NCBI RefSeq assembly: GCF_000004075.3
Contig: NC_026655.2
Coordinates: forward strand, 25,343,489-25,407,488
Direction of reading: 5' to 3'
DNA length: 64,000 nucleotides
DNA from: Cucumis sativus
Taxonomy: Eukaryota; Streptophyta; Magnoliopsida; Cucurbitales; Cucurbitaceae
This document shows, piece after piece, positions 1-64,000 of this stretch. Under the pieces are notes generated by a model. It did not search any database. It saw nothing but the letters and a program-made list of their open reading frames with translations, and had not been told where the DNA came from. Each line of letters begins with the position of its first letter. The stretch's first letter is position 1. The position numbers and the translations under genes are program-made.

Positions 1-50
1 AGAAAATTGTCAAATTGATGGGAGCCCAAAATTTATAAATTTGACAAAGT

Positions 51-149
51 GGTGGCCCGTTACCACTAATACGGCCCAATTTAATCGGCCCAAATGGCCC
101 GTTACCACTATTCTAATTGCTTTATAATCTCATCCCACCAAAACCCTAA
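51..149 (+). promoter_or_regulatory. RPS30 promoter: TGGCCC repeats, site II-like elements and telo box
   Basis: A 16-bp direct repeat, TGGCCCGTTACCACTA, lies at 53-68 and 95-110. GGCCCAAT (73-80) and GGCCCAAA sit between the copies and match the TGGGCY site II class bound by TCP factors. A telo box AAACCCTAA is at 141-149, about 75 bp before the start codon. Site II plus telo box is the usual promoter signature of plant ribosomal-protein genes. No clear TATA box is seen. Confidence 0.75.
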
Positions 150-225
150 CTCTTGATCTCCATCTCCTCAGCGGCTTGTTATCGGAAGTTAAGCACCGGG
201 AAGGTTCCGAAGCAATCAATCAGCC

Positions 226-777
<552 letters not shown>

Positions 778-2741
778 GCAAATAGAGCGACCTCATCGGG
801 GGAGCTTTGCCGCTAGAGAGGCGTGGTTTTGTGCTTTACTATTAATCTTTTTCTTCCTATTTCTCATAGATGTTTTAGTTTATTGAGGTTTTTGACTGTG
901 TAAAAGATGTTTATTTTGACAATATATCAGAAGTAATGTGATTTGGATCTGAATTTTGTCCTTAGTCCAACATTCTCTTTCTGAATTTTTATAGGTTTTC
1001 TTGCTGTATGTTGTTGCGTACTTAGAGTTCTCATGATGATAATATTCATCCACATTTAAGTTAGGTTGTATCTAATAACGAGTGAGTAGAATTGGAATAA
1101 CAATCTCCGCATGGGTATAGTTCAAAATACCAAGCTATAAAGAAGCTGGTACTTGCATTTAGCATATTTGCAATAACTATGTGGAGGCAGTTCTTAATGA
1201 TTTTTAGGAGCTGAAAGTAATATTGGATTTCCCAAAGCAAGTTGGGTGTTTGTTGCAAAAGTTTGGAGTCAATATGTTAGGGTTATGAAATTTGTGTTTG
1301 GAGGGCATAGTTATCTAGATGGAGTTCCTCGAAGATGGTTCCAGACACCCCTAGAGGAGGAAGGCTGTGCATTTGTTAACAATATTAGGTTTTTTAGAAA
1401 TTACACTTGCTGTAAAATCATATCCATAAGTCCTGGATTTTCTAATTTCAAAGTCTAAGTGTTGTTTGGGTTTCGGCTATGGGTTTTTTAAACTTACAAC
1501 TTCTTTAAACTTGTATGAAATAGAGCTAATACACCTTGAATTCAATTCAATATGTGAAGTTGTAGTTTGAGCTAGATGTGTGATTCAGCATTTGCCTGAA
1601 TTGCTCCATCTTGTATAGGGCTATCCATGCTTAGAAATTTCAATACTACTTTATCCAAAAGCTTTTGCATCATTCTAGAGCTTCACAAAGAGATGTTGGA
1701 CAGCTCTATTAGTCGAAAAACTTTGTAACAAGTTCCTAGTATTGTTCTTTTGCAATAAGTTCTTCATATTTGCTTATTTTCAAAATAGGTTTGAGGAGGA
1801 TATATTGTCATTCATATAGATTTCTGGAAGAAAATAGAATTGAAATCAGCACTTTTTGACATGCTTTATAAAGACAACCAACCTCAAAGCTTCTATTTCC
1901 TTTAAAGTATTACACATACAAAAATGCAACATCTATATATGCTTAAGAGTTGTCTAGGAGTGCAAGAATTTTGGTTTACTTTAGTTATTGTGCAAATTTT
2001 TATCCTAATTGATAAGTTCTAAGAAAGAAAACAGAAAACATAAAACATAAGAGTCAGTTTTCTTATAAAGAATAAAATAAAAGTGTATCTCAATTGTTAA
2101 TGTAGTAGAATTTTGTCAACTAACGATTGTCGATTCTATTATATATTTCTTATATTATTATTATTTTACTTTCTAGGCTTCCAAATACAAATTTTCAAGT
2201 TTTCTTTGGATGTTGGAATGAATTTGGTATAATAGTCTTTTCTCAAAATGAAGGTCCAAACAAACGTTGATTGGATAAAAGATACAAGAAGATTAATTTA
2301 ATAAAACTCATTCTTTCATCGGCACGTCGTACCTCTCAAACCGAATGGGGATCGAACAGACGTTGCTTTTGGCCAATTTTCCCAATTCTGAGTCATACCA
2401 ACATTGCAAAAGGGGGTTCTCTAAAATTATGTGTAGAAACCTTTTAACTACATTCCTACATGTACTACTATGGTGTTTGGTATCTAATATGTAACAAATG
2501 ATATTGAGATGATAATCACATCAAAGAACGACTGCAGAAAAGGGTCAATACTTGGATGACACTATACAGTGATAGATTCACTTCAAAAAGAGCTTAACTT
2601 GAAATACACGATAAAGAAATTAGGAGATAAATCATGCAATAGTTCACTAACTACAACAAAACATTCTCCTTTCTCAAATCTCACCCTCTATTAGCTAATT
2701 ACTAACAACTAACGACATTCCTATCCCACAACAACAAATCG
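778..2741. other. Convergent spacer between RPS30 and the hydrolase gene
   Basis: It holds the RPS30 3' UTR (roughly to 950) and the 3' UTR of the minus-strand hydrolase gene. The middle is AT-rich. The open frames near 1061-1458 have no recognisable domain and no splice or codon support, so no gene is called. Confidence 0.6.
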
Positions 2742-5700
2742 TTAAAGCTCATCATGAGAGTGCTCTTTAGTTGAAGTAGATTTAGGTGAGTGCTCTAGAA
2801 GGTACCTTGTGGCGATTGATGCCTGCAACGCTGCACCATAGGGAAGAACATCTTCATTTACAATATAATAAGGTGAATGTCCTTGTTCAAACTTTCCTAC
2901 AGTTTCATTTTTCATCCCAAGAAAGTAGAACAATCCTGGAATCACTTCACCGTAGAATCCAAAGTCTTCTGCTCCCATTAATGGTTGCATATCAAGAATG
3001 TTCTTAGTACCTAACATGTCAACCGCGACTGTTCGAAAATGCTTGTAAAGATTATGGTTATTTACTGTAACTGGAAAAAAAGGCTTTTGATCTTCATTGA
3101 ACTCAACAGTGGCATTGCACCTTTGAACTTTGGCTTGATTTGTGATAACCTGGCATTGTTAATTCCAAGAAGAAAGAATCATCATGAGAATGAATTTTGA
3201 CGTAAAGGAAATATATATTTCTTGTAAGATAGATACCTCTACAATTCTTTGTTTAAGTTGAATGAAGCTTTCTTTTGAAAATGCCCTGAAAGTGCCTCCA
3301 ATGGTAACAGAATCTGGTATGACATTAAATGCACCACCGCCTTGAAACTTTGCTATTGTAACGACCTAAAAGATTCAAATATGTTTAAACATCTTAACTA
3401 AATTATAAAAGTAAGCAATCATAGTGGTTCTTTGCCAAATTGAAAATTAGGAAGAAAAGCCAAAATCCATGTAGAATAATGGTAAGCTTACAATGACTTT
3501 TGAAAAACGAATTCAGCAAAGAAATTTGGGAGTTGTTTGATTGGTAAAACGTGCTTTTTAATAGCCTAGAAAACATATAAAACTCAACCTTAATCCAGCC
3601 TAAACCTTTGAAACTCCTATCTTTTAAGCTAAACAAGCAGTAACTCTACTCTCCAACTCTTACTCGGACTACCGTTGGAGTGCTCTCAAACTCAGAGCAT
3701 TTTAATAACGAGATCTGATTCTTCTTGTACACCCGAGAAATTTTTAAAAGGAAAAATACCTGTGAATCCAATGGATCGGCTTCGCGCGAGACGAGATGTT
3801 GCAAACTGACAATTATGTTGGAAGCTGCTAAAATTGGGTCAATTGTGTGTTGAGGAAGAGCAGCATGACCTCCCTTACCACCAATAACTGCCTCAAAGAA
3901 ACCACTTGCGGCCAGAATAGGACCAGGCTTTGAGATCGCCATACCAAAAGGATAACTGGAACTTACATGTAAACCAAAAATGGCATCAACTTTATCCAGT
4001 ACTCCAGCCTCTAACATTTTCTTTGCTCCCCCACCTCCTTCTTCAGCTGGTTGAAAAACAAGAACTACTGTTCCCTGTTAAAATTAGGACCTCAACACCA
4101 AAATTTAGAATAGCAGGATGAACAATATCTAAGCCAGTCATAAGCATAAACATCATGCTGAGAGAGTGTAAAAACTTTACAGCCAATGATTTTGGTTTCA
4201 AGTCATCCCAAATTGAAGCATGATAAGCTTGACTGACTAACTCATTTGTGTGATTGATATAATGCTTTAAGAGAGTGTTTTCTTTGTGATTGGGGTCGGG
4301 GAGTGCTTTTTGTGTGATTGTAACAAATTTTCTCCATGGAATTTCTTTTTAGTCCATGGTTTTTTCCTTTGGGATAGAGTTTTCCATGTTAATTCTTGTG
4401 TTCCTAGTTTTATTGCTTTTATGTTATTTTTTCTTTACTCCTATGGTAGTAGTGGGAGGTTTTTTCTCAACCGTTATTGAGTCAGGGATTCCAGTGTCGT
4501 AAAAAAAGAGAGCGTGTTGCTATAGGTTCAGGTGCATGAATTTTAGGTGTTGATTGGATTGCTGGGGGTTTGATATTAATCTCCATATCAATATCCAAAC
4601 TACACAAATTTCAAGAGGAAGAAGAACCTGTATTAGACGGCTGTTCTGTTGAAGAATCTTTGCAGCACCTAGAAGCATAGCAACATGAGCATCATGGCCG
4701 CATGCATGCATCTTTCCAGGAACTTTGCTTTTGTGTTCCCATTCAACACCCTCCTATATTACAACCAACATTACACAAATAATTTCTCTCAAAGTTCAAT
4801 GAAAGGGCATTTATGCAACAACAGGTGAAATGTTGAAATAAATGGGTATGTAGCTCTTTAAAGGATACACCTTTTCAATTTTTTTAACAAATTTGAAAAA
4901 GAGATACGACTACTCAAATAACCACAAATTATGATATGTTCGGATTGATTAGGGAAAAAAAAGTAAAAACTATTTAAGATTACACTTTGAGAGTGTTTAA
5001 AGAGCTATGTTGAGTGATGGTCAACAACTTCAATTCTTCTAAAAATGATATGTTTTTAAAATTAATACTTGAAAAGTTAAACCAAATACACTCTTAGTCT
5101 ATAAATATGTCAACACTTTTCTAATAAAACTTGCCTTCCATTTAAAAATTTGTTGAAGTTTGGTTTACTCTACAAAAGTGAAGATGGTCGGATCTTGTGG
5201 ACAATTGTACTGCTTTCATAGGAAAGCTAATCTATTGTATCCTGTGAGACAATTATTGGCAACACAATTATTCCCAACTCAGCACTAAGGTAAGTAAAAT
5301 TGTGTTAAAAGATGAAACTTGAATTCATTGGGGTTGTATTCTCTTTTAGGTTTCGTATTTTATAATCATGTAACATGAAATCCATTGAGTTTTCAGTTTC
5401 AAAACCATCCCCACAATCACAATCAAACAAAAGAAACAGAAATGAAGACTGAGATTAAAAAGTTTTGGGGTATACCTGGAGGGGTAGAGCATCCATGTCT
5501 GCACGAATAGCAACGAAAGGAGGATTTCCAGTTCCGATGAAACCAACGACGCCGGTGATGGCCACTGGATATTCATAAGAAACGCCTAAACGGTCAAGCT
5601 CCGCTCTGATAAGCTTGCTAGTCTCAAATTCCTGGAAACCCAATTCAGGGTTTTCGTGTATTTTCCTTCTGATACCAACCATCCAATCAAAAACCTCTGG

Positions 5701-5835
5701 ATGTTGAGCATATTGAAGGAAAAACGAAGGGATTTGAGATAACTCATCTGGGATTGGAGAAGAACTCGAAGGAATTAACAGTGAGATGAGGATATGGAAA
5801 ATGAGAATCAAATTCAAGAAACTGCGTTGAGGCAT
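2742..5835 (-). CDS. IAA-amino acid hydrolase, ILR1-like (M20D metallopeptidase), ER-retained
   Basis: Releases free auxin (or jasmonate) from amino-acid conjugates, acting in the ER lumen. Five exons, 5476-5835, 4628-4753, 3760-4074, 3237-3365 and 2742-3149, give 445 aa, close to the usual 430-450. A hydrophobic signal peptide (about 1-28, [16 protein letters not shown]) precedes the M20 domain. Visible family motifs are [11 protein letters not shown], the metal-site HACGHDAH, the PAEEGGGG glutamates, [15 protein letters not shown] and the late metal histidine in GHSPYY. The last four residues are HDEL, an ER-retrieval signal as in several Arabidopsis family members. One usually histidine position (AALHAS) reads Q here, but it is not a metal ligand. 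The ATG at 5835 is preferred over one 24 codons upstream because it places the signal peptide at the N terminus. Intron 2 contains an LTR fragment. The frame is intact. Which conjugate it prefers cannot be read from sequence. Confidence 0.93.
4240..4505 (+). mobile_element. Ty1/copia-type LTR fragment (fossil) in a hydrolase intron
   Basis: This stretch of intron 2 resembles the R-U5 part of plant copia LTRs, with T-rich TTCCATGT..TTCTTGTGTTCCTAG..TTTATTGC blocks in the typical order. It lies antisense to the host gene. No internal domain or second LTR is visible, so it is a broken remnant. The call rests on recognition of the motif order only. Confidence 0.5.
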
Positions 5836-6751
5836 TGATTTGGTTGTAATTTGAGAAGGTGGAATGATTGAGAGTAATGGAAATGGGTATTTAGTGATGA
5901 GACTCACTGTGGAAAGAATGACCTCTTAGCACCAACTTAGCTCAACGAAAGAGAATATTCTCCCAACCAATGAGCGTATGTTTTCTTCCTTCCTTCCTTC
6001 TTTTGGGCAAATTGTAAACATTATTCTATGTTTGATTTTTGCTATGAATCAAAGATCTAAAGTCATTTCCAAATGCTATACTCTCGATTATGAGTTGAAG
6101 TAAGCCGTTGAATTTTAAAGAAAACATATCCGAGTTAAAATTGAGTTTTCTCAAATAACTTCTTCTTTTTGTGTGTATGTATATATAGTTTTTAGGCTCA
6201 TTGATTGATACCAACTAACTTTAACATATTAATGCATGTTTATTATCTTCATGAATAGATATTGTTAAAGAGAGGATAGTTCAATTGAACTAAAAACCAC
6301 TAAATATGAGGATGTGACGGTATGAAAAAATCAACGGCAGTGTCAACGCCGTTAAAGAAAAAGGCTATGAATTATGAAACTTCCTTCCTCTCTCTCTCTC
6401 TCTCTCATCCTAACACTAAACCAACACGCCTAAGCAAAGCCGAATCCTATTCGCCTCTCTATCAGATCTGTTCTTAATTCTTTACTCTCCATTTCTTCTC
6501 ATCAAATTCCTCTTTGATTTCCGATCATCACTTCTCAGGTACATACTTCTTCATCATTTTTTTAGGTTTTGATTTTTTTAGTTTGGTAGTTGACCAACGT
6601 CTTCTTTTTTTGATCCAATTCACCGACTGTTTCAATCCCGATTCTAATCGATTTTCGAGAATTTATCTCTTCTCACACCGGATATGATCATTTATTTTCT
6701 TGCTATTGTTCTAGAAGTTCGAAGCTCGGGTCGAATCATACATAATTCACC
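5836..6751. promoter_or_regulatory. Divergent promoter region, hydrolase / VPS32, with (CT)n leader tract
   Basis: A 916-bp head-to-head spacer. A (CT)9 tract at 6389-6406 lies just before the probable VPS32 transcript. The VPS32 leader appears to contain an intron: donor CAG|GTACAT near 6540 and acceptor TTCTAG near 6713. No clear TATA box was found on either side. Exact transcription starts are inferred, not seen. Confidence 0.5.
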
Positions 6752-8776
6752 ATGTCCATGTTCAATAAGCTTTTTGGTAAACCTAAACAGGAGTCTAATG
6801 CCCTGGCCACGCTTGATAAATTAAACGAGGTATCATCATCTATCATGATGGATTTATTCTTTATCTTTCAATTTTGTTTGTTAGGTATTAGACCAGTAAT
6901 TTGGGTAATTATGTCGAATTAGTTGATGGGAACTAGAGGGTTTGTTCTAAGGTGAAATGAATTGTTTTCTTTTAATGCTCTGTAATTTTTCAGACACTGG
7001 AAATGCTGGAGAAGAAGGAGAAAGTACTTCTGAAAAAGGCTTCCACAGAAGTTGAGAAGGCCAAAGATTATACCAGAGCGAAGAACAAAAGGGGTATGAG
7101 TTTTATAATAAACGTCCAGAGTATTGAAATATAATGATGTGAGTAAATTTGCTTAACTTGTTCGTGGTTAAGTCAAAGGTGACATATCAATGTAACACTA
7201 TAGAATTTACTTTCTTCTTTTTTTTGTTAGGGAGTTCTTTAGATATTATTCATCTAATTTATTTTCTTTAATGTAAGGTCTATCTTCTTTTCCTACCTAT
7301 GAACATTTTCCATGTGAAATGTTTTGTAAGCTAGAGATTGTTTGGAATCTCCGGCACCCTTACATGTAGAAAGTACTAAAATATTTCCTAATTTCTAAAG
7401 CTGTGCCTATGAAGTTGGATGCCTTCTAGTCAAGGAGAAACCTTGTTGATTTGGTTGCAGTTAGATTTTAAGTTTTAACCATCCATGTAATTGTTAATGT
7501 TAATTGTGTTTTGGCCTTCTTTCGCACCTCTTTGTCAAATTTCGTTTTATTTGTTTGTTGTGTTTGTTAAACATACAAATTTGGGATGTGTTTCGTTTTC
7601 AATGTGGGTATAAGACATTCATTTGTTTGTTCTTCTTGAGTTTGGGGTATCTGCATTTCATTTTTCACATTTCTCATCAGTTATCACAAATTTGTAGAGT
7701 CTTGCTGCCATCTTATGTTTCAATTGTTTTTGTCTTGGGGCAGTTGATGATAGAATTTTCCCCATATTGTTACCTTTATATTGGGTTTTTCCCACTTTCA
7801 ATTTGCAATTTAAACTGCAGTTGGCAATGTGGCATCAATTTTAACTATTTTAATTTTATAGCTGCTATACAATGTTTGAAGAGGAAGAGGTTATATGAAC
7901 AACAGATAGAGCAGCTCGGCAACTTCCAATTGCGGATTCATGATCAGGTTATCTTCGATGCTATATCTGATATGATACTAGACATTAGGTAGACGTATTA
8001 GGCTAGCATTTCCTTTTGCTTCCATGTTTATGCAACTTTCTGTGACATAAATATGTGTTGTAGATGATATTACTAGAAGGTGCAAAAGCCACAACTGAGA
8101 CTGTAGATGCACTGAGGACCGGGGCAGCTGCAATGAAAGCAATGCAGAAAGCAACGTGAGTACCACTTTGTTTCAATGTACTTCAATAATTTGTTAAATT
8201 TAGATGTTTGAAGTCTGTCCCGATCTTGATTGTTAGTCGTTTGAACTATGTACTGGCAGAGTATAACGACACATGAGACACCTGTGTGTTTCCATTAAAA
8301 TCTATTGTTTAGTGCAGAAGGAGTTTAGATGACGAGGTTGGGTTGATGATGGAACTTTAAATATTCTCCTTTTGCAGGAACATTGATGATGTGGACAAAA
8401 CAATGGATGAGATCAATGAACAAACTGAGAACATGAAACAGATCCAAGAAGCACTATCAAATCCAATTGGTGCTGCAGCCGATTTTGATGAGGTTTGTAT
8501 TCACTTTCAATTTGTCTTCTCATTTGTACCTGCTGCAATTTTATGAAGTTCATCCACTAAACACATCATTGTAACGCTTCACAGGATGAACTGGAAGCGG
8601 AACTTGAAGAGCTAGAAAGTGCCGAGTTGGAAGAACAACTTCTTCAACCTGCAACAACAGCTCCTGCTGCTCCAATTCCAGTCCCTGCAGGTCGACAAAC
8701 TGCTCGACCCGCTCCTCAGAAACGAACTGCTGAAGAAGATGAGCTGGCAGCTCTACAGGCTGAGATGGCACTTTGA
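6752..8776 (+). CDS. VPS32: ESCRT-III subunit VPS32/SNF7 (CHMP4 homologue)
   Basis: Core filament protein of ESCRT-III, which cuts membrane necks during multivesicular body formation at late endosomes. Six coding exons, 6752-6829, 6994-7093, 7862-7947, 8064-8155, 8378-8492 and 8585-8776, give 220 aa, against about 213-219 for Arabidopsis SNF7 proteins. The N terminus MSMFNKLFGKPK is followed by the basic SNF7 core (ETLEMLEKKEKVLLKKA, RAAIQCLKRKRLYEQQ, QLGNFQLRIHDQM, KATTETVDALRTGA) and an acidic C-terminal half (DEDELEAELEELE). It ends with the short helix ELAALQAEMAL, the region that contacts Bro1-domain partners in this family. Splice phases all close and the frame is intact. The other ESCRT-III-related gene here is the IST1-like gene at 54-58 kb. 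Confidence 0.95.
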
Positions 8777-10188
8777 TGCGACATCCAACAATATTCCAAA
8801 GCAGGTCCTTCAGTTCTTTTCCTTTGTTAGCAATGAATATCCTACATACTTGTTTAAATTTCCATCTAGAGCTAAATCTGCCAAGGCTAAGAGATTTCTA
8901 TGGTTGCTTGTAGGTGGCGTTGCAGGACGAGAATTCGAAGGAGAGGCGATATGAAGAATTGGCTATGAGGTTGTTCCGAAGAATTGAACATTTTTTGCTA
9001 TGTTCTCAACAAAGCCTGATGAAAGGTCTGTTTGTGATAATATCAGACAATAATGCAAATTTGAATTAGGTCTTGTATACTCTGTAAATGAATATGATAA
9101 CATTATTGTGGTTAGTAATGACCTAATATGGAGCTAATGTGTAAGTGTCTCAATTACACGAATGCTGTGTGTTCAATTTGAGTTGGTTATTTGAAAATCC
9201 ATGCTCAATTTTAGCGTTTTAAAAGATAAGGGCATTGGGTTTGGTTCCTAAATTTTAAGATTTGTCCAATATTATCTCCAACTCTAAACTTTGTTTGTTG
9301 GCATTGTCTATGGCCTTCCACAATTACAAATATGGGTATCTGGTGCTATATAAATATTTTAGGATACAATTTACATTTTCTTAATAAATTTGAAGTTAAA
9401 AATTTAAAAACTTATTAAATACTTTCTTCTAAACATTTCTCGAATTTTAAAAACTAAAACTTCTTTTTACAATCACTTGTTTTTAATTCTTGAAAACTAA
9501 GTCTACAAACCGTTCTATCTCTAAGTTATATATTTTTACAAATGTTACAAAAATCAAACCTCTTTTTAATTTAAAATGTAGTTTTAAAAAAATTGTTCTT
9601 GAGTTTAGATATTTGAATTCAACTCTTTCAACCATTGAGAGTACAACCAAACACTAAACTATGATCCAACAAAGCTTTAGTTTTTGGTTTTTTAAAAATT
9701 AATAAACCATGTATTTTGTGAACTTATTTTTGTTTTAAAAACCACGCCCAATTATTCAAATATAAGTACGAAATAAGAAAAACATGTGTAAGAAAATCCA
9801 TAAAAACTGAACACATTCCAAAAATAAAAGGGTTCTATACCTAAACCACTTTTTTACCATGGATTTCACAGAAAATCTGTATACTCTGCTGCGTAGCTCG
9901 AAACGCAGGAACTGATTCCAATACATTTACTGTTCCCATGCTGATAGCGACTAAGAGAAGAAAACAAATCAGAAATTCAGGAGCCATGAAGGTATGAAGG
10001 TTTCACATAAGACGTCTTTTATAGTGTCGTGGGAAGGGAACTAAATACTGATTTAAGAATTGACAATTTTCTTATTTACCACATAACTAATGAACATGCC
10101 AACAACTGTACAAATCATGGATGTTTGCTTCAGAATATTATTGAGATATAAACCATGGGGTTGAATCGGCTGTAAAGCTTCTCTCCAT
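8777..10188. other. Convergent spacer VPS32 / MND1
   Basis: It begins with the VPS32 3' UTR (to roughly 9130). The rest is AT-rich with long poly-A and poly-T runs. The MND1 3' UTR probably occupies about 9850-10188. No further gene is seen. Confidence 0.55.
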
Positions 10189-12289
10189 TTAATCAATGAC
10201 GGAACTCAGAGGGGTTGGCGACAACTCCAAATAATCAAAATCCTCCGTCATCCCAACCTGCATTTACACAACCGTAACCCCAAGGTTCTTAATTAATACC
10301 CTTTTCAATCTCTATGTTTTCGGTCTAATTTACATTTAACTTTTGAATTTGGTTTCAATTTAAGTTTCAAAATATTATAATCTGAGATGTGAGCTTTATT
10401 TCAATTTGATTTCTAAATTTCAAGATTTACAATTTGTATATGCATTTCTAGTGAAGGGAGTGGTTTACCTCTTTGTACAGGTTCTCTAGTTGTTCTTTGG
10501 CTTGTGGAAAGTTGTTTGAACACCATTGTCGCAAAGTGAATATGTTGTCTGTGCAATAAAGAGAGTTTCCAAAGAAATTAAAAATGGGAACCCGAGAAAA
10601 AAGAAATAAAAAGAGAAGAAAAGAAACATCGAAAACTAGTTGGCAGTTTATGTGCAGCGGAATGCATACCTGTCCATCGGTTGGCTGCAGCATGAGCATC
10701 ATCAATTGCATTTTCTGTCAAATTCACACAACCATTAAATCATCATTAAGCAGCCGATACCCATTTCGATCGCGAGAATCTAAAATAGCTAACGAAACTC
10801 AACTCATTGCTTCAAAGGCTGCTGGGTCATTATCTGCATATTGTAACATCTCATCCTGGGAGTGACTAGATTATCAGAGTAAGCGCGAAAACTGAAAGGA
10901 TCGTCGTGATCGAACTGTTCTTTAAAAAATAAAATAAATGAAATCCAGAATACAAACAAAACCTTTAGCTCTTTGTGCTTCAGGTCAATGGCTTTTAATT
11001 CAGCTAAGGCTTCCTCTCGTTCTTCCTGGCATGAAAGAAAGCATTCGTGACCAAAGGGAAAATATGTTTCATAATTACCTTTCGTTTAAAATATAATTAC
11101 TCACAGATTCCTCTCTCCCTTTCTTTAATTGATTACACTGCTCAGTAAGTTGTTCCAGTCTATTCTTACTGTTTTGGAGATCAGATTCAAGTTTACGACA
11201 CACATTACGTAGCTGGTAAGAATAGAGTTATGAGATCTTTTGAAAGTAAAAATTAATGTGAAAATTCAAATGAGTTCAAATCATGATGCGAATAATTTCT
11301 TTCACCTGATTACCAGCACAGCTTGGTAGACTCCAAAAATACACCTGAAGTTTACAACCAAACATAATATATAGCAAATTGAAAATCACATTCAACGCAC
11401 GAGAGACAATAATGTCCAAAGACTAAAACCCATATGCAAAGAATAAGTCATGGTGCAAACAGGAGAAACACAAGAATAGAAACTGGAAGTCTCATCTCAA
11501 AACTTTTACTCACCGAAGTTCCAATCTTCTCTTTGGAAACCAAATCATCATCCACTAAACTTTGCACAACATCTTTCACTGACTGAGAAATCACACCTTT
11601 CCTAGGACCCAATTTTTCAAGCTCTTTAAGCTGAAACGAGAAAATCAGAAAAAAGAGAAACTTCTTATAGTATCTAATAATGTTAAAGGGATCCGCTATG
11701 GTCTAAAAACACGAAGTCCGTCAAATCAAACAGGAATAGAAAATGAAATTGCAGAACTTCCTAAACTCACAAGGAAAAAGTCTTGAGACTCATAAAAGAT
11801 CTGAAGCATCTTCTCACGCTTCTCATCCAGGGAAAGGCCTCTTTTCTTAGACTGTTTCTCAAATAAAATTTCAACAAGTGCATAAATGTTAGACCACAAA
11901 CCCAATATCTGGAATCAATACATTATAAAAATCATCAAGCAGAGAGCAATAAGATCCCTATCTAATCTAGTCCGTAGTCTCAACTGAGTGAACCGTATTA
12001 AAACCAATAAATCCCTAAATTTTGTTAGATGAAGAATTACTCTCCATAATGAAGGATGCATCCTAATTACACGTTCAATCAAATCAAATATCCTAAACTA
12101 TGAATCGTCAAGAATTCAAATCTATCTAATACTAATCTTCCACATAAAGTTCGAAATTATCGAAAAATCAACTTGTGAAACACATAAAAAAGAAAAAAAA
12201 AAGTATGGAATACGATTCTAACAAATGAAGTGGGTGAAATGAAAGAAGAAGAATTTAGCAAATTAGGGTTTGAGAAGAAAGATTACCAT
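10189..12289 (-). CDS. MND1: Meiotic nuclear division protein 1 homologue
   Basis: Partner of HOP2. The heterodimer stimulates DMC1/RAD51 strand invasion during meiotic recombination in the nucleus. Ten coding exons: 12287-12289 (ATG alone), 11771-11851, 11514-11630, 11306-11344, 11105-11212, 10963-11025, 10804-10855, 10670-10714, 10469-10548 and 10189-10257, giving 218 aa. The start [18 protein letters not shown] leads the winged-helix segment ([20 protein letters not shown], then [13 protein letters not shown]). A coiled coil follows (about 90-160), then the conserved [16 protein letters not shown] and the end [20 protein letters not shown]. The tail is about 12 residues shorter than in Arabidopsis (230 aa). 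All phases close. The first intron directly follows the start codon, so ORF-only methods would miss the true N terminus. Confidence 0.93.
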
Positions 12290-12739
12290 GGATTGGATTG
12301 TTTAAGCTTAAGAGTATTGGAGAAGCCTCCGGAGAAATGCGGGAAGAGTGAAGACGTTTTGCAAGGCGGGAAAGTATTTATTGAGCTCAAATTTATTGTA
12401 AACAAACAAAATTGTGAAAAACAAATGAGTAAATAATATGTCACTAATTATTTTTATTTAAATTTTAACTTTATTTGTTTAATTAATTTTTAGTATGATA
12501 ACTTAGAGTAGAAAATTTGAAGGTTTAAAGTTAAATAAAGCTAACACAATGTGGTTCGTTATTGAGTTATTTTTTAGACTTTAAGATCTTGTTTTGTTTG
12601 ATCAACGGAAGAATTTCTCTTTTATAGAATGAACTTTTAATTTATTATATGTTGAGCCAAATTTAGATATGAAAATTTTACTTGACCTTTGAGTAACACT
12701 ACTAGTAAATTTGCTTTGTGTTGTTTTTTACCATAGGTA

Positions 12740-13060
12740 GTTTTTCCGACTTGGGTTGTTCGTTGTGGGTCTGACCATGGAATGGATTCTTATGCGTTTT
12801 TTTGTTGTTATTATAAATAGTGTGTGATTACGTGTTGTAATAATTAAGCTCTCTATATAAAGAGCTTTTAGGATGAAGCTTTCATGAAGAGAAGCAAAGA
12901 GAAATCTAGGCTTGTGATTTTTTTAGGGTTATGTGTGATCATCTTCTTCGAGAGCTCTTTTTGATGTTCTATCTCTTTATATATTGATATTTATTTCGTT
13001 GTTGCTAATAAAGAATTCTACCTCTAATTTGTACAATGACGGTAGACTTCGATCAAACCA
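12740..13060 (+). mobile_element. Possible solo LTR (copia-like), fossil
   Basis: A promoter-like core CTCTATATAAAGAGCTT is followed about 150 bp later by an AATAAAG signal and a short U5-like tail. This U3-R-U5 order is usual for plant copia LTRs. No internal coding region or second LTR flanks it. The ends are approximate and it may be broken at either side. Confidence 0.4.
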
Positions 13061-13183
13061 CTATAAAGATATGTGACAATCTTTTTATTCTCCTCCTTAC
13101 TATTTTAATTCGTTTGAGTTCTCTAATTTGGATATTGCATTTGGTCTTTGATTTGTTTCACGGTATGAAAGAGAGAAATGATG

Positions 13184-13468
13184 GTCCGTTTGGATTGAAT
13201 TAACAACAAAATATTTTTCAATAATATATTTTCTTTTAAACACTTTTTTTGAAAATGAGTTTAAAATTTAAACACTTAATGTTTGATTAGACTTTCTTTT
13301 ATAAGTGTTTATATGTGAATTTGGTTTTTAAAAATTTCTCCAAAATAGATTATTTTATAAATGAGTTTTTAAAAATGCATTATTTTAATTTGTCAAACAC
13401 TACTATTATTTTCAAAATAGTTTTTTGACAAAATTAAACACTTTATAATCCCAACCAAACACACCCGA
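13184..13468. mobile_element. MITE-like block with imperfect terminal inverted repeats
   Basis: The left end GTCCGTTTGGATTGA and the reverse complement of the right end (GTGTGTTTGGTTGGGA) match imperfectly. The interior is AT-rich, without coding capacity, and contains inverted AAAATA/TATTTT stretches. This is the layout of non-autonomous plant DNA transposons with a GTTTGG core in the TIR. Target duplications were not resolved. Confidence 0.4.
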
Positions 13469-15898
13469 AGTCTATAAAAGAGAAATTGACATATTAGTGT
13501 GAGCTACACACTCTAATGCTTAAGTCAGATAGTGAAAAAATGTGAAAGCTATGTTATAAGGATTCAATTTACCTCATATGGAGTTATAATGATTTATTTT
13601 ATAAAAGTGATTGACTTAATTTATTCCGATAGAGTTTCAGAGTTACTTTAGGATAGTCATATACAACTTACTAGATCGAGAGGGACATGCTTTGTTTTGT
13701 GTTTGGCTAGAATCAACCTTAACCATGGTCCTGACTACGACCAAACATCTCCCTTAGACCGACTTTGGTCTTAAAAAGATGGTTTTGGGTTGGCACATGC
13801 GTCAAACATATCCCATTAGCTATTTTTGCTAAACTTAGTCTTATCAAAGCAAATGCAAAGTACATTAATTTAGGCTTCAACAAGAACTAACTATCTCTCT
13901 TAACCCTATTTTGGGTCTATGGTGCTTTTCATTACCCTAAATATTTTTATTTTCTCTAACTTGTTGTTTTTATCATTGTTTAATGTTGATTAGACTCTTC
14001 CATTTAAAATCACCTAAGATAATTGTTTAGTTGGTCTTTGAATTGAAATTTGAGTCTAATAGGTACTCAAAAGTTTAAGGACAAACATTCAATTTAATAG
14101 ACTCGTAAATTGAAAACCATGATGGATTGATCTAATAGACTAATTAGAAAAATATAAGAATGAACCGCCTAGTTAAAATTTTCTTTTCTATTTTTATTTA
14201 ATTTATAAAAAATTATTTGATTCAAATTTTATATTTGAAAAAAGTAATGAAAAACATAGATATTTTATATTTTATGCAATTATCCTAAAATTTATCTATC
14301 TAATTCAAATTTGGATGATTATGTTTTGTTGAAAAACAAAATCCATAATTAAAAATGTGATTTAGTTAGCTAATGGTTTAAAAAAATAGAAAATCTTCAT
14401 TGAAACCCTAATTTAAGTTCTAACATTTCACTGTAGATAACTCGAAAATATTATTTTAAACAAAAATTAAAATATAACTAAAGACTTGAATATAACGTTG
14501 TAGTTTCTTACAATTAAATATTCTCAAACACACATTACAATTACACCAAAGTAAACAATAAACACTCATGAACAAAGACTTTTGAAGTCTATGAAATTAA
14601 TTATATCCCATAATAGCAAATAGTTATTGACTTTATAATCCATATAATAAAGTTATAAACTCAAGAAAAGTACAAAACATATATAAACACAAGGGAAATT
14701 ACATTATTTCAGTAGCCTTTGGTTAATCCATTAATAATAGATTGTAGACCAAAAAAACAAATCGAAAATTAAAGACGGGTTTGATTGGTGTCAGTTTGAA
14801 AAAAATATAAATCGATAACATTTTTAAAAAAGTTTCAAAGACTTAAATCGAACTAAACCAACGACCAATTTGTACAACTTTATAGTCGATTCAGTAGCGA
14901 TTTAATCAAAAAATCGACTCCAATAATTGATCGAGGTTGACTCTAAAATAATAAAATAAAATAATAGTAACAATTATGGTGGGATTAATTTCAAAAGAAA
15001 TTAAAGCATAATAGTAAAAAATGAAATAATTGTGGTGTAATGCTTAATTATGGTCAATGTAATTAGGCAGCCAGTCCACAAATGTCAACATGATTAAACT
15101 AATAATAATGTAATGCCGTTGTTAATTAGTCGGTAATGAAGAGCCAAAATTATTTGAATTTTACTTTTTTTCTTTCCTTTTTAATTTACTTTATAGTTTA
15201 TGGTATATATTTGTTTAATTAAAGTACTTTGTGACAAAAGTTTATTTATAATTATTATTATATAGTTTCTTCATGTGGGTCTACAGTTTCTCACAATAGT
15301 CAATTTAATTTATTTTTTTTTCTGATGGGTTTGTAGGGAAATTAAGTAAATACAAAAGAATACTATATTATATTTTTCTCATTTATTTTTTTTAAAAATT
15401 GAATAATTAGATATTTCCATGGAATATTTTAATTGCAAAACACACAAAAAGAAAATTCTTCTTCATTTATGTCCATATCAATTCAGCACATATTAATTTA
15501 CTTTGAATTATCACAACCAAATTTAATTTATTTAAACAAAGAAAATAACTTTCAAAGTTAACATATTATTTCAAAAGAGTATAGGAACGACTTTCACTCT
15601 TGACTTTTTATGTAAAAGGATTTAAGCTTTTTTAATTGTGCTAGAATTTTCTTCTACACGCGTTTTGTTGTTCTTGGCGTAGGCGAACGAGCTTTAGGTG
15701 GTTGCACTCTTACCTAAGGATAACAAACTATCTCAAGTAAAAAATAGTTGATATTTTATTTCATTTACCAAAATCTTATCATTTAAGAGTTACTTAGGAT
15801 GTGTAATTCATATCATGTTTTTTAATCTAAAACCACTACTTGATTTGTGAATAAAGAAACAATGGTGAGAGTAAATCTAAATCATACTCTAAAAGAAT

Positions 15899-15932
15899 AG
15901 GTTGCAGGTTGCTGGTTGCTGGTTGCTGGTTT
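15899..15932 (+). repeat. 7-bp tandem repeat (GGTTGCT)n
   Basis: Four to five head-to-tail copies of AGGTTGC / TGGTTGC in intergenic sequence. A short minisatellite with no evident function. Confidence 0.8.
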
Positions 15933-16422
15933 CTCTTCTTCTACCCGTGAATGTAGTTATTAACATGACCCACGGTTAATAAACCAGACATAAATTTTTT
16001 GTATTAATTCTGGATCGTTTACATATTCCTGCTTATCTTTGATTGCCGAATGTATTGCTTTTGAGTGGAGCTTTCCTTCTGGAATGTCAACAACAATTTG
16101 TTTCAAATTACTAAAGAGGACACAAGACTTTAATGGTCATACACATGTTAATATATTGATATGGAGAAAAGAAAGAGACCTTTTTTTTTGTGTAGTAGTT
16201 CAAAAAGGAAAACATACACATGACCCATTTTAAGGCTAATGGTGAGAGAATGGGTAAAGCAAACACAAGGTTTGTGAAGCACTGACAAGTCAGAAACAAA
16301 CATAAAAAAGTCTTTAGATGACTTCATATGATGATATGAATCATTAAATTGAAAACAAACACATAAAATGTCCTTTTCCCCCTTTGACCAAGTCCTCAAC
16401 AATAATTCTAATTCATTAATCA

Positions 16423-17480
16423 TCATAATCCCATGTAATTACTTACATCAAATCCATCCATAACATCATCTTCATATGGGTATTGATTATTGTTCTCATA
16501 AACCCCATGGAAATAACTTTGTAGGATATCTGCTGCCTCGTCGGAGCTCGGACCGGAAAATTCGAGGTGGTTTTGCTCGATGGGTAGTGAAATTGAAGAT
16601 GAGGAAGTGGATAGTTCTGGTATTATTGGATTATTGTTATTGTTCAACATCGGAATTTGATCAAAAGGAGGATGGCTTGAAAACATGTTGAAGTTGGTGT
16701 TGATGTTGTGTTCATGATCATCATGGAGTTTTAAGGAATTTGCAGTACTTGTCGCGGAATATCGCGGCGGGTCAGTGACAACCACGATGGGATTTGGTGG
16801 TTTAGAAAATGAACTATTGAACTTCTTCTTTAACTTTGTATTCCAGTGGTTTTTCACGTCGTTGTCCGTTCTTCCAGGTAATTGTGATGCAATTACCGCC
16901 CACCTAAATCAAAACAAATCACTACGTTTCATATCACATATATCTCAAAACGTACCAACATCTTTTTTCATCCATTAGTTTCTTTCCTTCGTTACATCTC
17001 TACTTCTTACCATTTCCTTTCATTATCAAAATCAAATTTTCAAACAAGTAATTTTCCATCAAGTTGGTTTATAAAATAATTACAAAGAAATAATGAAAAA
17101 TACATATACAATTTTATCTGTAAACGGAGAAGAAACTTGCCTACTTCCAATGGTGGAATAGAGAGAACAAATAACATTATCTTCCTCTTGAGTGAAACCT
17201 CCATGTTTAATATCTGGTCTGAGATAATTCAGCCACCTTAGCCGGCAGCTTTTTCCCGCATCGATTAAGCCCTAGAGAAGAAAACTCGTACATCATCAAT
17301 GAACCCAAAAGCTTAAAACACACCAAAATGGTTACAAAACGAACCTGCTTTATGAGGGAGAGCGATCCAATTGCCACCGGTGCCATGTTTATGAATAAAG
17401 GCAGTGAGTGTGGCGTCTTCTTGAGGTGACCATGGCCCTCTCTTAACACTGGCTTTGTCACAACAAGGAGCTCTTCCCAT
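16423..17480 (-). CDS. R2R3-MYB transcription factor, subgroup-14-like, frame broken by one base in this sequence
   Basis: Nuclear DNA-binding regulator. Exons 17345-17480, 17141-17271 and 16423-16903 follow the classic MYB exon pattern. R2 begins [20 protein letters not shown] and contains [15 protein letters not shown]3 contains [34 protein letters not shown] and [10 protein letters not shown]. The Ser/Asn-rich tail ends [14 protein letters not shown]. The start and [11 protein letters not shown] spacing resemble the RAX/MYB36/MYB68 subgroup (inferred). An A5 run (17250-17254 on the plus strand) sits where the invariant [10 protein letters not shown] codons need A4. As written, the frame ends after about 66 residues. 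With four A bases the protein is 248 aa and every junction phase closes. Intron 2 uses a GC donor (AG|GCAAGT at 17141/17140). It is either a consensus error or a true null allele. Confidence 0.82.
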
Positions 17481-18773
17481 GGGGATTGAAGAAAGAGAAA
17501 GAGAGAAAAATATCAGAGAGAGGGGGCTGCCATGGATGGAAGCTTTTTGTTAAATGGGACAAAATTCAAAAACTTTTTGAGTGTGTTTCTTTTGGGGTTA
17601 GTTGTGGGACTTGTGAACTACTACTGTATAAGTTGTATATAAATACAATTTTTGGTAAAAGGGTCTCTTTTCTATATTTAAAAAAGGAATTAAATGTTAT
17701 TTTACTAGTCATGTTTGACGAATTGACTTGGGTTTGAGATCGATTTATGTTAACTTTAATCTAATTCAAAGTTTGCCTCACCAATTTTACAAGTCGGTGT
17801 TAGCCTCGTCATTAATTTGAATGATGTTCATTATTGATATTTGCAAATTTATTAAGTGATGTCATAATTCTCTCTTTCACTCGTCAAAAATACTTAAAAG
17901 TACAACATTTATTTTTGTGCATCCTACTAAATTGTTCGATAATATCTTATCATGTGACAAATTCTCTGGTTTTTTCTTTTTTTTAAAAAAAAAATATTTT
18001 GATATTTCCTTTACGTAAATGGTGAGAAGAATTACACAAAGTTGAATGCATACTGTATTACACCCCTTCACTTTCCTTCTCTTCAATGTTTATTATGATT
18101 AAACTCAATCTACTTCTATTAACGACCAACTCTGTCGATAATCATTGCAACGACATGCTCCAATCTTCAACTCCAACAACAAATATAAGTGGCTTTATAT
18201 TTTAGTAAAAACAAGCTAAGTTAGAAGAAAAGGAAGGTAAAGAGTTAAGCTTGACATTGAGTTTAGCTAGGACTAAAAGACTAAATTACCACTTGATCAA
18301 CTAACAATATATATAACGAGCATAATATTGGGGCCTTGAGTTCCCTTTGGCCTATTTAATTAAATTATCAAAAGTGCTTTAAATGGTTCATAACTTTCAA
18401 GGTTCCATCTCCAAACTAAATTGTTAATAAAATCAGCATAGTAATCCTTCTATCATATAAGAAATATGAGATCCATTATTGAATTCTCATAACTCCATTT
18501 TTTGATCGACGAATTCAACAACAAAAACGAAATACACTTAAAAAATTAATAGGATATTTTTTTGAAGTTTAAAGCTACAATCAACACCAGACCCACAAGG
18601 TTTGAAGGATTCAAAACAACCGCTTTTAAGATACTTGGACGAATATGAATGTTTTAAAAATACATGGACTAAAATAAACAAAAAGTTAAAACGTACAAAG
18701 ACGTACAAAATAACCAACATAAACTATAGTAAAGAAATGTACCGAAACCAAAGTAATATTGAACGGAGAAAAG

Positions 18774-18790
18774 TATATATATATATATAT
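18774..18790. repeat. (TA)n microsatellite
   Basis: Uninterrupted TA dinucleotides, about eight units. Confidence 0.9.
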
Positions 18791-19189
18791 AGACACACAA
18801 AAGAATCACCCATGAGGGATTAGTGAAAGTGAGGTAGGATATACACATGGGGTGGTGAAAGGCATGGAGATGGCATGCATTGCTTAACGTTTTTACCAAT
18901 TCAACACATAATACCAAATGCCCTTTTGCTTATATTCTTACTCTTTTCTTTTTACCCATTATCCCATTTTACCCCGTTTTTTCACTTTTTCTTTTTCTTT
19001 TTTACCTACTTTATTTATTTACTTTTTTAGGAATCTTTTAAAAAATATAACAAAATGGTAAAATATTTATAATTTGGAAAATGAAAAAACGCACACAAAC
19101 ATACAATATGGAAAATACCAAAAATACGCGATTAATGGGCATCAATGTTTAATATATTTAGAAAACATGCGCGTGGGAAACAATTTTTT

Positions 19190-19790
19190 AGATTTAGCAA
19201 TTATTTGCTAGATGATAATTTAGATTTGGCTACCTAAATCTGACAAACTTTCATTTAGATTTAGTACCCGATCATTTAAATTTGGTATCCAAATCTCAAC
19301 GAAATTTAAGATTATTTGTCACATCGTTTAGGTTTAGATTTGATCACTTAAATTTGGATAGTCAAATCTCAATGGTTTTTTTTCAAAATATTTTGGTACA
19401 CAATCGTTTATATTTGAAAAACTATTGTTTAGATGTTGTTATTTTTTGTATACGATCGTTTACATTTGCCAATCAAATATCTGATTTTTTTTTCACAATA
19501 TTTTATAGTTGACACATGATCTTAAATAACCAAATAACACTTTGAAAAGAAAATTAATGATAGAAGAAGAGAAAAAGACGATGGAAAGAAAAAAAATTAA
19601 AAAAATATATATAGAAAGAAAGAGCAAACGAAAATATTTTTAAAAAATGCAAAAGAAGAGAAAATGACGATTAAAAGAAAAGAATGGAGAAGAAAAGAAA
19701 AGCACGATGGAAAAAAGAGAAAAACACAATGAAAAGAAAAAATTGTGAAACATAAAAAAAATTCACGTTAGAGAGAAAAAGAAAGACAAT
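19190..19790. repeat. Degenerate A/T-rich repeat plus purine-rich tract
   Basis: From 19190 to about 19520 the motifs GATCGTTTANATTTG and its partner CAAATCT recur in both senses, at irregular spacing of roughly 30-60 bp. From 19560 to 19790 follows a one-sided purine tract with repeated GACGATGGAAAGAAAAG-like words. The two parts together look like one decayed repetitive element. The family is not identified. Confidence 0.55.
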
Positions 19791-21171
19791 GATAAGGAAT
19801 GATAAACATTAAACTTTTTAAGAAAATTATTTTCATGCATTTTTTCATTTTGTTACATGAGTCGAAAATATTTTGTCGTTCGTTAGATTTATGAAAATTT
19901 CTTTTTTTAACAAATTTAAAACGAAAAAGACAGTTATTATAAATAACAATATATAATAAAAGTTTATAGTCTATAGTTATAGTCATTAATATATATTTAC
20001 CAACGTGTATTAATAATATTTTGTTATATTTGTATTTTTTATAAATAACAGGGTTGATATTTAGTTTATTTATACATTTAACTATTTCTAAATTAAAGAA
20101 ATGAAATAAAGATAAATAAAGTTAAAAATAAATGTGATTAAGAGTATGGCATCAATGTGAGAAATATTTAAAAAGTTGATTCAAAATCCACAGCCCCCTC
20201 TCCACCAATTTCCCATTTCATCTAATTTCCCTAATCCAAAGCCAAATATTTTCTCATAACAAGATTTTAAAAGTTTATTCTTAGAGAATTAGTTGTGGGC
20301 TATCTACATTCAATGAAAGCCCATTTAAATCTATTTTGGGCTCAAGATTATTCAAAAAGCTAAATCTGATGGAGTTGATGCAATCAAAACATACTTTGGA
20401 ATCGTCAAGAACATCAACGACGAAAATACAATTTCTTTAAACGTTTAAATTTTGTCAAATTTTTTTCAGCTTGTTTAAGATGCTGGGCTATATGTCGTGA
20501 TGAGGTTTGACCTTTACATTTGTGTTGAATGGAACTACATAGGCTTTTCAATATGGTTGCACAACTAACCAGAATCTCATTTCAAACTGACAATCAAGTA
20601 AAATTCAAACTTTCACGACAAAAATAGTGAAAATGTGTAAACAAACTAACCGATTTGCATCACAAGGAGGGCAAACAGTTATATCTTAAATTAAGAATGA
20701 CTATGGATAATGTGCTTAGGACTTATATTTTAGTTTTTTTTTTCTTGGTATAGATGACTCATTTATAAGCGTATTTATTGTTAATGACATATCTCACAAA
20801 TGTATGAAATCTATTAGTATGTTTATATTAATTAGATTGTACTACTGCATTTTATAACGTATCATATTAGAGATAGTCGTGCCTAATGTAATCCTAACGT
20901 GATGATAATCTCTATCGAGATTAAAAAAAAAAAACTTTGCAACAAACTGTGAGAATAATTGAAAAACAAAAAAACAAAAAACTATATGTCAGGCTAAATA
21001 GTAATGTAAAAGTGCACTTTTACGTAAACAAGAAGTTAGATTTCATACGTTCGTGAAAAACAAATCATTAATCATAATATGACATAGGTGTGGAAAGAAA
21101 GAAAAAAGTTATTTTTCCTTAACCAAAATATGAAACATAAAAATAACTTAAAAGACTAAGTTACTAAAAAA

Positions 21172-21175
<4 letters not shown>

Positions 21176-21214
<39 letters not shown>
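21176..21214. repeat. (AT)n microsatellite
   Basis: About 19 AT units, the longest simple repeat in the window. Confidence 0.95.
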
Positions 21215-21216
<2 letters not shown>

Positions 21217-23394
21217 CTCGTTTCGATCTTAACACTTCAGGTTAAAAAAACTATTGAAATTTCAAATTTTCAAAATTACCCTTAAAACTTACCATTCATG
21301 TATATATGAAATTATGAATTGACTTGACTCTATCTTTCTTTCCCTAATTTGTTTGGGAGAGCTAAAGAAACTGAAGTTGAAAACTCTTTTTTACCATACT
21401 CGTTTTGGTAATGGAGAAATATATGGTAGAGAAAAGAGTTTAGGTTAAATTGAGGGTAACTCACTGCTTCCCAATCACCCTACAATCTCTCTTCAATCTT
21501 AAAATTGGTCACTATCTTGACTTTGCTCCTCACCATTCACACTTCTCACAATAAATGGACCCCAAACAATACGAAAAATAGACCTTAACTACCATCAACA
21601 TCCGACTATTTCAATACATAATGTAATACAAATTCATATTTAGATTGATTCTTTCGAGTCCAAATTATAATATTAAATTCACTAGCAACACCCCATGTAT
21701 TTTAGCCAAAACCAAATATCTAATAACCAGTCTATAACCAAACTTTATTAAGATACTAAAACGAAGTCCAAAAGTAGACCAAAGCTCGACCAATATTAAA
21801 ATAATTCTTTGATGGTTAAAAACAGTGTTAGACAAACATATAGCATGAAGATGAGATCTAAAGATTCTAGGATTTAGTCTTCTATCTTTTATTTTCTTCT
21901 TTGAAACTAATACCTAAACTTTTTAAATATAAGCTACTTAAGTCCATCAAAACAGATGGCACCAAATTGCATGCAAATACATATTCGAAGATGTCAATTT
22001 CTGATACGAATTCTTCATTTGTATCAACAGGTGGTGTCAAAAATGTCAAAGAGCTTATTTGGACAAACTAGGTATCAAATTTAGGGTAGATTAGGGGTTT
22101 AATAATAAGAAATAAACGGGGGAGAAATCCCCCAATTTTGGGGTGCCTAAAATAAACAACCTAGAAAGTCGTAGGAATTGCAAAAGCTATTCTTATCTTC
22201 TCAAATATTCGAAACAATCTTACAAACTTTTACAAATCCAACAGCCCAGCTTTGTTCTTATCTCTTAACATAATTGTATTTAATATTAACATATTTTATT
22301 ACCAAACCTATTTAATTAACTAACTAAAAGTAGGAGAGGGCTATATATATAACAAAAAGGTTAAATAGTTCCAAATTCTTTTAGGTTCCGAACTAAGTTT
22401 GGAAGAGTCAACATTTCACATTTTACTTCAATTTTTTTTTGCTCTAACTTGTTAAAAAAGAAGAAAAAAGATATTCATCTTCCAACAAAGTTCTTTGTCA
22501 TCATACAACCAAACCATTAACATTTTCTTTACCACTCCATAAACAATCTTTTTAATAAAGATCTCAACCAAGACGAAAAGCAAAAATATGAGGAACAATA
22601 TCAACATTCCAACCTTAAAAAGAGAATGAGGGAAAGAGTAGACAAGAAAGAATAAGTATCAAATATAGCCAAATTTCATAGTCAAAGGCTATGAACTATG
22701 AACACTATCCGATATTTTGTATTTTTCATTTTCATTTACTATATTTATAATATTTTGTTTCATTTTGTGAAAATGGATCAAAATTGTTTCCCCTAAAGAA
22801 AAATCCTCAAACCCAAAAGGAAAAACATCGTAATCATTCGTGTGTTTTCTTCCACAAACTCTCACAATTTTCAATAGACAGATGAGAAGAAAATTATGAT
22901 TATTGTACATAAAAAATCAAACAAAACCATCCATCATCCAACCCAAAACTACTTAGTCAGCAAGAACACAACCGTTGATGTCAATAATAATTATTATTAT
23001 ACCAGTGACTCATCACAATTCAGGCCACCTTTATCAACAACAACACAATTAACAAGTCAACGACAATTTAAATCAAGTTCATCCATATAATTTGCATTAA
23101 CACAAACATTAACTTACAATATATAATCACAATGATCAGAAAGTAGAAAACTATCATAACCCCATGATCCTATGGATCATCATATCTAGTTCACTAAAAT
23201 TACTACCTATACATTGAGAGTTAGATGGAATTTTCATTTCTCCATCAAAATTCTTATCAACCCATTTCAAAATTCTAAAAACAGAGCCCATATATACATA
23301 TTTAAGGCTTACACAAGTAAAAATTAAAATCCTATTGTCTTCCCAGTTTTAGTTGCCCCCATTTTGTGTATTTACATATCAAACAAAAAGATTC

Positions 23395-23422
23395 GGCTTA
23401 GGCTTAGGCTTAGGCTTAGGCT
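23395..23422 (+). repeat. GGCTTA hexamer repeat in the zinc-finger 3' UTR
   Basis: Four perfect GGCTTA units plus a partial one lie about 90 bp past the stop codon of the minus-strand zinc-finger gene, so the transcript would read TAAGCC repeats. The location in the 3' UTR is inferred. Confidence 0.85.
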
Positions 23423-23512
23423 AATTTTTTGTTTCCTTAAAATCAGAATCGAATAATGATTAGAGAAAAAAAACCCATTTGAAGAACCAACCAAAAAGTT
23501 CAATTTCAATAC

Positions 23513-24661
23513 TCACTTCACTAGCTCTGATACCCATTCAACATCCGGTGTGCAGGTTGAAGGATTTGACTCAGCCCAGTCCAGCGAATTTTCCTTGCTC
23601 AGCTTCTCCAGCATCTTTGCCCTCAGCTCCCTCCCCGATTCGACTCGCTCCATCACCGGCTCCTCCTCGAATCCATGCTCTGTGAAATCGAGCAGTCCAA
23701 CACCATGACCAGTTGGAGCCCGAGTTGGAGTTGTTGGAAGGCTGCAAAATCCATGGCAGACTCGAGATGGATAACCAGGAGAGCCAATTTGAACATTCCA
23801 GGAAGATGGTAACGATTTGACCTTGCTCAGATGTAAGTTCCGGAGGGATGCGACCATTTCGTTGATGGAAGTGGAGCCAAGTGACCGGCCAAGCGAACGA
23901 GTCATGGGGGATAACGGGGGTGAGTCCACCGGAGTCGCTGTCGGTGAGACAGACACAGGAGAGGACAGAAACGGCAGCGTTTTAGAACAGGATCCATCCA
24001 CAGACTGCCGAAGAGGAGATTCATCATACGAGTCAGGCGAATTCGCGCTTCTCGGACTCTGCTGAGGCAAAACCCTAAGTTGTTCAGGAGTATGAGCGAA
24101 GAAACAGACTCTCCTTCTACAGTTGGTTCCATCTTTACACGGCTGAGTCCTGTAACGAGCAGGATGAAGCCAACACTCAAAAACACCATGCGCAAACTCG
24201 CATGAATCCCCTTTCTTACAGCTACCTTTACGAAAATCGGGACACGCCGTACCAGAGTAATGATACTTCCTCGGATCCCTCCGGCGAGCCTTCTCGCCGG
24301 GATGAGCGTACGGACACTCCGTCCAATCATGAGAACGTCCACGAGTACACTTCCTCACCTTGAACTCAAAAATCCGAAAATGATCACACGAATAAGCATT
24401 CAACGGAACGTCCGCTTCCCGTCCAGACAACTCCGAATCAGACTCAATCTCCGACTCATTCGTATACCGCTGAAGTGCCGCTAAAGCTTCCTGAAGATAA
24501 TAAGGAGAATAATCACCGCCATTGGCATTGCCATCAGAACTAACCGAGATTCCACTCAAAGGATAAGGAAACCGCGTCTCGGTTGCCGTAGGTTCCTCCG
24601 GTATAGTCAATGGAGTGATGTGAACCACCGGACCAGGACGGTGTCGTTCACTGATTAACAT
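23513..24661 (-). CDS. Arginine-rich tandem CCCH zinc-finger protein (plant TZF family)
   Basis: RNA-binding regulator of the family that shuttles between nucleus and cytoplasmic granules and acts in stress, ABA and GA responses. Single exon, 382 aa, as is usual for ankyrin-less plant TZFs. The RR region (about 95-130: [14 protein letters not shown], then [18 protein letters not shown]) precedes two fingers. These are C-X7-C-X5-C-X3-H ([19 protein letters not shown]), a 16-residue spacer, then C-X5-C-X4-C-X3-H ([16 protein letters not shown]). That is exactly the plant TZF pattern. The tail is Ser/Pro-rich ([20 protein letters not shown]). A leucine-rich stretch [14 protein letters not shown] near the C terminus could be an export signal (inferred). 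The frame is intact and GC content is clearly higher than in the flanks. TATA box TTTATAAA lies at 24751-24758. Confidence 0.95.
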
Positions 24662-24750
24662 CTCGTCGGCCGGAGATCACGGTGGTTGATTACGGTTACA
24701 AATTTTTTCAGACAACACTCCTTGCCAAAACCACCGCCATACCCATGGCG

Positions 24751-24758
24751 TTTATAAA
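24751..24758 (-). promoter_or_regulatory. TATA box of the TZF gene
   Basis: TTTATAAA about 90 bp upstream of the start codon, a normal distance for a plant TATA box with a short leader. Confidence 0.55.
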
Positions 24759-27039
24759 CTACTTGGGAACCAAACCATCCACCAAGGTTAGGTTAAACTA
24801 ACCATAGTTCGGTTACACTAACTCAACTTCATTCCAATTTTTACGCCAGTTAAAAAAAAAAAACAAAAAAACAAATAATGGAGACGGTGACGGTGACGGG
24901 GGTGGGGATTCTCTAGCTTCCTCCAGTCGTTACCGTTAGATTAAAAATAACGGTTCTAGAGACTTCCACGAGGAAGATATTCTGAATAGTATAATAACCA
25001 CAATCTCCCACGTGTCACCATCTTAAGCTACTGTTACTCATCAGACGCTCACCGCACTGTCTTAATAAATTCCCATTTCACATAATTAATAACATCATTT
25101 ATTAATCCTCACTTACATAACCATACAAAATTAAATACAGCTGACGGATTGCTTTCCTTTAGACCTTAGCTTAGGTCACCCAAACCCTAATCACATTTCG
25201 TTTAATACTAATAATCATTTTTATCAATTCATCAATCATATTAACCCTAAATCACAAATCTAATTCTAAACTATGACTTTCTCACACCAATTTTTATGTT
25301 CATATTCTTACCAACCTTACATTATCTTTCACGTAAAATAACTCGTCATCCTTATTGAATGGTATAATATTGATTAGGCATTTGTTTCCCCTTCCTTATA
25401 GAAAAGGGACCTATTTGTTTTAATTTTAAGTTTAAGATTCGACTTTATCATCTAATTCTACAATAGTAAAAAGCATAATATAATTTCAACAAAGTGTAAA
25501 TATGTTAAAGAATTTTTTTCCTATGTTATAAAGTTACTTTATACGTTAAATTTTGTACGAATCATATGTTTAAATCTCTACTCACGTGTTAAACAAACAA
25601 AAAGAGAGGGAGATTATAAACATATTAATCACTTCTAAACTTGTTTGATGTGAGAGGTTAAAAATAACTTTTCAATTAAAATCACATTAGAAAATGGACT
25701 AATATATTAAAAAAACATTGCAACTCCGAATGTTAGGGCATGATAAACAAATAAATAAACAAGAGAATTATAAAAAATTTATTTTACCTCTTTTTTCTCG
25801 TAATAAGATGAGTTTGTAATGTAATGTAATTTAAATTTTATATGTCCATTCACCAATTTGAATTTAATGTGTAATACAAAACTAATTTCGTTCCACCGTT
25901 TTATATATCCAACCAATTTATCAATATTTTCACAAATCACAATTTCATTTTCGTTTCATTCCGTTAAACACTCTTCCAACTTTTAGTAATATAATTACAT
26001 TCCAACTTTCTAAACAAATCTCTCAACTTTTACCGATAGATAAGTTTTTCTAAAACATGTAACTAAAATTATTTTTAGGTATAAATGAAACCCTTTAATT
26101 AAAGTTGGAGGTTTTAATCCATTTCAAACCTAACAAAAAGTTAAAAACAACCATCCTTTTTATTTTTACACAACATTTTACCTCATTTCATAAATATTTA
26201 TTCTCTTTCACAATAATTTTTTTCTCCTATTCTCACACTCATTTGTAAATTTTTAGTACAAAAATTAAAAGTTTAAGCAAATTTCAAAAACAACGAAACA
26301 AATTATTTTCAATTATTTTTCTTAATTTTAAAATTTAACAGTACTTTACAAATATTAATAAAAAAATAGATAACAAAACAAACAAAATATATAGTTTATG
26401 AATATTTATAAGTTCAATTTTAAAAACATAAAACTAAAAACACCCTAACTTGTTTGAATAATTTAAACTCCCATTTTGATACTCATTATGATTTTTATTT
26501 TAAATTAAGTTGAAAGATACTATTTTTACCTCCAAATTTCTTTCTATATTATCTATTTTGTATACTTAAAAGAACTAATGTTCTAAAAACGTATATATAT
26601 ATTTTTAATTAAAATCGTCAAAAATAAAAAATTTGACAATATATTTATATTTTATCAATAATTGTCATTGACAGCCGCTAGTGATAAAAGTCTATTATTG
26701 ATTATCAATTATAGAATTCAGAATTTTGGTATAACTCGTAAATATTTTAATTTATTTTATTATTTTTTAAAATATTATTTTTTAATTTGATTAACCATCT
26801 ACCTATTTATTGTATTTAGAAAATATGGACATGAGATAGTGAGAATGATGAGTCATTATAACTTTTGAAATGAAAGTAGCACAACAAAAAAAAATGCACA
26901 TTTATTTTTAATTTTATTTGGAGAATAAGACAAAGAATTACATTATGTTAGTTAGATATTATATATATATAGAATTTGTGAGGTTAAATAAGAATTAAAG
27001 AAAGAAGAAAAAGAGGAAAAAGGAAAAGGGGAATGACTG

Positions 27040-27840
27040 ACAAAAGGTGGGAGAGTGAGCATAAAGAAAGGCAAGAAGAAGAGATGTTGGTAGTGATGGA
27101 ACAAAGGACACTTGGCCACCCCAAGCAACGCCTCACTGCCCTTTATTGCGGCCACGTAACTCATTCCTCCCCCATCCCCTCTCCCTATATTACCATTTTA
27201 CTTGCCTATATATTACAAACTTTACCCTCTTCTTCCAATTTTACAACAGTTTTCTTTTCTCTTTCTAGTCAAGATTAGGTGTAACATAAGTTGTTGCTAG
27301 ACCATACAACCTAGCAATGTCGTTAACCTCGTTCATGTTTTATTTTCACTCATAGATCGTTCAGAAGAACAAAAACTAATTAATGTTGAATAAATATGTT
27401 TTAAAACTGTATTGCTATAGTTAAATATAGGTTACAACTAGAGATTTAACTGCTAGGTATACAAAAGACAAACCATTGTTATATCTCTAAATCAACTTTT
27501 GCACAATCCAATTATATAGACTTGTAATTTAATGTTGACAAGTGCTATACTTTCATGTTATACTCTCCTTCCTTTTCATGCCAAGAATTGACATCAACAA
27601 TCGAATCAACCATATTTTTCTTAATAAAATCGATTCGATAGAGATTTGAATTTGAAAATAGAATAAACATATATCAATTATCCTCGAGCTAATGAAACGT
27701 CATGTATCATATTACTGTAGAATGATATACTAAAAGATTTTGTAGAGTATATTTCTTTAATGACAAAACGAGCCGAACATATATACTCTTCAATTCAAAT
27801 ATCGAGAAGAACCGTTGATTTTTATTTTTTAATATAAAAT
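27040..27840 (+). repeat. Copy A of a tandemly duplicated non-coding locus
   Basis: This 0.8-kb stretch is collinear with 30470-31410. The strongest block is 27106-27157, starting GGACACTTGGCCAC and ending TTTATTGCGGCCACGTA. Further matching blocks in the same order are GATTAGGTGTAACATAAG, ACAACCTAGCAATGTCG, ATAGAGATTT and AACATATATACTCTTC. A TATA-like CCTATATATTA sits at about 27205. The best block has no frame conserved on the plus strand between copies. A short minus-strand frame (AAIKG, GVAKCP) is shared but too short to call. It could be a promoter plus a non-coding transcript. The function is unknown. Confidence 0.65.
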
Positions 27841-30056
27841 CTTAATTAAATTTCATGTTAAGCAAATATTAATTAATTGATGTGTATTTTTTTTCATAGG
27901 CATACATATAATGAAATTAAATTAAATTAGCTGGCAATATCAAATCAAAGGGAATAAAATCAAAAGGGGATTTGATATCCTTTTTTTCTTTTTTTTTTCC
28001 TTTTCAATGTTCAAATCAAACCAATTTGTTTCCTCTTTGCTTTGTTCCATTTTTTCCTTTTTTCTGATGAAAGTACCAAACCAAGTTCACTATTGGTCAA
28101 GATTTAAAAGTGATTTTTTATTTTAATAACCAAATAAATATCATCAAATAACCTAAAAAAGAATATATGTTTTTCTAAAATTTAAATGGAAATTTTATTT
28201 TTTTTTATTAAAAACACTTTTAAACCCTAATTTAATGATAATTCTTGTATAAATAAATTAGATAAACTAATTAATAAACTAGATAGTTTTATAAAGTTAC
28301 AATGTCTCCACGTGGTGACAATGAATTTGTTTGTGTTTAAAAATAAATTGTTTTTCCATTAAAGTTTGAAAATTAAAAGCGTATTTTATTTTATTTTTCT
28401 AAAAAATAATGATAAATAGTTAAAAATGAAGTTAAGTTTTTTTAAAAAAATAAATAAGATAAAAATAAAGTTTAATGAATAAATATCAAATTGTATGAAA
28501 TGAGTTAATAACATAGGTGTGTGTAAGTTAATTGAAATTTATATGATTTGAATATATTAATATAGGAATAGCAAAAATTAATATAATGTAATTATAGAGC
28601 ACATAGAATTAAAGATAAAACTATATATATTTCATTAAAATTTTAAAAAAAATTATAGATAGTGGATTTGGTCAAATATACAATGTCAGAAAGCATAGTG
28701 TATATCATCAATTTTTTTATGACATTATGACAAATAATTATTCCCATGTTTAAAATCTTCACCCTCACCTTGGAAAAAAAAAGTGGAAAACACACTTTTA
28801 TATGGTAGTTATATATGTTGTATTCATTTTAACCTTTTTTTAGTATACTAGAGAAAGATCGATATGAGATTTTATTATAAACGCTAAATTTGTTAAAAAT
28901 ATTTACCAATACAATAAAATTTTAGAATATATCAATCATAGATGTTGATAGATAACATGTATCGTCAGAAATTAGGACAGAAACATGAATGAGCGAGTAT
29001 GACATCTGAATGAGAGATCTTGAACACATGAAAGTTATGCTAGGAAAGACTTAAAAAATTAAAATCTAACATCTATACGAACAAGATGCACAATCCTTTT
29101 CAATGACTCGATCATAAAAAACTTGTGTTAGTTTGTGGGTAAAGACGACACTGCCAGATCATGGATCTGGACTGTTACATAACAGTGAGAAAGTCCAATC
29201 AATATTGCTATGATTTGTAAATATTTTAATTCATTTTTGTTTATTTAAAAATAGCTCTTTTAATAACCAATCCATCATTTTATCGGTTGAGCTACGTTTA
29301 CGTTTACTTTAGATTAAGAAGAAGAAGAAAAAAAAAGGAAGAAAAGAAGTTAAAAGGAAAAGGAAACATTTTGTTAGTTCATATATGGCAAAACATGGGT
29401 ACTTGACCATAGGACAAGGGTAGTGGACCATACTTTAATGTAATTATTTAATTTTTCCTATACTAAGGACAACATGCTCGAAATCTGTGGACCTTACTAT
29501 GATATGACCACCAACGTGGCATGCTTCTTTAATACTTTTATTGTATTCATTAATTCACACTATATATTTATTTATTTATTTATAAAAAAAAAGAACTTTT
29601 CAATATTTTTTTTAAAAAAATAATTTGTTTACTTAGCTTGATGGTCTCTTCTAATATAATATATTTTTAGTAATATCTAACAAAACTTAATTAGATTTAG
29701 AGTTTAATTTATTTAACTGAATAAATCTATTTTCCTTCTTTTTTAAAAAAATTAACTTAAATTTTATACAAATTAATAAGGTCAATGTTATCTTTCTTTT
29801 TCAAGCTTAATCTAAAAGCTCATCTACAATTAAACAAGTCCAAAAATACACACATAAACCTGTCAACATCTATCAAATCAAAACACAACCCCACATCACA
29901 TTTACATCAAAAAGAAAAAGAAACTCACCTATTTGCAACAAATACCCTAAATCAAAAAGTTCAATTCACAGGTTATTTTCTTAATTAATTTTTTAAATTA
30001 GGTCTATGATCATGGTTAAGTAATAATTATGCGACTCTAACACTCACATTACAGTA

Positions 30057-30259
30057 GTGGATTGGAATTTCTTATTTGGCCAAAAGTTTGAATTTTATTT
30101 TCTTTAAAAATTTGAAGTCCTATTTTTACACGAAACTTCATGTTTTTTTTCTGCCTCATCTACGACAAATAATAAATATGTAATGTGCATAATATTAAAA
30201 ATGAAAATTAGGTTTAAAGTAGTATATGATATATGAAATATCATATAATATAACAATAT
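30057..30259 (+). repeat. Flanking repeat X, copy 1
   Basis: About 200 bp beginning GGATTGGAATTTCTTATTTG and ending near ATCATATAATATAA, matching 31427-31602 in order and orientation. It belongs to the same tandem duplication as copies A and B. Confidence 0.65.
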
Positions 30260-30327
30260 AGTATAATTTTGCCAAAAGAGTGATGGTAGAAGAGATCATA
30301 AGTCCAATCTGAAAATAGAATAGACTG

Positions 30328-30347
30328 ACGTGGCATAATCACGTGGG
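30328..30347 (+). promoter_or_regulatory. Paired ACGTG elements upstream of copy B
   Basis: ACGTGGC (30328-30334) and CACGTGGG (30340-30347) form a close pair of ABRE/G-box cores, a known arrangement for bZIP-responsive promoters. They precede copy B by about 140 bp. No attached gene is proven. Confidence 0.4.
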
Positions 30348-30469
30348 ACAGAAGGATTTAAAAGGTGACACAAATACGTGCTAAAGGGACACATGGCATA
30401 AATATAGGACAACGGAAACAAGCGACGGCAAAAATTATAAAAACAAAAAAAAGTTAAATAGAGTGATGG

Positions 30470-31410
30470 TGATGGAAGAAGGACAGTTGTCAAATATTTA
30501 GCGATGGACGAAGGACACTTGGCAACACCAAACAAGGGGTGAGTGCCCTTTATTGCGGCACGTAGGTCATTTCTCCCCATGCCCACCCCTACCCCACCTT
30601 TACTTTTACCCCCTAACACTTGCCCTAAATTTTCTTTCACCCCCTAACACTTGTCTATGTTACAATTTTAGTTAGGAATATATTAAAATTTTACAACAAT
30701 TTTATTTCCTTTTTTTCATCGGTGTAGAGCAATGATTAGGTGCAACGTAAGTTTCGGTGATCATTTACCAAAAGGAAAAGAAATATCACGCCATATGGCT
30801 TCGAACGACTCTGTGTGTACCATGCAACCTAGCAACGTCGTCGGTTTTGTTCATCTTTTGTTCTCATTCATATATTTTTTATGCTTTTTTAGAGATCATT
30901 CAATATGGAGTCTCTGGTGTTTGTTATTATAATCATTAGTTACATTGGTTTATAGGTTATGATAATGTGTTTTTCAAGTGTAAACTACTGTAATAACATG
31001 TGTTTAGAACGTAAAAGATTTTAATACGAGTAAAAATCAGTGAAGTGTTGGGTTAGAAAAAGAGAAAAAAGATAGATGAAAATAATAAATACGGCAACAA
31101 ATGGACTTTAAAACAATGTTGCTAAGATTAGACATATGTTACAAATAGAGATTTAAGTGCCTAGCTACACAATTTAATGTTGAAAACTGCTATATTTTCA
31201 TGGGAAGAATTGACACCAAGAATCAAATCAACCATCTTTCTTAATAAAATTAGTTCGATAGAGATTTAAACTTGAAAAACCAATAGACTACTATATCTTT
31301 AACAATATTGTCTTAATATCAAATCGGGCATCGATATTCAAAAGAACATATATACTCTTCTATTCAAATATCCGAATTGTTCAAAAGAAACCTATGATTT
31401 AATTATATTA
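30470..31410 (+). repeat. Copy B of the duplicated non-coding locus
   Basis: Collinear with 27040-27840. The core block at 30513-30564 starts GGACACTTGGCAACACC and ends TTTATTGCGGCACGTA. It has about 60 bp more than copy A inside the GATTAGGTG..GCAACCTAGCAA interval. A plus-strand 66-codon frame (30732-30932) exists here, but copy A does not preserve it, which argues against coding. X-type repeats lie on both sides. Confidence 0.65.
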
Positions 31411-31426
31411 ACCAAACTCAATTCAT

Positions 31427-31602
31427 GGATTGAAATTTCTTATTTGGCCAAAAGCAATTAATTAAGGCCTACTTTTACACGAAATTTGATGTTTTTGCCT
31501 TATGCTACAACAAATAATAAATAAGTAATGTACGTAATATTAAAAATGAAAAGTAGGTTTAAATTAGTATATGACGTATCAAATATCATATAATATAAGG
31601 AA
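31427..31602 (+). repeat. Flanking repeat X, copy 2
   Basis: Matches 30057-30259 (GGATTGAAATTTCTTATTTG start, shared AATAATAAATAAGTAATGTAC-like middle, ATCATATAATATAA end). It follows copy B directly, whereas X copy 1 follows copy A only after about 2.2 kb. Confidence 0.65.
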
Positions 31603-34344
31603 GTGACACGTAGGTCCGTAACCTCAAATCTTAAGCCCTCGAGATTGCCGTCAATACACTCTTCTTCCTAACCTATTATCATCACACACACACACCCATA
31701 ATCGAAAATTAAAATAATCATTTTTAACTAAATTTTATGATTCTTCATTTTAAAAATTTAATGTCATAATATTTGTTTTTGAATACTGTTCACAAATTGA
31801 TATATTTATAAATGTTTATAGATGTTTATAGCGTTGGTTATTTTGGTTTGGAATAAGCAATATTTGAGGTAACATTGGCACTTGGGGATGGAGTAAAAAA
31901 GACAAATTAGAGAGGGTGTGATGACAATCTCTAATTAGTAGATGTATATGGACTACACATAATAACGCCAAAATAACCTTTCACTTGCTCTACTAATTAG
32001 ATTAGTTTGACTCGGTCATACCTAAAAGTAAGAACATAAAAGCTACCTCATTTAGAAGAGAGGGAAATTCAATAGCCTTTTTAAGGTAAAAGAATGTATG
32101 AATATATATGAACTTGATTGACTTCGCTCCAAATAATTTTTTCAAAACGAAATCTCAACTTATATCTCTAGATGTTACTCACTTTAATTCAAATTAAAAA
32201 GATTAATTGTGTTAATATATGCTTATCGCATGTAAAATTATAAGATAGTTTAACGTGATGTGATATCAACTATTGATGAAATAATTGATCACTCTCTATA
32301 TACATAACCATGATAAATGTATTGCAAATATAAAAGAATCCAATAAAAAGATTTTGTTAGCGTCATAGATTTTCGATCGAACATGTTTTACAGAGTTGAG
32401 CTTGGATTTACGCTGACGTAGGTTTGATGTGGATGTCGTTCGATTTATAATATTTGATGCTTTGATTCTTTTTGTTAAAAGTTAAAAAATTTCATTCGAC
32501 AAATTTTAGATTCGATCATGACATGTACACAGAAAAAAGTGATTCAATTTTTAAAAAAAACTAAACTCTAATATTTTCCATTCGATAGGAAATAGATTTA
32601 TAATTTAATTAATTGTAAATATTATATTACGGTGTTGTCATTATAACAATGACATGTTTCACTTAATTAAAATAATGAATGGGTGTCACCTTTTTCGCTA
32701 AGAAAGAAAAAAATCAATCGGTGTCACGTGGACGTATTAATATTATTTTGTGAGAGACTTAACTTAGTTGTATTTGTGTGATTAAGTGAAGGGGCATTAT
32801 TAATTTAATGTTACAGGTGTATAGTATATGTTTGAAAAATGAAAACATAGGATATTAAAGTAATTTAAATTAAACACACACACACAAAAGTCTATAAAGT
32901 AGAAGTCACGTAGCTTTTCATGTCACATTGAACTTAGAGCATCGAATAATACTTTCTTTTAAAAAAGGGAAAAAATTACTTCCTTGTTCATGAGAGAACA
33001 TTAGTGAGATAAGAAGTTTTCTTATCTTAATCACAACAATGGTACGACTGAACTCGATACATGTACGTTAAAATATCATTTTAGTTAATGTATTAATATA
33101 TATAGAGACAATTATTGAGTGTATTGGAGATAGATTTTGTTATACACTTGTACATATAAGGTGCTGTATAGTTGTTCTTAATTACTTGTTTGATTTTACG
33201 GCTTATACTATCAATTGTCCAATTTTAGTCTATATGCTATCAATAATTCTTAAAATTAGTTTATGGAAGTTTTTCTTTTTATCGAAAATAATTAAATAAT
33301 AATGAAAATTTTTATACAAGTCATTTTACTTGTAATAAATCTTAAATTTTATACTCTTAAATGTTCATTTTAGCTATTCAACTTAGTGTTTGAATGAGCG
33401 ACTTTTTTATTTTTTCTTAGGTGGTTGAGACTATGTTCTCGTGAAAGGATTAAAATGGTCACTTTTTGGAGTAGGGAGTTAGAAAAATAAAAATGAAGAC
33501 AAAAAATAATTGAAAAGTAGAAATGAAAAAAAATTTAGAAGGAAAAAAAGAAAGGGGAAAGTGAGAGAGGCAGGAGAAATGTTAAAGTGAGTGGTGAGAA
33601 CACAAGTAGATGAAGTAAAGGTGGAATCAAAATTGTTTGAGTGTGACATATTGGTATTAAGAAACCAATTCGGGTAATGTTTAAGTTAAAAGCGGGTGAC
33701 TTTAATATCTTTCTCCCCCCCCGGTGTCGTTGTTATTCAGATTTTGCAAATCTTTTAACTTGTTTGATTTGATACCCAAAACCATTCCCTTCTTTTCTTC
33801 TTTTATTATTATATCTCCTTTTCATTTGGGCCTACATATTTTGGGCTTCAACATCCATCCACCTATATATCTATATAATTACACGGGATACTTCCCAATT
33901 TACCAACTAAATTCAAATTAATTAAGTATATAACATAATTTTAAAAAATTTGTAAATAATATTAAAATTTGATATATCATATAAAGTTTATCAGCGATAC
34001 TTTACTATATTTCCAATTTTTTTAAATATTGCTATATCCTTAATTATTATTGCTAAAATAGTCCTCCATTGCAATTTCTCGGATTATAAGACATAGCCAT
34101 TTTAATAACAAAACTCAATTACACATCTTTATTATTAATAATATATTAAAAATAAAATAAGAAAATAAGAAAAAATAAGAAAAGTGGACTATCACATAAA
34201 TTAAGATTTACATTTATTAAATATTCAATGTAAATATGGTATTGATTAATTTTATTGAAGTAATATTCTAATCATAATTACCTCTTAATTATTTTTCTTT
34301 TGTTGATTTTGTTAAAAGAATTATTTCCTTCGTCTGATATTACT

Positions 34345-34436
34345 ATATTATAAATATTGGGATGAAGATTTGAACCCAAGACCTCTTATCCACAGGGAAT
34401 ACAAGTGTCAGTTGAGCTAAGCTCATGTTGAGATCA
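34345..34436 (-). mobile_element. tRNA-derived SINE fragment
   Basis: Read on the minus strand, a pol III A box (TAGCTCAACTGA, about 34408-34419) is followed 30-odd bases later by a B box (GGTTCAAATCT, 34366-34376). The intervening AGAGGTCTTGGGTTCAAATC wording is typical of plant tRNA-derived SINEs. The body beyond the tRNA-like head is short, so it is truncated or a small family. Confidence 0.7.
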
Positions 34437-36086
34437 AATAACTTATAATATCAGTGTTTACTATATGACATTCGAATAATGACTTATTTTTCACCGGCTA
34501 AACAAATCTTCAAAAAGAAATTAGATAATTTTTTTATACTCTTTTCATAACGTTTTTCGAAATATCAACAATCAAACATGAACAAAAAATATGTAAAAAC
34601 AATATAAAATCTGGTTCACTAACGATATATTTAGCTATATTATCCACGAGTAAAGTGAGAGGTACCAATATGATTATATGTTCATATAAGATACTCTTCT
34701 AAACATTAGAGCGTGCTACTTTAAAATAGACAAACTTTTAAATTAAATTTTTTATCAAACATTGAGTGTTATCAACGGTTGGATTAAAAAATAGCCCGAT
34801 AAGATATAAAATTTTATAGTATAACATAGTGTTAGACAATAACATGTGGCCTGAATTAAATGATCTTATAAATTAAATCATGATGTCCAATGTTATGAGT
34901 TTTGTCACTTTAAGATGGAAAGAACTATATACTATTAAGTTCATAAACATGAAAGCAATGATGATGCAATTCTTGATGTTGGAGTCCATTAATGTAAAAA
35001 GTAGCCCTCTTTGCTAAGATTAGACGGTGAAAAAGTAGATAGCAAATTTTACCTAATATTGATACCCATCATCATTGATTTTATCAATCCTATAGCAACC
35101 ATATAAATAATAATGTTAATGTTATTTTAAGTGATTTTTTTTTCAAGAATCAAACTTAAAGTAGCAACCTTATTGATATATGAATTGACACCTCCATCAA
35201 GCTCTAAATATATATATAAACCTATATATGAAAGTCATGTTAAAGAGAAGGGACAAATCATCACTTCAAACTCTCGAAAATGGTGCATATTTGCCTTTTT
35301 CTATACCTTTGAACATGTCACTATTAGAGATATTTTAGACTTTTTCTATACGAATTAATTGAATTTTCTATTCTCCATGTTAAAGAGGATAGTCTACTCA
35401 TTTTCACAATGTTTATCGTTGAATTGAACTAGTTCTCGTTATTGAATGGTAACCTTTTTTTTCAAATCCTTTATTGAAGCTGTAGAAAACTAATAAGTGT
35501 GGTTCATAATCCAGATTACTTTACGACTTTAAGATTTTTGTTGGCTAAGAAGATTATATTGTAAGTACTTTTACTCTATCTGATTTTAGTGATTTTACAT
35601 TTAAACTCAGTTAGACTCTTTTAAATTCACTTACAAATCAATTTCAAACATGACTTTAATCAATTATTATTTTTGGTATTGAAAAAAAAGTAATGAATAC
35701 CTATTTTCTTAGTGTAATTTTGATTTTTTTCAAATCAATTCAAAGTATGATTTCAAACACATTACTTTTGAAGGTAGATGATATTTCTTCGGACCGAATG
35801 ACGAATTTTTGTACTCTTTTTTGATTTAAGTAGTTCTTTAAGCAATGCTCTTTACTTTGTTAATTAATCATCATATTGCAATGTAGTATGTGACTTGTAG
35901 CGATCTCATTATTTTTAGAATTTGGGCCATTTGACATATCTTTGATACAATAATCTCAACTTGTCACCACCCTTTACCTTAGTATGTGATTTGCTTGGCT
36001 CAAGTCTCCGGTCTCCTCCAATATTTGCGTTCTTCAACGAAATCTGAGGAGCCAGATCACGGCATGGTGTAGCAGTGTTGAAGAAG

Positions 36087-38231
36087 ATGGCGATCAAGAA
36101 GTTAGCAAGAATTTTGATGAAATCTCGGGACCACGATGTGTCTCTTCCCACTCGGGATGATCCATCCTTTGATGATTCTCGTCCTATCGATTCCCAAGGT
36201 AGTCAATCCTCTCTCAAGTTCTTTCCCTCACGTTTTGTTAAAACCCTAATTTGGTGTTCGATTTTTACAGTTCAAGAGGAGATGGTTCGTTCGTTGGAAA
36301 GGGCAAACGATCAACAGAGTGTTCTATGGAGGGTATTGTTCATTTCTGTGATTTTTATTTTATTTCTTAAGAAAAATTAGGGGTTCTCATGTCTGATTGT
36401 TTTTCTCTCTGTCCGATGTTCGTCAGACTGTGTTTGCGGTTTTTCTTTTTGCTATGCGGGTTTTCTTCTATACTCAATCCGTCAGCAGATTTCTTCTCCA
36501 TGGGAATTGGTATGTCAATTTAGCTGAGAATTTTTTTAAGCCGATATCATGAAATGATGAAATTTCAAATTCTTCGAAGATTTAACTCCAATTTCATTGT
36601 TTTGCTTCTATATGGTGTTAGTTAAGGACTCGGTACTTGTAAAGGATGCATTGAGTTGATGCTCTTGGCAACTTTTCATAGTTTATTTCCCTTCTGCAGC
36701 GTTATCATGCTTACTTCATGGAGGATGTTGATTCATGGATGATTATAGCTGCAGGTTGCTTTCTTACAAATTTCTCCATTAGTTTCAATTCATTAATTGC
36801 ATCATTGATTCTCACTCCTTCAAATTGTTTCAATCGTTAAACACAATTTTATGGCGAAGTTCATTCTTTATTTTTGATAGACCACAACGACCAAGTTTCA
36901 TTTCCTTGCTATATTGATGACGATAAATGCTTCAGATCTATTTTTCCTGCAAATGTTGGAAGTTCGTAGGAAATGTTGTCACAATTTCTTCAAGTTATGC
37001 CATCACACCATTTTTGGGATCTTGCTAATGTCAACAATTGAAAATTCTACAGATTGGGTTGCTATTTTAGCTTGTACATTTTCAATCATTGGGATTGTGA
37101 GCAAGTCAAGTCACCACCGGCGATGGCTTTGGTGCTCATTCTTTATTGGCATCCTACTCTCAGTTTTCTGGTTTTATTTCATGATGAGGTACGGTAACAG
37201 AATTCATAATCATCTTATCAAAGTTATGCTCCTAACTGAAGATGTATAAAGTATGACTTTTCACTTGTCACTTGTTAGATGCAAATACTTCGTTTTGGTT
37301 GTCTTACTCTTTCTCTAATAGCAATTACTAAAGTGGATACATGTTAGTAAGTGAGGAGAGGGGGTAGTTACGTGAGAAAAGCATGCTTGTATGCGGTTTG
37401 GGGCCAAGAAATATTGTTAGTTAGAAAGGGGTATGGAGAGTATACTTAAGGGTGTTTGCTTGCTTTGGCAAGGTATAGCAACCAATACACACGTCTCCGG
37501 TCTCTCTTCTGACAAGATGAGATTTTCATTGCTGAAATATACATAAAACAGGACAGTAACCTGTTTTCAACCAAGCAAGCCGATTGAGTTACTAACTTAC
37601 AAGAGGCTATCCCTCTTGTAGTAATTGGGAGAGAGAGATAGTATAACCAAAGTGTAAGTGCTTATAAACGACATAAGATAGTTGCAAGGTACTTGGATCC
37701 TTCCAATCTCGATTGCACTCATGCCCTACTCACTCTCCATAGATATTGCGTATCTTATCCATTCACCTCCCTCTCTATTTATTGCCAACAAATATGATAA
37801 ACTCTCTAGCTGATCACTAATATACCCTTAATACTCTAGCAATACCCTAGTATTGTTCCTATCATAACGCACAAGGGATAGCAACAAAAGAGTCCATGTC
37901 ATCTCTTGGTGATGCTTGTTGGTTGCCTCTTTATAAGGATGATGATCAATGAATTTTCACTATGTAATCATGCCATTTTGATTGCAGTTTGCCTAAGTTT
38001 CGATGGGATGTTATCTGGCTTCCTTTGGGTCCTCTCAGGTAGTTTCTGGAAAATGATAAATGATTAATTATATGACTCTGAATTGTACTTTGGAACTCAT
38101 TGTGTGTTCATACGATTCAATTTATTTGCAGTGGGGCTGGAATCTGTTTGTATGTAGATCATTTGCTAGCCGAATCCTCTGAGGAAATACGAAAGCTTAG
38201 AGGCTATATGTATTCTTATAAAGCTAACTGA
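36087..38231 (+). CDS. Uncharacterised plant four-span membrane protein
   Basis: I do not recognise a named function. Seven exons: 36087-36198, 36271-36332, 36427-36509, 36700-36754, 37053-37188, 37988-38038 and 38132-38231. The predicted protein is 199 aa. A basic and acidic N-terminal half (MAIKKLARILMKSRDHDVSL, then DDPSFDDSRPID) is followed by four hydrophobic segments near residues 59-78, 101-123, 131-151 and 158-180. The last contains WLPLGPLSGAGICLYVDHLL. The tail SSEEIRKLRGYMYSYKAN is charged. In exon 3 a T5 run (36446-36450) must be T6 to join the TVFAVFLF segment to CYAGFLLYSIRQQISSPWEL and the splice to RYHAYFMED. As written, the frame breaks there, while all other phases close. 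The short upstream GTG frame is not used. The long intron 5 carries a repeat-like block. Confidence 0.72.
37410..37865. mobile_element. Possible LTR-like insertion in an intron (fossil, unresolved)
   Basis: Intron 5 of the membrane-protein gene is much longer than its neighbours. This block has a less AT-rich composition, starts near TGTTAGTTAGAAAGGGG and ends near TGTTCCTATCATAAC, suggesting a solo LTR. Direct flanking repeats were not resolved, so the family and ends are uncertain. Confidence 0.25.
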
Positions 38232-39043
38232 AAACTGAATGAAGGAACCTATTATAATTTTGTATTTTATCTTTTGATCTTTCTTACTACTTAGTGTAAC
38301 GTTAAAAGTCCCATGAAGTAGAATCTGATTAGCCAGTTTTTCCTTTTTCCTCTTTCATTTCACTTTTTGTTTAAAACTTGATTGTTTTGGGTTTGACGAG
38401 ACGTTAGATCAAGATGTTACCATTTTTATTTTTCAAATCTTATACTAAACTAAAAACTTAATCCAGTTCATCTCTGGAGAAGCGAATAAAATAATTTTAT
38501 AAATGGGAAAATTTGATCTGTTATAGGTTTAGTGTTTTAAAATGTTAAAATGTTAAAATCAAAGGTTTGAGTTTTATTCTAATTCAATTCCTTCTATTCC
38601 AATTCATTTTGGAGAATAAATGCCAAAAAGGTAATTTTTTTCCCAGAATAAAATTACAGTTGGCGGCTTCTTGAAGGAATTTTTTTTGACCTCAAGAAAC
38701 TCAAGTTTTATAATGATTTGCTATCAATGCTTGATCCTAAAGTTCATATTTATAGGTCAAGTGAGCTTAGTCATTAAAAAGATGTGAAAAGTTGAGGAAT
38801 GAAAGGTAAAAATTAGTGTCGCCACGAACAGAAACAGAAGAAACTCTAAAGTTAAAAAACATTGCAAGTTCTATTATAACTAACAAAAAGCTGCTTCAGC
38901 TAAGATTTCAAAGTAAAATAAACAAAGCGCACCAAAGCAAGGACAATGAAGAATAACTCTTGACTCAAACAAGTCTTGTACCAAAAATTTTTACTAAAAG
39001 TTGGAAATAACAGATAACAAGGCAAATGGGTGTGTGTGATAGA
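38232..39043. other. Convergent spacer, membrane protein / RPL31
   Basis: It holds both 3' UTRs and about 500 bp of AT-rich sequence. Nothing else was recognised. Confidence 0.6.
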
Positions 39044-40425
39044 TCAATCTTCTTCATCATCGATGACCTTAGTGCCTAATCCTTTCAAACCTTCTGCTGG
39101 AATTTCTGCTACGGTTACGAGAGAATACAGTTCTTCCTTTGCATCTTCATCATCGTTCCTCTTGCGTGCAATTCGAACTCTAATTCTCCTTGGAACACTT
39201 CGAATTCCTCTGCTCCAAATATGCTTGTTCAGTTTCACGTCCACTCTGACATCCTTAGTTCCCATTGCTTTCTCAGCAAACTTCCTTATCTCTTTGATGG
39301 CCTTGGGAGCCTTCTTCTTGAAGGTACTATAATTTAGAAGTAGAGTAGAACATGAGATCTAGAATTGTTACAGTAATAGAATCCTCTAAATGAATCCACA
39401 ATTTAACCTTGGATCTAAGATCTACCGATACAATGAGAGGGAAAACCTATAAAAGACTAGAGATTACTCATGAAAAACGTGTGCGTTGAAATGAAAAACA
39501 GCACATACACCATAACCAGCCCGTTGAAAGAAAACGCAATTTCCATTGAGAAATACAGAAAATCATAGAAAAAAAACAGCACATACAAACTACTTTTTTT
39601 ATATAGAAAACACAACTATCATTGAGAAAATTGAAAGAACTCGAGGGAATAAAAAAAACCCACAAAACAAACCCTCAAAGAAACAGGATCGGACTGACTA
39701 AGATTTTGCCTAAAGAATGGTTAAAAGGCATTCAAAATCGAACCCAAAAGAGACATAAAACTTCACCAAGGACCAAACAACACTAAGGTCCCCCTCCACA
39801 AACATCTAACACCTCTTTTATTTCTCTTTCCATAAAACAACCCCGCTTCCTAAAATATTAAGACCTACACGATAGACTCTAATGTTTAATCTTCTTATCG
39901 AAACCAAGTGAAATATTACAAATGCCTATGATGAACAGTAAAATTACTCCAAAATTTGCTTTCATAACTCTTCTTGAACTCTCCAACAACACACTCCACA
40001 GAAACATTTAACAGCCAGCTTATTCTAGTTTCTACTATCCTTTGTTCAGTTTCATGTCTTAAAAATCCCTGATGAAAGTCATCTTTTGTCCCCAAGTTCA
40101 GATCTTATACAAATGTCACAATTAGCATATCGGTTGTGACCGACCAGGCCAGTTCCCAAATTCTTAATCTATAACCAAACCCATGAACAAAACTAACATC
40201 TCATCACAAAGATATCAGTTTCAAAGCATAAAAACTGAAAACATCTCGCCAAATATATTGAAAAAAACATAAAAAAAGTACAGCATGTTAATTTAATTAA
40301 GCGGAAAAAGGCATCAGTTCATGAAGATGAATGAGATGGTACCAGCCATGCAAACGCTTGTGTAGATTGATGGTGTACTCTCTGCTAACCACCTCCTCCT
40401 TCCTTCCCTTCGTTTTCTCAACCAT
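39044..40425 (-). CDS. RPL31: 60S ribosomal protein L31 (eL31)
   Basis: Structural protein of the large cytosolic subunit, near the exit tunnel. Two coding exons, 40343-40425 and 39044-39326, joined in TG|T (Cys28), give 121 aa, the normal plant length. The start [20 protein letters not shown] is followed by [40 protein letters not shown] and [20 protein letters not shown], and the acidic end is KVIDDEED. An additional intron lies in the leader (40452-40595: donor CTC|GTAAGC, acceptor GCAG). The frame is intact. A decayed copy of its 5' end lies at 45605-45930, upstream of the PMI1-like gene. Confidence 0.95.
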
Positions 40426-41638
40426 ATCTGCAGTCGGCTTCTTCGATTAAACTGCAACAAGTTGATGAAAATCAGAAACAATGAAAACAAAGTAGTAACC
40501 AATAAAATCAGTTTCATAGAAAAACGAACAATGTCGGAGGAAACAAATTGTTGGAGAAAAGAAATCGAAAAATGGGAGATCGAGAGGAAGCTTACGAGGG
40601 TTAGAAGCGATGAAGCAGGCGTTGAGTGAAGATGAGAAGCCACGGAAACCCTAATTTCCCCTCCTTTATGAATGTGTTGTCCATTGGGCTTGATGTAGTG
40701 GGTGCGGCCCATAAAGAAGAATAAGCCCATTTATCTTTGTAAAATAATAATTGTTTTTTTATTAAAAATTTGTGGTGCTTTTTACAATTGGTTGCTATGA
40801 TTTCTATATTTTGAATAGAAATATTGAATTGCTGGAAAAAAAAATAATATATATTATATATAGTACTAAAATTATTGTAAATGAAAAAATAGTAAAAAAT
40901 ATTTACTAGCAAAAATTTCAGATTCTACTTATCAAATTTGATAGATTTGAAATTCTTCATTTTAGCCCTAATTTCTTTTATTACTAACATTTTCTTCTTC
41001 TCTAGGACACAAATGTCATTTTAGTTTATTGACAATGTCTAAAAGAAATTGAGGAGAGCGAGATTTTTATTTTTCTATATAATCATAAAACCATTGCATG
41101 TTTTTGCTATAAAACTATGTTGGTTCTAAGGCGTCATTTTTTAAAATCTAAAGAGAAGAAAAGGTCTATTTTAAAAAACTTCAAAGAATAAACGCACCTA
41201 ATTCAAAACTTTGAAACTAAAACCAACTTTTGTCGTTTATTTTTAACCCTTACACCTCTTTATTGAACTTGGGAGTGGACCTAACAAGTAACAAGAGAAC
41301 AAGAGATTTAGAATTTTCATTTAAATCATTCTGCACCTATCTAGTAAAATGTAAAAGTAAGCTTCACATTAATTAAAATGGACGCCATACCTCAAGTCGG
41401 AAGTTTGATACACATTCCTAAATTATTGTACAAAAAAATTGCTCAAATATCCAAAATCACAAAGTACAGATGAAAACCACTCGACCTAAGTAATTTGTGT
41501 GTATTTATAGATCAATACAGATTCTTCTCGTAGTTCTTAGAACTGACGCGGTTACCTCTTTCATGAGTATACTCCACCTGAAGGACTAATATTTGTACAT
41601 AGAACAGCTCAATTGCTAGCAAGCAATTCATCCACCAC
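40426..41638. other. RPL31 leader/promoter and PMI1-like 3' flank
   Basis: It contains the spliced RPL31 leader (to about 40640), its promoter, and from about 40760 an AT-rich spacer leading to the 3' UTR of the PMI1-like gene. No additional gene is seen. Confidence 0.6.
40646..40730 (-). promoter_or_regulatory. RPL31 promoter: telo box and three site II elements
   Basis: The telo box AAACCCTAA is at 40646-40654. TGGGCT (40685-40690), GGCCCA (40706-40711) and AGCCCAT (40724-40730) are site II type (TGGGCY on one strand or the other). This is the same element set as at RPS30. No TATA box is evident, as is common for plant ribosomal-protein genes. Confidence 0.75.
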
Positions 41639-44600
41639 TCACCTTAACCTGAAGTTTTCATTAGGGAATACAACATTTGGGTTCCTTACAAGTGGATTTA
41701 ATGCAGAAAAGGCTTTCCATTTAGACCCAGATGAGATGCTCCACAAGGAATCTTTGTCTTTATCCCAGGAGGTTGCACCTTCGTTGGTTCGGGAGCCGAT
41801 GACTTTGGAGCAGCCTTTGTCTTCACAAACGGATTTTTCTTGCTCTTTCCCATGCCGTTGGCGACCAACCATCGTGAACCAGATTTCTGTTGGTTGGATG
41901 TTGAGGTACCCCAGAGTTTCTTATTGGGCTCAGTTTTGATACCCGAGAGATGAACTTCTGTGATTCTGAACTGAGGAATGCTTTGTTGTTGTTCAGAAGC
42001 TTTCTCCTCCGGTTCTTCCTTTATCTCTACTCTTGCAATGATCTCGTCATCGTCATCATAATAGTTGTTTCGTATCTCCGAGACTGTGTTGTATATTTTG
42101 GGTTTTGGTGGGATGAACACTCTCTCCACTTGGATAAGAGAAAGCATTGGGGCACCAACTGGTTCATAATTTCTCAGCGGATCACGAAGTTGCACCATGA
42201 GTGCCACTGTGAAGTTGTTACCCAGTAAACCACACTTTCGGCTAGAACTCTTTCCTCGCCTTCGGTCTCCCTTTGTGCCACCACGAATGAAGTCTAAGGA
42301 ATTAGCATGATGAGCAGCGAGTACTTTAGAAGTATGTTCACTGATAATTTCTTCATCATCAAGTTCACCAGAATCCAATCTCAACCATTCATCAAGAGAG
42401 AGAGAAAGACCCATTAATCCATCAACATCATCACCATTGTCTTTTACATCCAACAATTGCAATCCAGCAGTTCCCTCCAGTCCAAGCGACCCACTAATGT
42501 CAATTCCCTTGCCCTGAAGAGCTGAAAATTCTCCTATAGACTGTGCACTGATGTTAGAAGGTGCCTCGTCCTCAGACATTCCTGACTGTATCCTCAGCCC
42601 TTCCATTGAAAGAGCTTCAATCTTGTCCAAGGCTAGAGGAGCAACATCTTCTAAGGATACATATTCCGTCTCAGGCTCACCACGCATACAGTTTTTACCA
42701 TACGTTTCATGCCTAGAACCAGATGATCTGCCCGTGGAAGTTTTTCGTCTATCAAATGGATCTTGCTCAAACACCGGTTCACTCTGAGGTGCACATTGCC
42801 TGTTCCAATGTAGAGAAATAACATGTAATTAAACAAGATAATAAAGAATCTCCCATAGGGAGAGAGGGGTGGGGGAGTTGTTGAAAAATGAGACCACAAA
42901 CCTCTCAGAACCCTCCAAAGTAGTAATAGCTTCCCACGCTAGCCTGTTGCATTGTTTTCCCAGTTATATCTTCCAAAGGCATTAACTTATTTGCTTGCAT
43001 AGAAAGTTTCTCAATTCCAACTGAGGCCAGACGGGGTAGTATTTCCATTACACACGAACCCATTTCGGCAGGTACTACCACGGGGGTAGAAACCTGCATA
43101 ATCAGGTTCCCACCGCTCTTAGCATTCTGGAAAATTGCAGGATTCATAGATCGCAAAAAACCTCCATTCTTTGTCTGGATAAATGAACCCAGTCCTTCTC
43201 CAAGAGGAGGCAATTCAAATGGGTCTTCAGAAGGCATATCAACTGGACTTCCAAACCCATGAGAGCTGCTTGATGGCGACTGTTGAAAGGCTTCCTCATT
43301 CAAGCCCCACTCGTGCATCAAAAACCTCTGTCTCCAAATCTTCCAACATCTTTGCCTTCATTTTACTCCTCATTGCTTCATCATCTATGAAGCACCTGCC
43401 TTCATTATCACTGACAGTCGACGGCATATCAAAAGCTGTATCAGCTATGTCTCCAAACTCAGAACTTGCATTAAAATCATAATCATATGCTGGATAACTT
43501 TCATCTTCATCATCAAAATTGAACAAAGAATAACCACCTGCTACAGCTTCTTCCTCAAATTGTCGTAATAGCTGCTCTCTTGGAGACTCTGGCTCACTTC
43601 CAGAACACAAACCAAATGGACTTTGCTCAAGCCCCAACATACGTAAGAAATCACTTTCCAAATATTCATCATCTAAATCAAGGGGGATCCCTTTACTTTC
43701 CAAAAATTCATCATCTAAATCAAGGGACATGCCCTCTCCAGTTGGTTCATCACTTGACTTAAATTTTAAGTTCAAATGCTCTTCCTCGGGAGACTCCATT
43801 GCTGCCGTCTCCAGTTCACACACACAACTCAAAGCTGACTCCAATTCCTTCAGGATGGATTCTTTGGTATAAATATCATCGTCATTGGAAGAACTATCAC
43901 ATGCAGCAACCCTGCTATCCTCTTCATGAGCCATCGATGATACATTGTCAATTGCAGAATGTCCAACTGCAGAGGAATCAACATCTTTTACATCAATTTT
44001 CTCCACCTGTTCCTCAGAAGACACTTCAACCCCTACTTCAATTTTCTCCACCTGTTCCTCAGAAGACATTTCAATCCCTCGTTCAATGAATGAGAACTCA
44101 GTTCCACAATCAACATCAGCATTTTCTTTCTCAGGGGCAGAAAGGTAAGAATCAGATTTCATTGGATGAGAATCTTCAATGCATCCATTGAGCTCAGGGT
44201 TGCTGTTCTCTGAAGCATCCAATTTACCATCATCAAATTTTTTGTATAATAGATCTACCGACTTGGCAAGTTCTAACTGAGGTACTGGCAGAACTTCATG
44301 AAGATCCTTTATATCATCTACTGTCTGGGATGATTCAAGAGAATTATAGTTCATCCTTCCAGGAATACTCTCAGTATTCCGTATTCTGCTTCTACTACCA
44401 GATTCACCAACCACCATCTCGGATTTCTCGATACCATACTTATTCTGCTTCCCCTTTAAGGAATCACCGATATGATTTCCAGGGCAGGTAAATTATCACC
44501 TACTACTGTGTATCCAAAACTAACATTCATTGTGGCACCTTTAGCCCTACCAGATAATTTAAAGCTAGTAGCCCACTTTCCAGAGCTTTTTTCTTCTTCT

Positions 44601-45207
44601 AACTCCTCCAATGTTAGGGGAAGAAACCTCGTGAGATCAACCCGATGCTTCCCCAAATCAACCTCTGAAGCACCATATAAGGAAGCATAGAGTAAAAAAT
44701 GCTTGGCCTCATACTTTGCAGAATGATGAGGTCCATTTCCACTACCATGTACTGTACAAGTACAGTTCAACACCTCTTCAAATTCTACCTTGCCCCTTAT
44801 GATCTTCTTAGGGTTAGTTACCAATAAACCATCCCGCCTCTTCCAGAATACACTTAGACTAAAATCGTCCAAATCAGAAGGTAACCCCTCAATCAAGTGA
44901 ACTTGGAGAGAGAAACAACAATTAAACCTGCGGTTTCGAACATGGGAGAACGGCTTTAAAGACTTCCAACTCCATATAGATTTCTTTTCCTTGCGTGTTG
45001 GATCTTCATTACTGCTTTTTGGCTTCAACTTGGATCGGGCAAATTGGTTTTACCCGTATATCTTTGTCGATTATTGGCTACAGGATTTGAATTCTTAGAT
45101 AAATGTTTGTTCAGATAAAGTGCTTTGTTTATGGTCTCTATCTCATTCAACAACTTCTCACTGCCAGAGCGACTCCCAATCTTCTTTGAATCAATTCTCG
45201 ACAACAT
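41639..45207 (-). CDS. PLASTID MOVEMENT IMPAIRED 1-RELATED protein (NT-C2 domain), frame broken in five places
   Basis: Family members act in chloroplast and nuclear positioning along actin filaments. Two coding exons, 42902-45207 and 41639-42799, would give 1155 aa. The N terminus MLSRIDSKKIGSRSGSEKLL leads an NT-C2 domain (about 75-235, RRFNCCFSLQVHLIEGLP, PHHSAKYEAKHFLLYASL, LTLEELEEEKSSGKW). An acidic middle with small internal repeats follows. The conserved C-terminal half contains PPLGEGLG, KNGGFLRSMNP, GIEKLSMQANKLMPLEDITG, GLLGNNFTVALMVQLRDPLR and the end NPNVVFPNENFRLR. One-base length changes occur at 45032-45033, 44482-44484, 43320-43324, 42943-42944 and 41764-41766. All are at short homopolymers, and undoing them restores both exon phases. 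There are no other in-frame stops, so consensus error is more likely than decay. Confidence 0.88.
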
Positions 45208-48133
45208 CGTCTCTCATCAAGAGCTCTGAAATTAAATTAGAACAATATAAACAAGTAATTAAAAAGTAACTCACACGTCACAGATACATCCAATTCAATC
45301 GATCTCCTTAATTCAAACCATACAAATAAAACATCTCTCATACAATTCAACAAACAATTTACATGCCTCCCCATAAACCACCTCTAGATGTATAAAATTC
45401 ATTTCATCATAGTGCATAAGTAAAACCCCAATGAACAAACCTTTACCAGGTTCAAGCTGGCCGGAAAATTATACTGGTCAACCAAACGATGAAGGAACCC
45501 AGAACTACCAAACCAAAATCACAACCTCTGAATTTGATAAGTAATGTTGAATATCTTTTGTTCCCAAGCTCTAATATTACACAAACTTCAATCTGTCGTA
45601 TCAAAGGAAGATAAATAAGCCGCAAATGGCATCAGTTCATAAAGAGAAATGAGTAAAAAAGTATGAACGAGATAATACCAGCCATGCAAACACTTAAAGT
45701 AGATTGATTGTGAACTCTACTAACCACCTTCTCCTCCTTTCCCTTAATTTCTCAACCAATCCCCAGTCGACTTTTTTAATTACACCAGCAACCAGTAAAT
45801 ACAAATCCGGTACAGAAGCAACAATGTCAGAGCAAATCAATCTCAATCCGTTGGAGCAAAGAAATCAAAACTTCAGATAGCCTAAAAAAAACCGTAGATC
45901 GGGATGAACTTACAAGGGGGGAAGAGAAGATAAAGAGTTACAACAAACAGAAGGTCGAAAAAACAAGAATTTCTGCACCGTACAAGAAATATGAATTTGA
46001 AATTTGAAATTTGAATATGATGAAGAAATGGGGAAAGTGAGGAAGAAGAGTAGAAAGGTATGGACGAAACCCTAGAGAAGACGCGATGGTGGTGGCATCG
46101 CGTTTATTCTCTCTATCAATTTTCTTCGTTCCTTTCTTCCCCCAATTTGAATTGCCGCTCCCCATCTCCTTTTATTATTCTTTTCAATCAAAGTTATTTT
46201 TTTAAAAAAACAAAAGTTTTCTTTTCAATAAGCGACATTATTTCTCGTTTATTTCCATTTTCTACCTCTCAATTTTCCATATTCTCATTTGTTGTCAACT
46301 GAATTTAATTTTATTCTAAAAAAAATTTAAAATTTAATTTCTACATTTAAATATTTTTTTATGAGATTATATTGTGTTAAATGCTATATAATATACTCTA
46401 ATTGTATATTATCACGTCACTATTTTATAATAAATATATGTAAATATATGTAGTACTCTCAATATATAGTAGTTTATTATGATTTATTGTAATTACTATA
46501 TATTTTATAATTATTTTTATTCAATTTACTATATTAAAAAACAATATAAATAGTTTACCTTTCTAATATTTTGTTTTTCTTTTATATATTTTTTATAATT
46601 TATTTTATATAAAAATGTTGATTAATTATATATGTTATATTTCATGACATATAAGATTAAAAAAAGAGTGTGAATTCAAAATTTAGTAAAGTTTATGTTA
46701 AATAAATATTGGAGCATGTTTTAACAAATAACTTTACCTTTAATTTAATTTCAAAGCATAATAGAGATGAACAAACTCCTTTCTTGATTCCTTGTTTAGA
46801 TAAGGGAAAATATGAAAAAAATTTAAGATCTAAGAACAATTTTGAAATCATGTTAAAGTCGCAACTGCGTGAGTAACTTTATCAGTGATGAGAGTGATAA
46901 ATAGATACAATGTTAATATAGAGGAGATTAGCAAAAGACTATTTGTTTTTTAATGCTACATTTTCTAGGTGCTTGAATCAATTTGAAATTCTTTAACTTT
47001 AGCTCTTTGAGCAACTTGATTTGTTATATATGTCAAAATGAGCATACCTCAATAGCATAATAATCAATTTTTTAAGCATTTCCAAAATAAAAGAATCGAG
47101 TAACATATATATATATAACTTTCAGATGATATTATGAATCTACAAATCTTTGTTAGAATGCCAACACATTTTAGGAACTCATCTCATTCTAACTAATCTA
47201 TAACTTTCTTTTTCTACTTACTACTATTTAAAGTAAACTAATGCATTGATTACAAGTCAATGAAATAATTGATGGGTCTAATCTTAATAATGTGATTACC
47301 TTCCTATGACTTATCTAATTAAAAAATACTATTAATGAAAAATTCAAATTGTATAGTATATAAGTTTATCGAACTAATATTGTGAAATACATAAGATTAA
47401 ACTAAAGACAACCTTATGCTCCAAATTTAGATAAAAGTATTATACAAATTCTCAATTAGTATGGTTAAGTAATGCCAAACACGATAGACATGTACAATTG
47501 TCTGTTTTCATTAACAAAATTAGTTTGGGATTAACTTGTATTATACAATTTTTTTATGATGAAAAATAGTAAAAGTAGTAGTAATTCAAATTGTCACATC
47601 TCACACATTTATATACTCGAAGAAGAAAGAGGCAAACCTTCTCTATGCATATGACTTAGTCTTGCATTTTAATTTTAAACCTTCGGTGTTGAATTTCATT
47701 TCATACTTCTTAGTTATGATATTGCAAAGGATTTTAATGCAATCTCAAAATGTTGAAAAATGCATTAAAATATCGAGTTAGATTGATCAAAACATGATTT
47801 CAGATGGAAAAGAGACGATGATAGAACGAAGTCGAAAAAGAGAGACGAAACTACATTTTGGTTGTGGATGTATTTATTCAACATTGCTTCCCCAATATGT
47901 TTGGGTCATCCATAGTCTACAATTATCTTCTTGCCTTCTATCTTTTCCGGTATACAAACCCTGTGGAAAAGATATTTGAACACTAAGCTTGTTAGAGCAA
48001 GAGCTAAAATCAGCACCACCGCTTTGCTGGTTCATGTCCAATTGTTTCGAACTCTCATTTCTTTCCAGATTTGAAGAAGGTTTTATCTTTTAATTTTCAT
48101 CGCTCAAGGTTTTCAAGCTCCACAGACAAAGAA
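45208..48133. other. PMI1-like leader region and AT-rich spacer
   Basis: A leader acceptor (TTTCAG before 45225, minus strand) and a candidate donor (CTT|GTAAGT at 45914/45913) bracket a probable leader intron. A telo-box-like AAACCCTAG lies near 46068. From about 46300 to 48000 the sequence is AT-rich and shows no gene. The last 130 bp is the leader of the DUF3531 gene. Confidence 0.5.
45605..45930 (-). pseudogene. Decayed copy of the RPL31 5' region (leader, first exon, intron 1 start)
   Basis: Aligns in order with 40305-40610. Shared blocks include GGCATCAGTTCAT, ACCAGCCATGCAAAC, GTAGATTGAT, CTAACCACC and CAATGTC. The ATG position reads TTG on the minus strand, and several length changes destroy the exon 1 frame, so it cannot encode L31. 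The equivalent of the RPL31 leader-intron donor is kept as CTT|GTAAGT. It lies 0.4-0.7 kb upstream of the PMI1-like start codon, in the same orientation. Confidence 0.75.
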
Positions 48134-51008
48134 ATGGTTGTCTTGCAATTCCACCATTCCATTTTCTTGCCAATTCGTCTTCCCATCACAACAATTGGCG
48201 CTAAAATTTCCCTCCCAACCAACCATTTATTGCCCCATACACCCTCTCTAAACCCCTTCACCGGAATTTTCTATCCAGAGCTACCCGCGACCAAAAATCG
48301 GAAATTTACAACATCCCCTCCACTGAAATCGAGGTGGTGGATGAAGAAGGTGAAGATTATGATGATGGGGACGACAGATTTTGGAGTGAGAGTGGATTTA
48401 GAGGAAGAGAAGGAGAAAAGGACTATGATCGAGACCCTGAATTCGCTGAAATTATAGGAACTAGTCTTGATGATCCAGATAAAGCTCGGTCCAAAGTAAA
48501 ACTTTCTTATCTCTTCCTCGTCAATCGCTTTTTCATGTTTGTTTTTTCTATTATCCCATTGTGGGTTTATCAACGAAGTACTAAGTGGACATTTTATACT
48601 TCAACTTCTTGCTACTGTTTAATGGCAATAATCTCTTTTTGGGTCATTTGTTTGTTTTACGAGTGCAAATATGGTGGCTTAAGTTGAAATGTCTAGATAA
48701 ACATGTATTGTTGCTTATTAGAAGCGTTCTTGTTTTTGGCTTTTGGTGTTTAACTTGTAAGAGGTACATACTGCAGATGGAAGAGAGGCTGAGGAAGAAA
48801 AGAAACAAGATACTTCAGCCAAAGACGGGATCAGCTGTTCCAGTAAAAGTTACATTCAACAAGTAGGATTAGTTTTACCACTTGAATAGATGGATTGTCA
48901 ATCTTTTCATTTTATTGAATTAACCATGCTCTTGCTTTTCCACCTAACATTTATTTAGGATTTCAATCATTTTTTAAACAAAAATGTTTCAATATGTTCC
49001 ATTTTACTATGAGAATAAATCCTTAAACTTCTGGTCCTGAAGTATCTAGCTTGGAAAAAACGACTTGGGATGTGTTGCTTAAATCATTGATCCGGTACTA
49101 GATGTAGCTTTTCTCCAGGAAAAAAGGCCAAATATTTACTTTGATAGTAAAAGGTCAAGATATTGACAGTCAAGTAATTAATGTGACTTGTAATCTATAT
49201 GGATGAATGCATTTGATTTGACTATGTCTGAGGCAGTAGAACAGAGAACCCCAATGTGTGGACTATCTATACAGCCACAATTTCATAAATGCATATTGTT
49301 TCTTCTTGGTTTCCACTAGAGTAGGGAGCTAAATTCTAATTTAGGAAGAATTTCCGTAGCCAACAAGCATATAACTTGTGTGTAGCGATTGCACTACGAA
49401 TAGTTTTGGTATAGTTCTGATAACTGAGAATTTTATTGCTTCTTATATGCTGAAGCCTGAGTATATGAACCGTTAGAATACAAGCATATTTCCTAGTTAT
49501 ATTCCTATGTACTTAGTATCCATTCTCTCCTTAATCTCTAAAACATATTCAGTTGAGAATAAAAAAACTTATTACTTTTTTGCGTGTCTTTTCTTTCTTC
49601 TATATAATTTATGTGAATTATCTGTTGAAGATGTATCTTCTGGCTTAATTATGCATTGAATTCTCCCCATTCCGTTACATATATTCTCTCTTTAGTTTGG
49701 AATTGGACATATGAGTTCTCAATGTTTCTTCCAGATTCGATTTCTCAAACTCGTATATATGGTTTGAATTCTACAACACTCCACTGGCAAAAGATATCAC
49801 CTTAATTTGTGATGTAAGTTTTTGTTTCTGTTATCTTAGCTTCTGCCTAAAAAACTTCAATGAATTAGATCTATTATCTTTGTTCACAGACCATAAGGTC
49901 ATGGCACATCATTGGACGTCTTGGTGGATGCAATTCCATGAATATGCAGGTAAACTTCAATTTCACTCACGTTGTTATAGGATTGCATGATTTTGTTTGG
50001 AAAATTAGCCTTCAGCAAATTTTATGAATCATATTTGCTGTCGATGATCATTTAAGTTAATCTTTACAGCTGTCTCAATCTCCTTTGGATAAACGGCCAA
50101 GTTATGATGCTATTCAGGGAGCTAATGTTAATCCAACCACATTTTATAACATTGGGGATTTTGAGGTTCAAGACAACTTGGCTCGCATATGGTAATATCT
50201 CTCAATCTAATTTTCTGGATGTTGCTGTCATTTTCACAACATTTACGGAGGTGTTCGTGATACCAGGAAAGAGCTTAAGATGTCAGCGTTCACTTTTTTT
50301 TCTCATTTATCTATTTTACTTTATGCACAGGGTTGATATTGGGACCAGCGAACCTTTGCTACTAGATGTTTTGATAAATGCATTAATCCAGATAAGCTCT
50401 GAGTAAGTTCCTACTACACTTCTTACCAATGTTTTCTTGCCCTAATTTAATTTCCATTAAAGTAGTTTTGCTTATCTGCTGTCTGTGAAGTGTGTAATCG
50501 AATCACTAGATTTTTGCCCTTTTAGAGCATGTTGGAGAGTGATCGTGAAATTGTTAAAATTACTTTTGTCATAGTTCTAATCACTTCGAATCACACCAGT
50601 AACCAGTAAAAGTAATTTAATATTTAATTTTACATTTACAAATGCAATTTTCATGTCATCAAAAGTAGTTTTGAATGATTAAAAACATGTTTCAGAGTGT
50701 TTTTTAAAACAACAAAAGTAATTTTAACAATTTTAGAATCGCTCTTTTGGTTTGGTTTTGCATTTCTTCTAATGTCTATATGTTACTCATAATAATTTTA
50801 TGTGCCTCATAATAGTTTATGGACATTGGGTTTAATATTTACTTTTCTAATGTCTATATGTTACTCATAATAGTTTTATGTGCCTCTAAAATTTTCACAA
50901 AACAGCTATGTTGGAATCAAACAATTAGTGTTTGGGGGATCTGAGTTTGAGAATTGGAAAGAGGATTTGACAACTGAAGATGCTGGTTACAGCACTCACA
51001 AGATATAG
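48134..51008 (+). CDS. DUF3531 protein, probably plastid-targeted; frame broken once in exon 1
   Basis: Function unknown. The family is shared by plants and cyanobacteria. Seven exons, 48134-48495, 48777-48862, 49735-49813, 49890-49949, 50070-50191, 50331-50402 and 50906-51008, would give 294 aa. The N-terminal 45 residues (MVVLQFHHSIFLPIRLPITT) are poor in acidic residues and look like a transit peptide (inferred). An acidic linker (DEEGEDYDDGDD) follows, then the conserved domain: EERLRKKRNKILQPKTGSA, FDFSNSYIWFEFYN, TIRSWHIIGRLGGCNSMNMQ, YNIGDFEVQDNLARIWVDIG and QLVFGGSEFENW. An A5 run at 48293-48297 apparently should be A6, joining ATKK to SEIYNIPSTEIEV. All remaining phases then close. 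The exact break point is inferred, as N termini vary. Intron 6 carries a MITE. Confidence 0.8.
50525..50748. mobile_element. Foldback MITE in intron 6 of the DUF3531 gene
   Basis: The left arm (GAGTGATCGTGAAATTGTTA, AAATTACTTTTGTC) and the reverse complement of the right arm (AGAGCGATTCTAAAATTGTT, AAAATTACTTTTGTTG) match over about 35 bp. The outer left end GAGCATGTTGGAGAGTGAT resembles a widespread plant MITE end (GAGCATGTTTGGGAGTGAT). It has no coding capacity and the right terminus looks shortened. Confidence 0.75.
50767..50886 (+). repeat. 42-bp direct repeat with a 78-bp period
   Basis: TTCTAATGTCTATATGTTAC and the following 22 bases occur at 50767-50808 and again at 50845-50886 with one mismatch. 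It abuts the MITE, suggesting a local duplication. Confidence 0.85.
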
Positions 51009-52373
51009 CAACTTCCTTCGAAGAAGAGACGTGGGGAAGATATTGTTGAAGGTAATAATACAATATGATGACTAAACTGATATTGTATTGAAATTTGTGC
51101 CTCTGTTTTTCAAGAATGGGAGTGGATCATCTCATTGTTAGCCAGTCTCTAGGGGAGTAGTAAGAAGGTTTTTTTTTTTTTTTTTGGTAGCAATTTTGTA
51201 GCAATGGACGAGAAAATCTGACCCAAATATTGTATATTATACATTTTAGTAAGGTTAATAGTATTCCAATCTTGGTTCACCATTTGTTCAGCAACTCATG
51301 AAGAGCACATACATCGTTTTTGCCTACCTCACTATGATTTGGAAACAAAAACCATGTTTTCAATAATGATATCTAAAATGTGAGTTATAGCCAAACAAAA
51401 ATTCTCTACTATCCATGAGTTGTAGAACGAAGAACATGTTGGGAAATTCGAAGCCAAAACTCCTAGGCTCTATTTCTATTTCCTTTAACCCAAAAGAATT
51501 TCTATTTGATTGGTTAATGAGGGAAGCGGTGATTTAATTCATGAAGCAAATTTGGGTCCACTTCTCTTGTATTAACCCATGGAAGAACTATTTTAATAGG
51601 TTAATTTGGAGGCTTTGTGAATTCAACTTTAAAAAGAGAGAAGAAAAATTGCAGCACAAATGGTGTGTGTGCTGAGCTTTGCCGCCGCTGAAGAAGAAAA
51701 GGTAGAAGTGAGGTTCCTTTGAGCCGATGGAGAAGAAAAGGCCGAGACAATTGTGCTGAGAGCATTTGCCGGATGAGAAAAGGCACCAGACGGCGATCTG
51801 AGGAATTTAGTTCGCCACTAGTTTGAAGTCTCTCAGATTCCAGTGTATCATTTTTGTGTGGCAGTGGAGAGTTGGATTAAGTGTTTCTCTTATTCTTTAT
51901 TTCAAGTTAGTACTTGAATTCAAATTCAAATAGTTCTCATTTGGGGAAGAAAGATTTGAAAGCGTGTTTTTCAATAGAACTTGCTGTTGCATAAGACTAA
52001 ACATAGTCTAAGTTTGGGACGAACTAGTATATTTTTTGGTATGGTTCTACTCTTTTCCCTTTGCTTAATTATTACAATTTATGATCAATTATTTATTTGA
52101 CTCTAACTTGTGAAAGTGGAAAGTTGAGATACAATTTAGTTTATTCCACATTTATTTATATATAACGTAAATTCTCACATAACGTGGAATTGACTAAAAA
52201 AAAAATTTTAAAAGATTGAAGAATGGAGTGTTCTTATGGATAGTTTTGTTAGGGTTTAACTTCATATTACTTTGTAAAAGGATAAATGTGTCTAGAATCT
52301 CGAAGCAAAAGGCGTTAACTCGTGCGAATGTATATTTCTTGAGTTCTTTTTGTCTCCCATATCTTTAGACCTT

Positions 52374-52497
52374 TTGTAAATTGTTAAAAGAAAATTTGAG
52401 TTCACACCACCTCTAACACCCACAATTGTACATATTTGTAAATTGTTAAAAGAAAATTTGAGTTCACACCACCTCTAACACCCACAATTTTACATAT
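52374..52497 (+). repeat. 62-bp tandem duplication
   Basis: Units 52374-52435 and 52436-52497 are identical apart from one base (CACAATTGTACATAT against CACAATTTTACATAT). Such near-identity indicates a recent event. Confidence 0.95.
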
Positions 52498-53619
52498 TGT
52501 ATTATTTGATTTAATAAGAAACCAGAAAAACTATAATAAGACTTAAAAGGTATATATAGGTAACAATTTATCATTTTCAAGATTTTTGTTACTATTACTT
52601 AAAAGAAAGAATTGATTGACCTCTTTAATTTTTTAGGCTTATCAATTGTCTCACCCCAATATGATGAAATTGTTCCTTTTAAGTGCATTGATTTTTGTCC
52701 TTTTAAGTGCAGATTAGTATTGTTTTTGTTGTCTATATTGATTATTCATGAAAGCTTAGTTCGAGTTTTAACGAGTATAAACTGATTCTTTTAACATAGA
52801 AAAAGTCACCAAATTGGTGGAGCTTGGTGCTAGTTTTCCTCAACTACGTGGCACCATGCACACTTTTTTTCTTCCTATAAAAAAAACTATTTCTAAATAT
52901 AGCAAAATGAACCAAAATCTTTACAACATATGATAATCTATCCATAATTGTGACCGTCTATCTTAATCTGTCATAAATAAACCATGATATTATACTATAT
53001 GTATAAATATTTTTAGAAAATTTGTCGTTTAAAATAAATTTTCTAATAAATAATAATAATAATTTTAGAAAAAAAAAACAGTTCAAACATTTTAATTTAT
53101 AGATGACGCGTTTTCACACACATATTTTGAAATGAACTCTGCACTTGAAAGTTGAAAGCACACAATAAATAACTAAAATATTCCTTTCTCATCTGACTTT
53201 TACAGGAGAAAAATACACTGATAATACCATTAGCTATTTCTTCAAATAACAATTAATGCATCTAAAAATACACACCAAAATGAAACTTCAGAACACTCCT
53301 ACTTCAAATATTTAATGCATTAAATACACACCTTAATTCTTGAAGCCATTCTTTTGAACTAAATGATACTTTTTAATGCATAAGACTAACAGTTTCTAGA
53401 ATTCTTATGACCTTGATCAACTAATGACACGTTCTCAAAAAACGACTTGAACTCATGACCTTTAACACCTTTAACAGGTTATGAGAATTTTCGAATAGGA
53501 TTTAAACTTAAGATCTTTTAGTGACACCAATGTAACCTGGGTAGAAAAGCAAAATGACACGTTCTTTGTAGAAGCTCTTCTACCATAGGAAGATCTTTCT
53601 ACCTTAAAGTAACCTCTCC

Positions 53620-53960
53620 TATCATTTCGGAGGCTTGGATCCTATCATCCTGGTTGGCATATTCCTTTGGCATCCAATATGGGAGTCTTCCATAACTTCG
53701 TTTTTGATAGATCATCCTTTTAGAAAGGAAAGGAGATCTTGTGTCTTAAGCCTGTCAGAGCCTTTTTTTTTTTCTGGTCATTATGGACTGAAAGGTACAA
53801 TCAGATTTTCAACAACATATCTCCTTTTTAGTGGTAGATTCTAAGAATTGGTTCTTTCTCTAGCTTTATTGTGGTGTAGATACCTTTCTCCATTTACACA
53901 TTATGGCCTATCTGACCTTTAGGCTAATTAATTGGGAAAGCTTTTATGTGATTTCCACAA
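53620..53960 (+). mobile_element. L1-type LINE ORF2 C-terminal remnant
   Basis: Plus-strand frames show pieces typical of the extreme C terminus of plant LINE ORF2. These include HPFRKER, then FFWSLWTERYNQIFNN, then about 30 codons later LLWCRYLSPFTHYGLSDL, matching the family layout LWxLWxERNxRIF and WCKxxHPFxxYxLSxL. The frame changes and a stop interrupt the reading, so it is a dead 5'-truncated copy. No poly-A tail or target duplication was resolved. Confidence 0.65.
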
Positions 53961-54161
53961 TTAGCTTCTGATTGCTTTTTCCTAAACAACAAACCATTAA
54001 TCTAACCTGTACATCTGATGTATCCTTTAGAGTTCGAATCATGAATAAGAGCTATCTAATAAATAACCATGAACATGGACTAATTAAATTAATAAATCAA
54101 AAAATATATTTATGTCGTATGTATAACTGTATAAGTATAAATCAACGCCAAGAAACTAGAT

Positions 54162-57100
54162 TTACTTGTTATTCTGTCTAAGAGCGAGGAAGTGAGCTGC
54201 AAAGTTGTCGTAGTCGGGTAGCTTTGGGTGAACATGACTAGCTTTCTCAACTGCCTCAGTCTTCTCCTTTTTCGAACTCTCAGAGTTGCCTTGTGTTTCT
54301 AATTTTGGTGAAGGAGTGGATGGCAAGTCCTTCGTAGGAGATTTTAATTTTTCTTCATGGATAGATTTTTTAGTTTCAGGAATTGGTTTGGAAGGTTTCA
54401 TTGACTGAGGTTGCTCTGAGTTACTTGATTGAACCCGAGTCTTCACTGGAGCTGCTGTCGTATCCCTTGAAGAAGAAAACTTTGAACTCTCAAAATTGCC
54501 TCGTCTATTTATCTCTGGTGGATAATTGTATTGCTGTTCCTCTGCAGAAGGTCTAGACCTTTCCTCAATAAAAGACCTCTTAGTTTCATGAGTTTGCTTG
54601 AAAGGTTTAGATGATTGAGGCTGCTCTGAAATTTCCAAACGATCAGAGTATCTTGTTCCAGTTTTTGCCCTCAGTGGCGATGTAGTTGCATAGAAACTCG
54701 TTGAAGCTTTTCTCTCAATTATATCCTCATGACTCATGGTCGTGGGAGTCCTGTGTGAGTCCTCTAAATGTGGACTTGGACTTTTAGGAGACGCTTTGGT
54801 CCGTCTAGAAAGTCCAATAACTCGATGAGGACTGTTTTTCATATTTTGTTCAGGCAAATCTTCGTCAGAATCATCGTCATTGTGGAAACCAGGATACTTA
54901 ACTGCAACTCTTGTTGGGGCTGGATTCTTCAAGATTTCATCAACCACGTTCTTGCTATGTGGCTCTTGATCACTTCTAAGAGTATAAACCGAGAACTTCT
55001 CCTTTGAATCATCAAGATTGGAATTAAAGCTATTAAGCTTGGTTTGTGATTCCTTTTCTTGACCTCGTCTCTCTTCTACACTTGTAGCATATGTCTCTTC
55101 AGAAGCCTTTGATCGCAACGAAGTCCTAGCTGTAGAAGAAGAAATGAAGGTAGACTGCTCAGTTTTTGAGGCATCGTTTTCGTATGCTTGTTTAGATGAT
55201 GAGTCATTTCTTGATGAATTGTTTGCAAATGGAAGCTTATTACTTTTTTGGTTTCTTCGGCCACCTTTCAGTTTCCCGAAATTCAAGCCACTGCTGCCAT
55301 CTGAAGTTGATTCTTCTACAATATCAGGAGAACTCAGTGGGCTGTCGTTCTTCTTCGATTCATGTACAGAGTTTAGCTCAGAAGAGAGGCGATGAGATGG
55401 CATGCTACTACTGTCCTCATCTGAAGATCCAGATAATCCATGACTAATGTTCCGAGTCCATTCTGATTTTTCAGAGTACAAATCCTGCTTCTTGCAGAAT
55501 TCACTAGAGTTTTCTTTAGCAATGATCTCAGATTCTTTCAACTCTTCCTCACTTTCAGAACCAGATCCATCTGAATGGTCAAAAGTTGCCGGCAACAACT
55601 CATCAGAATGGGAAGGATCATCAAAAGCTCCAATACTTTCAGCAAACAGTGAAGTATGATCAGAAATTTGAGCGTGTGAAACAGCCTTCTCAGCAGAATC
55701 ATTCTTGTTCCCGTTGAAGATCCAAGTATCATCTGGTGATGGATTTATTGGCACCTTTCCTTTAGGTGACGAAAGGTCTGGAATTGATTCTCTCCTCGGG
55801 ATATCGTAGTCTGGAATATAATCATCATCTGGACCATAATCATCAAAGACCACACTGGCATGGTCATAAAAACTCATATCAACAGTACTTTCACTCTCAT
55901 TTGGTTTATCCATGGCAAAAGGGTTCTCATAGGCATCATTCCCCAACTTCTCGTGGGAAGGCACTTTAATTGAATCACTTTCAATCCTCACATCTCCATA
56001 GGAACTAGTTCTGTCAAAACCCGTACTAAATGGCTGATCGCTAACATATTCTACATCAACATTTCGGGTTGTTTCTCCATACTGGTTCTACCTAAAGAGT
56101 CACTAAACCCAGATTCAGACGGCTTGTTGAGCGAGTATGTGTCTGATTCGTTGAAATTAGTGGAAGATATGTTGGAACTAAAATTTCTGGGTTGTTCATC
56201 CCCACTATCAAGAGAGCCACTGACCCCAGGTTCGAATGAATTCTTGAAAGAGTATCTATCTGCAGCATTGAAACTGGTTACAGACGTGCTGGCATCATGT
56301 TTTCTGGTTTGTTTCTCCAAAGTTGCACTACTACCAAGGGAACCGCTAAACCTAGGTTCGGATGATTTCTTGAAAGAGGATCTTTCTGCTGCACTGAGAT
56401 TGGTCACAGATATGTTGACATCATTGTTACTAACGCTTGAAGATGGATAACTATAATTCTTGGAATTATCCCCCATGTATGTTCTTGTCTCATTGTCTCT
56501 CCAATTATCATCCGGCGTAGAACTTTTACGAGGTGCACTGACAACTTGGTCTTTAGGAAGCTGTTGATCACGTAAATGGACACTAGGGTATCCTTGAGTC
56601 CTTCTGCCCTTAAATTATAAGACGAAGATTTCTGAAACTCAGAAGAGGATGGTTGGGAGATGTTTCCACGACTGGAAAGTTCTGCAGCAGCTCGGCAGCT
56701 AGACTTGCTAGTTCTGCAGATTCAGCCGCTGCCTTTGCAGCAGAGGTAGCATCCTTAAAATCCATACTCCACTGCTGCCTACCTGAAGAGTAATTATTTT
56801 GTTCACCAGAATTTGAGTGCCTATGCATCCCCTCTGCATTAATTTACGCATATCACAGTTTCAATATATAACCAACAATTGCAAATTCAAACAAAAGTAA
56901 CTGTCTTCAATATGTATGTGTAGCACGTACATAGAGAGAAGAAAGAAATGAAGATGATTGCATCAGATATAATTTTCACATACCAAAAGATGTTTCTGAA
57001 TTATGACGGCCAGTGATGTTGCTTTGATTGGCATTAACGTGAGCAAAGTTGGATTGTTTGGACTGATGTTCTGATCTCAAACTGTGTTCAGGGATCTCTC

Positions 57101-58574
57101 GGTACATGAGGCCTTTCATCAGGTTTGAATGGAACATGTTTTCTAGAAGATTCTTTGTGATCAAATGAAGATGGGCCACTAATAGACTCCATCTGTATTT
57201 GACTAGCCTTCCCAAAAGTATTTGGTCCACTCTGCTCAACAAAGTTCATAACTAGTATTACTAAAACCGAAATTCAATATTAAAATAAAATAATTCAGGT
57301 AAGTCTTCATTTCCTGATAAAAACACCTTGAGCATTGAAGGAAATAGTTCTTTTTTATAAAAACTAAAATTACCAACAAATCAGCCGGAGGGTTGATGCT
57401 GTCACCAAAGGATTTTGGGTCCCATTTGATGTTATACTCCTCAGCAATTGCAGTCAAGATTTTAAGTTTGGTCTGCCCATCCGGTGCTTTAGCAGATAGT
57501 TTTTCGACTAACTGGAAAGTTGTAAGAATGGAAGGAAAGTCAATGGAACCAAGTTATCTTCATAGAGAGAACCCACACTCCCTAAGTTTATGAACACAAA
57601 ACAGCTAACACATTTACCATGCGATTCACTCCACATTCTGGGCGCAGCTCCACTGCGGCCGAGACAAATTCTTTTCCATACTTTGATTTAAAGTGTTTAC
57701 GAACATCCAAGAGCTCTGGAATATCTGCACATCTGGGTGATGCAAATATAACACTCGAGACTGCTTCCTTCAAATCTATGGGACAATTTCTGAACATGAA
57801 AACATAAACCGAATTAATAGGAGTACATTCATTATGCTCAGAAATCAGAAGTTAACACATACGTCACGAGGGCAAAATTTTGCTTTAAAAGAAATCACAA
57901 CCATGTGAAGTCGAATACAAATGCACATTCTGAAATCAAAGCATACCCTATAGGCAGCGAAGTTCATGAGAAATCAACAAAAATAACTTCAATAAAAAAG
58001 AAATTAACATACTTTTGGGACTCAATCATTGGCATGCGCGCCACAATTAGCTCACAAAATATTTCAATGAGTTCATAAGCTTCCTTCGATTTCTCTTCTC
58101 TAACAAAGTGTTCAACCTGAAACAAGATGGAAACGTAAATTCTTCGGAAAAGGAATCATCAAATTGACGCACGATAAAGTTCATCTTCCCATATGACATT
58201 AGGTCTAAAAAACACGGTGACTTGATAAAGACACAAATAAATACAATCAATTCCAGAGTCAAAGAACAACACTAAAATACCCGAATTCTAGCAGTCTGGT
58301 CTTGTCCAGCCTCAAGCAACTTAGCCAAATCTCCCTTAAGCTGCTTAATATGAACATCTTTCTTATTCCTCAAAAGCTTAATCCGCGAAACCGCTAACTT
58401 CAGCGATGTCTTACTGCACCGACCCAACCCAATTCAAACAAAAAATGCAAAAAAAAAAAAGTCAATAAATTGATCCCAGCCAAAAGTACCCAACAACAGA
58501 ACAAAAACTACAAGGATTAAGTTGAAGAAATCTCAAACCTACCATTTCGCAGGCTTGAAGCTCTTGCTTAGCAT
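54162..58574 (-). CDS. IST1-like ESCRT-III regulator with long repetitive tail, frame broken in four places
   Basis: IST1-family proteins bind ESCRT-III and VPS4/LIP5 and tune multivesicular body sorting. Seven exons: 58543-58574, 58281-58413, 58013-58116, 57618-57789, 57374-57511, 56984-57231 and 54162-56833. Corrected length is 1166 aa, at the long end of plant ISTL proteins. The IST1 domain fills about 1-180 (MLSKSFKPAKCKTSLKLAVS, RNKKDVHIKQLKGDLAKLLE, RVEHFVREEKSKEAYELIEI, CPIDLKEAVSSVIFASPRC). Past it the tail is Ser-rich and acidic with internal repeats. It ends KLPDYDNFAAHFLALRQNNK, like the MIT-interacting ends of other ISTL proteins. One-base changes at 57091-57093, 56694-56695, 56600-56601 and 56066-56068 break the frame. 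Undoing them restores all junction phases and reveals the expected LAARAAAELSSRG segment. Confidence 0.87.
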
Positions 58575-60221
58575 CGTAGAAGGAATCGAAAGAAACCAGA
58601 TCTCAACGCGGTGGGAACAAACAACAAAGGTTAAGCTGGCGGGACAATTACGCACCGAAACTCTTTTTTCCTAACAAAAATCCTTTGAAGAAAGGATGTG
58701 AAATGGAACCGTGAAGATTAAGAAGAAGAATGAATGAATGAATTAGGATGATTGAAGAAGATATAGTAATGAAGAAGAATGAATAGGAAACGAAGTCGGA
58801 GCGAAGAAAGAGCAACTGAAAAAGGACTTCCTTTCCGTGTACCGATCATCAACTTTACGAGTTTTTTTTTTCTTTTTTTTCTTTTTTACTTTAATTGTTT
58901 ATTTATTTATATATATATTTATGCAATCGATGGAAATTTGGGAAAAACAAAGTGCGGGAAGGTTCAACGTAACCCACCAATCAACGGTAGCTGACTTTCA
59001 TTTTCCATATTGACCAAATCACCCTTTTCATTTTTTTTCTCCAAATATGAATAATTGAAAGTGTAATTATTTTAAATTCCAAAGATTTACAAAATATAAA
59101 TACCATCAAATAACATAAACTATTTTGAAAATAACTCTAATTAAAAATTAAAAATTAAAAAATTATTTATAAATGTTAAACTGACCGATCGATCATTTCT
59201 CATAAGTGTCGAGATAGCTTTGCAACATTTACTAAACTGACTATGGTTGGTTTGATTATAACTTTGTAAAAAAAAAAAGACTATAATTAATCGATTATTA
59301 CCTTGGTCCTAAGTAATTTGCTTAAAGTTTTGATTCTATCTCTATAATTTTCTAATGAAAATAAATAGTTTTTATGGATAAATTTAATATTTAGTTCTTA
59401 TAGTTTTAAAGGTGAGAAGATTTGAAAAAATCTTTAAAATAACTCATTGAAATATTTTATTGAACTTTTATCACCTAAATTCTAACATATAAACTTTTTA
59501 TTTTAAAAAATATTAATTAAAAAAATAACCTAACCTTAATTTTATTCACTTTACTTTTAATAAAAATTTGAATTTAGTATCTCACTTACTAGATTTGGTT
59601 AAATAATAACAAATATATGTAGTGAAATTTTAATAATACAATAACTTAAATAAAGTGTATTATTTTTTTTCTTAGGATAAAAAAACATTTCAAATAAAAT
59701 AGAGAAAATGGACTTAATCGAGAACTTATCCACACAGATACAACAAAAGGATTTCGAAGACAACCCATAGTCGACAACTAACTTATGTATCAAATAATCA
59801 AATCAACAATTCCAGCATAGATAAATACTAACTAAATTACCATCGAGTAAAATTAAATCGTAATTATCTAGATTTTACTAACCATAACTTTATTGTTAAT
59901 ATTGGAGAAAGTATCATTATTTGATATCATAACAAACATTTTTACAAAATTATAATGGAATGGTTTATAAATACAACCATAAAATTGACCAAGAACAATT
60001 TTCCAAGATCTAACTAATATTGATTTAAAAAATGATAATATTTAAATTTAGTGTCAAAAATGTTGTTTGGGATCTCAACTGTTTTAGTTTTATCATAAAC
60101 TGCATAAGACAATAAGGAAAGAAGTGGCCAACAACTTTTCTCCCTATTTTTTATCTACATTTTTAATTAATTAATTAATGACATGATGGAGAGGGAAAGT
60201 GACACCTATTTTGTCAAAATA

Positions 60222-60254
<33 letters not shown>

Positions 60255-62090
60255 GATGATAAAGACCCTTTTATAAATAAATATCCCATTTCAAATTTTA
60301 AAATGTTTGGTGGATTATAATTTGGAATTTTACATTTTGGAATAGTCACCATTTTATAATGTTTTAAAATTGAAATTAGGGTACATGAGATGAGGAAGAA
60401 AAGGGAAGAAAAGATGGAAGAAGAAATCATATATTTAAAATGTGTTGGAGAACGAAAATAAGATAAATAATGTTAAATTGGAGTGAAATTATAAAAAAAT
60501 GAACTATGTATAGTGAAATTATAAAAAACGAGGTTTGTGCACTTTTCACTCGCTCTTGCTCTTTTGCTATCACTCTTTCTTTCCCTTTTCTATGTCCCTT
60601 TTTTCGCATGACTTCACTCTATTGTTCTTGTTTCTTGGTTCCCAACTTTTCGCTTTGCAATATAAGTTGAATAGAATTAGAGAAAAAGAAGAAGGCAGGT
60701 AGAGTTGCTATTGTGGGCATAGAGTTGAGTTGAAGCATGGTCCAATCGAAGTTAGCATACAAGAGAAGGAGATCGAGCACCAAGAAAAAATAATAAATAA
60801 AAGTAAATTTGTAAAATTGCTTGATGATGGGTAGGCAAAATAAGATTCTTAAAATTTTAGAAATTGGGCAAATACCATCTAGGACATTGAGTAAAGATGT
60901 GCAACGATAAGTGAGAGTCAAGTTTTCAATCAAATTGTCACCAAATAGACTGTAGTTAGTTTAGTAAACGTTAAAATCCATCTCGATCATCAAGGAGAGA
61001 AAACCGATATAAAAACCAATCCAACACCAACCGATCTCTTCTTTATCTTTGACTAACCGACTTCCAATTGGTTGATCGATTTGGTATTTTAGTCTACCAT
61101 GATCACCTGTGACTGTTCTTCTAATCAATTTTTTTATTCAAGAGCCAATATTTTTAGTTTGTGAAGAAGGAAGCTTATTATTTCTAAAATATAAAATTTT
61201 GCAAAATTTTAAAAATAAATAAAATATTAAGGTATGAAAGAATTGGGCAGTGATTGGATGGTCAATGCTTAGGAAGTCGTGTTTATTAAAGGCCCAATTT
61301 CTATGCACTGAAATGAAATAATTTGCCCCAAATTTTACACCCCTTGACTTATTAAATTATTACAATGTCAAAGCATCCAACTTTTTTACAAATATTTAAA
61401 TTGTAATTGCAAAATTAGTAAAATAATATGAATGATTTTTCTAAAGTTTATTAGTTTAAAAGGGTAGAGGGCATTGTTTGTATAGTGAGGAAGAAATATT
61501 TAAAATTAAAATTAAAATCTACATAACACTATTTTACATTCTACCAACGTAGATTTTTCTAAAATCATATCTTTGCAATTATTTTTAAAGCCACAAGAAC
61601 ACAGATTCCGAACTAAGCCTAATCCCAATAAACTTGTTCCTGTGCTACAAAAAATTCAATAAATTTGTCTCAATAGGTTGGCATCCATAAAGATTTTTTC
61701 TTCCATGAGTAAACGAAGAGGCAATGATTCATTAACTAAGACCTTAAATCAACTAAAAATTTAAGAGTGAATTCACACAAAGATGAAAACAAGAGAGGTT
61801 ATTGACATGAAATCAATTGAAAGTTATAAAATGATTCTAGAAACTTTGCGGGAGATTAAATAAAGCAACAGCATCATTATCCATCCAAGTCATTTTGGAA
61901 CATGGATTATTATAAGTAATCAACTGATTTCCTCACCAAATACTAAGCTTCTAAAAATTTTTGCAGGAAAGCAACAAAATTTCATGCAGAATTCAAGTAA
62001 TTCGAGTGGTACAAACGACAGCGGAAACGATGCTGGAAACCGAGCTTAAGAATGAACACTAGAAGCCATGTTATCCCAAAGCAAAAAACC
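58575..62090. other. AT-rich spacer between the IST1-like and ATP synthase g genes
   Basis: It holds the IST1-like leader and promoter at the left edge and the subunit g 3' UTR at the right. Poly-T tracts near 58860 and a (TA)n run are present. The 104-codon minus frame at 60619-60933 is hydrophobic, AT-driven and without motifs, so it is not called. Confidence 0.55.
60223..60248. repeat. (TA)n microsatellite
   Basis: Thirteen uninterrupted TA units. Confidence 0.95.
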
Positions 62091-63964
62091 TCAGACATAG
62101 TATCCAGTGAAAGTAAAACCCCTTCCCACAATTTCACCAGCACAAAACCATGCAAAGCACTCCAGACCAAATAAAGCAGCAATGCCTGCATCTTCCACCT
62201 TCAGATCTTGTCTGTTCTTCCATAATTGTTTTACGTAATCAAGTTCCTTGTGGAACGCTTCATATCGACCTGGAATACTGTATTGATAAGATGCATGTCA
62301 GAATGATATTCCTTTGGCCTCACATGTTCCACGCACAGAATTTGCTTTGAATTACTTTAGATATAAGATTACAAAAGAATATAGTTTTGCGTGACAATAA
62401 TAAATAAGGTTTCGCCATCATAAAGTGTTTTTTAAAGTTCAAAGGACAAATACGGTTCAAAAAAAAAACACAAGCATTTTTTTGTGAGGCATACTATATA
62501 TACAGCTACTACAATAAAAAGAGAAAGCATGGTTCAAGTGAGAGAGCATAGTTGAAGTAAGAGAGCATAGTTGAAGTAAGAAAGCATAGTTGAAGTAGAA
62601 ATATGGGGGGAAAAAAAACTCCAAGATGCATGAAATATTGCATTTAGGCTTTAGTAATTTTGAAATCTTTTAGTTAACAAACAAGGAAAAACTCTAATTA
62701 TTGCCATTTTAAAAAATAATGAAAAATTTCCAAGCCCCGGGGTTTTAACCTTGGGGCTTCACAAAAGGGGCATGACTTATTTTGTGAAGGACAAAGCACG
62801 GGACCAGCGCCTTGAGCCTATGAGACTGCCATCATGCGCAGGAAAAAGTAATGTAGCGCATGTGAAAAGAATACATTAGAGTATCTCACATGTGAAAATA
62901 TGATTTCCAGATAGCTGATGTACTGTGTTCAACTTAATGATCAATTTGTATAATATGTAAGGTAGTATAAAATATATTCAAAGGCAGTTCATAATAAATA
63001 TAAATGTGGAGTTGTTATGATGCTTATTGTGTGTTTCTTCGTATATTTCTAAGAATTTTTAAAAAGCTAGGACATAAGCAACACATCACGTGTAATTACA
63101 GAAGTATTCTAACGAGTTCAAGGTGCCTTTCAAGAACCATTTGAACTCTAAATATCATCTTGTACATAAAGTAAATCTATGGACTCGTATCTTAAGGAAA
63201 ACTTACTATGCAACAAGCCGATGCTATATATATTTGAAAAACCTTACATGAATTTTGAAGTTCAAAGCCAGCAATGCCTATTATGACAACACACATTGGC
63301 CTACAACTATTTCTTAATTATATTGTTAGGATCCATAGACTTTTTTTTTTCTCTACAACAGTCGGACATAACCTCATAAAGGTCGCAGCACCACAACTAT
63401 AAGTACAAGATTTCTATGAATAAAAAATAAATTAAACTACATGTGTAAAAAGGGACTCTAGAAGCCAGAAACTACATCGATTAAAGGCTGGAGAGGAGGC
63501 TTATACTCATCCAGTCAAATGGAGTAGTCGAATGATACCATATATTGAGAAGACAAATGTAAGATTGCAACTGGAGAGGAGAGGGGAGGAGAGAAGACAT
63601 TTGCAGAAAAAATGAAACTAGAGAACACAAATGACTAAGCACAGAGGATATTTTCACCAAAAAGACCAAGAAAAATTTGAGGCTGCATTATTATGGGAAG
63701 AATGGGTAATCTTACCTAATTACAAAAAGATGCAAAGCGATTAAATCAAATAATATGCCAAAAAGAGTGTAGAAACTATGACCTTGCAAGGCGAGTGTAA
63801 AGCAATTGCTTAGAGAGCTCGTTGCATTTCTCCACTGTAGGTGGCTCCTGAATAAATTGCTTGTTTTGTTCCAATAATTGCTTGTAGTAAGAACACCCAT
63901 TTTTTAACACAAATTGTGATGCTTGAGTGGCCTTGGATTGTAACTGAGCCAACTTGGATGCCAT
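62091..63964 (-). CDS. Mitochondrial F1Fo ATP synthase subunit g
   Basis: Small Fo subunit of the inner mitochondrial membrane that supports ATP synthase dimer formation. Two exons, 63783-63964 and 62091-62277, joined within a serine codon (AG|T), give 122 aa, the usual plant length. It starts MASKLAQLQSKATQASQFVL, continues QLLEQNKQFIQEPPTVEKCN and IPGRYEAFHKELDYVKQLWK, and ends FAWFCAGEIVGRGFTFTGYYV. The single C-terminal membrane span contains GEIVG, a GxxxG motif of the kind linked to dimerisation in yeast subunit g. The frame is intact. The 1.5-kb intron contains tandem and hairpin repeats. The start codon lies only 36 bp from the window edge, so the promoter is outside. Confidence 0.93.
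62522..62597 (+). repeat. 19-bp minisatellite, four copies, in the subunit g intron
   Basis: AGAGAGCATAGTTGAAGTA repeats four times with period 19. The first copy is the most divergent (AGAAAGCATGGTTCAAGTG). Confidence 0.9.
62732..62759. repeat. GC-rich hairpin with nested palindromes
   Basis: AAGCCCC (62732-62738) pairs with GGGGCTT (62753-62759). Inside are the palindromes CCCCGGGG and GGTTTTAACC. It is the start of an unusually GC-rich island (about 62730-62860) in the subunit g intron. This could be the edge of an unidentified repeat. Confidence 0.6.
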
Positions 63965-64000
63965 TGGTTTAAAGTCTTATGCCCTGAAAAGCAGTATACA

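Follow-up and report, generated by a model that had tools for sequence, protein, structure and literature searches.

A probable old tandem duplication, upstream of a cucumber CCCH zinc-finger gene, of intergenic DNA with promoter-like composition

Ordinary tandem duplications of plant intergenic DNA lie head-to-tail, are collinear, and decay by substitutions, indels and repeat insertion. The two related segments described here (copies A and B), located in a 64,000-nucleotide stretch of the Cucumis sativus genome that was analysed as a whole (the window), differ from such duplications in nothing essential but their promoter-like composition. Conserved non-coding sequences and putative cis-regulatory elements of Cucurbitaceae, as described in PMC10548412, are like A and B intergenic, near a gene start and of similar block length, the most-conserved cucumber sequences having a median length of 74 bp. 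As presented in that source, they owe their status to conservation between species beyond what a neutral model predicts, whereas the comparison of A with B revealed no excess conservation of the core. Cucumber lincRNAs, as characterised in PMC4370693 (where CR20 and CsM10 are cited), share with A and B an intergenic position and a plausible promoter, and no conserved protein was found in those frames of A and B that were scanned. Plant core promoters with a pyrimidine patch and a TATA box (e.g. those in PMC1832190) are matched by a pyrimidine-rich tract right of the core in both copies, by ACGT sites and by a TATA-like sequence in A, but the latter has no aligned TATA in B.

Copies A (27091-27805) and B (30499-31375) lay head-to-tail, with their blocks in common order and with internal lengths that differ by tens of bases. 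Their alignment scored 655, compared with a mean of 463 (sd 11, maximum 486) for 60 dinucleotide shuffles and 505.5 for the best of the further window stretches tried as controls; since gaps cost little to extend in this alignment, its short end blocks carry little weight. These scores indicate that the two collinear copies with ordered blocks noted in a preliminary description of this DNA are real. The accompanying statement that nothing else in the region is alike was wrong, since a direct repeat (DR1, 30058-30253; DR2, 31426-31598; both plus strand) brackets copy B. DR1 and DR2 flank B on both sides with 79% identity with gaps and are the probable tails of units 1 and 2, respectively; the duplicated unit probably extends into them. 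On the plus strand, the left part of unit 1 (27091-27881) is collinear with B, firmly to 27805 and doubtfully to about 27881, and the left part of unit 2 spans 30499-31425, with firm homology to A over 30499-31375. Homology at the unit junction was marginal: the doubtful tail of A gave a local score of 33, reached by 3.75% of 2000 shuffles, and its segment 27829-27881 also had a weak match elsewhere (locus L030; 57 columns, 77%, E 0.006). Divergence between DR1 and DR2 (14/156, K2P 0.096) was less than that between A and B (P 0.017), which may reflect a second, younger duplication or homogenisation. An extra stretch of about 2.2 kb (27882-30057) was present in unit 1 only, by insertion there or loss from unit 2, and contained a dispersed repeat (28952-29121) with matches on contigs C1-C7, 40 of its 323 first-look candidates having been scored.

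The nearest gene on the left encodes a CCCH zinc-finger protein (23513-24676, minus strand; Pfam PF25512, E 6.9e-21, AtC3H23-like domain), and its upstream side faces both copies. In the 226.6-Mb genome, searched with very common words skipped, A and B were found at no other site but contig C62. We rejected C62 as a true second locus: 56 kb matched with 7 mismatches and 81 gap openings, and the zinc-finger frame was broken, a pattern that fits indel errors, and so it was taken as a redundant contig. Results showed two nearby collinear head-to-tail copies and, apart from this redundant contig, no further matches, as in a tandem duplication; the many genomic copies of a dispersed repeat or transposable element were not seen for A/B. 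Elsewhere in the genome the whole core of A recurred on C62 alone, and its left half had matches with 3 mismatches at 6 places; occurrence at hundreds of sites, which had been named beforehand as the sign of a plain repeat, was not encountered in the genome search. Neither a third copy nor an older relative was detected among 27 loci taken from other parts of the genome: at E 0.01, the blocks of firm A/B homology matched none of them. These loci took in the upstream DNA of the closest zinc-finger paralogue (C2; 9.5 kb) and of the C4 paralogue (about 7.5 kb), with the upstream stretches of the other zinc-finger paralogues covered to about 1.5 kb. The core had 0 exact-pattern matches in viral and prokaryote collections, a result with no bearing on cucurbits.

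The preliminary description had singled out a 52-bp core as strongly conserved and almost free of indels amid diverged surroundings. The 52-bp match was present (27101-27152 / 30508-30559, 83% identity), and within the longer plus-strand alignment the core of A (GGACACTTGGC ... TTTATTGCGGCCACGTA, 27101-27168) differed from its match in B (30508-30574) in 12/67 columns. Its special standing failed. The rest of the alignment differed in 60/356 columns (Fisher P 0.86) and the A/B blocks showed no heterogeneity in divergence (P 0.76), a rate comparison that took in only the A/B columns still alignable; in this comparison of A with B, the core did not diverge more slowly than its surroundings, as a conserved non-coding element would. 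Two later blocks ran equally far free of indels (54 and 55 columns, versus 51 for the core), and one 29-bp block was 93% identical. The longest identical run was 17, with a shuffled mean of 21.4 and 88% of shuffles reaching 17. An optional C in GGC(C)ACGTA was present in contig C1 and missing from the redundant C62; C1 is the better copy, yet a sequencing error at this CC is possible. Three CpGs were common to both copies, two of them within the core, and 9 more occurred in one copy only. The CpG observed/expected ratio was 0.81-0.83 in the copies, compared with 0.44 for the adjoining 1 kb on the left and 0.51 for the DNA between them, which could hint at function; it was 0.96 right of B and likewise 0.96 upstream of the zinc-finger gene, so the level is not special to the copies.

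The A/B divergence (K2P 0.194 per site) falls between the fourfold-site distances given for cucumber-melon (0.098) and cucumber-bottle gourd (0.266) in PMC10548412 Table 1; according to the same source, the share of the whole genome that can still be aligned is 88.6% at the melon distance and 71.4% at the bottle gourd distance. At the mu of 4.5e-9 per site per year quoted in PMC6856369, 0.194/(2 x 4.5e-9) gives 21.6 million years, and from these sequence distances the duplication is perhaps near 20 million years old. Plain descent over about 20 million years explains the likeness of A and B. Because divergence is uniform, the ordered blocks read as a residue of common descent, with no sign of selection on the core. 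Constraint even across all blocks would look alike, and without an outgroup a neutral pair is indistinguishable from an evenly constrained one.

We consider it probable (about 0.6) that the locus arose long ago when intergenic DNA of promoter-like composition, situated upstream of the CCCH zinc-finger gene, was duplicated in tandem. An intergenic segment of about 1.2 kb, upstream of this minus-strand gene, would have been tandemly duplicated roughly 20 million years ago; about 2.2 kb with the dispersed repeat would later have come inside unit 1, where the extra stretch is observed and insertion is presumed; and the copies would since have diverged uniformly over what still aligns. The promoter-like composition suggests that the ancestral piece was probably a promoter or start region, which may have belonged to the neighbouring gene or else to a unit that was lost or non-coding. 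If still acting, the copies would most likely serve as redundant DNA-level regulatory sequence via ACGT-type sites, rather than as a structured RNA.

The composition in question is a switch from purines to pyrimidines. In copy A (27000-27300, centre near 27111-27117) the switch ranked 4, 1 and 1 in the window at half-widths of 80, 120 and 160, respectively, and in copy B (at 30544) it ranked 7, 5 and 6. At the same half-widths, 7, 6 and 6 of the 13 other top switches were within 1.5 kb upstream of gene starts (18.7% expected; P 0.005, 0.022 and 0.022), and the opposite switch was near gene starts in 3/15, 3/15 and 2/14 cases; the test was post hoc and used 8 approximate gene starts in the window. 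Judged in this post hoc way, both copies carry the switch seen ahead of other gene starts in the window, as expected of a plant promoter. Of the motifs proposed earlier, the TATA-like sequence of A (TATATATTA at 27207) aligned with TCTATGTTA in B and was not kept. The ACGTG elements held locally: 9/22 distinct ACGTGK sites fell in the 11.4-kb stretch with both copies (24677-36047; P 0.009, post hoc), while the window total was only mildly raised (24 matches versus a shuffled mean of 16.4, with 24 reached in 6/100 shuffles). The suggestion of promoter remnants is accordingly backed by composition and local ACGTGK sites, both post hoc; the whole-window ACGTGK count was not clearly above chance. 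In the window, GACACNTGGC occurred in the two cores and at 30388 only (shuffled mean 0.06), and part of this excess is due to the duplication itself.

The local cluster of ACGTGK sites, the confinement of GACACNTGGC and the switches would also suit an active duplicated cis-regulatory module, a distal promoter or enhancer acting on the zinc-finger gene at 24676 through G-box/ABRE-like sites, with selection keeping both copies. We hold this to be possible but rather doubtful, as the core is no slower than the rest, the TATA of A is not kept, the whole-window ACGTGK count is only mildly raised, the GACACNTGGC excess comes partly from duplication, and the closest zinc-finger paralogue (L050, L068) showed no match to the A/B blocks in its 9.5 kb of upstream DNA.

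A pair of lncRNA genes, each transcribed rightward over about 0.6-0.7 kb from a putative promoter of its own at the core, would fit the switch at both cores, the blocks that run on for about 0.6 kb downstream and the lack of a long shared frame; PMC4370693 reports 3,274 cucumber lincRNAs, 89% of them single-exon. RNA searches were negative. The whole window gave 0 Rfam matches at the gathering score, and at E up to 5 the interval 26900-31700 gave only HOTAIR_1 (31441-31470; E 0.76, with 21.8 bits where the gathering score is 44), which we read as chance. Folding of the two bodies (plus strand) and of the two cores (both strands) was no better than in shuffles (z of -0.70 in A and +2.48 in B), and ARAGORN with the bacterial code found no tRNA. 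With no match at the gathering score and no folding signal, a structured RNA, microRNA precursor or Rfam family was rejected, and the earlier proposal of a lncRNA or small-RNA gene pair found no positive evidence. Since the TATA is also not shared and the copies differ in internal length by tens of bases, we regard the lncRNA pair as unlikely. Slightly less likely still is the bolder idea that the cores act as divergent promoters for two tandem non-coding transcription units in the upstream domain of a CCCH zinc-finger gene of stress type; the cucurbit tribe would have retained them side by side over about 20 million years, and they would control the gene by ABA-type signals.

Protein coding had been judged unlikely from frames not kept between copies. 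No long frame was shared, in line with that view, although short translated pieces did match on both strands (the longest 42 residues at 43%, the others 10-30 residues), as follows from DNA about 80% alike. Pfam at E up to 10 returned nothing for the 10/34 frames of at least 30 residues that were picked by eye and scanned, so no coding signal was found among these. It is quite improbable that A and B are the promoter and 5' remnants of a decayed, tandemly duplicated protein gene: the promoter-like composition would agree with this origin, the translated matches are accounted for by DNA likeness alone, the conserved block GATTAGGTGyAAC has an AG/GT step that may be what is left of a splice donor, and no Pfam match appeared in those frames even at E 10. 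Copies of a mobile element, with DR1 and DR2 as terminal repeats around copy B, are extremely unlikely despite the position of B between two direct repeats, given that the copies and the repeat match no further genomic site except C62 and that copy A is outside DR1/DR2.

The preferred reading, an old duplication of promoter-like DNA, carries a caution: ordered blocks between tandem copies of such age are expected from descent alone, and a conserved core should first be compared with the remaining blocks if function is to be read into it. If other cucurbits keep both cores, the locus would become a dated two-copy test case of duplicated promoters persisting without a protein gene.

The observation is explained by intergenic DNA of promoter-like composition that was duplicated in tandem long ago, upstream of a gene for a CCCH zinc-finger protein. 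The two collinear copies of the preliminary description are real: 27091-27805 in the left copy (A) aligned with 30499-31375 in the right copy (B) at a score of 655, vs 463 ± 11 (maximum 486) in 60 dinucleotide shuffles and 505.5 for the best other stretch of the window tried. Searches of the genome (226.6 Mb, 88 contigs) with A, B and the direct repeat bracketing B returned these places, their counterparts on C62 (a further contig carrying the locus) and nothing else, a uniqueness that holds at the sensitivity of a search passing over very common words. A core that was a plain repeat would have had hundreds of sites; a 22-base core pattern (≤3 mismatches) gave 3 genomic places, namely B on the window's contig and A and B on C62, and missed the other A because of an extra C. 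A pattern for the left core half (23 positions, 3 Ns, ≤3 mismatches) gave 10 places, of which four were A and B on both contigs and six carried 3 mismatches; its backward control gave 1.

The strong conservation proposed for the core (27101-27168 in A, 30508-30574 in B) did not hold up. We compared 15 ungapped blocks of the joint alignment (423 columns; 59% of A's 715 bases, 48% of B's 877), with shorter or doubtful blocks dropped. Differences amounted to 12/67 in the core and 60/356 in the rest (p = 0.86, Fisher's), the 12 blocks of at least 16 columns showed no heterogeneity (p = 0.76), and the longest identical run, 17 bases, lay outside the core and was reached by 88% of shuffled matches (mean 21.4). 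Therefore, no special core exists among the still-alignable columns, in a test that omits very diverged parts and to which a uniform constraint over all blocks would be invisible. Within the core, five C-G transversions fall within 8 bases (27129-27136 and 30536-30543); CTCAC in A (27132-27136) vs GTGAG in B (30539-30543, between AAGGG and CCCTT) would be a 5-base micro-inversion.

The kept blocks need no selection, since the A/B distance of 0.194 lies between the fourfold-site distances of cucumber from melon (0.098) and from bottle gourd (0.266) in Table 1 of PMC10548412. In that table, the aligned share of the cucumber genome is 88.6% for melon and 71.4% for bottle gourd; the A/B share (48-59%), obtained by another method, is not higher. 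PMC6856369 dated LTR insertions with 4.5e-9 per site per year; at this rate, A and B would be about 21.6 million years old, a rough estimate because the blocks were picked for likeness, and near the 18.1 million years given in that paper for Cucumis vs the wax gourd-watermelon group.

The duplicated unit is probably larger than first described. A direct repeat (30058-30253 and 31426-31598) follows B directly and A with 2.2 kb between; the last firm block of unit 2 ends at 31375 and its repeat begins at 31426, the corresponding step in unit 1 being 27805 to 30058. Most simply, A and its repeat would form a single unit that underwent tandem duplication. In unit 2, the 50 bases separating block and repeat match the sequence immediately following A, a homology link that is only suggestive, because 3.75% of 2000 shuffles reach its score and the A side is also weakly similar to a locus elsewhere in the genome (E 0.006). 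The lower divergence of the bracketing repeats (K2P 0.096, 14/156) compared with A and B (0.194, 72/423; p = 0.017) speaks against one event, and a second, younger event or homogenisation of these repeats is possible. The extra 2.2 kb holds a dispersed repeat of about 170 bp (about 28952-29121), with matches of 73-82% identity on all seven large contigs among the 40 scored of 323 first-look candidates. An AT-rich fragment (26722-26773, 29197-29253), found also upstream of a zinc-finger paralogue on contig C2 (L068, 2143-2198), is probably a common dispersed repeat. B also holds a short C-rich tandem repeat (30585-30646; 74%, with units of 31 bases) for which no counterpart was seen in A and which explains some of the difference in length past the core. 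Farther right, 33867-34345 comprises two adjacent repeat stretches with many genomic copies (query 31426-34500; 40 of 1719 first-look candidates scored).

A pair of long non-coding RNA genes, as suggested earlier, may exist and gained no positive support here. Rfam gave no match at the gathering score; A folded with z -0.70 (6/20 shuffles at least as well), B with z +2.48 (20/20) and the cores with z -0.25 to -0.66. Among stop-to-stop frames of at least 15 residues (38 in A, 51 in B), no long frame was kept between the copies; 13 pairs, on both strands, matched with E ≤ 0.001, one over 42 residues at 43% and the others over only 10-30, which is what DNA likeness gives. Pfam at E 10 matched none of the 10 frames scanned out of 34 with at least 30 residues. 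A further duplication on C62 is ruled out by near-identity (C62:1-55953 = window 8021-64000; 7 mismatches, 81 gap openings, differences almost all indels) and by a zinc-finger frame split there, with stops: the contig repeats the same locus through assembly redundancy and is prone to indels.

Ten neighbouring frames were scanned against Pfam, three without match. Matches identified an M20 peptidase, which we take to be of the IAA-amino-acid hydrolase kind, a MYB protein and, on the minus strand, the CCCH zinc-finger protein (23513-24676), ribosomal L31 (39044-39358) and an NT-C2 protein (44456-45049); TRAP-gamma (48205, plus) and Ist1 (57236-57553, minus) matched below cutoff, and the plus-strand frame at 36048, without match, was taken as a gene by eye. 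The cores have a GC content of 0.44-0.47 within flanks of about 0.2-0.36, and are purine-rich on the left and pyrimidine-rich on the right. At half-widths of 80, 120 and 160, this switch ranked 4th, 1st and 1st in the window for A and 7th, 5th and 6th for B. The other top switches numbered 13, and 7, 6 and 6 of them lay upstream of one of 8 approximate gene starts at a distance of up to 1.5 kb (18.7% expected; p = 0.005, 0.022 and 0.022); opposite switches did so in 3/15, 3/15 and 2/14 cases. We read the composition of A and B as promoter-like, by a test devised after seeing the data. CpG observed/expected was 0.96 both right of B and upstream of the zinc-finger gene, vs 0.81-0.83 within the copies, 0.51 between them and 0.44 over the 1 kb on their left. 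In the alignment, B does not keep the TATA-like box of A. ACGTGK matches, mildly above chance over the whole window (6/100 shuffles reach the count), concentrated in 24677-36047 (11/24, p = 0.0014; 9/22, p = 0.009, with each palindrome counted once; both post hoc). A third GACACNTGGC site lies at 30388-30397, about 120 bp before the core of B and near ACGTGG sites at 30328 and 30341. A present-day regulatory action of A and B is possible.
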